NCBI RefSeq assembly: GCF_014698035.1
Contig: NZ_JACJSF010000009.1
Span: forward strand, 62,001-126,000
Length of the DNA: 64,000 nt
Origin: Desmonostoc muscorum FACHB-395
GTDB lineage: Bacteria; Cyanobacteriota; Cyanobacteriia; Cyanobacteriales; Nostocaceae
Direction of reading: 5' to 3'
Shown here: piece by piece, positions 1-64,000 of the stretch
Numbering within the stretch: the first letter of the stretch is position 1
Layout: each line of letters starts with the position of its first letter
Notes under the pieces: model-generated
Seen by the model: the letters and a program-made list of their open reading frames with translations, nothing else
The model's database searches: none
Told to the model about the DNA's origin: nothing
Position numbers and translations under genes: made by a program

Positions 1-1086
1 ATTTTTGAAAAAACTCAGTACATCTGACAAAGCCTTGTTTCCTATTGACTATTGCCTACCTATGCACTTAGATTCAGAAATCTCAGAAATCGAAGCGAAT
101 TCCTAATATTATGATGATTTTAACAACTTAGCCTAGATATATGCGAATTTTTCCGTAATTACACGGTGACAGTACATATTAAAGTGTACTATTAATAAGA
201 TATAAATCTCCATCATTATCGAGAAAAACATTAACCGACAAAAGCCATTAGCAATTTAGCCTAAAGTATCAGCATTAAAAATAGAATTAAACTGCCGATA
301 AAATTATTTTTGCTAAATTGGTCAAAAGTATCTAGATTAACGAATAAGTGCCCCTTGGCAATGAGAAACTATATTGAATCAATTTTCGTCTGGTCTATTT
401 CCTAGAAAGTACAAGGTAATATTCTGTCAGTTGAAAATTTAACTTTTTCTTAAAAAAGAAGCAATAGCAGCAGGCAGTAGAATATATCTTATCAACAATA
501 GAACTAACAGTTTGCTAGACTCATTTTTGAAAGATACCCCGCCCCTCATAAGTAGTTTTATATGTTAACCACATAATTCGCTAAGTTGTATAATTTACAA
601 CTTTAGTGTCACAGTGTCTGAAGATAAAAACTTCAGTCCGCGAAAACTGCAAATTGTATACGCGACAGTCTAGCTTATCTTATTTGTAAAGCTATAAAAC
701 TTGAAATGATAATGCTGCCTTCGCTGTGAAGTGAAAGACAGAAACTAATTCAGAACTCCTATTAAGAGGATTTTGGGGCGTGGCTAATTATCTAATTGTA
801 CTCCTTCTTAGAGCTAGAGGTAAGAATGTGGAAATGCAGACCTTGCATTTTATGAATGGGTTGACATTACACGGTACCAAGTATTGTGTAAGCATTGATT
901 CTCATTGAAATCTCAAGTATGTAGGTTCAGTTAAAGCCATATAGTCTATTGTGAATCTTCGTTAGCCCAAATTCCAATTTTCAGAATTACCAGTAACTAG
1001 CTGGTATTTTAAGATATCTAAAAAAATGTGCTATAACGTACCGTCATAACCGTGGTTGATGGTTCGATCTTTGAAGGAGCTATGAG
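1..1086. other. Long intergenic region, no gene recognised
   Basis: This AT-rich stretch of about 1.1 kb carries no open frame of convincing length or composition on either strand, and I saw no tRNA or other structured RNA. Near its right end a TATAAC hexamer lies about 55 bases before the GTG of the deacetylase gene and could be a -10 element, but no matching -35 is clear. Its size is unusual beside the rest of the window; it may hold regulatory DNA or the remains of decayed genes. Confidence 0.5.
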
Positions 1087-1998
1087 GTGGAAAACAATAA
1101 GTCGTTTCTGTGGCCAGAAGGAATATTAATTGCACTGCTTGCTTTAGGTGGTGTTTTTAGCCTTGCTTTCATGATGCTTCTCAGACCAAATGCCTCAGAG
1201 GCTCAGAGTAGACAAAATATCGATATCAAGGATGTAGCTGCAAATGTAGGAACTCAGCAGCGCATTGAGAAATTAAAGGCGGCGATGTTTACAAGTTGGC
1301 AGCAAGAAGCACAAACAAAAGGGCTATCTTACGCTTTGCCATCACGTTTTCAAGGAGCAATAATTGAAGAGGCAAAACTAACTCAGGGTGAAAAAGTGAT
1401 TGCTCTCACCTTTGATGATGGCCCTTGGCCTGATACTACAGAGCAAGTGCTAGATATTCTGAAATCAAATAATATCAAAGGAACGTTTTTTGTTGTTGGG
1501 CAGAACCTAAAAAATTATCCAGAAATAGGAAAGAAAATTGTAACCGAAGGTCATGTCATTGCTAACCATACTTGGCATCACTGGTATCACTTCTTTAATC
1601 AACAAGCAGCAGCTTTTGAAATTGATCGCACAACAGACCTAATCTATCAAATCACAGGCGCTAAAACAAATCTCTTCCGACCGCCTGGTGGGAATCTGCA
1701 CAATGGATTGTCTGCTTATGCTAGAGGACAGAAGTATGCTGTGATCATGTGGTCGGCTGACTCAACAGACTACAAATTACCGACTGTACCAAAGTTGATA
1801 GATAACGTAATTAAAGATTCAAAACCTGGTGGTATTGTGCTAATGCATGATGGTGGTGGGAACCGTTCTCGAACTGTACAAGCCTTACCAGAAATTATTA
1901 GCAACTTTAGAAAGCAAGGCTATCGCTTTGTGACTATTCCAGAACTTTTAGAAATAGAAGATACAGGTCAAAAGTTGCTTGCTAATAAAAAGCAATAA
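1087..1998 (+). CDS. Polysaccharide deacetylase (NodB homology domain) family protein
   Basis: This is a carbohydrate esterase family 4 type enzyme, a family that removes N- or O-acetyl groups from chitin-like or cell-envelope polysaccharides. One hydrophobic segment near residues 10-32 suggests a membrane anchor or uncleaved signal, placing the catalytic domain outside the cytoplasm. The NodB motifs are in order: TFDDGP (catalytic aspartates), NHTWHH (the HTxxH metal-binding motif), RPPGG, and LMHDGG near the C-terminus. The GTG start is supported by GAAGGAG at 1073-1079. The gene stands alone and is convergent with glutamate synthase, with a hairpin terminator between them. The substrate cannot be told from sequence. 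Confidence 0.9.
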   Translation: MENNKSFLWPEGILIALLALGGVFSLAFMMLLRPNASEAQSRQNIDIKDVAANVGTQQRIEKLKAAMFTSWQQEAQTKGLSYALPSRFQGAIIEEAKLTQGEKVIALTFDDGPWPDTTEQVLDILKSNNIKGTFFVVGQNLKNYPEIGKKIVTEGHVIANHTWHHWYHFFNQQAAAFEIDRTTDLIYQITGAKTNLFRPPGGNLHNGLSAYARGQKYAVIMWSADSTDYKLPTVPKLIDNVIKDSKPGGIVLMHDGGGNRSRTVQALPEIISNFRKQGYRFVTIPELLEIEDTGQKLLANKKQ

Positions 1999-2090
1999 TT
2001 ATTAATTATGGTTAATTGGTCAATAATAATTGGCTAAAAACTAAAATTATATTTTTTGTTTAAAATACATTATTTTTGAATCACTTAAAA

Positions 2091-2120
2091 AAAGATTCCC
2101 CTTGATAAGGGGAATCTTTT
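2091..2120. terminator. Bidirectional intrinsic terminator
   Basis: A perfect 13-bp stem, AAAGATTCCCCTT pairing with AAGGGGAATCTTT around a 3-base loop, has A-rich sequence on the left and a T-run on the right. It lies between the convergent deacetylase and glutamate synthase genes and should end transcription from both sides. Confidence 0.85.
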
Positions 2121-2195
2121 TATATCTCTACTCTATTCTCAGAAGTAAGTTCAGGTGGCTACTTTAGCAATCCAAAGAGATTTTTGCTGAAGTTA

Positions 2196-5100
2196 TTAAT
2201 GACTAGTTACTAAACTAAACTCAGTTGTTTTTTCAGGATTAGCTTCGGGACTATCAGCTTCAGAAGGTGGAACCAACTGCCAGAACTTCGGCAAAAATTC
2301 TTGCCAGTTTTGCAAAATTTTCTTGGCCTTTGGTGAACCAGTGCGTTCCGCATGAGTTTGGATTAACTCTTGCAGTTGTTTTGCACCTACTTCCGTAATC
2401 ACCCGTTGGATTTTGACTATTTCCGGGTTGACTAACTCACGGAATGCGTCGTCTTCATCTAAGAAGTATGCTAGTCCGCCAGTCATTCCAGCAGCGACGT
2501 TGCGCCCTACTTTACCGAGGACGACAATCACACCACCAGTCATGTATTCACAGCAGTGATCCCCAGCGCCTTCAATCACTGCGATGCCTTTGGAGTTTCT
2601 CACAGCAAAGCGCTCTCCTGCTAGACCGTTGGCAAATAACACGCCACCAGTAGCACCATAGAGGCACGTATTACCAACTATGACATTTTTTGATGCGTTA
2701 TAGGTAGCATCAGTTGGAGGTTTGATGATGATTTCACCACCATGCATCCCTTTACCTACGTAGTCGTTTGCTTCTCCTTCTAAGGACAAACTTATGCCAG
2801 GGAGGTTAAAAGCACCAAAGCTTTGTCCAACACTACCTATGAAGTTGAGATTAATTTGTCCTTCAAAATCACTGTCACCATATTGAGAAGCGATCGCACC
2901 CGCTAATCTTGTACCCACTGTTCTGTCAGTATTGATAATTGGGTAAGTCTTGGTGACAGTAGACTGATCCCTAATAGCAGCCTGAATGTCGGGATCGGCA
3001 AGGAACTTGTCATCTAAAACCACGCCGTTGCTGTGGACTTCTTCATGCACTAACCAGCTACGATTGTCTCTGGTATCTGGCAGCTTAAGTAAACAATCAA
3101 GATTTAGTGATTGTGTTTTGGTAATTTTTGCCTCTTGGCGCAGTTTCAACAAATCTGCACGTCCAATGATTTCTGACAAAGAACGGTAGCCAAGTCGTGC
3201 TAACAAACTACGCACTTCTTCGGCGATGAAGTAAAAGAAGTTGACAACCTGTTCCGGTATTCCCGTAAACCGCTTGCGGAGTTCTTCTTTCTGGGAAGCG
3301 ACACCCACAGGGCAATTATTCGTGTGGCAGATCCGCGCCATGATGCAGCCTTCAGCAATCATGGCGATGGAACCGAAACCAAATTCTTCAGCACCCATCA
3401 ATGCACCTATTACCACGTCCCAGCCACTCTTCAGACCGCCATCTACACGTAAAACTACGCGATCGCGCAGGCTATTTTCCATCAAAACCCGATGCACTTC
3501 ACTTAAACCCAATTCCCACGGCGAACCAGCGTGTTTAATCGAACTAAGTGGCGATGCACCTGTACCACCATCATGACCAGAAATTTGGATGATATCAGCG
3601 TTTGCCTTGGCTACACCAGCAGCGATCGTGCCAATGCCAACTTCTGACACTAGCTTCACCGACACCTTTGCTTTGGGGTTAATTTGGTGCAGATCAAAAA
3701 TCAGTTGCGCTAGGTCTTCAATTGAATATATATCGTGATGCGGTGGTGGCGAAATCAGCGTTACACCTGGCTTAGAACGCCTTAACATCGCAATGTATTG
3801 GCTAACCTTGGGCCCTGGTAGTTGTCCACCTTCGCCGGGCTTGGCACCTTGGGCAATTTTGATTTCAATTTGTTTGGCGTTGACTAAGTACTCTGGTGTG
3901 ACACCAAAGCGTCCCGATGCGACTTGCTTAATAGCACTATAGGCTTTATCACCATTCCGCAATCCTTTTAAATGAGGTAGGGTTGGTGAGTTACCAGACT
4001 CGTCGACATCATCTAAAACTTTATAGCGCACTGGATCTTCGCCGCCTTCTCCAGAGTTAGATTTACCGCCAATGCGATTCATGGCGATCGCTAAAGTTTC
4101 ATGGGCTTCTCTTGACAAAGCGCCTAAAGACATGCCGCCCGTACAGAAACGTTTGACAATCTCAGCTACCGACTCTACTTCTTCTAGAGAAATTGGGGTA
4201 CGCTCACCTTGGAAATCTAGCAAGTCTCGCAATGCCGTTACTGGTCTGCCTTGGAGGTGTTTTTTGTAAACTTCGTAGTGGTCATAGTTTTTGCCATCTA
4301 GAGCTTTATGCAGCGCCTTGACCATTTCGGGGCTATTCATGTGGTACTCGCCGCCAGGACGATACTGCACAAACCCCAGGTTTTCTAACTTCTTGGTCGT
4401 TAGTTCTGGGAAAGCCTTGACGTGAAAGGAAAGTACTTCATCAGCCAGTTCGCTAATACTCAAACCACCAATGCGGGAAGTCGTACCACGAAATCCTAGT
4501 TCGATTAAATCTCCACCAATGCCAATAGCTTCAAAGATTTGGGCTGCTTGATAGCTGGAGAGCAGAGAAATTCCCATCTTGGAGAGGATTTTGAGCAAAC
4601 CTGACTCTACCGCTTTGCGATAGTTTCCTAAAGCTTGTTCTACGGTAAGGGTGGGAATTTTTTGCACCCCCATTAACTTTTGGGTTCTGGGATCAATGCA
4701 CCAATCACGCACCGTATCTAAAGCCATATACGGGCAGACTGCACCAGCGCCATAGCCAATAAGACAAGCAAAGTGATGAGTACTCCAGCATTGGGCAGTA
4801 TTAACAATTAGGGATGTTTTCATCCGCAACCCTTCCCGAATCAGGTGATGATGTACAGCACCGACTGCTAACAGGGGAGGGATGTAGGTATATTCTGTGG
4901 TGATACCATCATTTACCTTATCGGTTAAGATTAAAATCTTTGCACCTGCCCGGACTGATTCAGCTGCTTGTGCTTGTAAAGATTCGACTGCGGCTTTCAA
5001 TCCTTCAGGACCGTTGGCGATCGCAAATAGTGTTGACAACTCGGCTGTGGCAAATCCCGACAGCTTAATCGCCTCTAATTCAGCATCCGTTAACACTGGC

Positions 5101-6875
5101 GACTCAAGTTTCAATCTCCGAGCATATTCTGCTTTGGGTTCTAATAAGTTACCTCGTTCACCCAATTCGACTTTCAAAGACATCACTAGCTTTTCCCGCA
5201 GGGGATCAATTGCCGGGTTCGTCACCTGAGCAAAGCGCTGTTTGAAATAGTCATAAAGCAGGTGGGGCTTCGTTGACAGCACTGCTAAAGGAATATCATC
5301 CCCCATACAGAAAGTCGGCTCTGAACCTGCGATCGCCATTTGCTGAATCACCATTTCCACATCTTCTGTGGTGTAGCCAAAGGCGGTTTGAAGTTGAAGC
5401 AAGGTTTGCTTGTCAATTGTCACTTGTCCTTGGTCATTTGTCATTTGTCCTTTGCCATTTGCTAATGACGGATGACTAATGACTAATGACTTTAATTCTT
5501 GACGGTACTGTTGCAGCCATTCTCCATAAGGGTGCTGCTTGGCAATGCGCTGCTTAATCTCCCAATTCTTTAGCACTTCATGGTTAACTAAATCCACGGC
5601 AATCATTTGCCCAGGGCCGAGTCTACCTTTCTCGACAATATCGGCTTCTGGAAAGTCCACTACACCAGCTTCAGAAGCTACAACAATGTAGTCATCTTTG
5701 GTGATTAGGTAACGAGCAGGTCTTAAGCCATTACGATCTAATGTTGCACCAACTTTTTTGCCATCGCTGAAGACTAAAAGTGCTGGCCCGTCCCATGCTT
5801 CTTGCAAACCACTGTAATATTCGTAGAAATCAACAATTTCTGGAGATTCACGCAAAGAAGGCTGATTTTGGTAAGCTTCTGGAACCATAATCATTAAAGC
5901 TTCCAAGGGGGTGCGTCCAGAACACACCAGTAATTCCAGTACGTTATCTAGGGTAGCTGAGTCGCTGTTATCAATATGAACTAATGGCTTGAGTTCCTTG
6001 ATGCGATCGCCCCATACAGGATGATTCAGGCTAGCTTCTCGTGCCATCATCCAGTTGATATTACCCAACAAGGTATTGATTTCGCCGTTGTGACCCAAAA
6101 GCCGCATTGGTTGAGCTAGGGGCCACTTGGGCATCGTGTTGGTACTAAAGCGGCGATGATAGACAGCAAAGGCGCTTTTGTAAGCTGGATTTTTTAAATC
6201 TTGATAAAATTCTCCCAATACGGCAGAACGCACCATGCCTTTGTAGACAATTGTGCGATTTGACAACGAGCAGATATAAAATTCTTCTGAGATATTGGTT
6301 GCAACTTTACTAATTCGGCGGCGGGTAATGTACAACTGTCGTTCTAATTCATCGCCGCTTTTGTCAACAGAAGCTAACAAAACTTGTTCGATCTGGGGTT
6401 GATTTTCTCTTGCTTGTACACCCAATAAATCAGATTGCACTGGCACTACTCGCCAACCCAGTACAATTAATTTTTCTTCAGTAGCTACTTGCTCAACTGC
6501 CGCCCTAGCTTTTTGTGCTGCTTCCTGGTTTTGTGGGAGAAATATCATCCCCACAGCTATATTATTGGTGGATGGAAATTCCTTCCCTCTTTGGGCAAAG
6601 TCTTGTTGGAACAAATCCCAAGGGATAGCTGTCAATACTCCAGCCCCATCACCAGAGTCTTGATCGGCGCTACAACCTCCCCGATGTTCTAAGCAGGTTA
6701 GAGCAGCTAAGGCTTTTTCGACAATTTCGTGGCTGGTATGATTTTGACGATGAGCAATAAAACCGACACCACAGGCATCTCGTTCTTCTACTAACCACTT
6801 TTGCCCCTGATAGGTATCTCTTGAGTTGATATTTGCTGTGATTTTTTGCTCTTGATTCATCGGTTGATTATTCAT
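2196..6875 (-). CDS. glsF: Ferredoxin-dependent glutamate synthase (Fd-GOGAT)
   Basis: The enzyme makes two glutamates from glutamine and 2-oxoglutarate using reduced ferredoxin, the second half of the GS-GOGAT ammonium assimilation cycle. Its length of 1559 residues fits the single-chain ferredoxin type. A class II amidotransferase domain begins at Cys35 (DACGVGF) after a 34-residue propeptide that is presumably cleaved. The central and FMN-binding domains follow, with the three-cysteine 3Fe-4S motif C-x5-C-x4-C ([12 protein letters not shown]), then the C-terminal beta-helix domain rich in G-x-x-x-G repeats. About 26 residues near 462-489, rich in N, Q, G and K, are encoded by a dispersed repeat (see findings). 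The gene is monocistronic with a long divergent upstream region. Confidence 0.97.
5411..5490. repeat. Dispersed TCATTTGTC-type repeat inside glsF
   Basis: About 80 bases are built from variants of TCATTTGTC and ACTAATGAC. The same sequence style appears in intergenic DNA at 16433-16470 and 28285-28315. Here it is translated as part of glutamate synthase without breaking the frame. Confidence 0.75.
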
Positions 6876-7631
6876 ACCCTGTTCCTGAAGTATTGAGTTA
6901 CCAATTTTGCCACTACTTACGGGAAAAATTTCTAAATTCCACGATGGAGAAATATATAAACACCGAAATTTAGGGAAAAAAAATTTTAACTTCGGTTTTA
7001 CTTTCTTAGCTTACCCGTGTTAAAATAGTTGCGTATTTTTTATGTATTTATGCGGTGTCAGACAATTTACCTCCGCCAAGACATGATTATTGTCCTGACA
7101 GTTTCTTTTTTATATTCTGAAGCTAAGTATTTTTTCAATTACCTTTTTCCAGATGCACGGTAGCTACCCAAAGAGCCTATTTCGGCTCACCTGAAACCAA
7201 ACTCAATGCTGTTTTATGTTTTAAAGCCAAACTCATCCCGATCTGGCAATAAAATCAGCGTATTACAATATATACCCATTTGACAATTCCCAAATATTTT
7301 TGTTGTTGTCTGGAGTTTTGCTGCTTACCAGTTGTTATATTACTATTAACTAGACCTCACTGAAGTAGCAACATTCAGTCAGGATTGACTATCTTAATCC
7401 AGTTTTGATAACCAAGACTACCGTGTATAGTGTGGTTAAAATTAGTGCCAGTTAAAACACTTCTTTGCAGTCGCTTTAGCGCCTAAAATTTATTTCTCTT
7501 TAAAAGAGATAACTAGCCAGTATATATAATAGCATCTTTTTTAATAAATAAAGTCATGTTTTTTTAATATTTTCAAATAATTAGTTAGTTTATACCTTGA
7601 GGTGATAGTTTTCAAAAGTACCTAGTAAATT
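6876..7631. other. Divergent intergenic region between glsF and the glycosidase gene
   Basis: This 756-base region should hold the promoters of both divergent genes. I looked for an NtcA site of the GTA-N8-TAC form expected for a nitrogen gene and did not see a clear one. TATATAAT near 7520-7527 could be a -10 element for the rightward gene. No RNA gene or coding frame is supported. Confidence 0.45.
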
Positions 7632-9653
7632 ATGGTAAAAATGCCGAGTTGTTGCCAATCAGGGATTAGCGAACGCAGATTCTTCCGGGCTACTGTGTCA
7701 CCAATACTTTTAACATTACTGTGTTTAACCACTACTGGTGCTAGTAACGCCCAAGAGTTGCCAAAAAACAGCAAATCACTGATCTCCCAGTCAGCTGCAC
7801 CTCCTTTAACAGGGATGGTATCCTCTGGGAATCAAATTTCCATCAATGGTCGTACTTTACCAGGAACTTGGTTGCAACGGCCGGGAAAATCTGGTCAGGT
7901 GACAACTCATCTCAGTGACGGGGTATTTAGGCAATTAATTGGAGTAAATTTCTTAAACAGTAGTAGTTCAGCGAAACAACCAATACAGTGGTTTTCGTCG
8001 GTGACAACACCACTGGTTTTAGCCACCAGGCTAGTAGGAGCATATCGCTATCTGGATATCACTAATTTTGCCCAAAGATCTGGATGGCAAATCCAAGCCA
8101 ATGGGAACACCTTAGTGATTGCTACCCCAAAAGCACAAATTACGAATATTGTTCAGAGCCAGGAACCTCCAGAGGCAAGTGCCCCTTTGCAACAAAGTCG
8201 CATACTTGTAAATCTAGATCGTCCGACTCCCTGGCAAGTTGCACAAGGATCAGCGATCGCAAAACCGCAAACTCCATCTTCCGATCCAGACACACCAACC
8301 CCAAAACCCACTACACCGCCAAATCGAGAGTGGACAATTACCCTGGATGGAATAGCCGATCCCGTTTTGATAGAACGCTATACCCCCCAGCCACCAGCAG
8401 CAGCGCCAACATTACTGCCAAACCTGCTCAAACAATTATTACCAGTTACACCAACACAACCAATACCAACAGCCCCTGAACCACTTATCCGACAAGTGCA
8501 GGTGGTGAAAAACCAAACGATTATTAGTCTGAGCGTTCCCTTTGGTCTATCGCCTCAAGTTAAGACTATCGCTAACCCCAATCGCCTGATTATCGATATT
8601 CGACCCGATCCTCTAGAAGAACGAGATATTACTTGGGCCCCAGGATTACGCTGGCGACAGCATTATGTCAACTTAGGCACAGAACGTTTTCCGGTGGTTT
8701 GGTTAGAAGTTAATCCCCGTAAATTTGGGCTAACGCTGAAACCTATGTGGGCTAGTCCTGATGGGCTTGGGGGTACTGCTCCCTTAATTCAAACAGCACA
8801 ACGTTACTTAGCAGTAGCTGGAATTAACGGTGGTTATTTTAACCGCAATAATAGATTACCATTGGGTGCGATTCGTCGGGATAGTCAGTGGTTATCAGGC
8901 CCCATTCTTAACCGGGGTGCGATCGCTTGGAATGATTCAGGTCAATTTTACTTCGGTCGTCTCACCTTAGAAGAAACTTTAATTACTGCAAATAACCAGC
9001 GCTTACCAATTTTGTTTCTTAATAGTGGCTATGTCCAAAGTGGTATTGCCCGTTACACCCCAGTTTGGGGAGCAACTTACACACCCTTAACGGATAACGA
9101 AATTATCCTAGTGGTACAAAAAGACCAAATTACTCAGCAGCTACCAGGCGGCAAAGTTGGTGGGACGGCCGTTCCCATTCCCCAGGATGGCTACCTACTA
9201 ACTTTACGCGCTAACAGCGTTAGCGCTGCCTCACAGTTACCGATTGGAAGCGCAGTACGTATTTCTAGCAGCACTACTCCCACTGATTTTAGTCGTTATC
9301 CCCACATTATCGGAGCCGGGCCGCTATTAATCCAAAATCGTCAAATTGTCCTTGATGCCAAAGCAGAAAAATTCAGCAATGCCTTTATTGCAGAAAAGGC
9401 TATTCGTAGCGGTATTTGTACAACTGCAACAGGCACACTGATGATTGCTGCCGTCCATAATCGTGCTGGCGGTTATGGCCCTACATTGGCAGAACATGCC
9501 CAATTAATGCAACAGATGGGCTGTGTGGATGCCTTAAATCTGGACGGCGGTAGTTCTACCAGCCTTTATTTAGGAGGGCAACTACTTGACCGATCGCCTA
9601 GTACTGCTGCTCGTGTTCATAATGGAATTGGTATTTTCCTGAAACCACGTTAA
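7632..9653 (+). CDS. AMIN-like and phosphodiester glycosidase (NAGPA) domain protein
   Basis: The C-terminal half is a phosphodiester glycosidase domain, the family of the mammalian enzyme that uncovers mannose-6-phosphate and of bacterial exopolysaccharide proteins. Visible motifs are AVAGINGGYFNRN near residue 395 and ALNLDGGSSTSLYL near residue 635. A hydrophobic segment at about 21-40 ending in an ASNAQE-like site suggests a signal peptide. Residues about 175-285 are a Pro/Thr/Gln-rich linker. Residues about 283-333, ending NPNRLIIDIRPD, resemble an AMIN domain, which targets proteins to the periplasm or peptidoglycan. A role in envelope polysaccharide processing is inferred. An ATG at 7641 is an alternative start; neither has a good ribosome site. 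Confidence 0.85.
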   Translation: MVKMPSCCQSGISERRFFRATVSPILLTLLCLTTTGASNAQELPKNSKSLISQSAAPPLTGMVSSGNQISINGRTLPGTWLQRPGKSGQVTTHLSDGVFRQLIGVNFLNSSSSAKQPIQWFSSVTTPLVLATRLVGAYRYLDITNFAQRSGWQIQANGNTLVIATPKAQITNIVQSQEPPEASAPLQQSRILVNLDRPTPWQVAQGSAIAKPQTPSSDPDTPTPKPTTPPNREWTITLDGIADPVLIERYTPQPPAAAPTLLPNLLKQLLPVTPTQPIPTAPEPLIRQVQVVKNQTIISLSVPFGLSPQVKTIANPNRLIIDIRPDPLEERDITWAPGLRWRQHYVNLGTERFPVVWLEVNPRKFGLTLKPMWASPDGLGGTAPLIQTAQRYLAVAGINGGYFNRNNRLPLGAIRRDSQWLSGPILNRGAIAWNDSGQFYFGRLTLEETLITANNQRLPILFLNSGYVQSGIARYTPVWGATYTPLTDNEIILVVQKDQITQQLPGGKVGGTAVPIPQDGYLLTLRANSVSAASQLPIGSAVRISSSTTPTDFSRYPHIIGAGPLLIQNRQIVLDAKAEKFSNAFIAEKAIRSGICTTATGTLMIAAVHNRAGGYGPTLAEHAQLMQQMGCVDALNLDGGSSTSLYLGGQLLDRSPSTAARVHNGIGIFLKPR

Positions 9654-9711
9654 TCAGGGATTAAGGATTAGGGAGTAAGGGAAAAGAGTTTTGTCCTCAG
9701 CATGAGCAGTA

Positions 9712-9757
9712 AATTCCCAATGCCCAATGCCTAATTCCCAATGCCCAATTCCCCATC
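9712..9757. repeat. Short STRR block (TTCCCAA/TGCCCAA heptamers)
   Basis: Degenerate heptamers of the TTCCCAATGCCCAA kind follow one another in the spacer after the glycosidase gene. They belong to the same family as the arrays at 37564-37594 and 52317-52458. The rest of the 9654-9975 spacer shows nothing further that I can name. Confidence 0.7.
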
Positions 9758-9975
9758 TTTTTTTAAAGTTTAGAACAAGCTGCCGCTTTGCTTAATGAAG
9801 ACTTAGTGTAAACCTAAGAGTTTTAATAGTGATAGTTTACACCATCAGGTTTGATTTTGTTATGTTTATCAAGGTGCGAAAAAATTGCTGATTTTCAACG
9901 TTGGAACATAGCGCCAGATTTTTTATCAATAGTTAAGAGTACAGACGGTTTGTTATGTCTTCAAATGAGGTAATT

Positions 9976-10395
9976 ATGGCTCGATATCAAGAAACTACAC
10001 AGACTGACACTCTACACCTACCTTCAACTATCACTTCCAGAGGCGTTGCTGCAACTGAGTTACGTCCTTGGGGTGCTTTTACAGTTTTGGAAGAAGGGCG
10101 CGGATACAAAATCAAGCGCATCGAAGTTAAGCCCGGACACCGCCTCAGTTTACAGATGCACCACCACCGCAGCGAACACTGGATTGTCGTCTCAGGTACA
10201 GCTAGGGTAACTTGTGGCGAGAAAGAAGTATTACTGAGCAATAATGAGTCAACTTATGTACCTCAATGTACATCTCATCGTTTAGAAAATCCTGGCGTGA
10301 TTACCTTAGTGTTAATTGAAGTGCAAAATGGCGAATACTTGGGAGAGGATGACATTATCCGCTACCAAGATGACTATGCCCGAACTAAGGACTAA
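9976..10395 (+). CDS. Cupin-domain protein, type II mannose-6-phosphate isomerase-like
   Basis: A small single-domain cupin of about 139 residues matching the C-terminal isomerase domain of bifunctional mannose-1-phosphate guanylyltransferase/mannose-6-phosphate isomerases. Cupin motif 1 is visible as GHRLSLQMHHHRSEHWIVVSG, with metal-binding histidines and glutamate, and motif 2 as the stretch around PQCTSHRLENPG. In mannose metabolism it would interconvert mannose-6-phosphate and fructose-6-phosphate, but the stand-alone form may act otherwise. I chose the ATG at 9976 because GAGG lies six bases upstream; the in-frame ATG at 9955 has no such site. An 11-bp hairpin follows the gene. Confidence 0.85.
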   Translation: MARYQETTQTDTLHLPSTITSRGVAATELRPWGAFTVLEEGRGYKIKRIEVKPGHRLSLQMHHHRSEHWIVVSGTARVTCGEKEVLLSNNESTYVPQCTSHRLENPGVITLVLIEVQNGEYLGEDDIIRYQDDYARTKD

Positions 10396-10460
10396 AGTTC
10401 TAATCTAAAAACTGAATATATTTTTGTGCCAATCGTCTTTGCGAACCACTGCACCCCAGA

Positions 10461-10487
10461 AGTCCCTACCTAGTTAAGGTGGGGACT
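10461..10487 (+). terminator. Hairpin after the cupin gene
   Basis: AGTCCCTACCT pairs with AGGTGGGGACT around a 5-base loop, with one G-U pair. No strong T-run follows, so it may be a terminator or an RNA-stabilising end. Confidence 0.5.
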
Positions 10488-10623
10488 GAAGTTTGTTGTG
10501 CTATAAATGTAGTAATAGCGATCGCGCTCATGGCTTCGATAATTTGGAATTTTCGGGAAGCGAGAGTTAACCCATCTGTCTGTAAAATGAAGATGGGGTA
10601 TTCAATTGCAAAAAACGACTTCC

Positions 10624-10953
10624 ATGATTCATCTGAGTCAAGCAGCCGCGAGTGAAATTGGGCGAATAAAGTCCAAGCAGCAGCCAAATGTCTTGTTTCG
10701 ATTGGCAGTAAAACCAGGTGGCTGTTCTGGGTTATTTTATGATATGTCCTTCGATGAAACTATAAAAGTTGGCGACCAGGTTTTCAACTTGGACGAAATT
10801 CAAGTAGTCATAGATGCTACAAGCTTAAATTACCTCAACGGTTTGAGGGTAGATTATTCAGAAGACTTAATGGGTGGTGGTTTTCGCTTCCACAATCCCC
10901 AAGCGATCGCAACCTGTGGCTGTGGCAATTCTTTTTTGACAAGCAATCAATAG
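10624..10953 (+). CDS. A-type iron-sulfur cluster carrier (HesB/IscA/SufA family)
   Basis: This family carries or transfers Fe-S clusters to target proteins in the cytoplasm. The protein is about 109 residues and has the three conserved cysteines, one in KPGGCSGLFY and two in the C-terminal CGCGNSF motif. The ATG at 10624 (MIHLSQAAASEIGRI) matches the usual start of the family; a TTG at 10606 would add six residues and looks less likely. It is not next to suf or isc genes and lies 125 bases before the str operon, which has its own promoter. Whether it is the SufA or IscA paralogue cannot be decided here. Confidence 0.92.
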   Translation: MIHLSQAAASEIGRIKSKQQPNVLFRLAVKPGGCSGLFYDMSFDETIKVGDQVFNLDEIQVVIDATSLNYLNGLRVDYSEDLMGGGFRFHNPQAIATCGCGNSFLTSNQ

Positions 10954-10998
10954 TCCTTAATTAGCGATCATTTGCTAATAACAAAGGAAAAATTACAA

Positions 10999-11028
10999 TT
11001 GACATAAAACACTAAAAAACGATATAAT
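10999..11028 (+). promoter_or_regulatory. Sigma-70-type promoter of the str operon
   Basis: TTGACA at 10999-11004 and TATAAT at 11023-11028, both perfect consensus hexamers, are separated by 18 bases. Transcription should start near 11035, about 45 bases before rpsL. This is the clearest promoter in the window. Confidence 0.8.
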
Positions 11029-11078
11029 CAGGATTTGTTAAAACTTAGACATATAAGCAGCTTTACGCGCTGTAACTC

Positions 11079-11462
11079 ATGCCAACAATACAGCAGCTAA
11101 TACGTAATGAGCGCGAGCAAGCGCGTCAGAAAACCAAGTCCCCGGCTCTGAAACAATGCCCTCAACGTCGGGGAGTTTGTACCAGAGTATACACGACCAC
11201 ACCCAAGAAGCCTAACTCAGCTCTACGCAAAGTAGCAAGAGTCAGACTGACATCTGGATTTGAAGTTACAGCTTACATTCCAGGTATTGGTCACAACTTA
11301 CAAGAACACTCAGTTGTGATGATTCGTGGTGGTCGGGTTAAGGATCTACCAGGCGTGAGATACCACATTATCCGTGGCACCCTAGATACAGCCGGAGTTA
11401 AAGACCGTAAACAAGGGCGTTCCAAGTATGGAACCAAGCGTCCGAAAGAAGCGAAAAAATAG
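11079..11462 (+). CDS. rpsL: 30S ribosomal protein S12
   Basis: S12 sits at the decoding centre of the 30S subunit and affects translational accuracy. The 127-residue protein has the universal [18 protein letters not shown] segment, including Lys43, and [14 protein letters not shown]. Both are regions where streptomycin resistance substitutions occur in other bacteria, and both are wild type here. It is the first gene of the str operon and lies about 45 bases downstream of a near-perfect promoter. The next gene, rpsG, is 528 bases away, an unusually long gap within this operon. Confidence 0.98.
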
Positions 11463-11990
11463 GATTAGGCGATTAATCGCACCCAACACGGTTAATCGTC
11501 TATCTTACGAAGCGCCCAAGGACAAAAAACTATCAGGGTATGTGTTCTAAGAGCAGTTATGAAAGCTGCTCAGTCTGTTAAAAAAAAATCAAGCAAGCTA
11601 CACCTACACTAAGCGAGCAAGTGTAGAAGTTCTGAGGAGAATGCTGTAACCCACAGCAGAATTCTAATCTGGACATTAAGGTTTAGAATCTTGTCACCTT
11701 AAGTATTTAATTGCAGGTAGCAAGTCAATGAATTTTAGATTTTAGATTTGCAATTTTGGATTGGTCGAACCCACAAGGGGATGAGGCTTACAGACTTTTG
11801 ATTTTTTCCAATCCTTGTGGTCGGAACGTCTACCAAAAACTCTAATCCAAAATTGGCAGTCAATAGGTCAGCCTTGCTGCAACAGTCGAAAACAAAATTG
11901 AAAAAGTCTGAGGGTTGGGTTCCACAGCTTTTAGTTTCCGGTGTCTGATAGCATATAATTTCGTTGCCAATTCCGAATTAAAGGTGAAGT
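11463..11990 (+). other. Long spacer between rpsL and rpsG with nested inverted repeats
   Basis: This 528-base spacer has no convincing gene. It contains the nested inverted repeat CAATTTTGGATT (11751-11762) with AATCCAAAATTG (11844-11855), and inside it CCACAAGG (11771-11778) with CCTTGTGG (11813-11820). The preceding ATTTTAGATTTTAGATTTG resembles a dispersed repeat motif. A short CGATTAA/TTAATCG pair lies just after rpsL. Confidence 0.6.
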
Positions 11991-12461
11991 ATGTCTCGTC
12001 GTGGTGTTATTCAAAGGCGCCCAGTTCCGTCTGACTCTGTATATAACAGTCGCCTTGTGAGCATGATTATCAGGCGGATCATGCGTCATGGCAAGAAATC
12101 ACTTGCCGCACGAATTGTTTATGAAGCATTGAAAACTATTGAGGAACGCACTGGAAATGGTGCTTTAGAAACCTTTGAAAGAGCAGTGCGAAATGCCACA
12201 CCTTTAGTAGAGGTGAAAGCTAGACGAGTAGGTGGAGCAACCTACCAAGTACCAATGGAAGTGCGTTCAGAACGGGGCACTACCTTAGCACTGCGTTGGT
12301 TAGTGCAATATTCCCGGTCTAGACCAGGCCGGACAATGGCAAGCAAATTGGCAAATGAGTTAATGGATGCTGCTAACGAAACTGGCAATGCGATTCGGAA
12401 ACGCGAAGAAACGCACCGGATGGCGGAAGCTAACAAAGCATTTGCCCACTATCGTTATTAA
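11991..12461 (+). CDS. rpsG: 30S ribosomal protein S7
   Basis: S7 nucleates assembly of the 30S head and contacts the exit-site tRNA. The 156-residue protein matches the family over its full length, with [17 protein letters not shown] at the start and the conserved [16 protein letters not shown] and [20 protein letters not shown] blocks. An AAGGTGA ribosome site precedes the ATG. It is the second gene of the str operon; a hairpin and about 138 bases separate it from fusA. Confidence 0.98.
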
Positions 12462-12470
12462 GTAGAAAAG

Positions 12471-12501
12471 CGATATATCGCCTTGCCGAAGCGGTATATC
12501 G
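12471..12501 (+). other. Hairpin between rpsG and fusA
   Basis: CGATATATCGC pairs with GCGGTATATCG around a 9-base loop, with one imperfect pair. There is no T-run, so it is more likely a processing or stability element than a full terminator. Its core resembles the CGATTTATCG-type repeats near 62.5 kb. Confidence 0.5.
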
Positions 12502-12599
12502 TGGATTTACAAAAAGAAGACGGTTTTCCGTAAAAGTATAGAATCTTAACAAAGAGTAATATACAAGATATCATGAGGCAAAAACTATAGGAGGTAGCT

Positions 12600-14678
12600 G
12601 TGGCACGCACGATCCCGCTAGAGAAAGTACGCAACATTGGTATTGCGGCGCATATAGATGCGGGCAAAACAACAACAACAGAGAGAATATTATTTTACTC
12701 TGGGATAATTCATAAAATTGGCGAAGTTCATGAAGGAACTGCCGTCACAGACTGGATGGAGCAAGAGCGGGAACGGGGAATTACCATTACTGCTGCTGCT
12801 ATTAGTACCAGTTGGAAAGATCATCAAATTAACATTATCGATACTCCAGGTCACGTAGACTTCACAATTGAAGTTGAGCGTTCCATGCGCGTGTTGGATG
12901 GTGTAATCGCAGTATTTTGTTCTGTGGGCGGCGTGCAACCGCAGTCTGAGACAGTGTGGCGACAAGCAGAACGCTACAAAGTTCCTCGGATAGCCTTTAT
13001 CAACAAGATGGATCGCACCGGAGCGAACTTTTATAAAGTTCACGAGCAAATCCGCGATCGCCTGCGGGCGAATGCGATCGCTATTCAACTACCAATTGGT
13101 AGTGAAAATGACTTCCAAGGCATCGTTGACCTAGTACGGCAACGTGCGTATATTTACGCCAACGACCAAGGAACCGATATCCAGGAAACCGATATCCCGG
13201 AAGAATTGCAAGCGCAGGTAGACGAATTCCGCACTAAGCTCATAGAAGCTGCGGCAGAAACCGATGATGCTCTGATGGCTAAGTACTTCGAGGGCGAAGA
13301 ACTTACAGAACAGGAAATTAGGACTGCTCTGCGTAAAGGCACAATTGCGGGGACAATTGTACCAGTACTTTGCGGTTCAGCATTCAAAAACAAAGGCGTG
13401 CAGTTGATGCTGGATGCCGTTGTAGATTACCTGCCAGCGCCAAGTGAAGTACCGCCAATTCAAGGCTTACTGCCCAATGGCGATACTATTGAGCGACGGG
13501 CTGATGACAATGAACCCCTAGCAGCTCTGGCATTCAAAATTATGGCTGACCCTTACGGTCGCCTGACATTTGTTCGCGTTTATTCTGGTGTCCTGAAAAA
13601 GGGCAGCTACGTTCTCAACGCTAGTAAGAATAAAAAAGAACGGATTTCCCGCTTAGTTCTCATGAAGGCAGACGATCGGCAAGATGTCGATGAACTGCGA
13701 GCAGGTGATTTGGGAGCGGCTCTGGGTTTGAAAGACACCTTAACAGGTGACACGCTCTGTGATGATGGATCGCCAGTAATTCTGGAATCCCTATTCATTC
13801 CTGAGCCTGTGATCTCGGTGGCGGTTGAACCCAAAACCAAGAACGATATGGACAAATTGTCCAAAGCTCTGCAATCTCTCTCAGAAGAAGACCCCACCTT
13901 CCGTGTTCGCGTCGATCCCGAAACAAATCAGACCGTGATCGCGGGAATGGGAGAGCTACACCTAGAAATTCTAGTAGACCGGATGTTACGAGAATTCAAG
14001 GTGGAAGCGAATGTAGGTGCGCCACAAGTAGCTTACCGAGAAACAATTCGGAAAGCTGTGAACAAAGTTGAGGGCAAATTCATCCGCCAAAGTGGTGGTA
14101 AAGGTCAATATGGTCACGTTGTGATCAATTTGGAGCCTGGAGAACCCGGTACTGGCTTTGAATTCGTTTCCAAAATTGCTGGCGGTACAGTACCTAAAGA
14201 GTACGTTGGCCCCGCAGAACAAGGGATGAAAGAAAGCTGTGAATCCGGTGTTCTAGCTGGATATCCTTTGATTGACGTTAAAGCGACACTAATTGATGGG
14301 TCATACCATGATGTAGACTCTTCAGAAATGGCTTTCAAAATCGCTGGCTCAATGGCGATGAAAGAGGCTGTGCTGAAAGCTTCACCTGTCATCTTAGAAC
14401 CTATGATGAAAGTTGAAGTTGAAGTTCCTGAAGACTATATGGGGAACGTGATTGGCGACCTCAACACCCGCCGAGGGCAGATTGAAAGCCAAAGCACCGA
14501 AAAGGGACTCGCTAAGGTAACATCCAAAGTTCCACTGGCGAGTATGTTTGGCTACGCCACTGATATCCGGTCAAAAACGCAAGGTCGGGGTACCTTCACG
14601 ATGGAGTTCAGCCACTACGAAGAGGTGCCTCGCAGCGTAGCTGAAACTATCATTGCAAAAAGCAAAGGGAACGCTTAG
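12600..14678 (+). CDS. fusA: Translation elongation factor G
   Basis: EF-G is the GTPase that drives ribosome translocation. The 692-residue protein shows the G1 loop [17 protein letters not shown], the switch motif with RGITITAAA, the G3 motif DTPGHVDFT and the G4 motif NKMD, followed by domains II to V at family length. The GTG start is supported by GGAGG at 12590-12594, five bases upstream. It lies in the str operon with tuf starting 23 bases after its stop, so the two are surely co-transcribed. Confidence 0.98.
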
Positions 14679-14701
14679 TTAAAATAAGGAAATGAGCATT
14701 C

Positions 14702-15931
14702 ATGGCACGCGCAAAGTTTGAAAGAAACAAGCCCCACATCAATATCGGTACAGTTGGCCACGTTGACCACGGTAAAACTACCTTGACAGCAGCCATTACC
14801 ATGACCTTGGCAGCTATGGGTCAGGCTGTAGCTAAGGGCTACGACCAAATTGATAATGCCCCAGAAGAAAAGGCACGGGGTATTACCATTAATACCGCTC
14901 ACGTAGAGTATGAGACTGCAAGTCGGCACTATGCTCACGTAGACTGTCCAGGACACGCTGACTATGTGAAGAACATGATCACCGGTGCTGCCCAAATGGA
15001 CGGAGGTATCCTCGTAGTTGCTGCTACCGATGGCCCTATGCCCCAAACCCGCGAACACATCCTGTTAGCAAAACAGGTAGGCGTTCCCAGTCTAGTTGTC
15101 TTCTTGAACAAAGAAGATTTGATGGATGACCCAGAACTCTTGGAACTAGTAGAACTAGAACTGAGAGAACTGCTTTCCAGCTACGATTTCCCTGGTGACG
15201 ACATCCCCATTATCAAAGGATCTGGTCTGCAAGCTCTAGAAGCAATGACCAAAAATCCTAAGACCCAACGCGGTGAAAATCCTTGGGTAGACAAAATCTA
15301 CGAATTGATGGATGCTGTAGATTCTTACATCCCCACTCCTGAGCGGGATGTTGATAAACCCTTCCTGATGGCTGTAGAAGACGTGTTCTCAATTACAGGT
15401 CGTGGTACTGTCGCCACCGGTCGGATTGAGCGGGGTGTAGTCAAAGTTGGCGATAACGTTGAACTAGTGGGTATCAGAGATACTCGCGCCACTACCGTAA
15501 CTGGGATTGAGATGTTCAAGAAGAGTCTCGACCAAGGTATGGCTGGGGATAACGCTGGCGTACTACTCCGGGGTATCCAGAAGGCTGATATTGAACGGGG
15601 TATGGTCATCGCCAAACCTGGTTCGATTAAACCTCACAATGAATTTGAAGGTGAGGTGTATGTCTTAACAGAAAAAGAAGGTGGTCGTAAGACTCCATTT
15701 TTCGCTGGCTACCGTCCACAGTTCTACGTGCGGACAACTGATGTAACTGGTACCATCAAAGCCTACACCTCAGATGAAGGCAAAGAAGTAGAAATGGTGA
15801 TGCCAGGCGATCGCATCAAGATGACAGTTGAATTGATTAACGCGATCGCGATTGAACAAGGAATGCGCTTCGCTATCCGCGAAGGTGGACGTACCATCGG
15901 TGCTGGTGTCGTCTCCAAAATCATCAAGTAG
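14702..15931 (+). CDS. tuf: Translation elongation factor Tu
   Basis: EF-Tu delivers aminoacyl-tRNA to the ribosome as a GTP complex. The 409-residue protein carries [15 protein letters not shown] (G1), [13 protein letters not shown] (switch I), [20 protein letters not shown] (G3) and [10 protein letters not shown] (G4), then the beta-barrel domains. The segment near 190 ([18 protein letters not shown]) matches the insertion usual in cyanobacterial and plastid EF-Tu. It is followed by a 13-bp hairpin that probably reduces read-through into rpsJ. Confidence 0.98.
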
Positions 15932-15949
15932 CACCTTTTTGTTCATAAC

Positions 15950-15987
15950 AAAGGAGCAGAGATGGTATGATTCCTCTCTGCTCCTTT
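15950..15987 (+). terminator. Hairpin between tuf and rpsJ
   Basis: AAAGGAGCAGAGA pairs perfectly with TCTCTGCTCCTTT around a 12-base loop and is followed by pyrimidine-rich CTCTTCCCTCT. It may be a partial terminator that sets a lower level for rpsJ. Confidence 0.65.
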
Positions 15988-16110
15988 CTCTTCCCTCTAT
16001 AAATAAGGTAATAGGTTACAGGGGACAGGTAATAGTTTTCTGTAACCTTTACCCTGTAACCTTTAACCTGTAAATAATCCCCTAATTACGCAGAACCTGG
16101 AAAATTAAAG

Positions 16111-16428
16111 ATGGCAACTCTACAGCAGCAGAAAATTAGAATTCGCTTACAAGCTTTTGACCGACGCTTATTAGATACATCTTGCGAGAAGATTGTAGAC
16201 ACAGCTAACCGTACCAACGCTACAGCTATAGGCCCAATTCCTTTACCCACAAAACGCCGGATCTATTGTGTGCTGCGATCGCCTCACGTAGATAAAGATT
16301 CACGGGAACACTTTGAAACCCGTACCCATCGCCGGATTATTGACATTTACCAGCCCTCTTCTAAGACTATAGATGCCCTGATGAAATTGGATCTACCATC
16401 GGGTGTGGATATTGAAGTCAAACTTTAA
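16111..16428 (+). CDS. rpsJ: 30S ribosomal protein S10
   Basis: S10 is a 30S head protein and, in many bacteria, also the NusE transcription elongation and antitermination factor. The 105-residue protein has the typical [15 protein letters not shown] start, the [29 protein letters not shown] block and the [29 protein letters not shown] tail in sequence order. Placing rpsJ after tuf is the normal cyanobacterial arrangement, where the str operon ends with S10. A strong terminator lies about 70 bases downstream. Confidence 0.97.
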
Positions 16429-16432
16429 TTTA

Positions 16433-16470
16433 GTCATTGGTCATTTGTCATTAGCAAAGGACAAATGACA
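16433..16470. repeat. TCATTTGTC-type dispersed repeat
   Basis: The sequence just after rpsJ contains TCATTTGTC (16441-16449) and its inverse GACAAATGA (16460-16468). It is related to the repeats in glsF and after clpS. Confidence 0.65.
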
Positions 16471-16495
16471 ATAGTATTAGTATTAATTTTTACAT

Positions 16496-16527
16496 AGCCC
16501 TGAAGAAATATATCTCAGGGCTTTTAT
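16496..16527 (+). terminator. Intrinsic terminator of the str operon
   Basis: AGCCCTGA (16496-16503) pairs with TCAGGGCT (16515-16522) and is followed directly by TTTATTT. Its position after rpsJ marks the likely end of the operon. Confidence 0.8.
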
Positions 16528-16618
16528 TTAGCTAGGAAACAAATGATAGAATATAGACAAAATACGGGAAAAGCAGAGAAAAAGAAATTTTAAAGATTAA
16601 GTTTATACCAAGGTAACA

Positions 16619-17266
16619 ATGACATCATCTTCTAAAATTGCAGTTCGTGAACTACCTCTGTTCCCGTTACCCGAAGTAGTTCTGTTTCCTACTAGACCAT
16701 TACCTTTACACATCTTTGAATTTCGCTACCGAATCATGATGAACACGATTTTGGAGAGCGATCGCAGGTTCGGTGTTTTGATGTTCGATCCAGTCAAAGG
16801 TACAATTGCAAACACTGGTTGCTGTGCAGAAATCGTTCATCACCAACGGCTGCCAGATGATCGAATCAAGATGTTGACATTAGGGCAGCAAAGATTTCGT
16901 GTATTAGAGTATGTTCGTGAAAAGCCATATCGCGTTGGCTTAGTTGAGTGGATTGAAGACCAACCACCAACTAAAGATTTACATCCTTTGTCAACTGAAG
17001 TAGAACAACTACTGCGAGATGTTGTGCGTCTATCAGGTAAATTAACCGAACAAAATATCGAACTGCCAGAAGATTTGCCCGATCTACCAACAGAACTATC
17101 CTATTGGGTAGCCAGTAATCTTTATGGTGTCGCCGCAGAGCAACAGTTATTGCTAGAAATGCAAGATACTGCAACGCGTCTAGAGCGGGAAGCAGAAATT
17201 TTAACTTCTACTCGTAATCACTTGGCAGCTCGCGCTGTTCTCAAAGACACGTTTAATGAAAAGTGA
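16619..17266 (+). CDS. Lon protease substrate-binding (N-terminal) domain protein
   Basis: The protein has only the LON substrate-binding domain and no ATPase or protease part. Visible family features are ELPLFPLPEVVLFPTRPLPLHIFEFRYR at residues about 9-38, cut here to its key element LPLHIFE, then GVLMFDP, GCCAEIV and a helical C-terminal region with YWVASNLYG. At 215 residues it is the usual length for stand-alone proteins of this kind, which are common in cyanobacteria and of unknown precise role; protein quality control is inferred. It follows the str operon terminator and so has its own promoter. Confidence 0.88.
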   Translation: MTSSSKIAVRELPLFPLPEVVLFPTRPLPLHIFEFRYRIMMNTILESDRRFGVLMFDPVKGTIANTGCCAEIVHHQRLPDDRIKMLTLGQQRFRVLEYVREKPYRVGLVEWIEDQPPTKDLHPLSTEVEQLLRDVVRLSGKLTEQNIELPEDLPDLPTELSYWVASNLYGVAAEQQLLLEMQDTATRLEREAEILTSTRNHLAARAVLKDTFNEK

Positions 17267-17358
17267 GAAGTGAGGAGTTTAGGAGTTAGGAAAAATAACA
17301 AAAAATACAAGATCGACAACTTATAATTTATATTGCCTAACTGATAACTCCTAACTTC

Positions 17359-18234
17359 TCAAGAAAAAGCGCCGATCGGCAAAACATTGTAAGCGCCAAG
17401 AATTTTTAAAATCTCTGTGTGAATAGTTAATTCTGCTAAAGCAGATTGTATTTGTGCTTCCTTGACATCTGCTTCTAAATCCATGAAAAACAAATATTCG
17501 CCTAGCGATCGCTTCGTCGGACGAGATTCAATTCGGCTGAGGTTAATTCCTAGTTGAGCAAAGATTTGCAAAGGTTTGACTAATGCTCCAGGTGTGTTAG
17601 CAGGCATACTAAAAGCAAGCGATGTGTGACTAGTAGGCACTTTTGATGTCTGGTATCCAGCATCTGCTTCACCCTGACTTACTACCCAAAAACGAGTACA
17701 GTTTTCTGGATAGTCGTTAATACCAGTGGCAAGTATCGGCAGGTTGTAGAGTTGAGCGGCTCTACTAGAAGCGATCGCTGCTGTTGTTGTCTCTTGCTCC
17801 AATCGCTGTAGTGCTTCAGTTGTAGAATTGCTGGGAATAATCTGTACAGTCGGGAGAAATCGCTCTAACCATCCCTGACATTGTGCCAAAGCTTGCGGGT
17901 GAGAGTAAACAGTTTTAATCTTATCTAAACCAGAGGCGCAGGAAATTAAGGTATGGACAATGGGTAATACCAAAGCCAACTGAATTCGCAAACTGTCTAA
18001 CTGCCAGAGTGTATCCAATGTTGTAGTAACACTCCCTTCAATAGAATTTTCCACTGGCACAACAGCCAGGTGAGCTTGACCATCAGCAACGGCGTGCAGT
18101 GACTGTGAGATGGTGGGATAGGGAGATAAGGTAGCTTTATCTCCCGTACTTTTAGTCAACCAGTTGACATACAGAACAGCTGCTTGTTCTGCGTAAGTGC
18201 CGGGAGGCCCTAAATGTGCGATCGATAGAGTCAT
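17359..18234 (-). CDS. pheA: Prephenate dehydratase
   Basis: The enzyme decarboxylates and dehydrates prephenate to phenylpyruvate in phenylalanine synthesis. The 291-residue protein is monofunctional, with no chorismate mutase domain. The catalytic domain starts IAHLGPPGTYAEQAA and contains the VPVENSIEGSVTTTLD motif and the NCTRFWVVS segment. A C-terminal ACT domain (SLAFSMPANTPGALV, then ESRPTKRSLGEYLFFMD) should bind phenylalanine for feedback inhibition. The gene is monocistronic and divergent from the DUF1997 gene across a spacer with a MITE-like element. Confidence 0.95.
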   Translation of the reverse strand: MTLSIAHLGPPGTYAEQAAVLYVNWLTKSTGDKATLSPYPTISQSLHAVADGQAHLAVVPVENSIEGSVTTTLDTLWQLDSLRIQLALVLPIVHTLISCASGLDKIKTVYSHPQALAQCQGWLERFLPTVQIIPSNSTTEALQRLEQETTTAAIASSRAAQLYNLPILATGINDYPENCTRFWVVSQGEADAGYQTSKVPTSHTSLAFSMPANTPGALVKPLQIFAQLGINLSRIESRPTKRSLGEYLFFMDLEADVKEAQIQSALAELTIHTEILKILGAYNVLPIGAFS

Positions 18235-18441
18235 GCCTTTAGCCTTGAGTTGTGAGTTTAATGTGTAAACAGAGATTATGATATTTTGGATTCGGCAAAT
18301 ATATTCAATATTTACTATTAGTAAAAACTGTTATTTATAAAATTTACCCACTAAACGAATAGTCCTAAATATGTATTTAGGAAAACAAATTATGAAAACT
18401 AGCCTTCTACCAGATAGATTTTCTGGCAGTTTTTTTGGCGA

Positions 18442-18480
18442 AATTGCTCTGAAATCTTCAGAGCAATTATGTTAGTTTTT
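18442..18480 (+). terminator. Orphan hairpin upstream of pheA, terminator-like on plus strand
   Basis: AATTGCTCTGAA (18442-18453) pairs perfectly with TTCAGAGCAATT (18457-18468) around a 3-base loop, and TTTTT follows at 18476-18480. No gene on the plus strand precedes it, so it could end a small RNA or a transcript reading out of the pheA promoter region. Confidence 0.45.
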
Positions 18481-18535
18481 CACCAAATAAAAATTCACAT
18501 TCTTTACTTTGTGTCAAGAGTTAAATCCTAATTTT

Positions 18536-18744
18536 AGCCCTTTCAAGGTAACTCGTAAAATCTCTTATTTTTTCTCAGCGCTGCGCCAGTTGCTACAAGT
18601 CGGGGAACCCGCCCAACGCACTGGCTTCTCTGTGCCTCTGCGGTTGGAAAGTATTTTTTTTAACCAGAGCGACGCAGATGGCACAGAGTCCAGAGTTTAA
18701 AGAGGAATTTATTGACCAAAATTTTTACCCACCTTGAAAGGGCT
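18536..18744. mobile_element. MITE-like element with 14-bp terminal inverted repeats
   Basis: AGCCCTTTCAAGGT at the left end is the exact inverse of ACCTTGAAAGGGCT at the right end, giving an element of about 209 bases with no coding capacity. AATCCTAAT occurs at 18524-18532 and again at 18745-18753, so it may be a 9-bp target-site duplication, with three extra bases on the left. The core carries the CTCTGTGCCTCTGCGG repeat. A related, right-end-truncated copy lies at 50242-50386. Confidence 0.7.
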
Positions 18745-18906
18745 AATCCTAATCTATATTTCTTGAACTAAAGATAGTAATGAGCGTACCAAATTTTTGC
18801 TAATGCTGTATAGCTGATAAGCAACGATAATTTTGTACTTTTCTAATAATCAAATTTAAGTTGTTAAAAAATATTAAAATTAAGAGACAGATATTTTTAT
18901 CCGCTC

Positions 18907-19494
18907 ATGGCTACCCGGTTTACTGCCTCCCAATCGGTTGAAATCGCTGTTCCAGAGCAGCCTATTCACATTCAGCACTACTTGCGTCAGCCTCAACGTC
19001 TGGTTAAGGCTTTGGCTGACAACACCCGAACTCAGCAGCTTTCTGAGGAAGTATTTCGCTTGAAAATGCGTCCGCTCACTTTTATGTCATTAAGCATTCA
19101 ACCGACTGTAGACATGAGAGTTTGGGCAGAATCAAATGGAATAATTTATTTGCGATCGCTAGGCTGTGAAATCCTGGGTTTCGAGTATATTAACCAGCGC
19201 TTTGCCCTTAATTTAAAAGGGCATTTGTCTCCCAAAGAGTTTAGCACTGGCACTCGTCTGCAAGGAAGGGCTGATTTAGAAGTGCTGGTGGATTTACCAC
19301 CGCCATTTTCCTTTACTCCTAAGCCAATTTTAGAAGCTACTGGTAATGGTTTGCTCAAAAGCGTGCTGTTGTCGGTTAAGCAAAGGTTATTAAATCAACT
19401 TTTGACTGATTATCGCTACTGGGTGATATCACAAACTAAAGATAGAAGACTTGACAGTGACAGTACCGAATTGCCAATCTTGAATGCTGAGTAA
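18907..19494 (+). CDS. DUF1997 family protein
   Basis: This is a 195-residue soluble protein of a family found in cyanobacteria and plant plastids, with no established function. I recognise it from the overall pattern: an N-terminal FTASQSVEIAVPEQP stretch, a hydrophobic beta-rich middle (LRSLGCEILGFEYINQRFALNLKG), the segment LEVLVDLPPPFSFTPKPILEATGNGLL and a basic helical end, LLTDYRYW. No catalytic motif is apparent. It is convergent with rnhB, whose stop is only eight bases from its own stop. The identification is by memory of the family and was not searched. Confidence 0.75.
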   Translation: MATRFTASQSVEIAVPEQPIHIQHYLRQPQRLVKALADNTRTQQLSEEVFRLKMRPLTFMSLSIQPTVDMRVWAESNGIIYLRSLGCEILGFEYINQRFALNLKGHLSPKEFSTGTRLQGRADLEVLVDLPPPFSFTPKPILEATGNGLLKSVLLSVKQRLLNQLLTDYRYWVISQTKDRRLDSDSTELPILNAE

Positions 19495-19502
19495 TCATTT
19501 AA

Positions 19503-20159
19503 TCACTCAGCGTTCAGTACTTTGATTTGGCAAGGACGAAAAGACTGACGATGTAGGGGCGATGGCCCATATTGTTGCAGAGCCAGCAAATGACGTTGAC
19601 TACCATAGCCCTTGTTACGCTCTAGGTTGTACATAGGGTATTTCAATGCTAGACGCAGTACCAAATCATCACGCCAAACCTTGGCAACAATACTAGCAGA
19701 GGCAATAGCGAGCGATCGCTCATCTCCCTTAATTATTGTTTGTTGTGGCAATAGCAAGTCTTTGATTGACTGATTGCCATCAACCAAGCAGATTGCAGGC
19801 TGTACCTTTAACTTCAGTACAGCCCGCTTCATTGCTAATAGTGTCGCTTGCAAAATATTTATCTTGTCAATTTCGGCAGTAGAAGCAAACCCAATTTTCC
19901 AGTCTATAGCCAGCCCACAAATTTGCTGTGCTAGCTGAGTTCTCCGAGAACTAGACAACTTTTTACTGTCTTTAATTTTAGCTGCCATCAGTATTGGCAA
20001 AGCATGATCTGGTAGGATCACTGCTGCCGCCACCACCGGGCCAAATAGAGCGCCTCGCCCTACTTCATCCACACCTGCAACCAATCCTGGAATCCCTGAC
20101 AAGGTAGAAAACTCCAGCCAATTGGATTGTTCCAAGGGCGTTGGTGATGTTTCTACCAT
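19503..20159 (-). CDS. rnhB: Ribonuclease HII
   Basis: RNase HII cuts the RNA strand of RNA-DNA hybrids and starts removal of single ribonucleotides from DNA. The 218-residue protein has the diagnostic GVDEVGRGALFGPVVAAAVI segment with the catalytic Asp and Glu, KDSKKLSSSRR, and the later KGDERSLAIASASIVAKVWRD block with active-site acidic residues. It starts eight bases after the stop of rne on the same strand, so the two are one operon, a common cyanobacterial arrangement. Confidence 0.96.
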   Translation of the reverse strand: MVETSPTPLEQSNWLEFSTLSGIPGLVAGVDEVGRGALFGPVVAAAVILPDHALPILMAAKIKDSKKLSSSRRTQLAQQICGLAIDWKIGFASTAEIDKINILQATLLAMKRAVLKLKVQPAICLVDGNQSIKDLLLPQQTIIKGDERSLAIASASIVAKVWRDDLVLRLALKYPMYNLERNKGYGSQRHLLALQQYGPSPLHRQSFRPCQIKVLNAE

Positions 20160-20167
20160 AAAGCAAA

Positions 20168-22333
20168 TTAATTATCCTCGATCGCTGAGGAACGACGGCG
20201 GCGACGGCGGCTAGCAGTGGCGGCGCTGTTTGCATCACTTTCATCTGCGATCGCATTGGCGGCGCTGCTTGAATCATTTTCATCTGCGATCGCTTTGACG
20301 GAGGCTTTTGCAGGCAAGCTTTCCGAAGGATTGGCAGTCAACTCAGCTGGTTCAGCTGTCTCTTCTATCAAAGATTTTTGTTCTGGCTCAATAACTTTTG
20401 GTATTGGTGATTTGGTTGCAACTACTTCCGGTATTACTTTTTGGGCAATAGGTGATTCTGAGATGGATTCAGTTGGAGTTGTTCGCACTTGACCAGGCTG
20501 AATCACGTTAATAATCACAGATTTGGTATTTTTAACCTCTTGCTCTAACTTCACCAAGGGAGATATTCCCATCAAGGCAAACATATCCTGTTCCTGGAGG
20601 CTCATTTCTACAGTTCTAATCTCCGGTGGTTCTACCACTGGTTTAACTGGTTCTGGCTTGATAACTTTAGCACGCTCTACAGTGCGCTCTACTCTTTCAT
20701 TCCAACCTGGTTTACCAAGGGTAGGTGAGGGAATTTCTGGTGCAACTCCTAATTCTGGTTCTACATCAAGGTCTAAATCTGGCTCGTTGACAAAAGCTAG
20801 TGGATTGGCAATAACCCGAGATTCATCTTTCCCGTTTAACCCATTGATGCCAATTCGACTGCGGCGAGTGCGGGTACGACGCTTATTATCATTAAGTTCT
20901 TGATAACTAGGATGATTAATCAAATTTAGGTTAGCCGATTCTGAGTCGCCGTCAAATGCTTCCCCAAACCCATCATAAGTTTCTCTTTCTCGTGGTTCCG
21001 GGACGCGGGCAGATGGCTGACGTGGTTCTCGGTGAGGTAGGGATACAAAACGCTCACGCTCTGCTGTTTCTGCTGGTATTGGTAATCGGTTTTCGAGTTC
21101 TCCAGGCAGACGCACAGTATGCCCTAAACCGCCACAGGTGGGACAAGTTTCACCAAACAATTCGTAAATATTTTGACCCTGACGTTTGCGGGTCAGTTCT
21201 ACTAAACCCAGTTCTGTAAGTTGAGCAATCTGGGGACGAGCTTTGTCTGCTTTGAGTCCTTTATTAAAGTGTTCGAGAACTTGCAGTTGGTCACGCCGCG
21301 ATTCCATATCAATAAAATCAACGACGATTACCCCGGCAATATTCCGCAGACGCAACTGGCGAGCAATTTCTGTTGCAGCTTCGCAGTTTGTCCACAAAAC
21401 TGTTTCTCTGGCTGTTGCCGATCGCGTGAAGGAACCTGAGTTAACATCGATTACGGTTAGTGCCTCCGTTGGCTCGATGATGATGTAACCTCCAGAAGGT
21501 AGGTCTACTCTGGGTTTCAGGGCTTCTCTAATTGCAGCACTGATCCGGAAATACTCTAAAATTGGAGAGCGATCGCGGTGATGGTCAATCAACAATCCTT
21601 GCGGTGTTTGACCGCCACTCCAATTCTGTAAGTACTGCTTCACGCGCTTCAAACCAGTACTGGAATCTACGACAATCCGATTGACATCCGCGCCGTACAT
21701 ATCCCGCAATACGCGCTGGATAAAATCATCGTCTCGGTTGAGCAGTGCTGGGGCACGGGTAGAATGCGCTTCCTGCTGAATCGCCTCCCATTGCTTTTGC
21801 AGCAACTCCAAATCTTCCATAATCGCTTCTTCTGGTTTGCCTTCGGCTTCTGTACGCACGAGCAAACCCATTCCCGCCGGTTTTACCAAAATCGCTAGTG
21901 CCCGTAAGCGGTTGCGCTCACTTTCACTTTTAATTCGTCGGGATAAATTTACGCCCCTACCATAAGGCATTAGTACTACGTAGCGTCCGGGTAAGGTGAT
22001 ATTACCTGTGAGCCTGGGCCCTTTTGTCCCCGTTGGCTCTTTCATTACTTGCACCAAAACTTTCTGCTGTGGTGCTAATAGTTCTGTAATGGCTGCTGCG
22101 GTACGCTTTAGCTTCAATGGCCCCAAGTCGGTGACATGAATAAAACCGTTGCGCTCTGGGTCGCCAATATTCACAAAAGCCGCATCTATCCCAGGTAATA
22201 CGTTTTCTACTACTCCTAAGTAGATATCACCTATTTGATGATGACCGGTAGCAACAACGAGTTCCTGTATTTGATCTTCGGAAAAGACAGCAGCAATTTG
22301 GTGCTGCTCCGCGATGATAATTTGTTTTGGCAT
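20168..22333 (-). CDS. rne: Ribonuclease E/G
   Basis: The endoribonuclease that starts decay and processing of much RNA. The 721-residue protein has the N-terminal S1 domain (about residues 35-120, GDIYLGVVENVLPGIDAAFVN in order), the catalytic core with TVIDVNSGSF and VVDFIDM, and the zinc-link CPTCGGLG near residue 415. The low-complexity C-terminal half is rich in Pro, Glu and Val and ends with [22 protein letters not shown] is the cyanobacterial peptide reported to recruit polynucleotide phosphorylase. The long upstream leader is full of hairpins (see 22334-22650). Confidence 0.95.
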   Translation of the reverse strand: MPKQIIIAEQHQIAAVFSEDQIQELVVATGHHQIGDIYLGVVENVLPGIDAAFVNIGDPERNGFIHVTDLGPLKLKRTAAAITELLAPQQKVLVQVMKEPTGTKGPRLTGNITLPGRYVVLMPYGRGVNLSRRIKSESERNRLRALAILVKPAGMGLLVRTEAEGKPEEAIMEDLELLQKQWEAIQQEAHSTRAPALLNRDDDFIQRVLRDMYGADVNRIVVDSSTGLKRVKQYLQNWSGGQTPQGLLIDHHRDRSPILEYFRISAAIREALKPRVDLPSGGYIIIEPTEALTVIDVNSGSFTRSATARETVLWTNCEAATEIARQLRLRNIAGVIVVDFIDMESRRDQLQVLEHFNKGLKADKARPQIAQLTELGLVELTRKRQGQNIYELFGETCPTCGGLGHTVRLPGELENRLPIPAETAERERFVSLPHREPRQPSARVPEPRERETYDGFGEAFDGDSESANLNLINHPSYQELNDNKRRTRTRRSRIGINGLNGKDESRVIANPLAFVNEPDLDLDVEPELGVAPEIPSPTLGKPGWNERVERTVERAKVIKPEPVKPVVEPPEIRTVEMSLQEQDMFALMGISPLVKLEQEVKNTKSVIINVIQPGQVRTTPTESISESPIAQKVIPEVVATKSPIPKVIEPEQKSLIEETAEPAELTANPSESLPAKASVKAIADENDSSSAANAIADESDANSAATASRRRRRRSSAIEDN

Positions 22334-22650
22334 TCAATTTCCTCAAAAATTGGCAGCACCAATAGGTCTGGAGGTTTGTTATACCTTTGTTGCCCTTGCA
22401 ACCCTCAAAAGGCGCTACTGATGATAAAAATCGCAAACCTGATGTTCTAAGTTAAATAGCTATTGGCGCTCTTAAGAGCGTTTTCACGGCGGATTATTCC
22501 AGAACGGCTGCATGTTTAAGCAATTAAATCAACCATCTATGGTTGATTTGCAATGCAATACTCTCAATGAAGAGAGTTCTGAGTTGAAAGTTGTAAATCC
22601 TGAGTGAGTTTTTAACTCAGGAAGCTTTTTTTGAGAGTAACCTACTGAAG
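22334..22650 (-). promoter_or_regulatory. Structured probable 5' leader of rne
   Basis: Three inverted repeats lie within 320 bases of the rne start: CGCTCTTAAGAGCG (22467-22480), AAATCAACCAT with ATGGTTGATTT (22526-22536 and 22539-22549), and CCTGAGT with ACTCAGG (22599-22605 and 22615-22621). RNase E mRNAs elsewhere have long leaders through which the enzyme controls its own message, so a similar role is inferred. No transcription start can be located from sequence. Confidence 0.5.
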
Positions 22651-23185
22651 TCGTTAAGAAAAAGAAACTATTTCTATTTTCCATTCCCTGGATTTATTCT
22701 TAGGGTTATACTCAGCAACGCCAGCTGCTACCCTACTTTTAAGCCGCGCTTTGCGCGTCTGGTGAACGTCTGCAAATCGGCTTAACCTACAACAGTTGTT
22801 TACCCTACGGTAACACCAAGGGCGAACAACTCTAGAAGAGTAACGCACTAGCTCTTGGGCAATACTGGGGATTAGACATTCAGCAGTTGTTGGAAAAGTA
22901 TGGATTTAGAGAAGCTAACCGAGCCTGCTGTTAGTTACTGATTCACAAGTTAGCTATAGAGAGAGTGTGTGTTCTTTAATCTGCCTCAGTTTGTCTGGGA
23001 TAAAATCCTAGAAGTTGCACTCTAATATCTTTGCTTTCGCCCCCTGAACACCAGGGTAGTGAACCAGCTAATTCAATGCAGCGCCAGAAAAATTCTCTTC
23101 ACCCCATTCTAACGCAACCTTGCTAAAAATCAATTCCGACGATGTGCCATGTTAGGACAACTACTAGCAAGCTGCCCTACAGGGA
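22651..23185. other. Intergenic region upstream of the rne leader
   Basis: Nothing here forms a convincing gene. The part at about 22730-22850 (ACCCTACGGTAACACCAAGGG and neighbours) has the look of dispersed cyanobacterial intergenic repeats. The right end follows the stop of the large radical SAM gene. Confidence 0.4.
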
Positions 23186-25852
23186 TTATACCGCTAAAAT
23201 TAGCCGATTGCGGTGGATGTGCAGGAGTTGAAATTCTCCACTCCCCACTATCCCTAGCATAAACAGGATTTGTTCAGGACGCAATAGAAAACCATCTTGG
23301 CGATAGCTACCTACATAACGGATAACAGATATAGATTCTGCAATGCCTTTGTGAGTTTCTACTAATTCCAGTTCAAATAAGCGATCGCGCAGATTTATTA
23401 ACTGGCTCTTACCTGACTTTGTTGTATGCTCGTACCAAAGCTCATCCTTTGCTTTGATGGTATCAATCCAGTTTTGCCATTGTATAGGTGTTGTTTCTTC
23501 AAGTGCTGCTACGGTAATTAAATATTCTGCGGTTTCTAGCAGTTGAGTAGCTGCCGGAGTTTTTAAATCTATCTGCTCCACATTATATATAGGTATGTCT
23601 GTGGGCATTTCCCGAACCAATTCTTCTCGAAAAGTATCGATGTCCACTGGTACAGTTAACTCAAAATCCGCAATTTCACCGCTACTAGTAGCACCTAGAG
23701 CCAAAGCAGTTGCTACAGAAATTCGCGGCATTGGATGAAACCCACCAGTGAAAGCAATAGGCAAGCCTGCTCGCCGCACAACTCGGTCAAACAGACGGAT
23801 TAAATCTAGGTGGCTTACCAAAGCCATATTACCCTGTTTTCCAAACCAAACTCGTAGTCGTTGTGCCTTGGTTGTGTTGGGAACAAAATCGCCAGCGAAT
23901 TGTGGGATAACAGGTGGTGCAATCACGACGTTATGGCCAAAGTCGGTTCCACATACGCCACAGTGAGAACAACCTTCAAAAGAGCAGTCGGGTACAATTG
24001 CGGCTGCTAAGGCGCGTTGTAAGTCTTCTTTGAGCCAGTTTTTATCAATCCCGGTATCAATATGATCCCAAGGTAGGGGAGTATCTAGGGAGTGAGGACT
24101 AAGGGATTGGGCTTTTTCCGCATCTGGCGATTTGTTCTGCTCTTGTGCGTGAAACAAATTCCATTCGCCATTTTCTACTTGGCGGTATTTCCAATCTAGA
24201 TCGGCCCCGGCGATCGCATCTCCCCAAGCGCTAAAAGCCTGATCTAAATTTTCATACCAGGAATCCATCCCTGCACCCAATTCCCAGGCGCGGCGGACTA
24301 CTTTGCTCAAATTGCGATCGCCTCGTCCCACAAAATCTTCCATTGCCGAAATGCGGACATCGGTAAAATTTACCTTCATTCCCTTCATCCGGCGGAATTC
24401 TTGCCGCAACAGGTTTTGTTTGCGCTTAAATTCAGTGGTAGAAACTGAGTGCCACTGGAATGGTGTATGGGGCTTGGGCGTAAAGTTAGAAATTGTCAGG
24501 TTAAAGTTCAGCGGTTTTCTACCTTTGCCTCGGCATTCTCGCTGTAGCCAGCTGACTGTTTCCGCAATGCCCAAAACATCAATATCCGTCTCACCCGGCA
24601 AGCCAATCATAAAATACAACTTTATTTTATCCCAGCCTTGCTCCCAAGCGGTTTTTACTCCCCGCAACAATTCTTCATTCGTCAAACCTTTATTTACGAT
24701 GTCTCGCATCCGCTGAGTTCCAGCTTCTGGAGCAAAAGTTAGTCCACCTTGCCGTGTACCTCCAAGGATATTGGCAATATTCTCATCAAATCTGTCTACC
24801 CGTTGGCTTGGTAGAGTCAGAGAAATATTTTCATTTTTTAAGCGATTTTTGATTTCCATCCCCACTGCTGGTAGGGACAAATAATCAGAACAACTCAGAG
24901 ATAGGAGGGAAAACTCATTGTAACCAGTTGCCCGCATTCCCTGTTCAATTGCTTCTACAACCTTATCGGGTTCTACATCCCGTGCTGGCCGAGTTAGCAT
25001 TCCTGGTTGACAGAAGCGACAGCCACGAGTGCAACCACGCCGAATCTCAATTGTCAAACGGTCATGCACCGTTTCTACATAAGGAACTAACCCAATGGAA
25101 TATGCTGGTATGGGGGTTGCCACACGTCGCAGAATTCGTTTTGGTACGTCAGTGCGACGAGGATGAACTGAGCCATCCTCTGCCATGTCGTAAAACTGAG
25201 GCACATATACGCCTGGTATCTGTGCCAAATCCAGTAACAGATTTTCCCGACTTAATCCTGCTTGTTTGCCTTCTTCCAATACCAAACCAATTTCTGGGAG
25301 CAGTTCTTCTCCATCCCCAAGGGCGATAAAGTCGAAAAAGTCAGCGTAAGGCTCAGGATTCGATGTTGCTGTTTGCCCACCAGCAAAAATCAACGGAAAC
25401 TGAGATTGGAGGTTAGTAAATTCTCCCCCTGCTTCCACCGCTCTTTGCCTTTCTCTCCACGTCAAGGGAATTCCAGCCAGATCCAACATTTCTAGGATAT
25501 TAGTTGCACCTAGTTCGTAACTGAGGCTAAAACCTAAAATGTCAAATTCTGTGAGCGATCGCTTTGACTCTACCGCAAACAATGGCGTATTAGTTTCGCG
25601 GAGTTTGGCTGCCAGGTCTTTTCCTGGGAGGTAGGCGCGATCGCACAATTGACGCGGTTGGGCATTCAAGATGTTGTATAGGATAATGTGCCCTAAATTA
25701 GATGCACCGACTTCATATACTTCCGGGTAGGTTAATACCCAGCGTATTCCTGTCTTATCCCAAGCTTTGTGTACTGCTAAACACTCATTACCAAGGTAAC
25801 GCCCTGGTTTTAAAATATCCGATGTTATTAATTTCTCAACTGCAACAGCCAC
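23186..25852 (-). CDS. Radical SAM protein with B12-binding-like N-terminus and DUF2344 C-terminus (TIGR03960-type)
   Basis: The 888-residue protein joins three parts. Residues about 30-230 look like a B12-binding-type Rossmann region (GASNLGHIILYNILN). The radical SAM core carries the 4Fe-4S motif in RRGCTRGCRFCQPG and GLPGETDIDV. The C-terminal part, from QRLRVWFGKQGNMALVSHLD, matches DUF2344 (TIGR03936), with a CSFEGCSHCGVCG cysteine cluster in between. The family is widespread and partly linked to tRNA modification or ribosome-related genes, but I do not know a proven reaction. The gene is monocistronic. Confidence 0.88.
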   Translation of the reverse strand: MAVAVEKLITSDILKPGRYLGNECLAVHKAWDKTGIRWVLTYPEVYEVGASNLGHIILYNILNAQPRQLCDRAYLPGKDLAAKLRETNTPLFAVESKRSLTEFDILGFSLSYELGATNILEMLDLAGIPLTWRERQRAVEAGGEFTNLQSQFPLIFAGGQTATSNPEPYADFFDFIALGDGEELLPEIGLVLEEGKQAGLSRENLLLDLAQIPGVYVPQFYDMAEDGSVHPRRTDVPKRILRRVATPIPAYSIGLVPYVETVHDRLTIEIRRGCTRGCRFCQPGMLTRPARDVEPDKVVEAIEQGMRATGYNEFSLLSLSCSDYLSLPAVGMEIKNRLKNENISLTLPSQRVDRFDENIANILGGTRQGGLTFAPEAGTQRMRDIVNKGLTNEELLRGVKTAWEQGWDKIKLYFMIGLPGETDIDVLGIAETVSWLQRECRGKGRKPLNFNLTISNFTPKPHTPFQWHSVSTTEFKRKQNLLRQEFRRMKGMKVNFTDVRISAMEDFVGRGDRNLSKVVRRAWELGAGMDSWYENLDQAFSAWGDAIAGADLDWKYRQVENGEWNLFHAQEQNKSPDAEKAQSLSPHSLDTPLPWDHIDTGIDKNWLKEDLQRALAAAIVPDCSFEGCSHCGVCGTDFGHNVVIAPPVIPQFAGDFVPNTTKAQRLRVWFGKQGNMALVSHLDLIRLFDRVVRRAGLPIAFTGGFHPMPRISVATALALGATSSGEIADFELTVPVDIDTFREELVREMPTDIPIYNVEQIDLKTPAATQLLETAEYLITVAALEETTPIQWQNWIDTIKAKDELWYEHTTKSGKSQLINLRDRLFELELVETHKGIAESISVIRYVGSYRQDGFLLRPEQILFMLGIVGSGEFQLLHIHRNRLILAV

Positions 25853-26011
25853 TGTGCTATCTTCTAGCTACCTTAATTACAGCTAACCAAACCCAACATT
25901 AGCATTGAATTAGGTCTCCTAACATAGTTTCTCGTTGTAACTTATAACTCCTTTACATAAACTCCACTTTTTAACCGAACTTTTGTGCTTTTACATACAT
26001 AAAGTTATAAA

Positions 26012-26341
26012 TTATGTTGCAGCTAACTCAATTTCACCATCCAATATTTCAAATACGCTGTCGAGTTGCGTTAGTTCAAAAATAATTCTAATTGACGGAG
26101 CTACAGCACAAAGTCGCAAACCCCTTTCTAAACTCAGAGCCAACTTGTGTGTAGATAACAATGCCATTAACCCCGCGCTATCTAAGGATTCTACTGCTGC
26201 GAGGTCTACTACCAAGATGGAAATATCATTTTGTACCAACGCTGTGGTCATATCTCGTTCAAATTCCAAGGCGTTTGTCGCATTCAAATACCCTTGGGGG
26301 CGAATGACTGCAATTTTGGGATAGTTAAGCACTGCTTGCAT
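26012..26341 (-). CDS. STAS-domain protein, anti-sigma factor antagonist type
   Basis: A 109-residue single STAS domain of the SpoIIAA/RsbV kind, which in other bacteria is phosphorylated by a partner-switching kinase and frees a regulator when unphosphorylated. The key region LVVDLAAVESLDSAGLMALL contains the DSAG motif with the serine that is normally phosphorylated. No kinase or phosphatase partner is adjacent. In cyanobacteria such proteins often work with PP2C-type phosphatases encoded elsewhere; that is inference here. The start is an ATG with homologous lead-in MQAVLNYPKIAVIRPQG. Confidence 0.88.
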   Translation of the reverse strand: MQAVLNYPKIAVIRPQGYLNATNALEFERDMTTALVQNDISILVVDLAAVESLDSAGLMALLSTHKLALSLERGLRLCAVAPSIRIIFELTQLDSVFEILDGEIELAAT

Positions 26342-26713
26342 AGTTACATCCTATTGAGAATTATTGAAGCGTCACGCTAAGGATTATTTGAACATAAACT
26401 CTATTCTGTTGCATCGACCATACGTCTTAGCTCTCTTTGCTGAATCTTTATTTCTTTAGTATCTCTGTTTAAAGATTGTTATAATTCCAGGTTAAAATGT
26501 GTTTATATATACTTTTTTTTTATCTCAGTTCAAAAACAATCAACATAGACAGCCATAGAGCAAACAAATAATCAGTAACTATGCTGATAAAACTTGCTTA
26601 GTCTATAACTAAGGCTAATTTAGCCAAGTCTTAACGGTAAGTTAAATCTCCCACTTTAGCGTTGCTGATGGCATACGCCAGAGTCATAGCGAATTATCTA
26701 TTTAATTAATTGA
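26342..26713. other. Intergenic region, left part
   Basis: This AT-rich spacer of about 370 bases separates the divergent STAS gene and small gene. Apart from the operator at its right end I see no gene or RNA structure. Confidence 0.4.
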
Positions 26714-26731
26714 TTGTGATCTATATCACAA
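26714..26731. promoter_or_regulatory. CRP-type operator (TGTGA-N6-TCACA)
   Basis: TTGTGATCTATATCACAA is a perfect 7-bp dyad around CTAT and fits TGTGA-N6-TCACA, the site bound by E. coli CRP and by cyanobacterial cAMP receptor proteins (SYCRP1, AnCrpA). It lies 82 bases before the small gene at 26813. It is the only clear match I found in the intergenic DNA of the window. Confidence 0.65.
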
Positions 26732-26812
26732 CTTAATTAGTATTTAGATCGCTCTTTATACTTAGACTTATCTGGGATAATCAGTATCATATTACAGTTG
26801 GATGTATTACTT

Positions 26813-27016
26813 ATGAGAACTAAGTACGCTATTCGTAAATTGGTAGAAAAAGCTCTTGACATTAAAAAGCTAACTCCTGAGATAGAAAATGAAATCAACT
26901 CAGAACTGACAGAACTTGGTTATATTTCTGACGTTGATTATGAAGCTCTGGAATTATTAATGTCGGAGATGGATGCTGGTAGAATTAAGTTGGTTCCTAG
27001 CTTCGGCTATTCCTAA
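26813..27016 (+). CDS. Small conserved-type protein of unknown function
   Basis: The 67-residue charged protein has no membrane segment or known motif: about 20% acidic residues, a helical-looking middle with KKLTPEIENEINSELTELG, and the end KLVPSFGYS. I do not recognise a named family, though small proteins of this style are common in heterocyst formers. I took the ATG at 26813 because a TTG at 26798 would add only a short non-typical lead. The CRP-type operator 82 bases upstream suggests cAMP-dependent control. Function is not assigned. Confidence 0.65.
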   Translation: MRTKYAIRKLVEKALDIKKLTPEIENEINSELTELGYISDVDYEALELLMSEMDAGRIKLVPSFGYS

Positions 27017-27230
27017 CTGCTTATGCATAGAGGTATATCAAGTAAATTTGATGAATACTGAAGTAATCAAAATTCCGAGTTAGTAAAACAAGTTTTAGTA
27101 AAGGTAGGTAGGATAATAAGAGCGATATTATTGTTTGTATTTTTCTCTGAGGTTGATTATTTCAATAACTAGAATGGCGTAAACCGTGCTAATAACCCTC
27201 TACATTATTGTGCATTCGGAGTAAATCGCT

Positions 27231-27383
27231 ATGTAGTTCGCTAAACGCCGAGAAAAAATTCCTCCCTTTCTGTTTGCTGAAATTGTTTACAAGCAGAATG
27301 AACTCGTTGCGAAGGGAGTTGATATCATCAGTATGGCTGTTGGCGCTCCAGATAATTCATATCCTTTGCCCTATGCCTATTGA
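27231..27383 (+). pseudogene. Fragment of an LL-diaminopimelate aminotransferase-like gene
   Basis: Read from the ATG at 27231, this gives M-stop-FAKRREKIPPFLFAEI, then ELVAKGVDIISMAVGAPD. That is the N-terminus of class I aminotransferases of the DapL-like group, which start MxFAKRLE.. and continue with a GVDIIxLGxGDPD motif. The second codon is TAG where CAG would be expected, the conserved G-x-GDPD is altered to VGAPD, and the sequence ends after about 50 codons at a TGA. It is a dead remnant. The functional gene, if any, is outside this window. Confidence 0.75.
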
Positions 27384-27721
27384 TATGCTGACCATAGTTG
27401 GTGAATAAATTGATTAAGTTGCTGCTTGGCGGCTGAGTCAGGCTCAGTTTTTGGTTCTTTTGCTAAAACTTGACTCAAGAAGGTAATTACTTCGGTGTCT
27501 AATGCTGGTCGAAATAAATTTGCAGGCCAAAGCAAGTCAGACGCATCTCGCAAATCGGTAATTAGCGGCGATTCTTGAATCAAAGTAACCATTAGTAAAG
27601 GACGCACCCAGCACAACTGGCGGGAAACTACAAATTGAATGACTTCTGCATACAGATTTCTGTCGCCATGCTCTAAAGACACAATTTGTCCTGGTTGAAG
27701 AAAATCTAGGCTAATGTCCAT
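27377..27721 (-). CDS. Conserved-type hypothetical protein
   Basis: The reading frame encodes about 114 residues from the ATG at 27721 (MDISLDFLQPGQIVSLEHGD); an earlier start at 27760 would add a Pro/Cys-rich lead that looks non-coding. The N-terminal GQIVSLEHGDRNLYAEVIQF looks like a small beta-rich domain, and the rest (RQLCWVRPLLM, SDLLWPANLFRPALDTE) is typical of a cyanobacteria-specific protein family that I cannot name. Its last codons overlap the end of the aminotransferase remnant. No function is proposed. Confidence 0.65.
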   Translation of the reverse strand: MDISLDFLQPGQIVSLEHGDRNLYAEVIQFVVSRQLCWVRPLLMVTLIQESPLITDLRDASDLLWPANLFRPALDTEVITFLSQVLAKEPKTEPDSAAKQQLNQFIHQLWSAYQ

Positions 27722-27900
27722 GATTATGGAGTTTGGGCAGGGGCAAGGATTATTTTGCAATTTCCTTAATTTTAAAAATGAAAATGCGCTAGGTTTAAGG
27801 AAGCTTCTGTAAGATTAGGGTAGCACTCTCACGGCAACTATGTCTCAGACATCTGCTTCACAAGTGGCTACGCAAAACTAAGTAGAGCGGTTTTTCTAGC

Positions 27901-27929
27901 ATAGTATCTGAACAGAGATACTATAGAAT
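27901..27929 (+). promoter_or_regulatory. Palindrome overlapping a possible -10 element upstream of clpS
   Basis: ATAGTATCT (27901-27909) and AGATACTAT (27916-27924) form a perfect 9-bp dyad with a 6-base spacer. The right arm runs into TATAGAAT (27922-27929), which could be a -10 hexamer. That layout suits a repressor site for the clpS transcription unit; the protein that binds is unknown. Confidence 0.45.
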
Positions 27930-28003
27930 AGGTAAATAACTGTTAAGCGATCGCTACACAGAAACTTTGTAGTAGTGAATCAACAAGAAAAGAGCAAAGA
28001 GCC

Positions 28004-28285
28004 GTGTCAGTTGAAACTATTGAAAAGCCTTCCACAATTCGTAAGCTAGCGCCTCGGTATCGCGTTTTGCTCCATAACGATGACTATAACTCTATGGAGC
28101 ATGTTGTGCAGTCACTAATAGCCACTGTACCAAGCCTTACCCAACCCCAGGCAGTTAGCATCATGATGGAAGCCCATACTAACGGGCTAGCTTTAGTCAT
28201 TACTTGCGCTCTGGAACACGCTGAGTTCTATTGCGAAACATTGATAAGTCACGGTTTAAGTAGCACGATTGAACCTGACGAATAG
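28004..28285 (+). CDS. clpS: ATP-dependent Clp protease adaptor ClpS
   Basis: ClpS brings N-degron substrates to the Clp protease. The 93-residue protein has the family core YRVLLHNDDYNSMEHVVQSL, with the Asn-Asp-Asp substrate-binding pocket, then the helices through MMEAHTNGLALVITCALEHAEFY. It begins with GTG. Cyanobacteria often have two ClpS paralogues; this one has the canonical pocket and is ClpS1-like by inspection. The CPBP protease gene follows 66 bases later on the same strand, past a dispersed repeat. Confidence 0.95.
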   Translation: MSVETIEKPSTIRKLAPRYRVLLHNDDYNSMEHVVQSLIATVPSLTQPQAVSIMMEAHTNGLALVITCALEHAEFYCETLISHGLSSTIEPDE

Positions 28286-28315
28286 TCATTGGTCATTGGT
28301 CATTGGTCATTTGTC
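28285..28315. repeat. GTCATTG tandem repeat after clpS
   Basis: Three GTCATTG units and a TCATTTGTC end follow the clpS stop codon directly. They belong to the same family as the repeats in glsF and after rpsJ. Confidence 0.65.
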
Positions 28316-28351
28316 GAAATATAGAGTATTGGCTGGTGACTTAACATTGGT

Positions 28352-29176
28352 ATGAAAAAAAACCTTGTCCGTTTAGCTGAACACCCTGCCCCTATTAGGC
28401 TGGGTTGTTTTATTTTGACTTTATTGTTGCTATGGTTGCCATTAGCTGCACCAATATACTTACTAGTGGATGATTCAAACTTAGAAAGTATATTGACATT
28501 GGTATTGTTATATGCAGTATTTATTTTCCTCCTGAGACTATGGGGTAAATATGTCTACCAACAGCCCCAAATTCTACGGCATTATGGCTTAGAATTCACG
28601 CGACAAAACGGTGTGGATTTGCTGCGTGGCTTGGCTCTAGGGATAATTAATATTCTGATACTTTTTGGGGTAGAAAGTTTGTTGGGTTGGTTGGTGTGGC
28701 AACAACCGAAAGTTTTTTTTGTGAAAGTTGTTTTAGAGGGTTTACTTGTTGGCTTAGGTGTTGGATTTGCTGAGGAATTGTTATTCCGAGGCTGGTTGCT
28801 AGATGAACTACAACGAGATTACAGTCCGCGTGTCGCACTGTGGACAGATGCAACTGCCTTTGCTACATTGCACTTTATTAAACCCTTGGAGGCAATTATT
28901 CATACACTGCCACAATTTCCAGCTTTAGTACTGCTGGGGTTAACGCAAGTATGGGGAAAGCGTTGGCGGAGGGGACGCTTGGGTTTTCCAATTGGTTTGC
29001 ATGGTGGTTTAGTTTGGGGTTACTACATTATTAATGTGGGTAAATTAGTGAAATATTCTGGTCAAGTTCCTGATTGGGTAACTGGTGTGAATAATAATCC
29101 CCTACAAGGAGTGATGGGGGTGTTGTTAATGAGTGTACTAGCTTTGGGGATACGAGGGCGAACAGTGAAAAATTAA
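28352..29176 (+). CDS. CPBP family intramembrane glutamic endopeptidase
   Basis: A 274-residue polytopic membrane protein of the CAAX prenyl protease 2/bacteriocin-processing (CPBP, Abi) family. About eight hydrophobic segments are visible, from LGCFILTLLLLWLPLAAPIY onward. The active-site motifs are present: EE in GFAEELLFRGWLLDE, a conserved His in FATLHFIK, and the late GFPIGLHGGLVW. Many CPBP proteins in cyanobacteria have unknown substrates. It lies downstream of clpS, a neighbourhood seen repeatedly in cyanobacteria from memory, but a functional link is not shown. Confidence 0.9.
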   Translation: MKKNLVRLAEHPAPIRLGCFILTLLLLWLPLAAPIYLLVDDSNLESILTLVLLYAVFIFLLRLWGKYVYQQPQILRHYGLEFTRQNGVDLLRGLALGIINILILFGVESLLGWLVWQQPKVFFVKVVLEGLLVGLGVGFAEELLFRGWLLDELQRDYSPRVALWTDATAFATLHFIKPLEAIIHTLPQFPALVLLGLTQVWGKRWRRGRLGFPIGLHGGLVWGYYIINVGKLVKYSGQVPDWVTGVNNNPLQGVMGVLLMSVLALGIRGRTVKN

Positions 29177-29344
29177 AAATGGAAAAACCTACGTAACGTT
29201 TTGATGAATACTAAAACTATTGTTATGCCGACTGTTTCCTGAGTATGCAACAACACGAACAATAGCTAAAGTTTAGCTGTTATTGTTGTGATTACACGCT
29301 TACTAAATTGTTTCTATAATGGGTTATGTTAAGCCCACTATCCT

Positions 29345-30283
29345 ATGAGCTTTAGTTTAGAGAGCTTTCAACTCGGCGATATAATTACTGGAAAAATCAT
29401 TAAGATCGAGCCTACAGGTGTTTTAGTTGATTTTTATACACACCAACTAGCTTATGTTCCACTCCTAGAGCTATCACTCAATGAGATTCAGTCCCCAGAA
29501 GAAGCTGTGCAACTTAATGAAATCCGAGAATTTCTAGTTGTAGGAAATTACGATGGCGAACACGATATTTTCTTCTCGCATTGTTCATCTGAGACACTGA
29601 AAGATAGCGATCGCTTGTACGAGGTTACATTGGATCTGGCTTCTAAAAAATGTGGTCATTCCATAAGTAGAGAAGACCTGATCGTACACACCAAAATTCG
29701 TGATGTTCACGGAAGCGGAGTATCAGCAACTATTCAGTGGTTCTTGTGTTCTCAAGAGCATCCACCAACGGTTTATTTTTCAATTCGTAAACTAGAGATG
29801 CGAAAAGTATGGGAACGGGTACGGCAATTGCAGACTGAGGACGTAACAGTATATGGAAAAATCCTTAAAAAGACTTCGAGGGGTGCATTAGTGAAAATTG
29901 AGGGTTTGCGTGGGACAGTTCTTACTTATGTTGATAAGCATAGGGAGGAATTGATAGTAGGGGAGGAATTTCCACTCAATATTATAAAAGTGAGAGAGGA
30001 CTGTAATCATGTAGTACTACTAAATCGCTCTGTTTCAATTAGACTCAGACAGTTGCAGGTTGGTCAGCTTGTTAGCGGCACTATACGGCGTATTAAAGAC
30101 TATGGTGTGTTTGTTGATATTGGAGATTTATATGCCTTGTTACCGACCTCAAAAATGTTCCATCCATCTGTTGACCATCCAAACCAATTCTTCAAAATTA
30201 ATCACCATTTAAAGGCAAATATCATCAAAATAGATCCTGAAAACGGTCAAGTTGTTCTAGAGAGTTGTGAGAGTTCGGCATAG
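29345..30283 (+). CDS. S1 RNA-binding domain protein
   Basis: The 312-residue protein contains three S1-type OB folds: residues about 10-75 (GDIITGKIIKIEPTGVLVDF), about 165-225 (VTVYGKILKKTSRGALVKIEG) and about 228-308 (GQLVSGTIRRIKDYGVFVDIGD), the last being the most canonical. It resembles a shortened ribosomal protein S1 but lacks the spacing of the true rpsA product, so a regulatory or ribosome-associated RNA-binding role is the likely reading. It has its own upstream spacer, and the next gene on the other strand is convergent. Confidence 0.85.
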   Translation: MSFSLESFQLGDIITGKIIKIEPTGVLVDFYTHQLAYVPLLELSLNEIQSPEEAVQLNEIREFLVVGNYDGEHDIFFSHCSSETLKDSDRLYEVTLDLASKKCGHSISREDLIVHTKIRDVHGSGVSATIQWFLCSQEHPPTVYFSIRKLEMRKVWERVRQLQTEDVTVYGKILKKTSRGALVKIEGLRGTVLTYVDKHREELIVGEEFPLNIIKVREDCNHVVLLNRSVSIRLRQLQVGQLVSGTIRRIKDYGVFVDIGDLYALLPTSKMFHPSVDHPNQFFKINHHLKANIIKIDPENGQVVLESCESSA

Positions 30284-30312
30284 CAGATGAGTGTCAGCTA
30301 CAGCACACAGCA

Positions 30313-30546
30313 TCAAATATCCTCTCGTGGAAAGCTAGCCCATTCTTCAGTACGGGCTACATCAATTTCCTCTGTGGAAGGTGCGTTTCCTAAATCAGCA
30401 CATAGTCCCCACAAGGATTGGCGGGGATGGATAGACAGTTTATCTGTTAACTCGCGTTCTATATCAGGAGCAATTTGTTGGATCAAACGTACTTTGTCCA
30501 CAGTTGAAAGCTGCTTTGCTAGTCTGATAACTTCTTTTAGGCTCAC
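30313..30546 (-). CDS. Small antitoxin-like protein without an adjacent toxin
   Basis: The 77-residue protein begins MSLKEVIRLAKQLSTVDKVRLIQQIAPDIERE in sequence order, a helical pattern (LxxxxQLSxxDKxxLIxxI) typical of cyanobacterial type II antitoxins that pair with PIN or RelE toxins. The C-terminus TEEWASFPREDI is typical of the same group. No toxin-like frame follows within the 30 bases to the convergent S1 gene, nor just upstream, so it is either an orphan antitoxin or the survivor of a broken pair. The assignment is from pattern only. Confidence 0.6.
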   Translation of the reverse strand: MSLKEVIRLAKQLSTVDKVRLIQQIAPDIERELTDKLSIHPRQSLWGLCADLGNAPSTEEIDVARTEEWASFPREDI

Positions 30547-30616
30547 AAATTTTCACCTGCTTCATCTGCAAAAATTTTAACAATAGCCAATAATACTGGG
30601 CTTTTTGGTGCAATCT

Positions 30617-31255
30617 TTACGCAAGTGTCTCAACCACTGTTCCCACCACACACGCTTTATTCAAATTAACGCCGCTCAAATTTACACCTTCTAACTCTGC
30701 ACAAAGTAAATTCGCTCCTGAAAAATTCGCCCCTGCCAAATTCGCCCCCCGCAAATCAGCTTCTTCGAGGTTTGCTTCACTCAACAAGGCTCCTTGCAAA
30801 TCGGCGCGACTCAAATCTGCACCTTTGAGATTTGCCCCAGTCAGGTTTGCACCGCGCAAGTCAGCACCGCGCAAATCAACGCCTTGTAAGTTGACGTTCA
30901 TCAAATTGGCACCACTCAAGAAAGCACCTACCAATGACACATCACTGAGTCTTGCTCCCATCAAGTTAGCGCCACGCAAATTACTACCCCGCAAGTCAGC
31001 ACCCGTTAAATCTGCTTGCATCAGGTTGGCTCCCATCAAATTCGCCCGCAAGTCAGTTTCTTGGAGGTTGGCTCCCATCAAATTTGCCCCCTCCAAATGT
31101 CCACCTTCGAGTTTAGAACCAGCAAAATTAGTGCCGACAAGGGTAGCACCAGCAAGATTAATCCGGCTTAAATCCAGTCGGGAGAGTTCCTCGTCTTCTA
31201 AATTTGCCCCTGGAAGTTGTTTGAGTTTTCCTAATCTAATGGCTTCAATATTCAT
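30617..31255 (-). CDS. Pentapeptide repeat protein
   Basis: After about 28 residues, nearly the whole 212-residue protein is made of A(D/N)LxG-type pentapeptides (ADLRGANLTGANLKGADL and similar), which fold as a right-handed quadrilateral beta-helix. No signal peptide or membrane segment is seen. Such proteins are abundant in cyanobacteria and mostly of unknown role. Its ATG overlaps the TGA of the upstream DICT-domain gene (ATGA), so the two are translationally coupled and probably act together. Confidence 0.92.
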   Translation of the reverse strand: MNIEAIRLGKLKQLPGANLEDEELSRLDLSRINLAGATLVGTNFAGSKLEGGHLEGANLMGANLQETDLRANLMGANLMQADLTGADLRGSNLRGANLMGARLSDVSLVGAFLSGANLMNVNLQGVDLRGADLRGANLTGANLKGADLSRADLQGALLSEANLEEADLRGANLAGANFSGANLLCAELEGVNLSGVNLNKACVVGTVVETLA

Positions 31256-32649
31256 GTAAAGTAACTACCAATCTGCTCACTTATGTTGCTGTGGCTATCC
31301 CATTGGGAATCTAGTATCCAGATGCCGGCGCTGACTTTGGGTGTCATGATGGGTAAGTCGAGTCCCTGTTGTAAACCCATAACTAATAAAGTTAGGGTAT
31401 CTACAAGTTTAGGGTCAAAGCGGTTAGATTGTTGCTGTTTGCATTCATCTAAAGCTTGAGTAAATATCTGTTCCCGGCTTTGATTTGACGATTTTAGCTC
31501 ATTAACTCGCCACTGAAAGTCTGCCAATAATGCCAAAATCCTCGACTCTAGGGGAATTTCATCTCCAGCTAAACCTGCTGGTTCCCCTGTGCCATTCCAC
31601 CACTCGCTTTGGTGAGTAATAATTTGGGCAACGGCTCGTAATCTTGGCATAGTTCGCAATACTTGTGCCCCTGGTACTAAGGGACAAGTTAAAGGACAAC
31701 TGGGAGCATCTTCTTGGTAGCGTGTGGATATACCATCTGTGAGAACGCTTTCTGCTTTTTGTAACGGATCTATGCGATGTAACAAAGCCGCCAAGCGCAA
31801 TCTTTTAATCTGCCAGGCGGGAAGATCCAAAAGCTGGCCGATCGCTTCAGCAAGAACTACTACTTCCGCAGCTGCCATTGGATTGTTCACATCTGCCATA
31901 TCCATCAGTTGCGCCATTCGCAAAAAGGCTTGGATTTCGTTAGAAACCAAGTTGCGATCTAGCGTTTGTTGGTGAGACGCTGTTGGGATGGATAAATTAT
32001 CTTGCCCAGTCTGGAGGTAATCTACTACACGGGAGACAACTGCACCTAAATTTTGGGATCTGTCCATTGACGGTACAATTTGTTGTTTGTCGGCTGTGAG
32101 TTTTTGGGCCAGTTCTGGGTTGTATTTTTTGATGTGAGCGATCGCTATTTCTGCTGTCTCTTGGACTAACTCCGGCTCAAATGTCCACAAACCATAGAAT
32201 TTCCGCTCTAAGTCTGATGTCGGTACTCCAGTGCTGCCATAATCAGCTTCCGATAATTCTTGACAAATTACCATTGCTGTGTATTTAGGCGATAAAATAA
32301 TTAAGTGCCACTCCTGTTCAACTGGATCGCCTGCATCTAATCCTACTAAGTCTACATTGGGTAGCTGGCTGGTAGGATGTTCAGCAAAGCCAGATTCAGA
32401 GGCGGCCATAATGGCAATTTGGCGGCTACGATGGGCGATGTCTGCATATCGTTTAGCTTCTTGTAGATACCATTTCCCCTGTTGAAAGGCTGTGATAACT
32501 AGGGGTGTACCGTCATCTGTTAAGATATGGTCTTCTAGAGCGTGGCACAGGGCAACTAGGGTATTTTTGTAGTAAACACCGAATCGAATTGGCCTGGTGG
32601 TATGGCGATGGGCTGTTTCTAGCTTTTGTAAGATTGAACCTTCTAACAT
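31252..32649 (-). CDS. DICT sensory domain protein with HD-like C-terminal region
   Basis: The N-terminal half (to about residue 190) matches the DICT domain found in cyanobacterial light or second-messenger signalling proteins: RPIRFGVYYKNTLVALCHALED, then EQEWHLIILSPKYTAMVICQEL and KFYGLWTFEPELV. The C-terminal half (LRLAALLHRIDPLQ, ITHQSEWWNGTGEPAGLAGDEI, ILALLADFQW) follows the HD-GYP phosphodiesterase pattern, but the catalytic HD pair is replaced (LLHRID), so it is probably inactive. I chose the ATG at 32649; a GTG at 32679 falls in a dispersed repeat. It overlaps the pentapeptide gene by four bases. Confidence 0.8.
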   Translation of the reverse strand: MLEGSILQKLETAHRHTTRPIRFGVYYKNTLVALCHALEDHILTDDGTPLVITAFQQGKWYLQEAKRYADIAHRSRQIAIMAASESGFAEHPTSQLPNVDLVGLDAGDPVEQEWHLIILSPKYTAMVICQELSEADYGSTGVPTSDLERKFYGLWTFEPELVQETAEIAIAHIKKYNPELAQKLTADKQQIVPSMDRSQNLGAVVSRVVDYLQTGQDNLSIPTASHQQTLDRNLVSNEIQAFLRMAQLMDMADVNNPMAAAEVVVLAEAIGQLLDLPAWQIKRLRLAALLHRIDPLQKAESVLTDGISTRYQEDAPSCPLTCPLVPGAQVLRTMPRLRAVAQIITHQSEWWNGTGEPAGLAGDEIPLESRILALLADFQWRVNELKSSNQSREQIFTQALDECKQQQSNRFDPKLVDTLTLLVMGLQQGLDLPIMTPKVSAGIWILDSQWDSHSNISEQIGSYFT

Positions 32650-32716
32650 GGGATTTGGTAAAAATAACCGCAGAGGCACAGAGGAAGAGAGGGGAGAAAT
32701 TCAGAATTCGTGTTTT

Positions 32717-34291
32717 CTAGGATATACCCGCTAACTGTTTTTCTTTCGTTTCTATTGGTGCGGAAAGTGCTGCTTCTAAGTCGGCACAACCCAGTTTTTC
32801 TTCTAAGATTTTCATGACTTCGCGTCCGAAATCGTTAGGATTTTGTTGCCAAGCTTGTAAGCAGACTTCGCCGAAGAATGAACCAAGGGGTTCGGGATTC
32901 CAAAGGAGTTTTTTGGCTGTCCACGGCATCAAACTCATTGGATCGTACCCTGGCTTGAGGATGCCTTCTTTGAAAGCATATTCTTCCAAATGGGTATGGG
33001 GTTGTAGTCCAATAAAGAAGATAGCAGGTTCAACTTTATCAGCACCGAAAATCCTTTCTAGTTCGCGGTGGTAAGCAATGGTTTGGCGGATGGTTTCGGG
33101 ACGTTCGTCAATGACGTTAAAGGAGTAGTTGACGGAAACTAAATCGTTAAAACCAGCTGCTTTTAAGTCACGGCAGTTTTGCAAGACGGTTCGTAAGTTA
33201 TACCCCATCCGCATTTTCCGCACGAGTTCTTGAGAACCACTGGTAATCCCGATTTCAAAGTAATTCATCCCGGTTTTTGCCATCAAGTCGCACAATTCGG
33301 GTGTCAAATTGTCGGCTCTGATATATGCTGCCCAGTGGATATCTGTCATACCAGAATCGACGATTTTTTGCAAGAGTTCTATGGCATCGTCGATAAATTT
33401 TCGTGCGGGGATGAATTGGGCATCGGTAAACCAAAAGTTGCGAATGCCGCGATCGTATAATTGGCGCATCTCAGCAACTACTTCATCTGCTGGGTTGATG
33501 CGTACTTGTTTGCCTTCGACAACCGTATAGACGCAATAACAACAGTTGTGGGGACAACCACGCTTAGTTTGTACACCTATATAAAAGTCTTCTTCTTGCA
33601 GGTAAAAGTTAAATTCCGGCCAGATGGTTTCGATATAGTCGTAGTTACAAGCTGTTTTTTCTAGTGGGGTGGGTTGTTCGTGAATCAGCCGTTTTCGTGG
33701 TTGGGTTTCTCCCGCAACGTAACAGCGTTCATCTCGAAAATCTTTGCCACTTAAAAGTTTTTCCAGCAGGGTTTCGCCTTCACCCACAGAAATAATTGTC
33801 CCTTGGGGTAAGCTTTTACCCAATTGTTCGTAAAATACGCTAACTGCACCACCACCGACAACGACACGGGCATTAGAATTATATTTTTGGGCACGCTTTA
33901 AACCGCGTTTGATTAAGCCCTGGTTTCGCCATAACTCTACATAGTAAGCGATGAAGATTCGTAAACCGCCCAATCCGCCACGTAGTTTTAATAGAGGATT
34001 CTTCGCGTAGTAAAATTCAAAGGCGTTTTGCAGTGGGTTGCCACCACGTCCGCCAACTGGGGCATAAATTTGAATATCCCGCCAAGAAAATACTAGCAGT
34101 GTCGGTTTAAATTCATCGATACAGCGATCCAAAGCAGAATTGTAGTCTAAAGGTGGCACCGTTCCTAAATCGAAGATGCGCTGTGCAATATTAGGAAACT
34201 GCTTATGGACATGATCGCTCAAGTAGACAACCCCAATAGGAAAGATGGGGTTACAAGGAAGGCGAACGTAAAGAATTCGATTTTCCATCAT
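32717..34291 (-). CDS. B12-binding domain radical SAM protein
   Basis: This protein of about 524 residues has an N-terminal cobalamin-binding-type region (LPCNPIFPIGVVYLSDHVHK, then GGGAVSVFYEQLG) and a radical SAM core with the 4Fe-4S cysteines in KRGCPHNCCYCVYT. The C-terminal region contains PWTAKKLLWNPEPLGSFFG. From memory the architecture matches a family annotated in cyanobacteria as a photosystem II high-light acclimation radical SAM protein, but I could not verify this. The start is uncertain: ATGs at 34342, 34309, 34291 and 34288 are in frame, and 34291 places the conserved ILYVRLPCNP near the N-terminus as in relatives. Confidence 0.8.
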   Translation of the reverse strand: MMENRILYVRLPCNPIFPIGVVYLSDHVHKQFPNIAQRIFDLGTVPPLDYNSALDRCIDEFKPTLLVFSWRDIQIYAPVGGRGGNPLQNAFEFYYAKNPLLKLRGGLGGLRIFIAYYVELWRNQGLIKRGLKRAQKYNSNARVVVGGGAVSVFYEQLGKSLPQGTIISVGEGETLLEKLLSGKDFRDERCYVAGETQPRKRLIHEQPTPLEKTACNYDYIETIWPEFNFYLQEEDFYIGVQTKRGCPHNCCYCVYTVVEGKQVRINPADEVVAEMRQLYDRGIRNFWFTDAQFIPARKFIDDAIELLQKIVDSGMTDIHWAAYIRADNLTPELCDLMAKTGMNYFEIGITSGSQELVRKMRMGYNLRTVLQNCRDLKAAGFNDLVSVNYSFNVIDERPETIRQTIAYHRELERIFGADKVEPAIFFIGLQPHTHLEEYAFKEGILKPGYDPMSLMPWTAKKLLWNPEPLGSFFGEVCLQAWQQNPNDFGREVMKILEEKLGCADLEAALSAPIETKEKQLAGIS

Positions 34292-34342
34292 TTGTGTTTT
34301 GACTTCCATCTTGCCAATCTTTGGAGAAAGCGAGAAAAACAT

Positions 34343-34884
34343 CCAGTTTTAAAGTATGTGCTTGTTTTATTAGGTTTTAATTATCACAATCGCCCTTGAC
34401 ATTTCACTTCATTGCTGGTAGTGAGAAAACTAATATTAGCAATTGCAGGAAACGCTAAAACTGCTATGCATAAAACATACATAGAATTTATAGATAGGCT
34501 TTATGAAGATATTTTTCATATAGCTTTACCATAACATTGAGTTTATTCATTAAGCGATGATCCCAGCCTATTAATCCTGGGATAGATGAAACGGCAAAAC
34601 TCCCTTACTCGCTAGGCGAAAAGCAAGGGGATCGTCGTCTTATCTGCTCTAAGAGAATTAAAGCTTTGATACCAGGATAAAAATCTTAAAAACTTTTGTG
34701 TATAGTGTATAATTCCGAAAAAGCTACAAATAATTACAAAATTTTTATAACTAAAAATATATCTTTAGGAAGAAATAATCTCCAAAGATACAGTTGGTAT
34801 TCACAGTTACAGCAACTGGGGATCAGTGAGTGCTAGGCTTGCCTCGTGTAATGTAAAATTGTGGCGTAAAGCTCCTCAGCAGTT
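34343..34884. other. Intergenic region upstream of the DUF1830 gene
   Basis: This 540-base region between divergent genes has no convincing frame. It contains GC-richer patches around 34560-34680 but no clear tRNA or hairpin terminator. It presumably holds promoters for both neighbours. Confidence 0.4.
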
Positions 34885-35265
34885 ATGGCTCAAATATTAG
34901 ATCCTCTACCACCAGAGCAATCGGGAAAAATTCTCTGCTGCTACATTAATGCCACGAGCAAAATACAGGTGGCTCGCATCTGCAATATTCCCAACTGGTA
35001 CTTTGAAAGGGTTGTTTTCCCTGGACAACGTTTAGTTTTTGAAGCTCCACGAAAAGGTCAATTGGAGATTCATACAGGGATGATGGCAAGTGCAATTTTA
35101 TCCGATAAGATTCCGTGCGATCGCCTGATGCTCGAAGAAACCAGTACTCATGAGTTTGATACAGACTCATTATCTGGAAAAGACCCTATTAATACCAAAT
35201 CATTGGTGCAGCAAATTAATACAAACACTGGAGATAGTATAAAACCCTTACAAGTCGCTCTTTAG
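34885..35265 (+). CDS. DUF1830 domain protein
   Basis: A 126-residue soluble protein with the DUF1830 core at residues about 15-85: GKILCCYINATSKIQVARIC, NIPNWYFERVVFPGQRLVFEAP, then LEIHTGMMASAILSDKIPCDRL. The family is cyanobacterial and of unknown role. The C-terminal 40 residues are polar and probably disordered. It is monocistronic, with a 160-base spacer before the next gene. The start ATG is clear because the domain begins soon after it. Confidence 0.85.
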   Translation: MAQILDPLPPEQSGKILCCYINATSKIQVARICNIPNWYFERVVFPGQRLVFEAPRKGQLEIHTGMMASAILSDKIPCDRLMLEETSTHEFDTDSLSGKDPINTKSLVQQINTNTGDSIKPLQVAL

Positions 35266-35424
35266 CAGCTGTTAATTAAAAAAAAACAATTTGACTCAAT
35301 TTTAGGGTTGCTGAATTCGGTAGCCCTTTTTATATTGGGCATGGGACAAGGAAAAAGACTTGTTGCAATTTCTCACCTGATCTCCTGATCTCCCCACTGC
35401 CCACTCTCATCTACAATCATTCTT

Positions 35425-35886
35425 ATGAATCTGCCTTCATTTCTTTGGTTGTGGAAAATAGCGGCCTGGTCGATGGGTTTGTCCCTGCTGGCATATCTGA
35501 TGTTAGCAATCACCGGCGTTTTAATGTTTCGAGCGAGAACTTCGCAGCAATTTCCTTTTATTACGCCATTTATGGGCGGAAATAAAGGGGTGCGATCGCT
35601 CCACTATACAATGGGCATCAGCATGGTAAGCTTAGTGCTACTATTGCTGGCGATCGGCATTGTTGGCACTTTAGGGCACTTTGGTTCTTTAGGTCACTCG
35701 TCACACTTAGTTGCGGGATTAATAGTCGTAGCATTAGTTTTACTGTCTGCTTTCAGTGCCACGCAAATTAGTGCCAGACGGTCTTGGGCTAGACCCTTAC
35801 ACATCGGCGTAAATATTATTCTGTTTATAGGATTTGCCTGGGTATCCCTTACTGGCTGGATTGTAGTGCAAAAGTATTTACCTTAA
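35425..35886 (+). CDS. DUF4079 family membrane protein
   Basis: A 153-residue integral membrane protein with four hydrophobic segments at about residues 8-30, 60-80, 90-112 and 125-147. It fits DUF4079, whose histidines (HYTMGISM, GHFGSLGHSSHLVAG and LHIGVNIIL) recall cytochrome b561-like electron-transfer proteins, although haem binding is not established. It is followed after 187 bases by another small membrane protein on the same strand. No partner suggests a pathway. Confidence 0.75.
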   Translation: MNLPSFLWLWKIAAWSMGLSLLAYLMLAITGVLMFRARTSQQFPFITPFMGGNKGVRSLHYTMGISMVSLVLLLLAIGIVGTLGHFGSLGHSSHLVAGLIVVALVLLSAFSATQISARRSWARPLHIGVNIILFIGFAWVSLTGWIVVQKYLP

Positions 35887-36073
35887 AGAACTTAGTAATT
35901 ACGAATTACGAACTTGTACTGAGCGTAGCCGTAAAGCCTGCGGCATAGCTACGCCTAGGGCGCAGCCTCTCGTAGAGAAGTATTACGAATTATTAAAGTG
36001 GTATACCTTATTTCAACAGTCCAGCTAAGACATAGACCTACCCTACAATGAAGAAAAGCATTGTAATTAAGCC

Positions 36074-36640
36074 GTGACAGCAAACTCAGCCAATATCTCA
36101 GTTTCTATTTTTCGTCTGTCTCCTTTAATTCGGATAACGCTGCTGAGTCTATACATAGCACTCACAGTCCCATTACCCTTTTTATCGCAGGTAACAGCCG
36201 CACCCGTACCGCCAGAATTTTTGTGGATAGGGATTAGCATCGGTTTAGTTGCCTTGTACGCTGTATTGACTGAACAAGTAATGGTAGATGACCAGGGAAT
36301 TCAGGTTACTTACCCCGCCTGGGTGCCTCGATTTTTTCGTAAAGGCTGGTTTTTACCTTGGTCAGAGGTCAAAGAGTTAAAACCCCGCACCACTGGTCAA
36401 GGAGGGCTAGTTTATTACTTCCTCAGCCAGGATGGGAAAGCTTATTTACTACCAATGCGTGTAGCTGGATTTGCCCGTTTTGTGCAAATTGTCCAAGCAA
36501 AGACAGGCATTGATACTACAGATGTTCGCCCTTTAGCACAGCCGCGGATGTACCTGATTTTACTAGGATTCACGCTGCTGTTACTATTAGTCGATGGCTG
36601 GGCGATCGCTACAGCTTTAACTACTGCACAATTAACTTAA
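36074..36640 (+). CDS. Cyanobacteria-type membrane protein of unknown function
   Basis: The 188-residue protein begins with GTG. Hydrophobic segments lie at about residues 17-40, 47-65 and 165-185. Between the second and third is a soluble domain with DDQGIQVTYPAWVPRF, GWFLPWSEVKELKPRTTG and KAYLLPMRVAGFARFVQ, a pattern like the PH-type domains of small membrane proteins. I do not recognise a named family. A TTG-started ABC ATPase gene follows after 104 bases of pyrimidine-rich repeat, and a functional connection is not evident. Confidence 0.7.
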   Translation: MTANSANISVSIFRLSPLIRITLLSLYIALTVPLPFLSQVTAAPVPPEFLWIGISIGLVALYAVLTEQVMVDDQGIQVTYPAWVPRFFRKGWFLPWSEVKELKPRTTGQGGLVYYFLSQDGKAYLLPMRVAGFARFVQIVQAKTGIDTTDVRPLAQPRMYLILLGFTLLLLLVDGWAIATALTTAQLT

Positions 36641-36744
36641 AATTGGCATAGGGCATTGGGCATGGCTCAAGATATCAATCAATAGTTCTTCTTCCCCTGC
36701 TTCACCATCTCCCTACTCCCTACTCCCCTATCTCCCCACTCCCC

Positions 36745-37512
36745 TTGAATAAGGTAACACTCAGGCTAGAGCAAGTTAATCTGTTTACAAAGCTGAAAAC
36801 CCAACTTCCAGGCAATCAGCAAGGGTATCCCATATTGCGAGATATTGACTTGGAAGTATTTCAGGGCGAACGTATTGCCATTGTAGGGTCAGTAGGCGCT
36901 GGTAAAACTTCGTTATTACGCCTCATCAACCGCCTAATTGAACCCACTAGTGGCAAAATCTATCTAGAAAATCAAGAATATCGCCAAATTCCTGTCATCC
37001 AGCTACGCCAGATGGTTGTACTTGTATTGCAAGAGTCAAAGCTGTTAGGGATGACAGTTCAGCAAACCTTGGCTTATCCTTTAGTTTTGCGTGGTTTGCC
37101 CAAACAGACAATTCAGCAACAAGTCAGTTATTGGACAGAACAACTGCACATTCCCAATGAATGGTTAGGGCGAACTGAGGTACAACTTTCTGCTGGACAA
37201 CGACAACTAGTAGCGATCGCTCGTGCCTTACTCATCCAGCCTAAAATATTATTATTAGACGAGCCAACCTCTGCCCTTGATGCTGGTACAGCTTCCCATC
37301 TCATGCAAGTCTTAAACCAGTTGAGTCAAACTCATCAAACCACGATTCTGATGGTAAATCACCAACTGGAACTTGCCCAAATGTTTTGTACTCGATTATT
37401 ACACCTAAAACAAGGTCATTTATCCACAAATCAAACAGTCTCTGAGATAGACTGGCTTGAATTACGAGAAAGCTTAATTCAAGCAGAAGCTCAAGACGAT
37501 TTTGGATTTTAG
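36745..37512 (+). CDS. ABC transporter ATP-binding protein
   Basis: A single nucleotide-binding domain of 255 residues: Walker A GSVGAGKTSLLR, Q-loop VLQESKLLG, signature LSAGQRQLVAIARALL, Walker B ILLLDEPTSALD and the switch His in MVNHQLELA. By size and signature it is close to the FetA/YbbL or phosphate-type importers' ATPases. No permease or binding protein is adjacent, so the substrate is unknown. The start is the TTG at 36745, the only suitable one before the conserved region, directly after a CTCCCTACTCCC-type repeat. The last codons run into a TTTGGATTTTAG repeat. Confidence 0.88.
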   Translation: MNKVTLRLEQVNLFTKLKTQLPGNQQGYPILRDIDLEVFQGERIAIVGSVGAGKTSLLRLINRLIEPTSGKIYLENQEYRQIPVIQLRQMVVLVLQESKLLGMTVQQTLAYPLVLRGLPKQTIQQQVSYWTEQLHIPNEWLGRTEVQLSAGQRQLVAIARALLIQPKILLLDEPTSALDAGTASHLMQVLNQLSQTHQTTILMVNHQLELAQMFCTRLLHLKQGHLSTNQTVSEIDWLELRESLIQAEAQDDFGF

Positions 37513-37563
37513 ATTTTGAATTGGTTAGGAGACAGGAGTTAAGAGTCGTTATCTTACTTTCTC

Positions 37564-37594
37564 AATTCCCAATTCCCAATGCCCAATTCCCCAT
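37564..37594. repeat. STRR block (TTCCCAA heptamers)
   Basis: Several degenerate TTCCCAA/TGCCCAA units lie between the convergent ABC ATPase and response regulator genes. They are the same family as the arrays at 9712-9757 and 52317-52458. Confidence 0.65.
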
Positions 37595-38367
37595 CACACT
37601 TGACTACTAGTAAGTGTTGAACGTTGATTATTAAATCTCTCTCTAGCTAACTTTGTTGTTTGTGATTGTGAAATATTGGTATTCAAAATTTCCATGTTAA
37701 AACGGTATCCTACATTGCGGATAGTTTGAATCAAGTTTGGTTGGCGAGGATCAAGTTCAACCTTTTTCCGCAGCGATAAAACGTGAGTATCAATAGTACG
37801 AGGGTTATCGATAGCGTCAGGCCAAGCACGACGCAGCAATTCTGACCTACTCAGAGGTACTCCTCCAGCTTGTGCCAAAACGTACAACAAACTGAATTCT
37901 TGGGGCGTTAAGTCGATAAACTCTCCCTGGAATCGGACACGGCGCTGGACTAAATCTATTTGCAAAGTGCCATAATCCAAATAAGCTGGTGCAGTAGGTG
38001 TGCGTTTCCGGCGAATCAGTGCCTCTACCCGTGCCAAAAACTCTTGCATCCCAAAAGGTTTACTCAGGTAATCATCTGCACCCGCCTTTAAACCTGCGAC
38101 GATATCACCTTCACTATTACGAGCAGATAGCATTAAGATTAGAGGCTGCTGCTGACGATGCAACCAACGACAAAACTCAATGCCATCACCATCAGGCAGG
38201 TCTGCATCCAATACTACCAGTGTTGGTTGATGGCTTAAAAAGACTTCCCTTGCTTGATAAATACTGGCAGCTTGATGCACACGGTATTCCAGCTGTTGCA
38301 AGTGCCAACCCAACAACGACCTCAGATGGGGATTCCCCTCAATGATTTCTATACAAACCGAACCCAC
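37594..38367 (-). CDS. OmpR/PhoB-type response regulator
   Basis: The 257-residue protein has a receiver domain with the phospho-acceptor Asp in VVLDADLPDGDG, the conserved Ser in LILMLSARNSEG and the Lys in ADDYLSKPFG. A winged-helix DNA-binding domain of the OmpR kind follows (LTPQEFSLLYVLAQ, then NPRTIDTHVLSLRKKVELDP and IQTIRNVGYRF). The start is GTG at 38367. No histidine kinase gene is adjacent, so it is an orphan regulator. Which cyanobacterial subfamily it belongs to (NblR or others) cannot be decided here. Confidence 0.9.
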   Translation of the reverse strand: MGSVCIEIIEGNPHLRSLLGWHLQQLEYRVHQAASIYQAREVFLSHQPTLVVLDADLPDGDGIEFCRWLHRQQQPLILMLSARNSEGDIVAGLKAGADDYLSKPFGMQEFLARVEALIRRKRTPTAPAYLDYGTLQIDLVQRRVRFQGEFIDLTPQEFSLLYVLAQAGGVPLSRSELLRRAWPDAIDNPRTIDTHVLSLRKKVELDPRQPNLIQTIRNVGYRFNMEILNTNISQSQTTKLARERFNNQRSTLTSSQV

Positions 38368-38945
38368 GGCGGCAAGACCCCTTAGCGTCTGATGACTTTC
38401 AAAGTAACAAGCCCATCTCTAAGGTTTTGTAGCCTTTGTTACTTCAACTGCTATTAGCTTTACATTTCCTCATAAAAAACGTGGCAATATCTTTAATTTA
38501 TGCCTTGCCGATAGGGGATTAGAAATATTATTAAATTTTTATTAAATTTCTCAGCAGTGTTGTTAGACGTATCAAAAATTCTTGTAGCTTAACATTCTGC
38601 TTTTAATGGGTGTAATGTGGGAATATCTATAACCAATCAGCTAAACGTTAATACAACAGCTTTTCAACCTGATGGTAAAAGTAGATTTATCCGCAAAATT
38701 ACTGCCCTCATCCAGGAATATAACACCAATACAATTGGGTCATTGAATATGAAAATCAGACAAATAACTGAGCAGATAACTAGAATCGATGTTTTCTGGA
38801 ATAGGATTAAAGTAGCTTGTAGCTGCTAGGGGTAGTACCCAAAGTAGATGTGTTGACTTTGAATTAATGCCAAAGTGAAATTACACTTCACATTTGAGCG
38901 TGAATCATTTACAATTCTCATTCCAAAGAGATTAATACAGCAGTT
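38368..38945. other. Intergenic region between response regulator and small gene
   Basis: Nothing in this 578-base divergent spacer has the composition of a gene; frames here are short and AT-rich. It should contain the promoters of both neighbours. No terminator or RNA structure stands out. Confidence 0.4.
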
Positions 38946-39194
38946 ATGCTCCAAGACACACAAACCATCCGCTATTACCAAAGACTCACCGACGCCTTCG
39001 TCGAGTTATGGAATCGCGGTTATCGCACGGATGATATGCGGATGTATTTGGATGGATATCTAGCCGCACTGCGACATAGCAACGTTATTGAACCTTATCT
39101 GATTCATCGTCTAGAAGAGGAAGCCAGCCGCTACTTGTACGATGGGTCAAACTTTGCAGTGCCGCAACCACAGCCACAACCAGATTACTACTAA
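38946..39194 (+). CDS. Small conserved cyanobacterial protein, DUF6761-like
   Basis: The 82-residue protein has the pattern LQDTQTIRYYQRLTDAFVELW, GYRTDDMRMYLDGYLAALR and IEPYLIHRLEEEASRYLYDGSNF, matching small helical proteins conserved in cyanobacteria that I remember as DUF6761. Its last 12 residues are Pro/Gln-rich (PQPQPQPDYY). No catalytic motif is seen and the function is unknown. Two hairpins separate it from the convergent glutaredoxin gene. Confidence 0.75.
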   Translation: MLQDTQTIRYYQRLTDAFVELWNRGYRTDDMRMYLDGYLAALRHSNVIEPYLIHRLEEEASRYLYDGSNFAVPQPQPQPDYY

Positions 39195-39317
39195 GTACCA
39201 TTTACTTGGTCATTGATAGTAACCGTTAATTACCGCAGATGATTATAGCATATTATCTGTATTGGTCAACGGGTTGCCGTGGTGTGAGATTTTGGAGATA
39301 TTGTATTGATTAAACGC

Positions 39318-39362
39318 ATCCCCTCAGCCCTATATTGGTCTTGCCAATACGACTGAGGGGAT
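39318..39362 (+). terminator. Terminator-like hairpin after the DUF6761-like gene
   Basis: ATCCCCTCAG (39318-39327) pairs with CTGAGGGGAT (39353-39362), and an inner stem, TATTGG with CCAATA, adds length. No perfect T-run follows, but the position suits the end of the small gene. Confidence 0.65.
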
Positions 39363-39386
39363 TGTTGACTAAAAACTATTAAAAAA

Positions 39387-39425
39387 CCTTGAAAGAGGAG
39401 ATAAATAGTATCTCTCCTTTCAAGG
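39387..39425 (-). terminator. Intrinsic terminator of the CGFS glutaredoxin gene
   Basis: A 17-bp stem with two mismatches (CCTTGAAAG... with ...CTTTCAAGG) lies beyond the glutaredoxin stop. On the minus strand it is followed by TTTTTTAATAG, a typical intrinsic terminator. Confidence 0.75.
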
Positions 39426-39500
39426 GTATTAAAAATGGCACATTGTCTTGAGAAAGAAGTGCAAATTAAGCGTATTCCCTCTACTTTGCTTAGAGAAACA

Positions 39501-39824
39501 TTAGGAAGCTAGTGCTACTTCTACCTTTTGCTGCAATTCACCTTTTTGGTAAAGTTCAATCAAGATATCAGAACCGCCAACAAATTCACCATTGATATAC
39601 ACTTGGGGAATTGTCGGCCAGTTAGAGTATTCTTTAATTCCTTGACGGATTTCAGAGTCTGAGAGAACATCAACCGTCTCGAAGGGAACTCCCAAGGTAT
39701 TGAGAATCTGCACAACGTTGTTGGAGAAACCACATTGGGGCATTAACTTGTTTCCCTTCATAAAAACTAGAATTTTGTTCTGTTCTAGCAAGTTATCAAT
39801 TTTCTCTTTGAGTTCTGGTGTCAT
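39501..39824 (-). CDS. grxD: Monothiol (CGFS-type) glutaredoxin
   Basis: The 107-residue protein has the CGFS active site in NKLMPQCGFSNNVV, the WPTIPQVYINGEFVGGSDI motif and the ELKEKIDNLL lead-in of the Grx4 family. CGFS glutaredoxins bind a [2Fe-2S] cluster with glutathione and, with BolA proteins, act in Fe-S trafficking and iron sensing. The bolA-like gene lies 92 bases upstream on the same strand, a strong sign that they act together. In cyanobacteria this protein is often called Grx3 or Ycf64-type; symbol choice is tentative. Confidence 0.94.
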   Translation of the reverse strand: MTPELKEKIDNLLEQNKILVFMKGNKLMPQCGFSNNVVQILNTLGVPFETVDVLSDSEIRQGIKEYSNWPTIPQVYINGEFVGGSDILIELYQKGELQQKVEVALAS

Positions 39825-39916
39825 GGTATTTGTGTTTCCTATGTTGCATTCAACGATGATGACTGAGGAGTTAAAAATTTTATAACTCCTAACTCCTAAC
39901 TCCTATACTCCTAACT

Positions 39917-40174
39917 TTAGGAACTTGCTGTAGCTTGCCAAGCTTCGGGAGTGTATGTTTTTACCGCCAAGGCGTGAATCGCTTCAGTTGACATAGCTTG
40001 ACCCAACGCACCATAAACTAACTGGTGCTGTTGCACTAGTCCTTTACCTGCAAAGTGCGATGAAACTACTGTCACTTGATAGTGGTCGCCGCCACCAGTC
40101 AAGTCTTGCACCTGAACCTGTGCGTCTGGCAGTTCCGCCTTGATCATTGCCTCAACCTGCTGCGGACTAATCAT
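39917..40174 (-). CDS. BolA family protein
   Basis: The 85-residue protein fits the BolA fold: [22 protein letters not shown], then the [22 protein letters not shown] stretch with the conserved His near the ligand loop, and a C-terminal [14 protein letters not shown]. BolA proteins form heterodimers with CGFS glutaredoxins around a shared [2Fe-2S] cluster. The grx gene follows on the same strand. Regulation is not visible. Confidence 0.93.
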
Positions 40175-40402
40175 CGCAATTCCTGAAAAAACTTACTTTT
40201 CTATTATTAACAGATATGGAGTAAATGCCCGTGCCAACTTCAGGTTTTGGCAAGGCTGTAGATAAACCCGCCTCTGAGGTGTATTTGTGAGAACGCTCAG
40301 GTTTTGGCAATGGCGGATAGCTCTATCCTAGCACTGGGGCGTTCTCAAGCGACTAATTAGGGAGATAAGGGAGATGGGAAAAAGAGGCAACAAAAATTTA
40401 AT

Positions 40403-41008
40403 TTATTTTTTTGGGGATGAGGAAGATGAAGTACCACCTTCTCTGGGATAGGGAGAATCAACAAAACCCAACTCAAACAACTGTTTATAAGCTTTCTTGC
40501 CTAAATCTCGTGTCGGGTTTTGACTCTTAATTATTTGAACCAACAACGGCACAGCTAATTCTGGCTGATTTTGGGCGCGATGTACCAATGCTAGCTGAAA
40601 GGTGGCTTCATCCCGCTTTTGGGCTGTTAATAGAGCTTTTTGACGCTGAGAATCAGAAACTCTGTTGTCAATTCCCGAAAAGCTAGAATTTAACTCTTGA
40701 TAAAAATTAGATAGCTGATTATAAACCTGACGTGCTTCTTGTAGCTTTTTAGCAGCTAAAGTGTAGTTTTGAGCAGAAACAGCTTGTTCTGCATCTTTTA
40801 CTAAGCGATCGCCACCTTCAATGCTCAAAAGGCTGTTACTTTGGGTTATGGGGCGCAGATTATTAGGATCGTTGGGGTCAATGGGTTGTGGGCTATTAGT
40901 GCCTGGTGACTGTGATACCTGAGCATTCACAGGTGATAGCAGGCTGAGGACTGCTATGACTGATAAAAGGGTACGGTGCATCAAGGTAACAGCGGCAGCA
41001 GTGTTCAT
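40403..41008 (-). CDS. Secreted protein with TPR-like helices, unknown function
   Basis: The 201-residue protein has an N-terminal signal peptide (MHRTLLSVIAVLSLLSPVNAQ if the second ATG, at 40981, is the true start). A disordered Pro/Asn/Asp-rich linker follows, then helices with a tetratricopeptide-like pattern (AEQAVSAQNYTLAAKKLQEAR, RDEATFQLALVHRAQNQPELAVPLL). It should be periplasmic or thylakoid-lumenal. The end is Ser-rich (GGTSSSSSPKK). No named family is recognised and neighbours give no hint. Confidence 0.75.
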   Translation of the reverse strand: MNTAAAVTLMHRTLLSVIAVLSLLSPVNAQVSQSPGTNSPQPIDPNDPNNLRPITQSNSLLSIEGGDRLVKDAEQAVSAQNYTLAAKKLQEARQVYNQLSNFYQELNSSFSGIDNRVSDSQRQKALLTAQKRDEATFQLALVHRAQNQPELAVPLLVQIIKSQNPTRDLGKKAYKQLFELGFVDSPYPREGGTSSSSSPKK

Positions 41009-41561
41009 GGGATCAATTAGTGCGACAACTATATAAAAAGTTATGGAAACTTCGGGTATCTTAACTCTGTTTTGGTTTTGGACAAAGCAAAGTTACATCC
41101 TAAGTATCTCTGATTTAGGACTGAAAATCGCTTTAATAGAGTTCCCATTGCCCTTGTATAGTAACTAACTTAAATCTTCGTGATGAGCGATACTACGGTG
41201 GGCTGGGTTAACACGTTAATTACTCTGATTTTCCAATCATCGGTTTACTCGCAACCACCTTGTAACTATCTAACTGAAGTAGCAAAAATGTTTCTTCTAA
41301 AGCAATTCAGTAGTTTGCAGACAATTATTAGCTATTTACTCAAAAAAATGTCAATTTGGCTAAATATCCTGTCAATAGGGAGTAATCTATATATGTATAC
41401 ATCCTCAAAGCTTGCAAAATAGCACTAAATCTTTAGTGACTTAATTCAGGATGGATATAGCTAGTTAGCAATTAGTGTCAAACATTGAAAATGTGCAGTT
41501 TCTTAATCATGCACGGTCAGGGGTTAAGAGGCAGTATTGTAACTTTTGCCTTTTGACAAGA
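41009..41561. other. Intergenic region without a supported gene
   Basis: An 80-codon frame at 41180-41422 lacks a ribosome site, a recognisable motif or coding-like composition, so I do not call it. Nothing else in this 550-base spacer is recognisable. Confidence 0.4.
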
Positions 41562-42320
41562 TCAAGAGTTAGTAATTTCTGCAAATGCGTGATTAGTAAT
41601 TTTTGTTTCTTGATGACTTAATTGTTGCAGTGCCTTTCCTAAATCAGTTGTGATGCTTTTGGCATCGTGTTTTATACAACCACTCATGTATTCCGCTACT
41701 CTGATTGGGGAGCCAATATCAATACTGACATCTGTACCCCAATTTGGATAAGGTTGGCTGTAATTAATACCTATGGGTATAATTTTCACTCCCAGCCCAG
41801 AATGACTAGATTCAGCACTCAAAGCAAGACGAGCAATTCCCGGCTTCAACTGGTGAACTTGGCCATCACGAAAAATATTACCTTCTGGAAAAATGACCAG
41901 GGTTTTTTTCTGCTGAAGTAGCTCAACTCCATGTCGCAGTGTGCGGATTGACGGATGCTTAGAATTTACCGGAAACCCCCCCAAACGTTTGACAAACCAA
42001 CCTTGTAAACCTTGGCATTCGTCAATTGTCACCATAAACCGCAGGTCTTGTTCTCTCCGACAATCAGCAGTCGCGTAGGGTACAAGTAATGCATCCCAAC
42101 GTGCCCGATGAGTAGGCGCGAGGATGATAGGCCCAGTTGTAGGGATATTTTTTTGTCCGGTTATTCTAATTTGCCCAAAGAATAATGGTAATAGGCAGTG
42201 ACGACCTAATAAATATGCCAGAGGACTTAACCAAGGAGAAACCCTTGAGGTAGTACCAGCTACCTGATGATTTGCTAGTGGGCGCTGGCAGGGATCGGAT
42301 GAAGAGTAAAATTCCATCAT
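41562..42320 (-). CDS. plsC: 1-acyl-sn-glycerol-3-phosphate acyltransferase (PlsC-like)
   Basis: The 252-residue protein belongs to the glycerolipid acyltransferase family: the HX4D catalytic motif is THRARWDALLV, motif II is in GWFVKRLGGFPVN, and motif III is FPEGNIFRDGQVHQLKPG. The N-terminal part contains a membrane-associated segment near LAYLLGRHCLLPLFFG. It would transfer a second acyl chain to lysophosphatidic acid in membrane lipid synthesis. Cyanobacteria carry several paralogues, so which one this is cannot be decided. The gene lies apart from its neighbours. Confidence 0.88.
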   Translation of the reverse strand: MMEFYSSSDPCQRPLANHQVAGTTSRVSPWLSPLAYLLGRHCLLPLFFGQIRITGQKNIPTTGPIILAPTHRARWDALLVPYATADCRREQDLRFMVTIDECQGLQGWFVKRLGGFPVNSKHPSIRTLRHGVELLQQKKTLVIFPEGNIFRDGQVHQLKPGIARLALSAESSHSGLGVKIIPIGINYSQPYPNWGTDVSIDIGSPIRVAEYMSGCIKHDAKSITTDLGKALQQLSHQETKITNHAFAEITNS

Positions 42321-42433
42321 GACGGATGCAGCTGATTGACGGGTAAAAATTTAACGAAAAGCCTGATTAGTTACACCGTAGATTCTCTTGCGTGACTTGT
42401 GTCGTACTAGATGGACAGTTTTACCTCTGTCCG

Positions 42434-42919
42434 TTAGTTTACCCTACGCCGCCTAGTAGCAAACCAAGCCTGTAATTGTTGACGACAAGCTGACTCTAGA
42501 ATGCCTCCAATGACTTGGAGACGGTGATTAGAAGCAGCACTATCGGGTATGTTAATAGCTGTACGTATTGCGCCAGTTTTTGTATCGTCTACTCCATATA
42601 CAAGTTGTCCGACACGCGCTTGCAAAATAGCACCTGCACACATCGGACACGGTTCAAGAGTTACGTAGAGGGTACATTCATTAAGATGCCAATTTTGTAA
42701 AGTTGTTGCAGCTGTCTTGAGAGCGAGAATTTCCGCATGGGCGGTAGGGTCTTTGTCGCGTTCTTTTCTGTTTTCTCCTTGTGCCAGCAATTTGCCTGTT
42801 GAATCAATGATAACAGCACCTACAGGAACCTCACCTGCATCACCGGCTGCTTTTGCTAATTCTAAGGCACAATTCATCCATTGTTGATGTATAAGATATT
42901 CTGTGTATTTAGTTAGCAT
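42434..42919 (-). CDS. tadA: tRNA-specific adenosine deaminase
   Basis: TadA deaminates A34 of tRNA-Arg(ACG) to inosine. The 161-residue protein has the zinc-binding motifs DPTAHAEILALKTA and EPCPMCAGAILQARV, and VPVGAVI at the start of the domain. The extended first 13 residues (MLTKYTEYLIHQQ) are of usual length for the bacterial group. The gene is on the minus strand between plsC and the GrxC-like gene, with a hairpin-rich spacer upstream. Confidence 0.93.
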   Translation of the reverse strand: MLTKYTEYLIHQQWMNCALELAKAAGDAGEVPVGAVIIDSTGKLLAQGENRKERDKDPTAHAEILALKTAATTLQNWHLNECTLYVTLEPCPMCAGAILQARVGQLVYGVDDTKTGAIRTAINIPDSAASNHRLQVIGGILESACRQQLQAWFATRRRRVN

Positions 42920-43019
42920 ATTCTTATCAATATAAAAATTTTAAAATTATACTCGCCTTTGGACGGGCAAGATAATTTAACAAGAAATGGGCGCTTAGAA
43001 ACCGCGTCTAAACAAATAA

Positions 43020-43087
43020 AACCCACCTCCGTGGGTTAAAAAACCTTAATATTTATCCCACGCTGCCAAGAGCGGTTCAGGCGTGGG
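43020..43087. repeat. Paired hairpins between grx and tadA, possible palindromic mobile-element remnant
   Basis: AACCCAC/GTGGGTT around CTCC (43020-43037) and CCCACGC/GCGTGGG (43057-43063, 43081-43087) lie 20 bases apart. The first could end grx transcription on the minus strand, as TTATTTG follows it. The CCCACGC hairpin looks like the ends of IS200/IS605-type elements, so a palindrome-associated remnant is possible. Confidence 0.45.
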
Positions 43088-43104
43088 ACTTCTGTCGGTT
43101 CAAG

Positions 43105-43419
43105 CTAAATAGCAACTTGAGCTAAAAGGGGATCGAGTTGGCTTTGTGTGTCTAGCTGATAGAGGTCATCGCAGCCACCAATGTGCTGGTTATTAATGAA
43201 AATTTGCGGTACGGTACGTCTTCCGTTAGCGCGTTCTGCCATTTTAGCTCTGGCTGCTTCGTCACCGTCGATTTTATATTCGGTAAAATTTACACCTTTC
43301 CACCACAGCAGTATTTTGGCACGAATGCAGTAAGGGCAAGTTTGCCACGTGTAAAGCTCGACGTTGGCTTTAACTCGCTCTGGATGGCGATTTAAGAGGG
43401 GATTAAGAAAGTCCAGCAT
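43105..43419 (-). CDS. grxC: Glutaredoxin 3 (dithiol CPYC type)
   Basis: The 104-residue protein has the dithiol active site in YTWQTCPYCIRAKILL, the cis-proline loop in GRRTVPQIFINNQHIGG and the GGCDDLYQLD C-terminus. It reduces disulfides and glutathionylated proteins using glutathione. The first 18 residues (MLDFLNPLLNRHPERVKA) are slightly longer than the minimal family. It is distinct from the CGFS glutaredoxin at 39.5 kb. Confidence 0.93.
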   Translation of the reverse strand: MLDFLNPLLNRHPERVKANVELYTWQTCPYCIRAKILLWWKGVNFTEYKIDGDEAARAKMAERANGRRTVPQIFINNQHIGGCDDLYQLDTQSQLDPLLAQVAI

Positions 43420-43466
43420 ATTTTCTTAAGCAAGATTTTAACTATGTCTCTAGCCTAGATCATTGC

Positions 43467-44039
43467 TTACCGCATCGGCGCTGGAACCCACTTTTGGAAA
43501 CCCTCTAAATGATTCCAGTAAGCTAAATATCCAGTTAATGCCCAAATTAAAGCGGCTACTATTAGCACTGCTACGCCAATTAGCCGCCAAGTTCGGTTGG
43601 TTTTCCAGTAGAAGGTTGGCGCTGCAAAAATACCACCTAAGCCAGTTAAAATAAAGCCGATTCCTGATAAAAGGGGTTGCTTAGTCATATTCAAGTTGAT
43701 GATGCGGAAACCCACTACGATCGCAACTGCACCAGCAAAGAAGCCGTAAATTGCTATTGTCGATAAATCCCAACCTTGAGCAAGAGAAACCGCAGCCGCA
43801 ACAAACAATATTCCAAATAAGACACTTGTCTCACCAAAGGCAATGTTAAAGCTACCAATAACTGGCCAAGTGAAGCTCATGTGTAAACCAGTTGTGAGTG
43901 CGATCGCACCCGTAATTCCAAAACCGGGAATCCACTGCCTCTGATTAGAACTATCTATACCACGATACACATAGTCAGCCAGTAGAAATAGCCCAGCTAC
44001 CATATTGATCAACATGAGTGTAATGTAGTCGATAAACAC
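43467..44039 (-). CDS. DUF981 family membrane protein
   Basis: The 190-residue polytopic protein has about six hydrophobic segments, starting MFIDYITLMLINMVAGLFLL, and ends with WVPAPMR. I recognise it as DUF981, a family of membrane proteins found in many bacteria and archaea without established function. The pattern GLHMSFTWPVIGSFNIAFGE is the most conserved-looking part. It is upstream of grxC by about 47 bases on the same strand, so the two may be co-transcribed. Confidence 0.75.
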   Translation of the reverse strand: MFIDYITLMLINMVAGLFLLADYVYRGIDSSNQRQWIPGFGITGAIALTTGLHMSFTWPVIGSFNIAFGETSVLFGILFVAAAVSLAQGWDLSTIAIYGFFAGAVAIVVGFRIINLNMTKQPLLSGIGFILTGLGGIFAAPTFYWKTNRTWRLIGVAVLIVAALIWALTGYLAYWNHLEGFQKWVPAPMR

Positions 44040-44396
44040 TATTGACCTCTCAATTTGACAAGCTATTTACTCTGAGCTTCGTTTTTAAATCAATTTTTAG
44101 TGAATTTACTAACTTTTTTCTTTATTATTTTATACCTGAATATAAACACTGAAGAACAGCAATATTCTAAATATTTACTGCTAAACATTTGTGCAGTTTT
44201 TAACTTAGTTACTTTTAAACAGGTTTTATACTGGAGTTGGATGAGTGAAAAATAAGGATGTGCTAGATGGTACTTTTCTAACCAGTTAGCAGTAAAACTT
44301 AACTTTCTTCCACGTGTATCCGCCCTTTGGTAGACTTGAAGACTGAAATAGCCAGATAAAGCGGCGGAAATTCAAGCAGTTGAGAGGGCAGACTCT
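44040..44396. other. Divergent intergenic region upstream of glpX
   Basis: This AT-rich spacer of about 357 bases should contain the promoters of the DUF981 gene and glpX. No clear promoter hexamers, operator or RNA gene are seen. Confidence 0.4.
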
Positions 44397-45434
44397 GTGG
44401 AAAATACACTTGGGTTAGAGATTATTGAAGTAGTAGAGCAAGCCGCGATCGCTTCCTCGAAATGGATGGGCAAAGGCGAAAAAAATATCGCTGACCAGGT
44501 AGCTGTGGAAGCTATGCGGGAGCGGATGAATAAAATCCACATGCGCGGTCGCATCGTTATCGGAGAAGGTGAACGCGATGACGCACCGATGCTATACATC
44601 GGGGAAGAAGTTGGTATCTGTACCCAACCAGATGCTGCAAATTTCTGTAACCCTGATGAACTAATTGAAATTGATATCGCCGTTGACCCCTGTGAAGGTA
44701 CGAACCTGGTAGCTTATGGACAACCTGGTTCGATGGCTGTGTTGGCAATTTCTGAAAAGGGTGGATTATTTGCAGCTCCTGACTTTTACATGAAGAAGTT
44801 AGCAGCACCTCCCGCAGCTAAGGGCAAGGTAGACATCAACAAGTCAGCAACAGAAAACCTGAAGATTCTCGCTGAGTGCCTAGATCGGAATATTGAAGAA
44901 CTTGTGATCGTGGTCATGAAGCGCGAACGCCACAACGATTTAATTAAAGAAATCCGTGAGGCTGGAGCGAGAGTCTCACTAATTTCAGACGGTGATGTGG
45001 GTGCAGCTATAAGCTGCGGTTTTGCTGGAACTAATATCCACGCTCTGATGGGTATTGGTGCGGCTCCTGAAGGTGTAATCTCGGCAGCTGCAATGCGTGC
45101 TTTAGGTGGACACTTCCAAGGTCAACTAATTTACGATCCGGCAGTAGTCAAAACAGGTCTGATTGGAGAAAGCAGAGAAGCTAACATTGATCGTTTAAAG
45201 TCTATGAATATCAATGACCCTGATAAGGTCTATGATGCTCACGAACTAGCATCTGGTGAAACTGTTCTGTTCGCTGCTAGCGGCATTACCAGTGGTAATC
45301 TGATGAATGGTGTACGTTTCTTCAACGGCGGAGCCAGAACTCAAAGCTTGGTAATTTCCAACCAGTCAAAAACTGCTCGGTTTGTTGATACAATTCACAT
45401 GTTTGGTGAACCCAAGACTCTCCAACTGAACTAA
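44397..45434 (+). CDS. glpX: Class II fructose-1,6-bisphosphatase/sedoheptulose-1,7-bisphosphatase
   Basis: In cyanobacteria this enzyme hydrolyses both fructose-1,6- and sedoheptulose-1,7-bisphosphate and is central to the Calvin cycle. The 345-residue protein has the GlpX motifs [31 protein letters not shown] and the later GGRTQSL-like end ([12 protein letters not shown]). The start is GTG at 44397. A 200-base spacer to hemA holds an 11-bp inverted repeat, so the genes are separate units. Confidence 0.96.
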
Positions 45435-45466
45435 TTTTTAGGGAATGGGGAAATAAAAGTATGGGC

Positions 45467-45523
45467 GAAGCATTTGGAAAGAAATCTTTCGATCAAACTG
45501 AAAAATAGTCACCCAAATGCTTC
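45467..45523 (+). terminator. Hairpin after glpX
   Basis: GAAGCATTTGG (45467-45477) pairs with CCAAATGCTTC (45513-45523). The loop is long (35 bases) and holds further A-rich sequence; there is no strong T-run, so it is probably a weak terminator or a stability element. Confidence 0.5.
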
Positions 45524-45672
45524 ACCCTTGCAGTAGTTAGTAGTTAGTAGTTAGTGATTAATAGTTGTTTGTTGCTGGGAAAAACTACCAACCAATAAAC
45601 AAAAATTCCCCATTCCCTATTCTGACTCAATGCCCTATTCTCAACTACCAACTAGTAACTACGATTTAGCAA

Positions 45673-46959
45673 ATGAATATAGCAGTGGTGGGGTTAAGCC
45701 ATAAAACAGCCCCAGTAGAAGTCCGGGAAAAACTGAGCATTCCAGAACCACAAATTGAAAGTGCGATCGCTCAACTGGCCAGCTATCCTCATATTGATGA
45801 AGTTGCAATTCTTAGCACTTGTAATCGCCTGGAAATCTACATTGTTACCAGTGAAGCAGACCAAGGTATCCGAGAGATAACTCAGTTTCTTGCCGAATAT
45901 AGTAAATTGCCCGTTCTTTCTCTGCGACAGCACCTATTTATGTTGCTACATGATGATGCAGTGATGCACGTCATGCGAGTAGCAGGTGGTTTAGATAGTC
46001 TGGTACTCGGAGAAGGTCAAATTCTGGCTCAGGTGAAAACTACTCACAAACTGGGACAGCAATATAACGGTATAAAAACCATTTTGAATCGATTATTTAA
46101 ACAAGCGCTGACAGCAGGTAAGCGGGTTCGGACTGAAACTAGTATTGGTACTGGCGCTGTTTCTATTAGTTCGGCAGCTGTGGAATTAGCACAGATAAAA
46201 GTGGCAAATTTAGCAGCTTGCCGAGTGGTAATTTTGGGCGCTGGTAAAATGTCACGCCTGCTGGTGCAACACCTACTTTCTAAAGGTGCTGTGCAAATTA
46301 GTATTGTAAATCGCTCTCGTGAACGTGCCGAAGAATTGGCGAAGCAGTTCCCTGGACAACCGATCCAAATTCATCCGTTATCGGAAATGATGGCAGTGAT
46401 TTCCGAAAGTGATTTGGTGTTTACAAGTACTTCGGCAACAGAGCCAATACTTGACCGCGCCAAGTTGGAAATGGTTTTAGAAGTTCAGCGTTCATTGATG
46501 TTATTTGATATTTCTGTGCCGCGTAATGTTCATGCGGATGTCAATGAACTGGAAAATGTGCAGGCGTTTAATGTGGATGATTTGAAGGCCGTAGTGGCGC
46601 AAAACTACGAAAGCCGTCGGAAGATTGCACAAGAAGCCGAGCGACTTTTAGAAGAAGAAGTGGAAGCCTTTGATATTTGGTGGCGCAGTTTAGAAACTGT
46701 TACCACTATTAGCTGTCTGCGAAATAAAGTTGAAACCATCCGCGAACAAGAGTTAGAAAAAGCTTTATCAAGATTGGGTTCGGAATTCGCTGAAAAACAT
46801 CAAGAGGTAATTGAAGCATTAACACGGGGAATTGTCAATAAAATTTTACATGACCCGATGGTACAGTTGCGATCGCAGCAAGATGTTGAAGCTAGACGGC
46901 GCTGTATGCAAACCCTGCAAATGCTGTTCAACCTGGATGCAGGGGAGCAGTTTAGTTAA
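45673..46959 (+). CDS. hemA: Glutamyl-tRNA reductase
   Basis: The NADPH-dependent reduction of glutamyl-tRNA to glutamate-1-semialdehyde is the first committed step of tetrapyrrole (haem, chlorophyll, bilin) synthesis. The 428-residue protein has the [19 protein letters not shown] start, the catalytic Cys50 in [24 protein letters not shown], the Rossmann motif [11 protein letters not shown] and the helical dimerisation tail. The length is as expected. A strong terminator follows. Confidence 0.97.
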
Positions 46960-46970
46960 ATTTAACAACA

Positions 46971-47003
46971 AAATCCCCAAGTTCTTTGAGAAGTTGGGGA
47001 TTT
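46971..47003 (+). terminator. Terminator after hemA
   Basis: AAATCCCCAA (46971-46980) pairs with TTGGGGATTT (46994-47003), and the stem extends inward with one mismatch. GAACTTTTC follows. It should end hemA transcription. Confidence 0.7.
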
Positions 47004-47207
47004 GAACTTTTCAATTAGATATCTATCTAATTAGAAGTTAGTTATGCAACCAGAGCAATTTAAATCTTTATAGAAATACAGCACTTTGCAACTAAATGAG
47101 GTATAGAAGCAAGGATTCACAAATCAAATTATTCTTCTCCCTCCTGCCTCAAAACCAGTGACTTTGTGCCTCATGCAAAAGAAAACTGCTGTATTGTGCC
47201 AAATCAT

Positions 47208-49202
47208 CTATCGAACTGGGATTGTAATTACGAACTCTGTACCCTCTCCTGGTGATGAAATGCACTTTAACGAGCCACCGTGTTTGTCAGTAATTATCTG
47301 GTAGCTAATTGACAATCCCATACCAGTACCTTTGCCAACTGCTTTTGTCGTGAAAAAGGGGTCAAATAGACGAGACTGGATTGCTTCTGGAATCCCTGTG
47401 CCATTATCAGCAATATTAACAACTACATTTTCATTCACCTGGATTGAAGAAATACGAATTATCGGTTCTTGACAAAGCCCCTTTTCAAAAGCCTCTTCTA
47501 AAGCATCAATGCTATTTGCCAAGATATTCATAAATACCTGATTTAATTGTCCTGCAAAGCATTGAATTTTAGGGATATCACCATACTCTTTGATCACTGT
47601 AATTTGAGGACGAGCGTTTTGCGATTTGATTCGGTGTTGTAAAATCAACAGTGTGCTGTCAATCCCTTCATGAATATCAGCACTTTTAAACTCGGCTTCA
47701 TCCAAACGAGAGAAGATTCGTAAACTGAGAACAATTTCTCGAATGCGACTGGCTCCAATCTTCATAGAAGCCAACATTTTAGGCAAATCTTCTGTTAAAT
47801 ATTCAATATCAGCTTCTTCTTTAGCATTTTGAATTTCTGGTTCTGGATAGGGGTAATGTTTTTGATAAAGTTGAAGTAACCACAACAACTGCTGAGTATA
47901 ATCATCAGTGTACTTTAGATTGCCGTAGATGAAGTTAACTGGATTGTTGATTTCATGAGCAATACCAGCAACTAATTGTCCCAAAGAATACATTTTTTCG
48001 TTCTGGATTAATTGGGACTGGGTAAGCCTAAGTTCCTGTAAAGTTTCCTTGAGAACGATATTTTTTTGTCGCATTGCTTGCGTTCGTTCTTCTATTTTTT
48101 CTTCTAATGTTTGGCTGTAAGACTCTAGCTTTTGATTTGCTTCATTTTGTTCTGCTAATAGTCGCTTTACCTGTTGAATTAATTGGTTAAAAGAAATGGC
48201 TAAAATCCCAACTTCATCTTCAGTATTTACGGGAGCTTGGAGATCAAAATTAGATTCTTGAGTAACTCGTTGTGCTACCTGTGTCACAGCTTTTAGGTGA
48301 CGAGTAATTGTTCGCGCAATTAAAAACCCAATAACCGCTACAATACTGCTTCCCAGCAAAAACAACAATCCTAAATATTTCCATAACTTTTGTTGTTCAA
48401 CCTCTAGCAGTGAGATAGGATACAAAATTGTGGCTTTTAAAGACTGACTTACTCCTGGAAATATGATAGTTTTAGCTAAATAGTTTTTGTTATCAATAGC
48501 GATTTGTTTAGGAGATAAATCAAGAGCAGGAAATTGCCAATTTACTTCCTTGGTTGCTATCAACAAAGTTGCAGCAAATACGCGATTTTGTCTGTGGATA
48601 ATCAGATGTTTAGAGGAACCAGCAGCAATTTTTTGTAGTAGAGCGTCATCTAGTAAGTTGCCAATAATGATTCCTCCCAAGAGTCCTGCTGATGATTTGA
48701 TTCCATTTGTGACTACTTCGAGAACTTGTTGCTCACCTTCACCTTTTACATCTACCAAATCGTATAAATTCGCTCCTTTAATTGCAGTATTGGTAACTAC
48801 CTTATCTGAGAATTTGGCTAGCCTCAAGGAATTATTTCGTAAATCTACGAGGACATTACCTTGAGTATCAATTACCTTAATCCAATCCAATTTTAAAATA
48901 GATTTAAGTGGTAGTAATATTTGCAAAAGCAAACTTTGATCGCGCTCTTTTACAGCCTGACTCAGCATATCTCGATTAGCAATCAGTTCTATTTCAGTTT
49001 CTAGAGTTTGCTGTTCATACTGGAAATCCTGATAAACTCGTTCAGAAAAACTTTCGATCTCTTCGCGAAAATTTTGCTCCAAACTATCGGTAAACCAATT
49101 TCCTAGCACTACTAAGCCAAACAGAAATACGCTGAGACAAACTGCAAGTATCGGTAGAACAATTTTTTGGCTGAGTCTCAGCCCCCTGAAAAATTTCTGC
49201 AT
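47208..49202 (-). CDS. Sensor histidine kinase with periplasmic sensor domain
   Basis: The 664-residue protein has a transmembrane segment at about residues 14-36, an extracytoplasmic region to about 270 with a Cache-like pattern (VIDTQGNVLVDLR, LLGGIIIGNLLDDALLQKI), a second membrane segment near 275-298 and HAMP (RTITRHLKAVTQVAQRV). A long coiled coil follows, then the phospho-acceptor His in VAGIAHEINNPVNFI and an ATPase domain with ADNGTGIPEAIQSRLFDPFFTTK and GTGMGLSISYQI. It follows a PstS-like gene by only 12 bases, so they form one operon. No response regulator is adjacent. Confidence 0.92.
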   Translation of the reverse strand: MQKFFRGLRLSQKIVLPILAVCLSVFLFGLVVLGNWFTDSLEQNFREEIESFSERVYQDFQYEQQTLETEIELIANRDMLSQAVKERDQSLLLQILLPLKSILKLDWIKVIDTQGNVLVDLRNNSLRLAKFSDKVVTNTAIKGANLYDLVDVKGEGEQQVLEVVTNGIKSSAGLLGGIIIGNLLDDALLQKIAAGSSKHLIIHRQNRVFAATLLIATKEVNWQFPALDLSPKQIAIDNKNYLAKTIIFPGVSQSLKATILYPISLLEVEQQKLWKYLGLLFLLGSSIVAVIGFLIARTITRHLKAVTQVAQRVTQESNFDLQAPVNTEDEVGILAISFNQLIQQVKRLLAEQNEANQKLESYSQTLEEKIEERTQAMRQKNIVLKETLQELRLTQSQLIQNEKMYSLGQLVAGIAHEINNPVNFIYGNLKYTDDYTQQLLWLLQLYQKHYPYPEPEIQNAKEEADIEYLTEDLPKMLASMKIGASRIREIVLSLRIFSRLDEAEFKSADIHEGIDSTLLILQHRIKSQNARPQITVIKEYGDIPKIQCFAGQLNQVFMNILANSIDALEEAFEKGLCQEPIIRISSIQVNENVVVNIADNGTGIPEAIQSRLFDPFFTTKAVGKGTGMGLSISYQIITDKHGGSLKCISSPGEGTEFVITIPVR

Positions 49203-49214
49203 GGCACGTTCAAT

Positions 49215-50084
49215 TTATTTGGTAGGAACAAAGCCATTATTTTGTAGTAGTTTTTCACCTTCTTTACTCAAGATAAAATCAATAAAATTCTGAGTAGCTG
49301 CTGAAGGTGTTTTGTTCCAGAGAATACCTATACGACGCACCATTGTATATTGCCCACTGCTAAAGTTTTGCGATTTGGGAGCAACACCATTGAGGCTGAG
49401 ATGATTGACAGGTAATTGATTGATTAGGGAATAAGCCAAAGAAAAAGCGCCGATGGAATTAGGAGTACTTTGTAAGGTTTCGATCAATTCGCCCTCTTTG
49501 TTTAAAATCACGGCTTTAGTTGTAGTCTTATCTTCTCCCAAATAATATTTTCGCAATAACTTTTTTGCTGATTCGTCTTCGGGCCTATCCAACACTACAA
49601 TATTTGCATCAGGGCCGCCTAACTCTCGCCAATTTTTTATCTCCCCTTTATAAATTGCTTTTAATTGCTTGGTTGAGAGATTATTAACACCTTTAACACT
49701 GTTATGGGTGGCGATAAGTAACAAATCTTGTGCAAATTCACGATATTGAATTTTATCGTTGTCTTCTTCTGGTTTGAGTTTGTGACTACTACCAGCGATA
49801 TCAATAATATTGTTTTTTAGGGCTGCGATCACACCTTCCGATTGGCTATTGGAGATAAATTCAATTTTGACAGCTTTATTTTGGGATTCATAGCCTTTTG
49901 CTAAAAGTTTTAAAACAGTTACCGTTGAACTAGAACCACCAATTTTGATGAGCTTTTGGTCTTGAGAATCAGTTTGGCTGGTAACTGGATTAGAATCTTT
50001 CAGTTCCGTTGTTTTAACTGAGTTGCAACTACAAAGTCCAAGCAGGATGATAGCGATGATCGTTGACTCAGCAATCTTTTTCAT
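49215..50084 (-). CDS. PstS-like periplasmic binding lipoprotein
   Basis: The 289-residue protein begins with a lipoprotein signal peptide (AIILLGLCSC, lipobox cysteine near residue 20) and is a phosphate-ABC-type solute-binding protein (PBP-like domain). Visible family features are KIGGSSSTVTVLKLLAKGYE, the phosphate-loop-like GSS/GSSH stretches (IAGSSHKLKPEE) and FSLAYSLINQLP. It has no permease partner here and lies 12 bases before a sensor histidine kinase. I infer it binds a ligand for the kinase, not for transport. Phosphate as ligand is not proven. Confidence 0.88.
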   Translation of the reverse strand: MKKIAESTIIAIILLGLCSCNSVKTTELKDSNPVTSQTDSQDQKLIKIGGSSSTVTVLKLLAKGYESQNKAVKIEFISNSQSEGVIAALKNNIIDIAGSSHKLKPEEDNDKIQYREFAQDLLLIATHNSVKGVNNLSTKQLKAIYKGEIKNWRELGGPDANIVVLDRPEDESAKKLLRKYYLGEDKTTTKAVILNKEGELIETLQSTPNSIGAFSLAYSLINQLPVNHLSLNGVAPKSQNFSSGQYTMVRRIGILWNKTPSAATQNFIDFILSKEGEKLLQNNGFVPTK

Positions 50085-50241
50085 AAATACATCTCCAAAT
50101 ATCCAAAACTCAATATTGTGTTTAAGCTCTCATAGCTTAATATTCCCGAATAATCCTAAAATATAACTGCGACCAGGAAGATACCCCACTGATTTGAGAA
50201 GTCGGGTATCTATGGCTTTCATAATAAAATATGTAAGACTA

Positions 50242-50386
50242 CCCCTTTCAGGGCAACTTGTAAAATCTCTTGTTTTTTCTCAGCGTTCTCTGTGCCTCTG
50301 CGGTTTAAAAAATTAATTTATTTAACCACAGAGGCGAAAAGAACATATAACAAATCCGTAAAGAGGAATTTATTGTCCAAAACATT
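50242..50386. mobile_element. Truncated relative of the MITE-like element at 18536
   Basis: The left part (CCCCTTTCAGGGCAACTTG, then TAAAATCTCTTGTTTTTTCTC) and the right part (AAAGAGGAATTTATTGTCC) match the element at 18536-18744 closely, but the right terminal inverted repeat is missing. The core has CTCTGTGCCTCTGCGG and its inverse CCACAGAGGCG. It ends a few bases from the livG stop codon and fills most of the 50085-50393 spacer. Confidence 0.6.
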
Positions 50387-50393
50387 TGATAAA

Positions 50394-51176
50394 TTATTTT
50401 CCCAAATAAGCTTCTAAAACTTTGGGATTAGTTTGAATTTCTGCGGGTGTACCGTCAGCTAAATTTTGTCCTTCAGCAAGCACCCAAACGCGATCGCACA
50501 AGGACATAATCACATCCATATTGTGTTCAATAATCAAAAAGGTCATTCCGTCTTGACGGTTCCAAGTGATAATGCGATCGCAAATATCATCAATCAGTTT
50601 CGGATTCACCCCAGCAGCCGGTTCATCCAACAAAATTAACTTGGGATTAGTCATCAGCGCTCGTCCCATTTCCAGCAGCTTACGTTGTCCACCAGACAAG
50701 CAACCAGCATAATCGTGTGCTTTTTTTGCCAAGCCTACCGATTCTAACAAGAACATTGCCCGTTCTTGGAGTTGCTTTTCTTCCTTAGCGACAACGTGCG
50801 GTTGCAACTGTACCTGCCAAAAATTTTCACCCGTTTGTTTTTGCGCCGCCAGCAGCATATTTTCTAACACCGACAACCGCGAGAGAGTCCGCGCAACCTG
50901 AAAAGTGCGGATTACTCCCTGCTGAGCGATTTGGTATGGTTGCAAGTTGTGAATGGGTTCGCCGTCAAAAATTACTCGTCCCTTATCTGGACGGATGAAG
51001 TTTGAGAGTAAGTTAAATAAAGTGGTTTTACCAGCACCATTGGGGCCAATCAAGCCCGTAATGCTGCCTTTAGCAACTTCGATTCTCGCCTCATTAACTG
51101 CTTTGACACCACCAAAGCTTTTAGAAAGTCCAGTGGCTACCAAAAGGGGAAGGGGCGATGACTGGTTATTTACCAA
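50394..51176 (-). CDS. livG: Branched-chain-type amino acid ABC transporter ATP-binding protein
   Basis: The 260-residue protein is of the LivG group: Walker A GPNGAGKTTLFNLLSNF, signature LSGGQRKLLEMGRALM, Walker B LILLDEPAAGVNPKL and the H-loop IEHNMDVI. The reading frame overlaps the end of the permease gene by 11 bases. In cyanobacteria such ATPases belong to neutral/hydrophobic amino acid (Nat) or urea-type importers. The missing binding protein, second permease and LivF are presumably elsewhere. The symbol is by family, not confirmed orthology. Confidence 0.88.
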   Translation of the reverse strand: MVNNQSSPLPLLVATGLSKSFGGVKAVNEARIEVAKGSITGLIGPNGAGKTTLFNLLSNFIRPDKGRVIFDGEPIHNLQPYQIAQQGVIRTFQVARTLSRLSVLENMLLAAQKQTGENFWQVQLQPHVVAKEEKQLQERAMFLLESVGLAKKAHDYAGCLSGGQRKLLEMGRALMTNPKLILLDEPAAGVNPKLIDDICDRIITWNRQDGMTFLIIEHNMDVIMSLCDRVWVLAEGQNLADGTPAEIQTNPKVLEAYLGK

Positions 51177-52299
51177 GGGTGAGTTCCTCCTTTTTCCCTA
51201 GAATACCTTGAGGTCGCCAAATCATCAGTATCATCAAAATTAGTCCGATTACCATAATGCGAAATGCACCCAAACGGGCTTCATCAAGGGGGACGATTCT
51301 AGGTAAGACTTCTCGTGTTAGCGCATCGTAAGCAAAGAAAATTACCGCACCTAAGATTGTGCCAACGTTATTTCCAGAACCGCCTAAGATCACCATGATC
51401 CAAGTGTCAAAGGTGATCTGCGGTTGAAAATTATCAGGGTAAATGGCGCTGAGTTGCCAAGCAAAGAAAGCACCAGCTATACCCGCGATCGCACCCCCTA
51501 ACATGAGAGATTGTAATTTATACCAAAAGACATTTTTTCCCAGCGCCTTGGGAATTTCTTCATCTTCACGGATGGCTTTGAGAATTCTACCCCAAGGCGA
51601 TCGCACCAAAATTTCTAAGCGCCAGTATACAAGTGCTAAAACCAACAGTAATACCAGCATCAAACCCGCTTTTGGGTTGTAATTATACAGTCCAATTACC
51701 CCAGAAATATAAATCGCTGTTGCCAACACTGCTAATATAATTCCCACAATCAAGCGCGACAAAAATTCTTGCTTGCTAGTTGTCCTTTTACCTAAATCAG
51801 TAGTCCGAGATATTTGGGTGGTACGAATCCATTGCCATAACGTAAAAAAAGTTACAGCAGCTAGTAGCGTTAACAACCCAATCATCACTAATCTGACAAA
51901 CAAATTCGGCTCTGTGGATAGGGGTATGGAATAACTTTGCACACCAAACGCCCCAGAAACCCAAGTATCACCCACAGGTAATTCCTGATTATTTACCACC
52001 AAACGAATTAATTCACCCGTACCAATGGTGACAATTCCTAAATAATCTTCTCGTAAGCGTAGAGTTGCAAAACCAATTATCAAACCCAACAAGGCGGCAA
52101 CAATTGCCCCAGCTACTGCCGATATAAATAGGGGCACGCCCTTTAAACTTAACAATACCGTTGTATACGCTCCAAGGGTCATGAAAGCAATATGACCAAA
52201 GTTAATTAACCCTGTAAAGCCCCACTGTAAATTGAGTCCCAGTCCGAATAAAGCAAAAAGTGCTGTAGAAATTGCTAAGAAAATAAGATAGTCAACCAT
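51166..52299 (-). CDS. livM: Branched-chain-type amino acid ABC transporter permease (LivM-like)
   Basis: The 377-residue polytopic protein carries the LivM pattern [28 protein letters not shown] in its first third, then [23 protein letters not shown] and the coupling segment [17 protein letters not shown], with [27 protein letters not shown] near the end. It has about ten hydrophobic segments. A predicted loop of about 40 residues near 185 ([13 protein letters not shown]) is longer than in E. coli LivM. The livG frame overlaps its 3' end, and a heptamer repeat array lies directly upstream of its start. Confidence 0.9.
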
Positions 52300-52316
52300 A
52301 TTAAATAGTTATTTTG

Positions 52317-52458
52317 GCATTGGGAATTGGGAGTTGGGAATTGGCATTGGGAATTGGAAATTGGGAATTGGGAATTGGGAATTGGGAATTGGGCATTGGG
52401 AATTGAGAATTGGGAATTGGGAATTGGGAATTGGGAATTGGGAATTGGGAATTGGGAA
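52317..52458. repeat. STRR array of about twenty TTGGGAA heptamers
   Basis: This stretch of 142 bases is almost entirely TTGGGAA units with a few variants (TTGGCAT, TTGGGCA, TTGAGAA). Such short tandemly repeated repetitive sequences are a hallmark of heterocystous cyanobacteria. It sits just upstream of livM, and because 7 is not a multiple of 3 it stays open in several frames without coding for anything. Confidence 0.92.
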
Positions 52459-52669
52459 AGACTTGTTGAAAGGTTCTCACTCAAATCACCTTGTCCCCTT
52501 GTCCCCTTGTCCCCTTGTCCCCCCTGCTCCCCTTGGGCGAATAAATTTTAGCGTAGCTTGAGCATAGTGCTACATTGCCGTTAACCTTTGCTAATTTTGT
52601 GGGAATAATATTTACTGTTGGTGTTGGGTTGTAGGTAAAAATTGGCCTATGAATTTGCTGAGGCTGAGA

Positions 52670-52846
52670 ATGCATCACTTAATCGAGCAGTTAGGTGATG
52701 ACGATTTGCAAGACATTTGGAACGTTCTGGAAGGTTTATATTATGACTTTTATATGCTCAAAGCGATACAACAAGTTAAGCGAGCGCAGCAACCGTGGGA
52801 TATCTTAACCCATGAAGAAGCGGTACGACTGTTGATGTTTTTCTGA
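52670..52846 (+). CDS. Candidate antitoxin of a RelE-type module
   Basis: This 58-residue protein (MHHLIEQLGDDDLQDIWNVL, then EGLYYDFYMLKAIQQ) ends with LTHEEAVRLL, a style seen in cyanobacterial antitoxins. I chose the ATG at 52670 because GAGG at 52660-52663 lies six bases upstream; an in-frame ATG at 52649 has no such site. The RelE-like toxin gene starts 62 bases downstream on the same strand. Pairing is inferred from position and size. Confidence 0.6.
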   Translation: MHHLIEQLGDDDLQDIWNVLEGLYYDFYMLKAIQQVKRAQQPWDILTHEEAVRLLMFF

Positions 52847-52908
52847 TTCAGCAGCGCTTTCTTTTCTTGTGCCAGTGGCCCCTCAAGTTTTGGTTAAGGT
52901 AAAGCCTA

Positions 52909-53166
52909 GTGAGTCTAGAAATGCGCTATGCAAGGTCTTTTTTGCTAGACCTGAAAAATTTAGAACCTGCTGCTTACGAGCGGGTGCATGATTTTGTCTT
53001 TGTTGAGTTAGCCCAAAAGTGGCAACTGAGCGATCTAAAAGAACTACGACAGCTTGATGGTGAAGGCATTTTTCACCGTTTCACACTGGATAATTACCTG
53101 ATTGGTATAGAAATCAGGGGTGAAATTGTGAAATTTCTGCGTGTCATTCCTATGCCAGATGTTTAA
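52909..53166 (+). CDS. RelE/ParE-superfamily toxin-like protein
   Basis: The 85-residue protein follows the RelE fold pattern seen in cyanobacterial toxins: YARSFLLDLKNLEPAAYERV, then LSDLKELRQLDGEGIFHRFTLDNYLIGIEI and VKFLRVIPMPDV. RelE-type toxins cut mRNA at the ribosome, but the catalytic residues vary and activity cannot be judged here. It starts with GTG and follows the small candidate antitoxin. The pgi gene starts 112 bases later. Confidence 0.7.
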   Translation: MSLEMRYARSFLLDLKNLEPAAYERVHDFVFVELAQKWQLSDLKELRQLDGEGIFHRFTLDNYLIGIEIRGEIVKFLRVIPMPDV

Positions 53167-53278
53167 AGTGAAGAGTTCAGGGAACACTTAAAACTGTAAA
53201 CTGTATAAGGCTAGGCAGGGATCGCTATAACCTTACATTAAACTGGTTTTTGAAAAACACTTTATTTGAGATTTCCCT

Positions 53279-54865
53279 ATGGATGCTAGGGCACTTTGGC
53301 AACGATACCAAAACTGGTTATATTTCCACGAGGGATTGGGACTGTACTTAGACATAAGTCGAATGCGGTTCGATGATGCCTTTGTGGAATCGTTGCAGCC
53401 GAAGTTTGACAAGGCGTTTGCGGATATGGCTGAACTGGAGAAGGGCGCGATCGCAAATCCCGACGAGAACCGCATGGTTGGACACTACTGGCTGCGAAAT
53501 CCTGATTTAGCGCCAACTCCAGAACTTACACAAGAAATAGTCCAAACCCTAGAACAAATCGAAGCTTTTGCGGAAAAAGTCCAAACAGGTGCTATTCATC
53601 CTCCCAGAGCAAGCCGCTTCACGGATATTATCTCCATTGGCATTGGTGGTTCCGCACTCGGACCCCAATTCGTCGCAGAAGCTCTTGCTCCTGATTTCCC
53701 ACCTCTGAAACTTCACTTTATCGATAACAACGATCCGGCAGGTATCGATCGCGTTATCAATCATCTACGAAATAGCCTCGCCAGCACTTTGGTATTGGTA
53801 ATCTCCAAATCTGGAGGAACACCGGAACCACGCAACGGCATGATTGAGGTTAAAAAAGCTTACGCCGGACATAATTTGGAATTTGCTCAATATGCGGTAG
53901 CAATTACCAGCGTTGACAGCAACCTCGATAAACTAGCCAAAGATGAAGGTTGGCTGGCCAGATTTCCCATGTATGACTGGGTGGGAGGACGTACATCAGA
54001 AATGTCTGCTGTGGGGCTAGTACCAGCCGCATTACAGGGCATTGATGTTCGCGCCATCCTAGATGGTGCAAAAGAAATGGATGACGCTACCCGCGTCCCA
54101 GATGTGAAAAATAACCCAGCAGCCTTGCTAGCTTTGTCTTGGTACTTTGCTGGTAATGGAAAGGGCGAAAAAGATATGGTTGTCTTACCTTACAAAGACA
54201 GCTTATTTTTATTCAGTCGCTATTTGCAACAGCTGGTGATGGAATCTTTGGGCAAGGAAAAAGACTTAGACGGTAATGTTGTCCATCAAGGCATCGCCGT
54301 TTATGGCAATAAAGGCTCAACAGATCAACACGCTTACGTCCAGCAGTTGCGTGAGGGTGTAGCGAATTTCTTTGCTACCTTCGTTGAAGTGTTGGAAGAT
54401 CGTCAGGGCCCATCTACTGAAATAGATCCGGGAGTTACATCAGGCGATTATCTTTCCGGTTTTCTCCAAGGAACCCGACAAGCGCTTTATGAAAATCACC
54501 GCGATTCAATTACAGTTACCATTCCCCAAGTTAACCCCCGAACTGTAGGGGCATTAATAGCTTTGTATGAACGTGCTGTTGGTTTATACGCTAGCTTGGT
54601 TAACGTCAACGCCTACCATCAGCCAGGGGTAGAAGCTGGCAAAAAAGCTGCTGCCTCCATTCTCGATTTGCAAACACGAGTGGTAGCAGTCCTACAAAAA
54701 GAAAAAACTCCCATTTCTCTTGACGAACTCGCCGAGAAAGCTGGCGCATCAGACCAAGTTGAGGCAATTTACAAGATTTTGCGTCATATCCATGCCAATC
54801 AGCGAGGTGTGGTTTTGCAAGGTGATCTTCAGAAACCCGGCAGTTTAACCGTTTCTGCTAGCTGA
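53279..54865 (+). CDS. pgi: Glucose-6-phosphate isomerase
   Basis: Interconverts glucose-6-phosphate and fructose-6-phosphate in glycolysis, glycogen metabolism and the oxidative pentose phosphate route. The 528-residue protein has the sugar isomerase domains with [64 protein letters not shown] and the late [14 protein letters not shown] motif. The ATG start follows a short A/T spacer. Two hairpins follow the gene. Confidence 0.96.
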
Positions 54866-54897
54866 TAGCTCTAGTATAAACATCACATTTTTTCCCT

Positions 54898-54919
54898 AAT
54901 TGTTGTATCAGCAACAATT
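54898..54919 (+). terminator. First hairpin after pgi
   Basis: AATTGTTG (54898-54905) pairs with CAACAATT (54912-54919) and TTTG follows directly. It is a plausible intrinsic terminator for pgi. Confidence 0.6.
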
Positions 54920-54926
54920 TTTGATT

Positions 54927-54974
54927 GTGAAGCATCCTAGATAGAAGTTTGATCTTCCGTTTAGGATGCTTCAC
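54927..54974 (+). terminator. Second hairpin after pgi
   Basis: GTGAAGCATCCTA (54927-54939) pairs perfectly with TAGGATGCTTCAC (54962-54974). It backs up the first hairpin after pgi. Confidence 0.6.
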
Positions 54975-55050
54975 TGTATAATTTTTAATTTGTAATTAAG
55001 TTTTATAAATTTAATTTTTTTAATTTTGACGCAGCTATATCGAGAGGCTC

Positions 55051-55088
55051 AGATGCCCGGTTTTTTATAAAAGTAGGGCATCTTTTTG
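55051..55088. terminator. Hairpin between pgi and the Nif11 gene
   Basis: AGATGCCC (55051-55058) pairs with GGGCATCT (55076-55083), with T-runs on its right. It may serve either of the convergent genes. Confidence 0.5.
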
Positions 55089-55122
55089 TTCGTAACTCCT
55101 GCACGGATTCCTATATACATCA

Positions 55123-55785
55123 TTACGAATTAATACTTACCAAAAGGCGTTGATTAAAATAGCTCTTGGGTAGAAAACAGCGATCGAGTAAAAAAGGATT
55201 ATTGGTATCTCCAAATAATATGTTACCCGGCTTCTCTCGATGACAGAATGGTGGCACAATTCCCCAATCTTCTGCTAGCCAAATCCAGTACCCTATGTCA
55301 ATTCTGCCGTAGTTTGAACCTGTGAGAATCTCCCCAACACTGTTGTTGATAGATACTATTTCTGCCGATGATTTGATTTCAATTAACAGCCAAGCTAACT
55401 CTTCTACAGAAAAGAAATAGCCATTATCAGCAGCTATGTTGACAAACTGCTGCGGATTTTTCGCAATGAGCAATTCTTCTTTGAGAGATGGCGTTTTTTG
55501 TGCAAAATCAAAAAGATCCCAAATTTGTCTTCTTGTAATTAGAAACCACGCAAGTTCTTCTGCCGTCAAATTATGACCATTGTCTTTTGCTAACTTAAGA
55601 AATGGCTCAAGGTTATCGGTTTCTGCTAGTTGACTTTTCAATTGGAATGTTTGCTCTACTAACGACAAAAAATCAATAACCTTTTGCCATGTAACTTTGT
55701 CATAGCTTTTGTTAAATTTTATTTTTTCTTGCCAATAAATGTATTTAGCTTCTTTAAGAAAGAAATTCCAAATTTGATAATACAT
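55123..55785 (-). CDS. Tandem Nif11-type domain protein
   Basis: The 220-residue protein has two copies of the Nif11/nitrile-hydratase-leader pattern. Residues about 36-83 run VIDFLSLVEQ, then FLKLAKDNGHNLTAEELAWF. Residues about 88-135 run IWDLFDFAQKT, then FVNIAADNGYFFSVEELAWLL. A C-terminal region of about 70 residues with aromatic residues and two cysteines (FCHREKPG and DRCFLP) follows. Single Nif11 domains often serve as RiPP leader peptides; doubled domains with a long tail are unusual. No modification enzyme is adjacent. The start has an AGGTGAG-type site upstream. Confidence 0.6.
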   Translation of the reverse strand: MYYQIWNFFLKEAKYIYWQEKIKFNKSYDKVTWQKVIDFLSLVEQTFQLKSQLAETDNLEPFLKLAKDNGHNLTAEELAWFLITRRQIWDLFDFAQKTPSLKEELLIAKNPQQFVNIAADNGYFFSVEELAWLLIEIKSSAEIVSINNSVGEILTGSNYGRIDIGYWIWLAEDWGIVPPFCHREKPGNILFGDTNNPFLLDRCFLPKSYFNQRLLVSINS

Positions 55786-56087
55786 GGGTCATCTCACCTA
55801 AGTCTTAAACTTGGTACAGGTTGGTTATCAATGAACACCAGTGTAGTAAGTATAATGTGTTTCTTCGACAGTACTAAATCTCTTGTATAATGTAAATGAA
55901 ATCACACAGTAGTTAAGTATAGGTTTATGTAAATTTTATCACTATAAATGAAAAATACTGAGAAAAAGATGAGGATAACGATCGCTGTAGTGGGTTGTGC
56001 GATCGCTCGTTATTAATTCTCATAAAATCAAATTAAGTCAATAGATAGTATTAATTATTCATAAATGAATTAACCGCAAAACAGCTT
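55786..56087. other. Intergenic region, left part
   Basis: This spacer of about 300 bases is AT-rich with HIP1 sites and no supported gene. It runs into the 119-bp repeat described next. Confidence 0.4.
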
Positions 56088-56206
56088 GCACTTCAGTACT
56101 TTTAAACGAACCGCAAAGGGCGCAAAGAGCGCGAAGGTAAGAAAAGAGATATATTTTGCTATTTTTAGTTAATAGATAAATTGCGGAGGAAGTAAAAGCG
56201 ATCGCT
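56088..56206. repeat. 119-bp direct repeat, outer copy (parDE left flank)
   Basis: This copy, from GCACTTCAGT to AGCGATCGCT, matches 56925-57043 at most positions and has the same length. On the minus strand it contains a decayed copy of the nuclease gene's last codons (SDRFYFLRNLSIN, stop). It precedes parD. Confidence 0.8.
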
Positions 56207-56275
56207 ATTCAATTAATCTCACTTTAAATGTTGTTAAAATAAGCTTAAAGCTGTCAATAAACTGGAATATCAATA

Positions 56276-56542
56276 ATGAATATCCAAATTAAACCTGAAC
56301 TAGAGCAAATTATCCAAGCGCAAATTGCTACAGGTAGATATGCAAATCCTGAAGAAGTTATTAGTAAAGCATTGAAGTTGCTATTAGAGTGGGAAAAAGG
56401 TTATCAGCAATGGGTGGAAGAAACACGCGAAAAAGTTGAAGTTGCTATTGAGCAACTGGATAGAGGGGAAGGTATTGAAGGAGAAGTTGTAGTTGAACAA
56501 TTGCGAGATAAACTGCGTAAAGCTAGAGAATTACAAGAATGA
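56276..56542 (+). CDS. parD: ParD-like antitoxin
   Basis: The 88-residue protein has an N-terminal ribbon-helix-helix pattern (MNIQIKPELEQIIQAQIATGRY, then EEVISKALKLLLEWEK), as in ParD/CopG antitoxins that bind DNA and a partner toxin. The C-terminal half is helical and charged, suitable for wrapping the toxin. It overlaps the toxin gene by four bases (ATGA), so the two are translationally coupled. It is expected to repress its own promoter. Confidence 0.88.
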   Translation: MNIQIKPELEQIIQAQIATGRYANPEEVISKALKLLLEWEKGYQQWVEETREKVEVAIEQLDRGEGIEGEVVVEQLRDKLRKARELQE

Positions 56543-56841
56543 AGCAACATATTATCTCTCCAAAAGCCAGTGAGGATTTATCAGAAATTATTGATTATTT
56601 TGTCAGGATAAATATTGATGCTGGGGAGCATTTTGTTGAGAAGTTTGATAAAAAGTGTAAATATTTAGCTAATTTCCCCAATATGGGACGCAGCTACGGA
56701 AATATTAAAGCTGATTTGCGTGGTGTTCCTTTGGATAATTACATTATTCTTTATCGAATTGTAAATAGTGGAATTGAAATTGTCCGTGTAGTTAGTGGCT
56801 ATCAAAATTTGGAATCTTTATTTATAGAATCAGATGAGTAA
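56539..56841 (+). CDS. parE: ParE-like toxin
   Basis: The 100-residue protein matches the RelE/ParE superfamily: IISPKASEDLSEIIDYFV, then FPNMGRSYGNIKADLRGVPLDNYIILYRIV and IEIVRVVSGYQNLESLF. ParE toxins typically inhibit DNA gyrase. Partner coupling by the ATGA overlap with parD and the position between two direct repeats suggest a mobile or maintenance module. The target has not been shown. Confidence 0.88.
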   Translation: MKQHIISPKASEDLSEIIDYFVRINIDAGEHFVEKFDKKCKYLANFPNMGRSYGNIKADLRGVPLDNYIILYRIVNSGIEIVRVVSGYQNLESLFIESDE

Positions 56842-56924
56842 GTTGATGTTTTAGTTGACTTCCAATTATCTATTGATAAATCACTCAGAAAGTAAAAGCA
56901 ATGTCTAAAGCTGGCTAGGTTTAA

Positions 56925-57043
56925 GCACTTCAGTTTTTTTGACACGAACCGCAGAGGCGCAGAGAGCGCAGAGGGAAGAAGAGATATATATTTTACTATC
57001 TTTAATTAATAGGTAAATCGCGGAGAAAGTAAAAGCGATCGCT
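56925..57043. repeat. 119-bp direct repeat, inner copy (includes 3' end of nuclease gene)
   Basis: The matching copy of 56088-56206. Its right 42 bases are the final codons of the nuclease gene (SDRFYFLRDLPIN, stop). The left part contains the GAACCGCAGAGGCGCAGAG family repeat. It lies 837 bases from the outer copy. Confidence 0.8.
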
Positions 57044-58375
57044 CTTATAATCACTGTCTTTTATTCGCCCTAGATAGCCTGTTAAAGGCGAAGAAAGTTC
57101 AATCAGAATTTCGTGCATTTCTGCTGTTTTTATTGGCTGTGGTGGATGTGAGCCGAAATACGCACCATGTAAAGCTTCAACACCAGCAGATTCTATGCCT
57201 GAATTTTGTAGATAATTTTTGACGAGCTGGATAATGTGCGATCGCAACCTTATAGATTGTTCAACTTTATCAATATAAGTATTAATTTTATCTTCAGCTA
57301 AACCAAAAGGAGCTTGTTGCAAACACTCTTTTAGTTCTAATAAGTTGATAGAATTTTTGTAATGTGCTTGCAGTTCAACTAGTTTTTGTAATGTTTCGGG
57401 GCTAATAACATTCATTTGATTTTCGGTTGCTGTTCTCAGAGCGTAAAAATTTAGTTCTCCAGCCGCTACAATTAATTTAATTGAATTTTCATACTGAACT
57501 TTACGAAGATGGTTCATGCCTATTTTTAGTAACTGTGCAGGTGTAGCATCAGTAACTTTCTCAGTTTTAGTTGCTTTGCACTCTCCTACTATTGGATAAG
57601 GTTGTTCAGCGTAAAAATCCATACCTCCCGCGCCACCAGTTGCATCTGGATTCAAGCCTGAACCTGTAAAGCCTAATTTTAGTAATCCTCTACGAACTAA
57701 TTTTTCAAATGTATGTCCGTCGCTAGAGTTTCCAACTTTAGCAATTTTATAAATCCAAGGTAAGTCTAAATCTAATGAATTGGTTGGTTTATCGCTACTC
57801 CAACCTAAAAATAATTTGATATCGTCGTCTAATTGTTTAGCTGCTGGTTGGCTAATGGCTAGGGATGCGATCGCACTCTGCAATTCTTCCAATTCAGGAT
57901 TTAGCGGGGGTTCTAGCTTTTCTAATTGGCGTTTGCGTTGGGCGAAGGTGCGATCGTTTAATACTGGCTTTTCTTCAGAAACCGTTAGAGAATTAGGTAA
58001 ACTAACAAATTTCCCTAGCTTTTCCTGAATATTGGGATTAACTGATATTTCTTGTAACTGAGGTAACTGATAGACGCGCAAGTAAGCCAGGAAAAGATAC
58101 TGTTTTTTTCGTAGCATCTCTTTTAATACTTGTGGTGTCCATATTGTTAATTTAGACAAAATCTCTAATGGCTTAGTCTCGTCTAAAATTTGGCAAAGTT
58201 CACATTTAGCCCAAGCTTTAATTGAAACTGACGAATCAGTAGGATAAAGTGCAAATCTTTGCCCAGGACGAATAAACATCCTGGGTAAAGCTGCAATTGT
58301 TCGTCCCTGTATTAAGGCTTCAACATCAGGGACGGGTAGACACAGCGCTGTTGTAATTGAAAACTGCTGATTCAT
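57002..58375 (-). CDS. PUA/ASCH-like domain plus PD-(D/E)XK nuclease-like protein
   Basis: The 457-residue protein has an N-terminal region (about 10-105: GRTIAALPRMFIRPGQRFALYP, KAWAKCELCQILD, LKEMLRKKQYLFLAYLRVYQL) that resembles a PUA/ASCH-type fold. A middle linker precedes a PD-(D/E)XK core: Glu224 in HTFEKLVRRGLLKLG, Asp253 in GGMDFYAE and Glu265-x-Lys267 in IVGECKATK. The first two domains are inferred by pattern. It is the last gene of a three-gene minus-strand operon, 10 bases after the ATPase gene. Modified-DNA recognition and cleavage is a hypothesis. The 3' end is partly duplicated outside parDE. Confidence 0.7.
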   Translation of the reverse strand: MNQQFSITTALCLPVPDVEALIQGRTIAALPRMFIRPGQRFALYPTDSSVSIKAWAKCELCQILDETKPLEILSKLTIWTPQVLKEMLRKKQYLFLAYLRVYQLPQLQEISVNPNIQEKLGKFVSLPNSLTVSEEKPVLNDRTFAQRKRQLEKLEPPLNPELEELQSAIASLAISQPAAKQLDDDIKLFLGWSSDKPTNSLDLDLPWIYKIAKVGNSSDGHTFEKLVRRGLLKLGFTGSGLNPDATGGAGGMDFYAEQPYPIVGECKATKTEKVTDATPAQLLKIGMNHLRKVQYENSIKLIVAAGELNFYALRTATENQMNVISPETLQKLVELQAHYKNSINLLELKECLQQAPFGLAEDKINTYIDKVEQSIRLRSHIIQLVKNYLQNSGIESAGVEALHGAYFGSHPPQPIKTAEMHEILIELSSPLTGYLGRIKDSDYKSDRFYFLRDLPIN

Positions 58376-58385
58376 TTATAAGTAG

Positions 58386-60350
58386 CTATAGATTTCTGTC
58401 GATATTATTAGCAGTAGGAATCGGGTGAGGAATTGAAATAGGAAATTCATTATCAACCAAATTATCATAGCTAGGAGGGCTGATGATTTCTCGAATAAGA
58501 GGATTATTCATTGCTAATTTTCGCTGCTTAATAAAGTCTAAAACCTGTTCTTGAAAATCTAAAATCTCTTTTTCCTCTTTAATTCCATAATTTTCGCTGC
58601 CCCAGTAAACCCATAAAATAGCTAAAAGAGGTTGAATATCTTCGCTTTGTAGAAACACCCACTTTCCCTTTTTTTTATTCAACAGTATTGCTAATCTCTC
58701 TCTAGCTACTATTGCAACTGGACTAATAACGTTTGTGCGAACTAAGCAACCACGAGTTAACTTAAATGTTTCGTAATCAATCAATCTTTTCAATGCAGTG
58801 CCTACATTTGCACCGTCTTGCTGAACTACATCTACTCCAATCCTTACTTTCCTATTATTGGCAATATTTTTACCGATAATTTTGAAATCCATAAAGCCAT
58901 TGTTTGCTGCGCTAGGTTCTACTTCTTCAAGTAATTCAATCTTGACTCCCTCTACAGTTTCTCCAATTAAGCTGTAAATAGAAAGACGAAGAGCGTTGGA
59001 AATTGCTACCTCATCTTCTAATAGTTCATCAATAACTTTATTTACGTCTGCTAAACTTTTCTGGAAGTATGTTTCACAAATAGAGACATTAACTGATTGG
59101 TTTTCATTGTAATCAGTATTATCTTTGATTTGATTATTATCAATAAAATCTTGATTTCTATCGGTTATATAATCAATATGTTCTATTGGTGAGAAATTAT
59201 CTGCACACCACTTTAAAACTGACCTAACAGTAGGTTTTTGTTTACCCTGCTGCCTAAGCTTATTTTCATCAAATGGGTAGAGAAAATGAGGAGGAATTTG
59301 TTGATTTTCTTGATAAAATTCTTGTAGCCATCCTTTAACAAGAGCAATAATATCATCAGAATTGAGATATTTTAACTCAATTGGTTGTCTATCAGCTTGT
59401 TCACTTACTAATCTATCAATGACTGCCTCAGCTTGTGGCAAAAGTCTGATTTGCTCATTCCAAGTTTCAGGATACATAGCCGACAGGAAAACACCTCTTT
59501 TGAGATTGTTATATAGATCCTTAACTAAGCTTGCAATAACTTGTGCTGTTGTCAAACCATTTTCTGCAACGTCTGCATTATCTAATTCATCAAAGCAAAG
59601 TACTGGAATTTTATAATAGCTAGTGATATCTAGAATCTGCCGAATATTACGTAATGATTCTATCTCTCTATCCTCTTTTTTGGGATTTGGCAAACCCATT
59701 GCTTCAGCTTCTTCCTTTGTTAGTTCTAAACCAGATAGCCAGTGATTTGCATAATTAACATGATCTGGAGAAAGTGTCCACAAAATTGCTTTAACTATGT
59801 AAGGGTTGCTAATTTCAGGCTTTATTAGCAGAACTAGTTTTGTAAATTGTTCAACTAACTTCGTTGAATGTTTATTTAACCAAATTGGATATTGACTAAT
59901 ATACTGTTGTGGTGTGTAGTTCCATTGCTTTGCTTCGTTAATTAAAGCAGCTGCAATTTCTTGCCACTGCATTACTTTTTGACTACCAAATGCTCTGAGG
60001 CTAGAGGCAACACTTTGTAAAAATTCATATTTGATTTGGTTTAAGTTATCATACTTACTCATGTAAATAAATAAGCTATTATTTTCTGCCTGTAAATGAT
60101 GGCGAATTCGACTAATAATATGGCTTTTACCTAGACCTCTTTCCGCTACAATAGTTATGCCTACAGTTGTATGCTGCCCTTTTTGTATTTTGTCAAGTGC
60201 ATCAAATACTGCATTAGAGGCATGAGCATTAATTGAGGGTGCATCAGGAAAACTTTTTCCCCATATTTGCTGCGGTTTAACAACAAGATGCCCTGCAAAT
60301 GGGTTTTGTTTCTGAATTAATTCATCGATGGTAGATGTGCTATTAATCAT
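58386..60350 (-). CDS. P-loop ATPase of a putative defence-type operon
   Basis: The 654-residue protein begins with a QNPFAG motif and a Walker A at about residues 69-76 (VAERGLGKSHII), with Walker B at about 248-257 (IPVLCFDELDNAD). The pattern is that of AAA/Cdc6-like archaeal-type ATPases as in BREX (BrxC/BrxD) and related defence systems. The C-terminal third (GFMDFKIIGKN, VRIGVDVVQQDG, CLVRTNVISPVAIV) may form a further domain of uncertain fold. It lies 38 bases after the HTH gene and 10 before the nuclease gene. No close family is recognised. Confidence 0.75.
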   Translation of the reverse strand: MINSTSTIDELIQKQNPFAGHLVVKPQQIWGKSFPDAPSINAHASNAVFDALDKIQKGQHTTVGITIVAERGLGKSHIISRIRHHLQAENNSLFIYMSKYDNLNQIKYEFLQSVASSLRAFGSQKVMQWQEIAAALINEAKQWNYTPQQYISQYPIWLNKHSTKLVEQFTKLVLLIKPEISNPYIVKAILWTLSPDHVNYANHWLSGLELTKEEAEAMGLPNPKKEDREIESLRNIRQILDITSYYKIPVLCFDELDNADVAENGLTTAQVIASLVKDLYNNLKRGVFLSAMYPETWNEQIRLLPQAEAVIDRLVSEQADRQPIELKYLNSDDIIALVKGWLQEFYQENQQIPPHFLYPFDENKLRQQGKQKPTVRSVLKWCADNFSPIEHIDYITDRNQDFIDNNQIKDNTDYNENQSVNVSICETYFQKSLADVNKVIDELLEDEVAISNALRLSIYSLIGETVEGVKIELLEEVEPSAANNGFMDFKIIGKNIANNRKVRIGVDVVQQDGANVGTALKRLIDYETFKLTRGCLVRTNVISPVAIVARERLAILLNKKKGKWVFLQSEDIQPLLAILWVYWGSENYGIKEEKEILDFQEQVLDFIKQRKLAMNNPLIREIISPPSYDNLVDNEFPISIPHPIPTANNIDRNL

Positions 60351-60388
60351 AATAGTGTGAGGTTTATGGGTAAAGAGTCTAAGAAAGT

Positions 60389-61066
60389 TTAAGGTTTCAG
60401 ACGTTTTGAGTAGCAGCGTAATCCATTGAGTTCTGTAGTAATAGAATCTTCTATTTTGTCGCTTGCATTATCTTCTACAGTTCCACCTTGTAGTTGCAAA
60501 ATGTCGTCGGCTTGCATTTCCAGCAGCCAATCATTAAACTCTGTACGACTCACACGATCGCCAATTCCTCTTCTAATGCGATAAATTGGCACCAGATTAT
60601 TAAAGTTGTATTCATAGTTCAGCTTGTCGTAGATTTCCAACGCCACTGACTTAAATTCGTCGTAAGATGCGATTCCTTCGGAAATCTTCGTTAACGCATC
60701 CTTTCCATTAACTGGTACATCTGCACTAACTACTGCAACATCAATCTGACTAATCCACTTCACCAGCGCATTCGCCGCCCAAGTACCGACAATCGTCCCT
60801 TCAAATTTAAAATCGCCACTTCTCAAACCCTCACCCAATACCTCTAAACCCTTGGGAGATGTCAGAGAATATCCCTTTTTGGAAATTGCGATCGCACCCT
60901 GATTCTGCAATTCTTCAAATGAACCCTGATAATCTGCTACCTTCTGACTTTTAGATACAATTCGCTTGCTAAGTTGACCCTTTTTAACTTCCTGCTGCGT
61001 TCCTCCCAAATCCCACAAAGCCAAAAGGAGACGAGTGCTAGTTTGGGCTGTATTTTTTGATGTCAT
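60389..61066 (-). CDS. Winged-helix-like first gene of the putative defence-type operon
   Basis: The 225-residue protein starts at the ATG at 61066 (MTSKNTAQTSTRLLLALWDL); an upstream TTG at 61087 would add seven residues. Residues about 10-80 follow a winged-helix pattern (LLLALWDLGGTQQEV, FEELQNQGAIAISKKGYSLTSPKGLEVL). The remainder has an acidic C-terminal region with no known motif. Its first-gene position suggests an autoregulator or a DNA-binding component. I do not recognise the family. Confidence 0.65.
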   Translation of the reverse strand: MTSKNTAQTSTRLLLALWDLGGTQQEVKKGQLSKRIVSKSQKVADYQGSFEELQNQGAIAISKKGYSLTSPKGLEVLGEGLRSGDFKFEGTIVGTWAANALVKWISQIDVAVVSADVPVNGKDALTKISEGIASYDEFKSVALEIYDKLNYEYNFNNLVPIYRIRRGIGDRVSRTEFNDWLLEMQADDILQLQGGTVEDNASDKIEDSITTELNGLRCYSKRLKP

Positions 61067-61404
61067 ATTTAATCTATTTTTTGGCAAAGATCATCATAGT
61101 AGCTGTATCTTTGTAATTTATTTACTCAGAAAAAATAACCGAGAAATTGCTGAATATTTCGGCGTTTCAGCTAAATAGATTAATTAAAAATCAATAATAT
61201 ATTTCTTTGGGATGAATGCAATTTCTCTCAAAGGCAGGATGGAAGACTTGAGAAAACCAATCATCATAAAAGTGAAACGCTGTAGCTGTGCAGTTACAAA
61301 TTAAGTGAAATATGTTTTTTCAATCCCAGGTGAAATAACAGGATTTCCAACTTGGTTTTTGCAACAGCGAGGCTTTTAGCAAATACAGGTGATGAAGAAA
61401 TCCA
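61067..61404. other. Divergent intergenic region upstream of the operon
   Basis: This spacer of about 340 bases, AT-rich, is expected to hold the promoters of the three-gene operon and the lipoprotein gene. I see no obvious operator dyad or RNA gene. Confidence 0.4.
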
Positions 61405-61893
61405 ATGAACACAATATTTAAAGAACGTAAAATAGTGTCGCGTCTATTTGCAGTGCTACTTTCGGCATTGCTAATGGTACCCTTGCTGAGTAGCTGCGGA
61501 GGCGGTTCCCAAAAAGCTTCAGTACCACCACCTGTTGATGATACCGTTGGTAGAACAGTCAGCGATCGCACAAACCAAACCGAAGTTAAGAAAGGATTGG
61601 GTACAGGTCAAAAAGTGGCACTTTTGGCGGGGGCTGCGGCACTTTACTACATGTACAACCAGCATAAGAATGCTCCCCAAGAAGGAGCGCAAGGTAAGTA
61701 CTATCTTTCCAAGAACGGGCGCGTATACTACCGCGATGCTGAACATCGCGCTCACTGGGTAACGCCACCAGCAGAAGGAATCCGAGTACCCGAATCTGAA
61801 GCACAAAAGTATCGGGAATTCCAGGGCTATAACCGGAGTGCCACAGGTCGCGATCTAACTGGTATAACTTCATCCGCAGCACCAGCACTCTAG
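61405..61893 (+). CDS. Putative lipoprotein of unknown function
   Basis: The 162-residue protein has a lipoprotein signal peptide (LFAVLLSALLMVPLLSSCGGG, with the lipobox cysteine following LLSS) and a hydrophobic segment near residues 65-85 (GQKVALLAGAAALYYMYN) that may be a second membrane anchor. The C-terminal half has Tyr/Gly-rich sequence (GKYYLSKNGRVYYRDAEHRAHWVTPP) of unknown fold. The repeat-built protein gene follows on the same strand, 95 bases later. No family is recognised. Confidence 0.65.
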   Translation: MNTIFKERKIVSRLFAVLLSALLMVPLLSSCGGGSQKASVPPPVDDTVGRTVSDRTNQTEVKKGLGTGQKVALLAGAAALYYMYNQHKNAPQEGAQGKYYLSKNGRVYYRDAEHRAHWVTPPAEGIRVPESEAQKYREFQGYNRSATGRDLTGITSSAAPAL

Positions 61894-61987
61894 ATCAGCG
61901 AAGCGTGTGTAAATATAAAGCGGGTTTCCCAGAGGATAACGCCATCGCGCACGTCGGAAACACGAACTTAAATCAGGAGACTAGATT

Positions 61988-62320
61988 ATGGTAAATGAAT
62001 TTTTCCGAAAGGCGAAAGATTTACTCTTGGGATCGAACAGCGATCAAGCTGATCAAAATGCTGAATTCCGCGATCGCAATGTCCGCCCAGCCAGCGAAGA
62101 CCCCTACGGCGATCCCGCAGACCCAGCGTCTTACGGCAACGTTATTCCAGCCAGTCAAGACCCCTACGGCGACCCCGCAGATATATCGTCTTACGGCAAC
62201 GTTCGCCCAGCTAGTGAAGATCCTTACGGCGACCCCGCAGACACAGGGGAGTTTGGTGATGTCCGCCCAGCTAGCGAAGACCCCTACGGCGACCCCGCAG
62301 ATGAGGATTACCGTCGTTAA
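61988..62320 (+). CDS. Protein made of four exact-length 20-residue repeats
   Basis: After a 31-residue lead (MVNEFFRKAKDLLLGSNSDQ), four 60-bp units at 62081-62320 encode RPASEDPYGDPADPASYGN-type repeats, the last ending at the stop codon. The units are near-identical in DNA (CCCTACGGCGA, CCCGCAGA), so they arose by tandem duplication. The acidic, Pro/Gly/Tyr-rich repeat resembles a disordered or adhesion-like chain. No family is recognised and the role is unknown. Confidence 0.75.
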   Translation: MVNEFFRKAKDLLLGSNSDQADQNAEFRDRNVRPASEDPYGDPADPASYGNVIPASQDPYGDPADISSYGNVRPASEDPYGDPADTGEFGDVRPASEDPYGDPADEDYRR

Positions 62321-62386
62321 CGCGAACGGCACAAATATTCTGGTGAGTTTGACAAACCTCTCCCTGCCTTGAACTAAAGTTCAAGT

Positions 62387-62420
62387 CTGTCCCTCTCCGA
62401 GTCGGAGAGGGACAGTTTTA
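62387..62420 (+). terminator. Strong intrinsic terminator after the repeat gene
   Basis: CTGTCCCTCTCCGA (62387-62400) pairs perfectly with TCGGAGAGGGACAG (62402-62415), and TTTTA follows. A second small dyad, CTTGAACT with AGTTCAAG, lies just before it. Confidence 0.85.
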
Positions 62421-62458
62421 TGTAGTAAGAGAGTTGCAAAAAATAAATTATCCACAAA

Positions 62459-62521
62459 GACGCGATAAATCGCCGTCTTTACAATAATCAGTCTTTTGTA
62501 GAGACGGCGATTTATCGCGTC
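62459..62521. repeat. 20-bp perfect inverted repeat between convergent genes
   Basis: GACGCGATAAATCGCCGTCT (62459-62478) and AGACGGCGATTTATCGCGTC (62502-62521) are exact inverses around a 23-base loop. A related partial sequence lies at 63939-63958. It resembles a dispersed cyanobacterial palindrome, and it may also act as a terminator for mdh. Confidence 0.75.
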
Positions 62522-62571
62522 TCTTCCCTTAACCGAACCGTATTGCACTATATGACATGTTGAATTACGAA

Positions 62572-63555
62572 TTAGGAATTATTTTTGTTAGCCAAAATTT
62601 CCTGCGATCGCTCAATATTTTGACGCACAGATTGAGCCGAAGTATGCAAACCCTCTCTTTCTTCATCGCTGAGTGTCAATTCCAATACACTCTCAATTCC
62701 ACCGCATCCCAAACGACAGGGAACACCAATTACAACATCTTCTAAACCGTATTCACCTTGCAGATATGCCGCTACAGGCAACAACCGCGACTGATTTAAT
62801 AAAATCGATTCTACCATCACGCTAGTAGCCGATGCTGGAGCAAAAAAAGCACCACCCGTCTGCATCAATTCCACAATTTCTGCGCCACCGTTGCGGGTTC
62901 TTTCTACCAAGCGTTCAATTGTGGCTGCATCCAGCAATTCAGTGATAGGAATGCCGTTAACGGTAGCATAACGAGATAAAGGCACCATTAAATCGCCGTG
63001 GCTACCCAATACCATCGCTTTGACATCGGCGGGTAAAACGCCCAATTCTAGGGCAATAAAGGTTTCAAAACGGGCGGAATCTAACACGCCAGCCATACCC
63101 ATAATGCGATCGCGTGGTAAACCTGTAGCTTGCCAAGCTAAATAAGTCATCACATCCAACGGATTAGTGACGACAATAAAAATAGCATTGGGAGAATGAG
63201 CGATCGCATTTTTTGCCGCTTCTACCACAATCTTGGCATTGGTTTTCAGCAAATCATCCCGACTCATCCCTGGTTTGCGGGGAAGTCCTGCGGTAATCAC
63301 CACAATTTGAGAACCAGATGTATCAGCATAATTATTTGTGCCGATAATCTGGCGATTATGTATTTCAATTCCCCTGGCTTCCATCAAATCCAGCGCCAAG
63401 CCTTGGGGCATTCCCGCGATAATATCTAGTAAAACTACATCTGCAAGGTTTTTCTCTGCAATGCGTTGAGCTAAAGTGCTACCAACTCTACCCGCACCCA
63501 CGATGGTGACACGGGGTAAATTACACACAATTGGAGAGTTAGAGGAAGAAGACAT
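62572..63555 (-). CDS. mdh: Malate dehydrogenase
   Basis: Interconverts malate and oxaloacetate with NAD. The 327-residue protein is of the LDH-like malate dehydrogenase group: ITIVGAGRVGSTLAQRIAEK-type Rossmann motif, the active-site loop ITAGLPRKPGMSRDDLL with two arginines, FIVVTNPLDVMTYL, and the catalytic His in VLGSHGDLMVPL. It is convergent with the repeat protein gene. ndhO starts 304 bases upstream on the same strand with a separate ribosome site. Confidence 0.95.
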   Translation of the reverse strand: MSSSSNSPIVCNLPRVTIVGAGRVGSTLAQRIAEKNLADVVLLDIIAGMPQGLALDLMEARGIEIHNRQIIGTNNYADTSGSQIVVITAGLPRKPGMSRDDLLKTNAKIVVEAAKNAIAHSPNAIFIVVTNPLDVMTYLAWQATGLPRDRIMGMAGVLDSARFETFIALELGVLPADVKAMVLGSHGDLMVPLSRYATVNGIPITELLDAATIERLVERTRNGGAEIVELMQTGGAFFAPASATSVMVESILLNQSRLLPVAAYLQGEYGLEDVVIGVPCRLGCGGIESVLELTLSDEEREGLHTSAQSVRQNIERSQEILANKNNS

Positions 63556-63643
63556 AATTATTAAAGTGTGATTTTTATCAATAAGAATTCAAGAGTCAGA
63601 ATTCATCCTGACTCTTGGATTTTGACTTCTGAATTCTTTTTGC

Positions 63644-63859
63644 TTATTTAAACTCTTCTAGTTGATCGACGCGTAACCAAACGTTGGGTGTTGGCACTTT
63701 CCCAAACTTAATCAGGGCGTAATCACCTTTAACATCTACAATTTCGCCCTTGGTTTCAAACAAATAAGAAGGAAAGCGAGTATCACTGGCTTTTGCTTCC
63801 AGACTGTTTTCCAGTTTCTCGCGGATAGCGCGAACCATATCTCCCTTTTTAACTGCCAT
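63644..63859 (-). CDS. ndhO: NAD(P)H-quinone oxidoreductase subunit O
   Basis: NdhO is a small peripheral subunit of cyanobacterial NDH-1, which feeds electrons from ferredoxin into plastoquinone in cyclic and respiratory flow. From the ATG at 63859 the protein is 71 residues and matches the family: [19 protein letters not shown], then [24 protein letters not shown] and [15 protein letters not shown] strong GAGGGG ribosome site (complement of 63865-63870) decides this start over upstream in-frame starts. Confidence 0.94.
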
Positions 63860-64000
63860 GAATTCCCCTCTCAAATTTCTAGATTGTTTTATCTGCATTT
63901 TAGGAGACTTCCGAATTAGAAGTAACAATTCCTGTAAAGAAGCGATTAATCGCGTCTCCTAATTCCCCCTGGCGTTTGACATTCGGAGCAAAAATGACTA

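Follow-up and report, generated by a model that had tools for sequence, protein, structure and literature searches.

A candidate restriction-like operon of cyanobacteria and cassette arrays bounded by copies of its nuclease gene's 3' end

The window, a stretch of 64,000 nucleotides from Desmonostoc muscorum FACHB-395, contains a minus-strand operon of three genes (the trio) that likely encodes a restriction-like defence system. Approximately the last 41–97 bp of the nuclease gene are repeated downstream, where the copies bound cassettes of ~0.6–0.9 kb with mostly toxin-antitoxin (TA) pairs. On balance, we lean towards a reading in which a restriction-like system resides at this locus and shuffles its alleles, with the 3' end of the nuclease gene as the recombination seam. 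Protection against phage is suggested by the domain content, the allele shuffling and the sharing of a slot with known defence genes.

Domains of the three proteins

The arrangement of the genes as an operon with gaps of 38 and 10 bases was confirmed at the window locus. Gene 1 (60389..61066, minus strand) starts with an ATG at 61066 and encodes 225 residues of a family that bears no Pfam name. Its earlier designation as an HTH or winged-helix protein is unproven; Pfam gave no match up to E=1. Gene 2 (58386..60350, minus strand, 654 residues) combines an AAA ATPase (residues ~45–390) with a restriction-endonuclease-like C-terminal domain (~430–628), in which the conserved catalytic acids are absent. 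AAA models of Pfam match below threshold and, together with the Walker motifs, agree with the previous assignment as a P-loop ATPase. With a mean pLDDT of 57.8 the structure model of the ATPase N-terminal half is poor and its fold was not judged from the model; the putative role of gene 2 as ATPase is read from the Walker motifs.

Gene 3, the nuclease (57002..58375, minus strand, 457 residues), is composed of an ASCH/PUA-like DUF1802 domain, a PD-(D/E)XK domain (residues 199–375, 57251..57781, minus strand), a variable C-terminal domain and a conserved tail. DUF1802 was matched in Pfam with 116 bits compared to a cut-off of 25, and Mrr_cat below threshold; Pfam's note on DUF1802 already mentions Mrr_cat. 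The model of the N-terminal domain exhibits an ASCH/PUA-like fold as in readers of the PUA superfamily. A Foldseek search with the nuclease returned ASCH chains at ranks 1–8 as well as MspJI with E 0.016. Since one of the ASCH-like chains matched by the N-terminal domain is, by its title, an ac4C amidohydrolase, the likeness does not prove binding of modified bases. The PD-(D/E)XK core that the sequence-only reading had recognised is present as a fold in the structure model, the strong match being obtained by VIA-align over the candidates of Foldseek and not by Foldseek alone. E224, D253, E265 and K267 are conserved in 124–125 of 126 nuclease relatives, and the active site is intact.

PDB sequence searches yielded nothing useful, and no Rfam element reached the gathering score in the region. 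PADLOC gave no match for the nuclease or gene 1, and the best for the ATPase was only at E 0.006–0.009. No known system with this gene set had been recognised before, and none of the PADLOC families names it. The architecture is not wholly unknown: of 7997 candidates scored, at least 2136 were nuclease homologues at E≤0.001, with 120 of them listed. We regard the operon as a new candidate of the ATPase/reader/nuclease kind.

Several assembled trio genes are interrupted by in-frame stops, for example the nuclease of G226 (two TGA) and the ATPase of G038; for these and other trio loci decay or assembly errors are possible. Stand-alone relatives of the N-terminal half of gene 1 with 114–136 residues occur near other defence genes (L042:6331-6675, L043, L044 and the start of L087) and are perhaps a shared regulator of the defence slot described below.

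Tail repeats, cassettes and exchange of array heads

In the window, the first repeat copy (56956..57046, minus strand) consists of the last 45 bp of the nuclease gene and 46 bp downstream. Over its 91 nt it is 86% identical to the second copy (56119..56209, minus strand), which is non-coding, has the same orientation and closes a cassette of 837 bp from start to start. This cassette carries a ParD antitoxin (56276..56542, plus strand) and a ParE toxin (56539..56841, plus strand), both over the Pfam cut-off. The ParDE module reported earlier is thus real, but it is not a mere neighbour of the trio, being bounded by copies of the nuclease gene's 3' end. A degenerate third copy of 51 nt is located just past ParE (56852..56902, minus strand; 63–71% in family D3) and has a counterpart in L148 at +138.

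Nostoc sp. LEGE 12450 (L111) shares this cassette, and its ParD and ParE proteins are identical to those of the window. In L128 and L113 the cassette is absent, and the gene of the Nif11 protein (55123..55785, minus strand), which forms the fixed right flank together with phosphoglucose isomerase (PGI, 53279–54865), lies nearer by 832 and 811 bp, respectively. Other Nostoc loci contain one or two cassettes with a pair of 120- and ~105-residue proteins without Pfam match, the first of which appears retropepsin-like by eye. Remnants were observed as well. In the Nostocaceae genome G107 only a tail copy of 27 residues is left between Nif11 and the next gene, and in G298 the trio is missing and a cassette pair remains between PGI and the small gene.

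Arrays are richest in genus g40, of which 24 loci were analysed for cassettes. In total, 64 bounded cassettes in 23 arrays showed a median length of 682 bp (quartiles 595–718, range 245–1994); the near-identical arrays L037 and L044 are not independent in these counts. The cassettes fall into 23 families, 12 of them common to at least two arrays at varying positions, and one family was found at array positions 1, 2, 3, 4 and 6. Shared cassettes reach 98.4% DNA identity beside nucleases that are 37% and ATPases that are 35% identical. Twenty cargo proteins were scanned and three remained without a family. The others comprise the pairs DUF433/DUF5615, DUF2281/PIN, DUF4258 with a partner, Unstab_antitox/PIN_3 and NTP_transf_2/HepT-like, as well as YoeB, MqsA, ParE, a DUF6036 protein and an Asp_protease_2 protein; DUF433/DUF5615 and DUF4258 we take to be TA families. 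A literature search, mostly of open-access texts and weak in that respect, revealed no description of such tail-bounded arrays. As far as it reaches, a cassette array bounded by 3' ends of a defence-like gene is undescribed: mostly TA modules are anchored in that gene, and copies of its 3' end are the boundaries.

The g40 arrays without the trio are headed by other genes that end just ahead of the first repeat. These are HsdM and HsdS of a Type I R-M system (L037, and L194 by similarity to L037), a BsuBI/PstI-type R-M fusion (L038), Lamassu-like LmuA/LmuB (L047), an AAA_21/AriA-like protein (L044) and a GajB-like UvrD helicase (L042). Upstream of the L193 array and on the opposite strand, an AAA_15 protein is accompanied by a DUF3226 partner; the heads of L191, L192, L195, L200 and L109 are ambiguous or past the sequence end. 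In the Nostocaceae genome G097 (L035), a BnzB-like protein is flanked by a gene-1 fragment and a nuclease tail, and the trio occurs elsewhere in the genome. One left neighbour, presumably an agmatine-deiminase-like gene, is common to five trio and three non-trio loci upstream.

Comparison of L037 and L044 revealed one head swap. The heads differ, whereas the arrays are 99.3% identical over 3.4 kb downstream and the upstream flanks are 98.6–99.6% identical in two blocks. Similarity climbs where the repeat begins on its left side and is close to complete once GCGATCGC is reached, which places the break of the swap at the repeat. The simplest explanation for the exchange of both cassettes and heads is recombination within the tail repeat, and we infer that host homologous recombination rather than a dedicated recombinase would accomplish it.

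A site-specific tyrosine or serine recombinase that is encoded elsewhere, perhaps lost since, and uses the gene 3' end as att site is a serious but rather unlikely alternative. As background, SCC elements insert at the 3' end of rlmH. They resemble the tail-repeat cassettes in that the insertion leaves the gene end intact and stacking is possible. The cassettes differ by their size of ~0.7 kb, by the lack of recombinase genes seen in them and by a target gene that is a defence-like nuclease. A short repeat core of ~31–45 bp (GCGATCGC TTTTACT...GAYTTACC) common to Nostoc, Symplocastrum and g40 would be in line with such an enzyme, as would the left edge, which by eye lies at GCGATCGC in most Nostoc-type copies with the exception of L148 and one Symplocastrum copy. 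Due to the differing extents of the repeat among genera, one common site is not proved by this core, and the varying edges speak against a dedicated recombinase.

Full-length integron-type integrases (TIGR02249, 450–476 bits, cut-off 265) were detected in six of the 15 array genomes, all of genus g40 (two each in G185 and G219, further G179, G144, G239 and G023). Nine of the 15 have none over the cut-off, two of them in spite of six repeats each, and no such integrase lies closer than ~100 kb to an array on its contig. A degraded fragment (29 bits, frame of at most ~109 residues) was found ~2.4 kb past two closely related arrays (L037:11342-11647 in G219:C88 and G185:C1:3423554-3423802), beyond one intervening gene that is presumably excinuclease-like, and makes a lost recombinase possible. 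The repeat does not show an attC-like single-strand fold, as eight folds gave z-scores of -0.40 to +1.14 against shuffles. An integron origin in the present form was rejected, there being neither an intact integrase near the arrays nor an attC-like fold. Integrons are described as short cassettes in tandem, of which many hold TA modules, separated by a short site that recurs between them (PMC8618304). The arrays are similar to integrons and CALIN in their tandem, exchangeable cassettes between repeated sites and in the adjoining gene that carries the first site. They differ in that this first site lies within the nuclease ORF, no intact intI is nearby and whole defence systems are swapped at the head. 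If the seam is real, it provides an explanation, open to testing, of how parts can move between defence islands when no dedicated integrase is at hand, and its boundaries could be used directly to find new defence systems.

Fixed locus, mosaic alleles and the defence reading

In many Nostoc strains the gene order is MDH, two small genes, the trio, a variable segment, Nif11 and PGI. Gene 1 is present in 49 of the 52 genomes of the window's genus; one of the three exceptions is a contig edge, where the nuclease and an ATPase truncated by the contig start are present. Among 242 cyanobacterial genomes sampled across the class, gene 1 was found in 59, the ATPase in 85 with weak paralogues counted in, and the nuclease in 83 including DUF1802-only and tail-only matches. 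Joint conservation of the trio elsewhere, a check proposed with the sequence-only reading, was verified at 81 nuclease loci (80 kept of 202 found, and the window): at a distance of up to 7 kb, gene 1 is present in 75 of them and the ATPase in 77. Neither array DNA nor the ATPase was found in plasmid records, and neither the nuclease nor array DNA in phage records. In IMG/VR, searched by exact repeat pattern and ATPase alignment, 33 pattern stretches contained no relatives. One small upstream gene (61988–62320) with EDPYGDPAD repeats contains three tandem units of 60 bp at 62076–62302 and is kept with the locus.

The alleles at this locus are mosaic. Eighteen strains have a PGI with ≥90% identity to that of the window. 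Among them, the identity of the catalytic domain is 0.91–0.99 in eight, 0.68 in one and 0.41–0.46 in nine, and that of the ATPase N-terminal part spans 0.43–0.82. Correlations were calculated over 33 loci with PGI identity partialled out and compared to 1000 permutations. Gene 1 and the ATPase (r=0.76), the ATPase and DUF1802 (0.78) and gene 1 and DUF1802 (0.80) vary together, values reached in none of the permutations. The catalytic domain is a freely swapped module, with correlations of -0.08 to the ATPase N-terminal part and -0.02 each to DUF1802 and gene 1; only a weak tie to the following C-terminal domain was observed (0.32, 1 of 1000 permutations). This co-variation indicates that gene 1, the ATPase and DUF1802 form a sensor block, which is reassorted with a cutter block among strains at one locus. 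A likely new restriction-like system whose sensing and cutting parts are exchanged independently of each other at a single fixed locus would be a natural experiment on specificity. The last 32 residues of the nuclease track the housekeeping PGI (r=0.69), as does gene 1 (r=0.83).

The closeness of gene 1 to PGI and its core-like rather than patchy presence in the genus count against a defence role. They bring up the alternative of a housekeeping or regulatory system, for example in nucleic-acid repair, linked to defence by mere genomic proximity. Near-universal presence at a fixed locus would suit such a function, which we nevertheless consider improbable: in another genus, known defence genes occupy this slot in place of the trio; next to a highly conserved PGI, alleles of the catalytic domain and of the ATPase drop to ~40% identity; and most sampled cyanobacteria do not have gene 1. 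The proposal of a defence system made from sequence is strengthened by the interchange with defence genes and the domain shuffling, and weakened by an occurrence in the genus that is odd for mobile defence.

For the defence system that we favour, the following mechanism can be proposed. Sensing and motor functions would fall to the ASCH/PUA-like DUF1802 domain, which probably reads nucleic acid that is modified or marked in another way, and to the AAA ATPase. The PD-(D/E)XK domain would cleave marked foreign DNA, and gene 1 may be a DNA-binding regulator or adaptor. Placed in a locus of defence exchange, the 3' end of the nuclease gene would serve as the seam for recombination. Incoming DNA with a tail copy might recombine there, so that one side of the seam exchanges complete defence heads, and on the other side TA cassettes would be gained or lost with the nuclease gene keeping or regaining a complete 3' end. 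The presence of TA cassettes may protect the locus from being lost.

Many modification-dependent restriction enzymes are described as fusions of reader and nuclease (PMC7897488). Modification-dependent restriction would fit the trio because of its nucleic-acid reader fused to a nuclease and the additional AAA ATPase. VcaM4I (EVE-HNH) and MspJI (PD-(D/E)XK) are Type IV-like modification-dependent enzymes with a reader of the PUA superfamily. In comparison, the N-terminal domain of the trio's nuclease is nearest to ASCH proteins and not to EVE, and the trio adds a partner AAA ATPase, a third gene and domain-shuffling alleles. McrBC likewise consists of an NTPase gene and a PD-(D/E)XK nuclease gene with a PUA-like reader within the system; in the trio, the reader is located on the nuclease instead of the motor, and PADLOC gave no match. 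The signature of McrB-type GTPases is MNTxDR, and the window ATPase does not contain the NTxD motif. The NCBIfam model DS41_1_antiphage (NF053860) matched residues 54–279 of the ATPase with 27.5 bits and E 1.5e-6, compared to a cut-off of 370 bits. Going by the name, we assume that NF053860 corresponds to DefensePredictor DS-41, which would then be a weak relative of the trio's ATPase domain, far under the family cut-off. DS-41 is listed with 30 others in a section on protection against phage, which covers 31 systems (PMC13092281).

Specificity of the tail repeat

As a control, 6 kb downstream of each gene end were searched for copies of the gene's own last 120 bp at 126 loci with nuclease and ATPase, taken from 167 loci given, with four places fetched twice. 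Copies were detected for 31 of 126 nucleases, none of 126 ATPases and one of 118 genes 1. The value of 31 is approximate since it includes L149 and L151, where the full-length second tails probably belong to second nuclease genes, and lacks L131 and L164, which have tail copies but went unrecognised as trio loci. Longer second nuclease 3' ends, 77–97% identical over 99–120 bp and 4–8 kb off, occur in L139, L140, L144, L149, L151 and L157 and probably represent second nuclease genes.

These numbers also bear on a reading in which the trio itself is a new cassette-exchange machine, with nuclease and ATPase cutting and handling the repeat and the nuclease gene's own 3' end as primary site, comparable to intI and attI. 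Such an analogue of the integron without tyrosine recombinase, assembled from components of restriction systems and acting on its own 3'-end copies, would load and shuffle TA modules and swap defence systems. We give it little credence. The trio lacks a strand-transfer enzyme, 95 of the 126 trio loci are without a detected tail repeat, and the repeat stays while the catalytic domain varies to ~40% identity. Furthermore, ten of the 23 arrays are not trio-headed within the sequence covered (truncated or ambiguous heads in L109, L195 and L200), with the qualification that the genome of the non-trio array L047 (G130) carries the trio elsewhere.

In genus g40, 25 of 26 genomes match the repeat at E≤0.01 and 24 at E≤1e-9 (at most 34 candidates scored per genome); the latter copies cluster at one locus, or at two in G130 and G243. 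In the 9.43-Mb assembly of the window's own genome, a list of 45 matches, for which 40 of 213 candidates were scored, shows the gene-end part at the window locus only, and 42 of these 45 lie wholly in query bases 87–141, past the gene end. An explanation of the repeats by chance or by sequences dispersed over the genome (HIP1 octamers, CTCTGCG family) instead of by cassette boundaries is accepted for this right half of the Nostoc copy and practically dismissed for the gene-end core, given its confinement in the own genome and in g40 and the control with ATPase and gene-1 ends. In Nostoc, a dispersed CTCTGCG-type repeat, present at 42 places among those matches, thereby makes up the right half of the cassette boundary.

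Altogether, 86 repeat copies were collected from 26 loci. Of the 72 copies outside the nuclease gene, 25 exhibit a stop in the gene frame or an altered length. In L197, an ORF for a toxin that is PemK/MazF-like by eye (9781-10071, flipped coordinates) continues in frame into the tail repeat.
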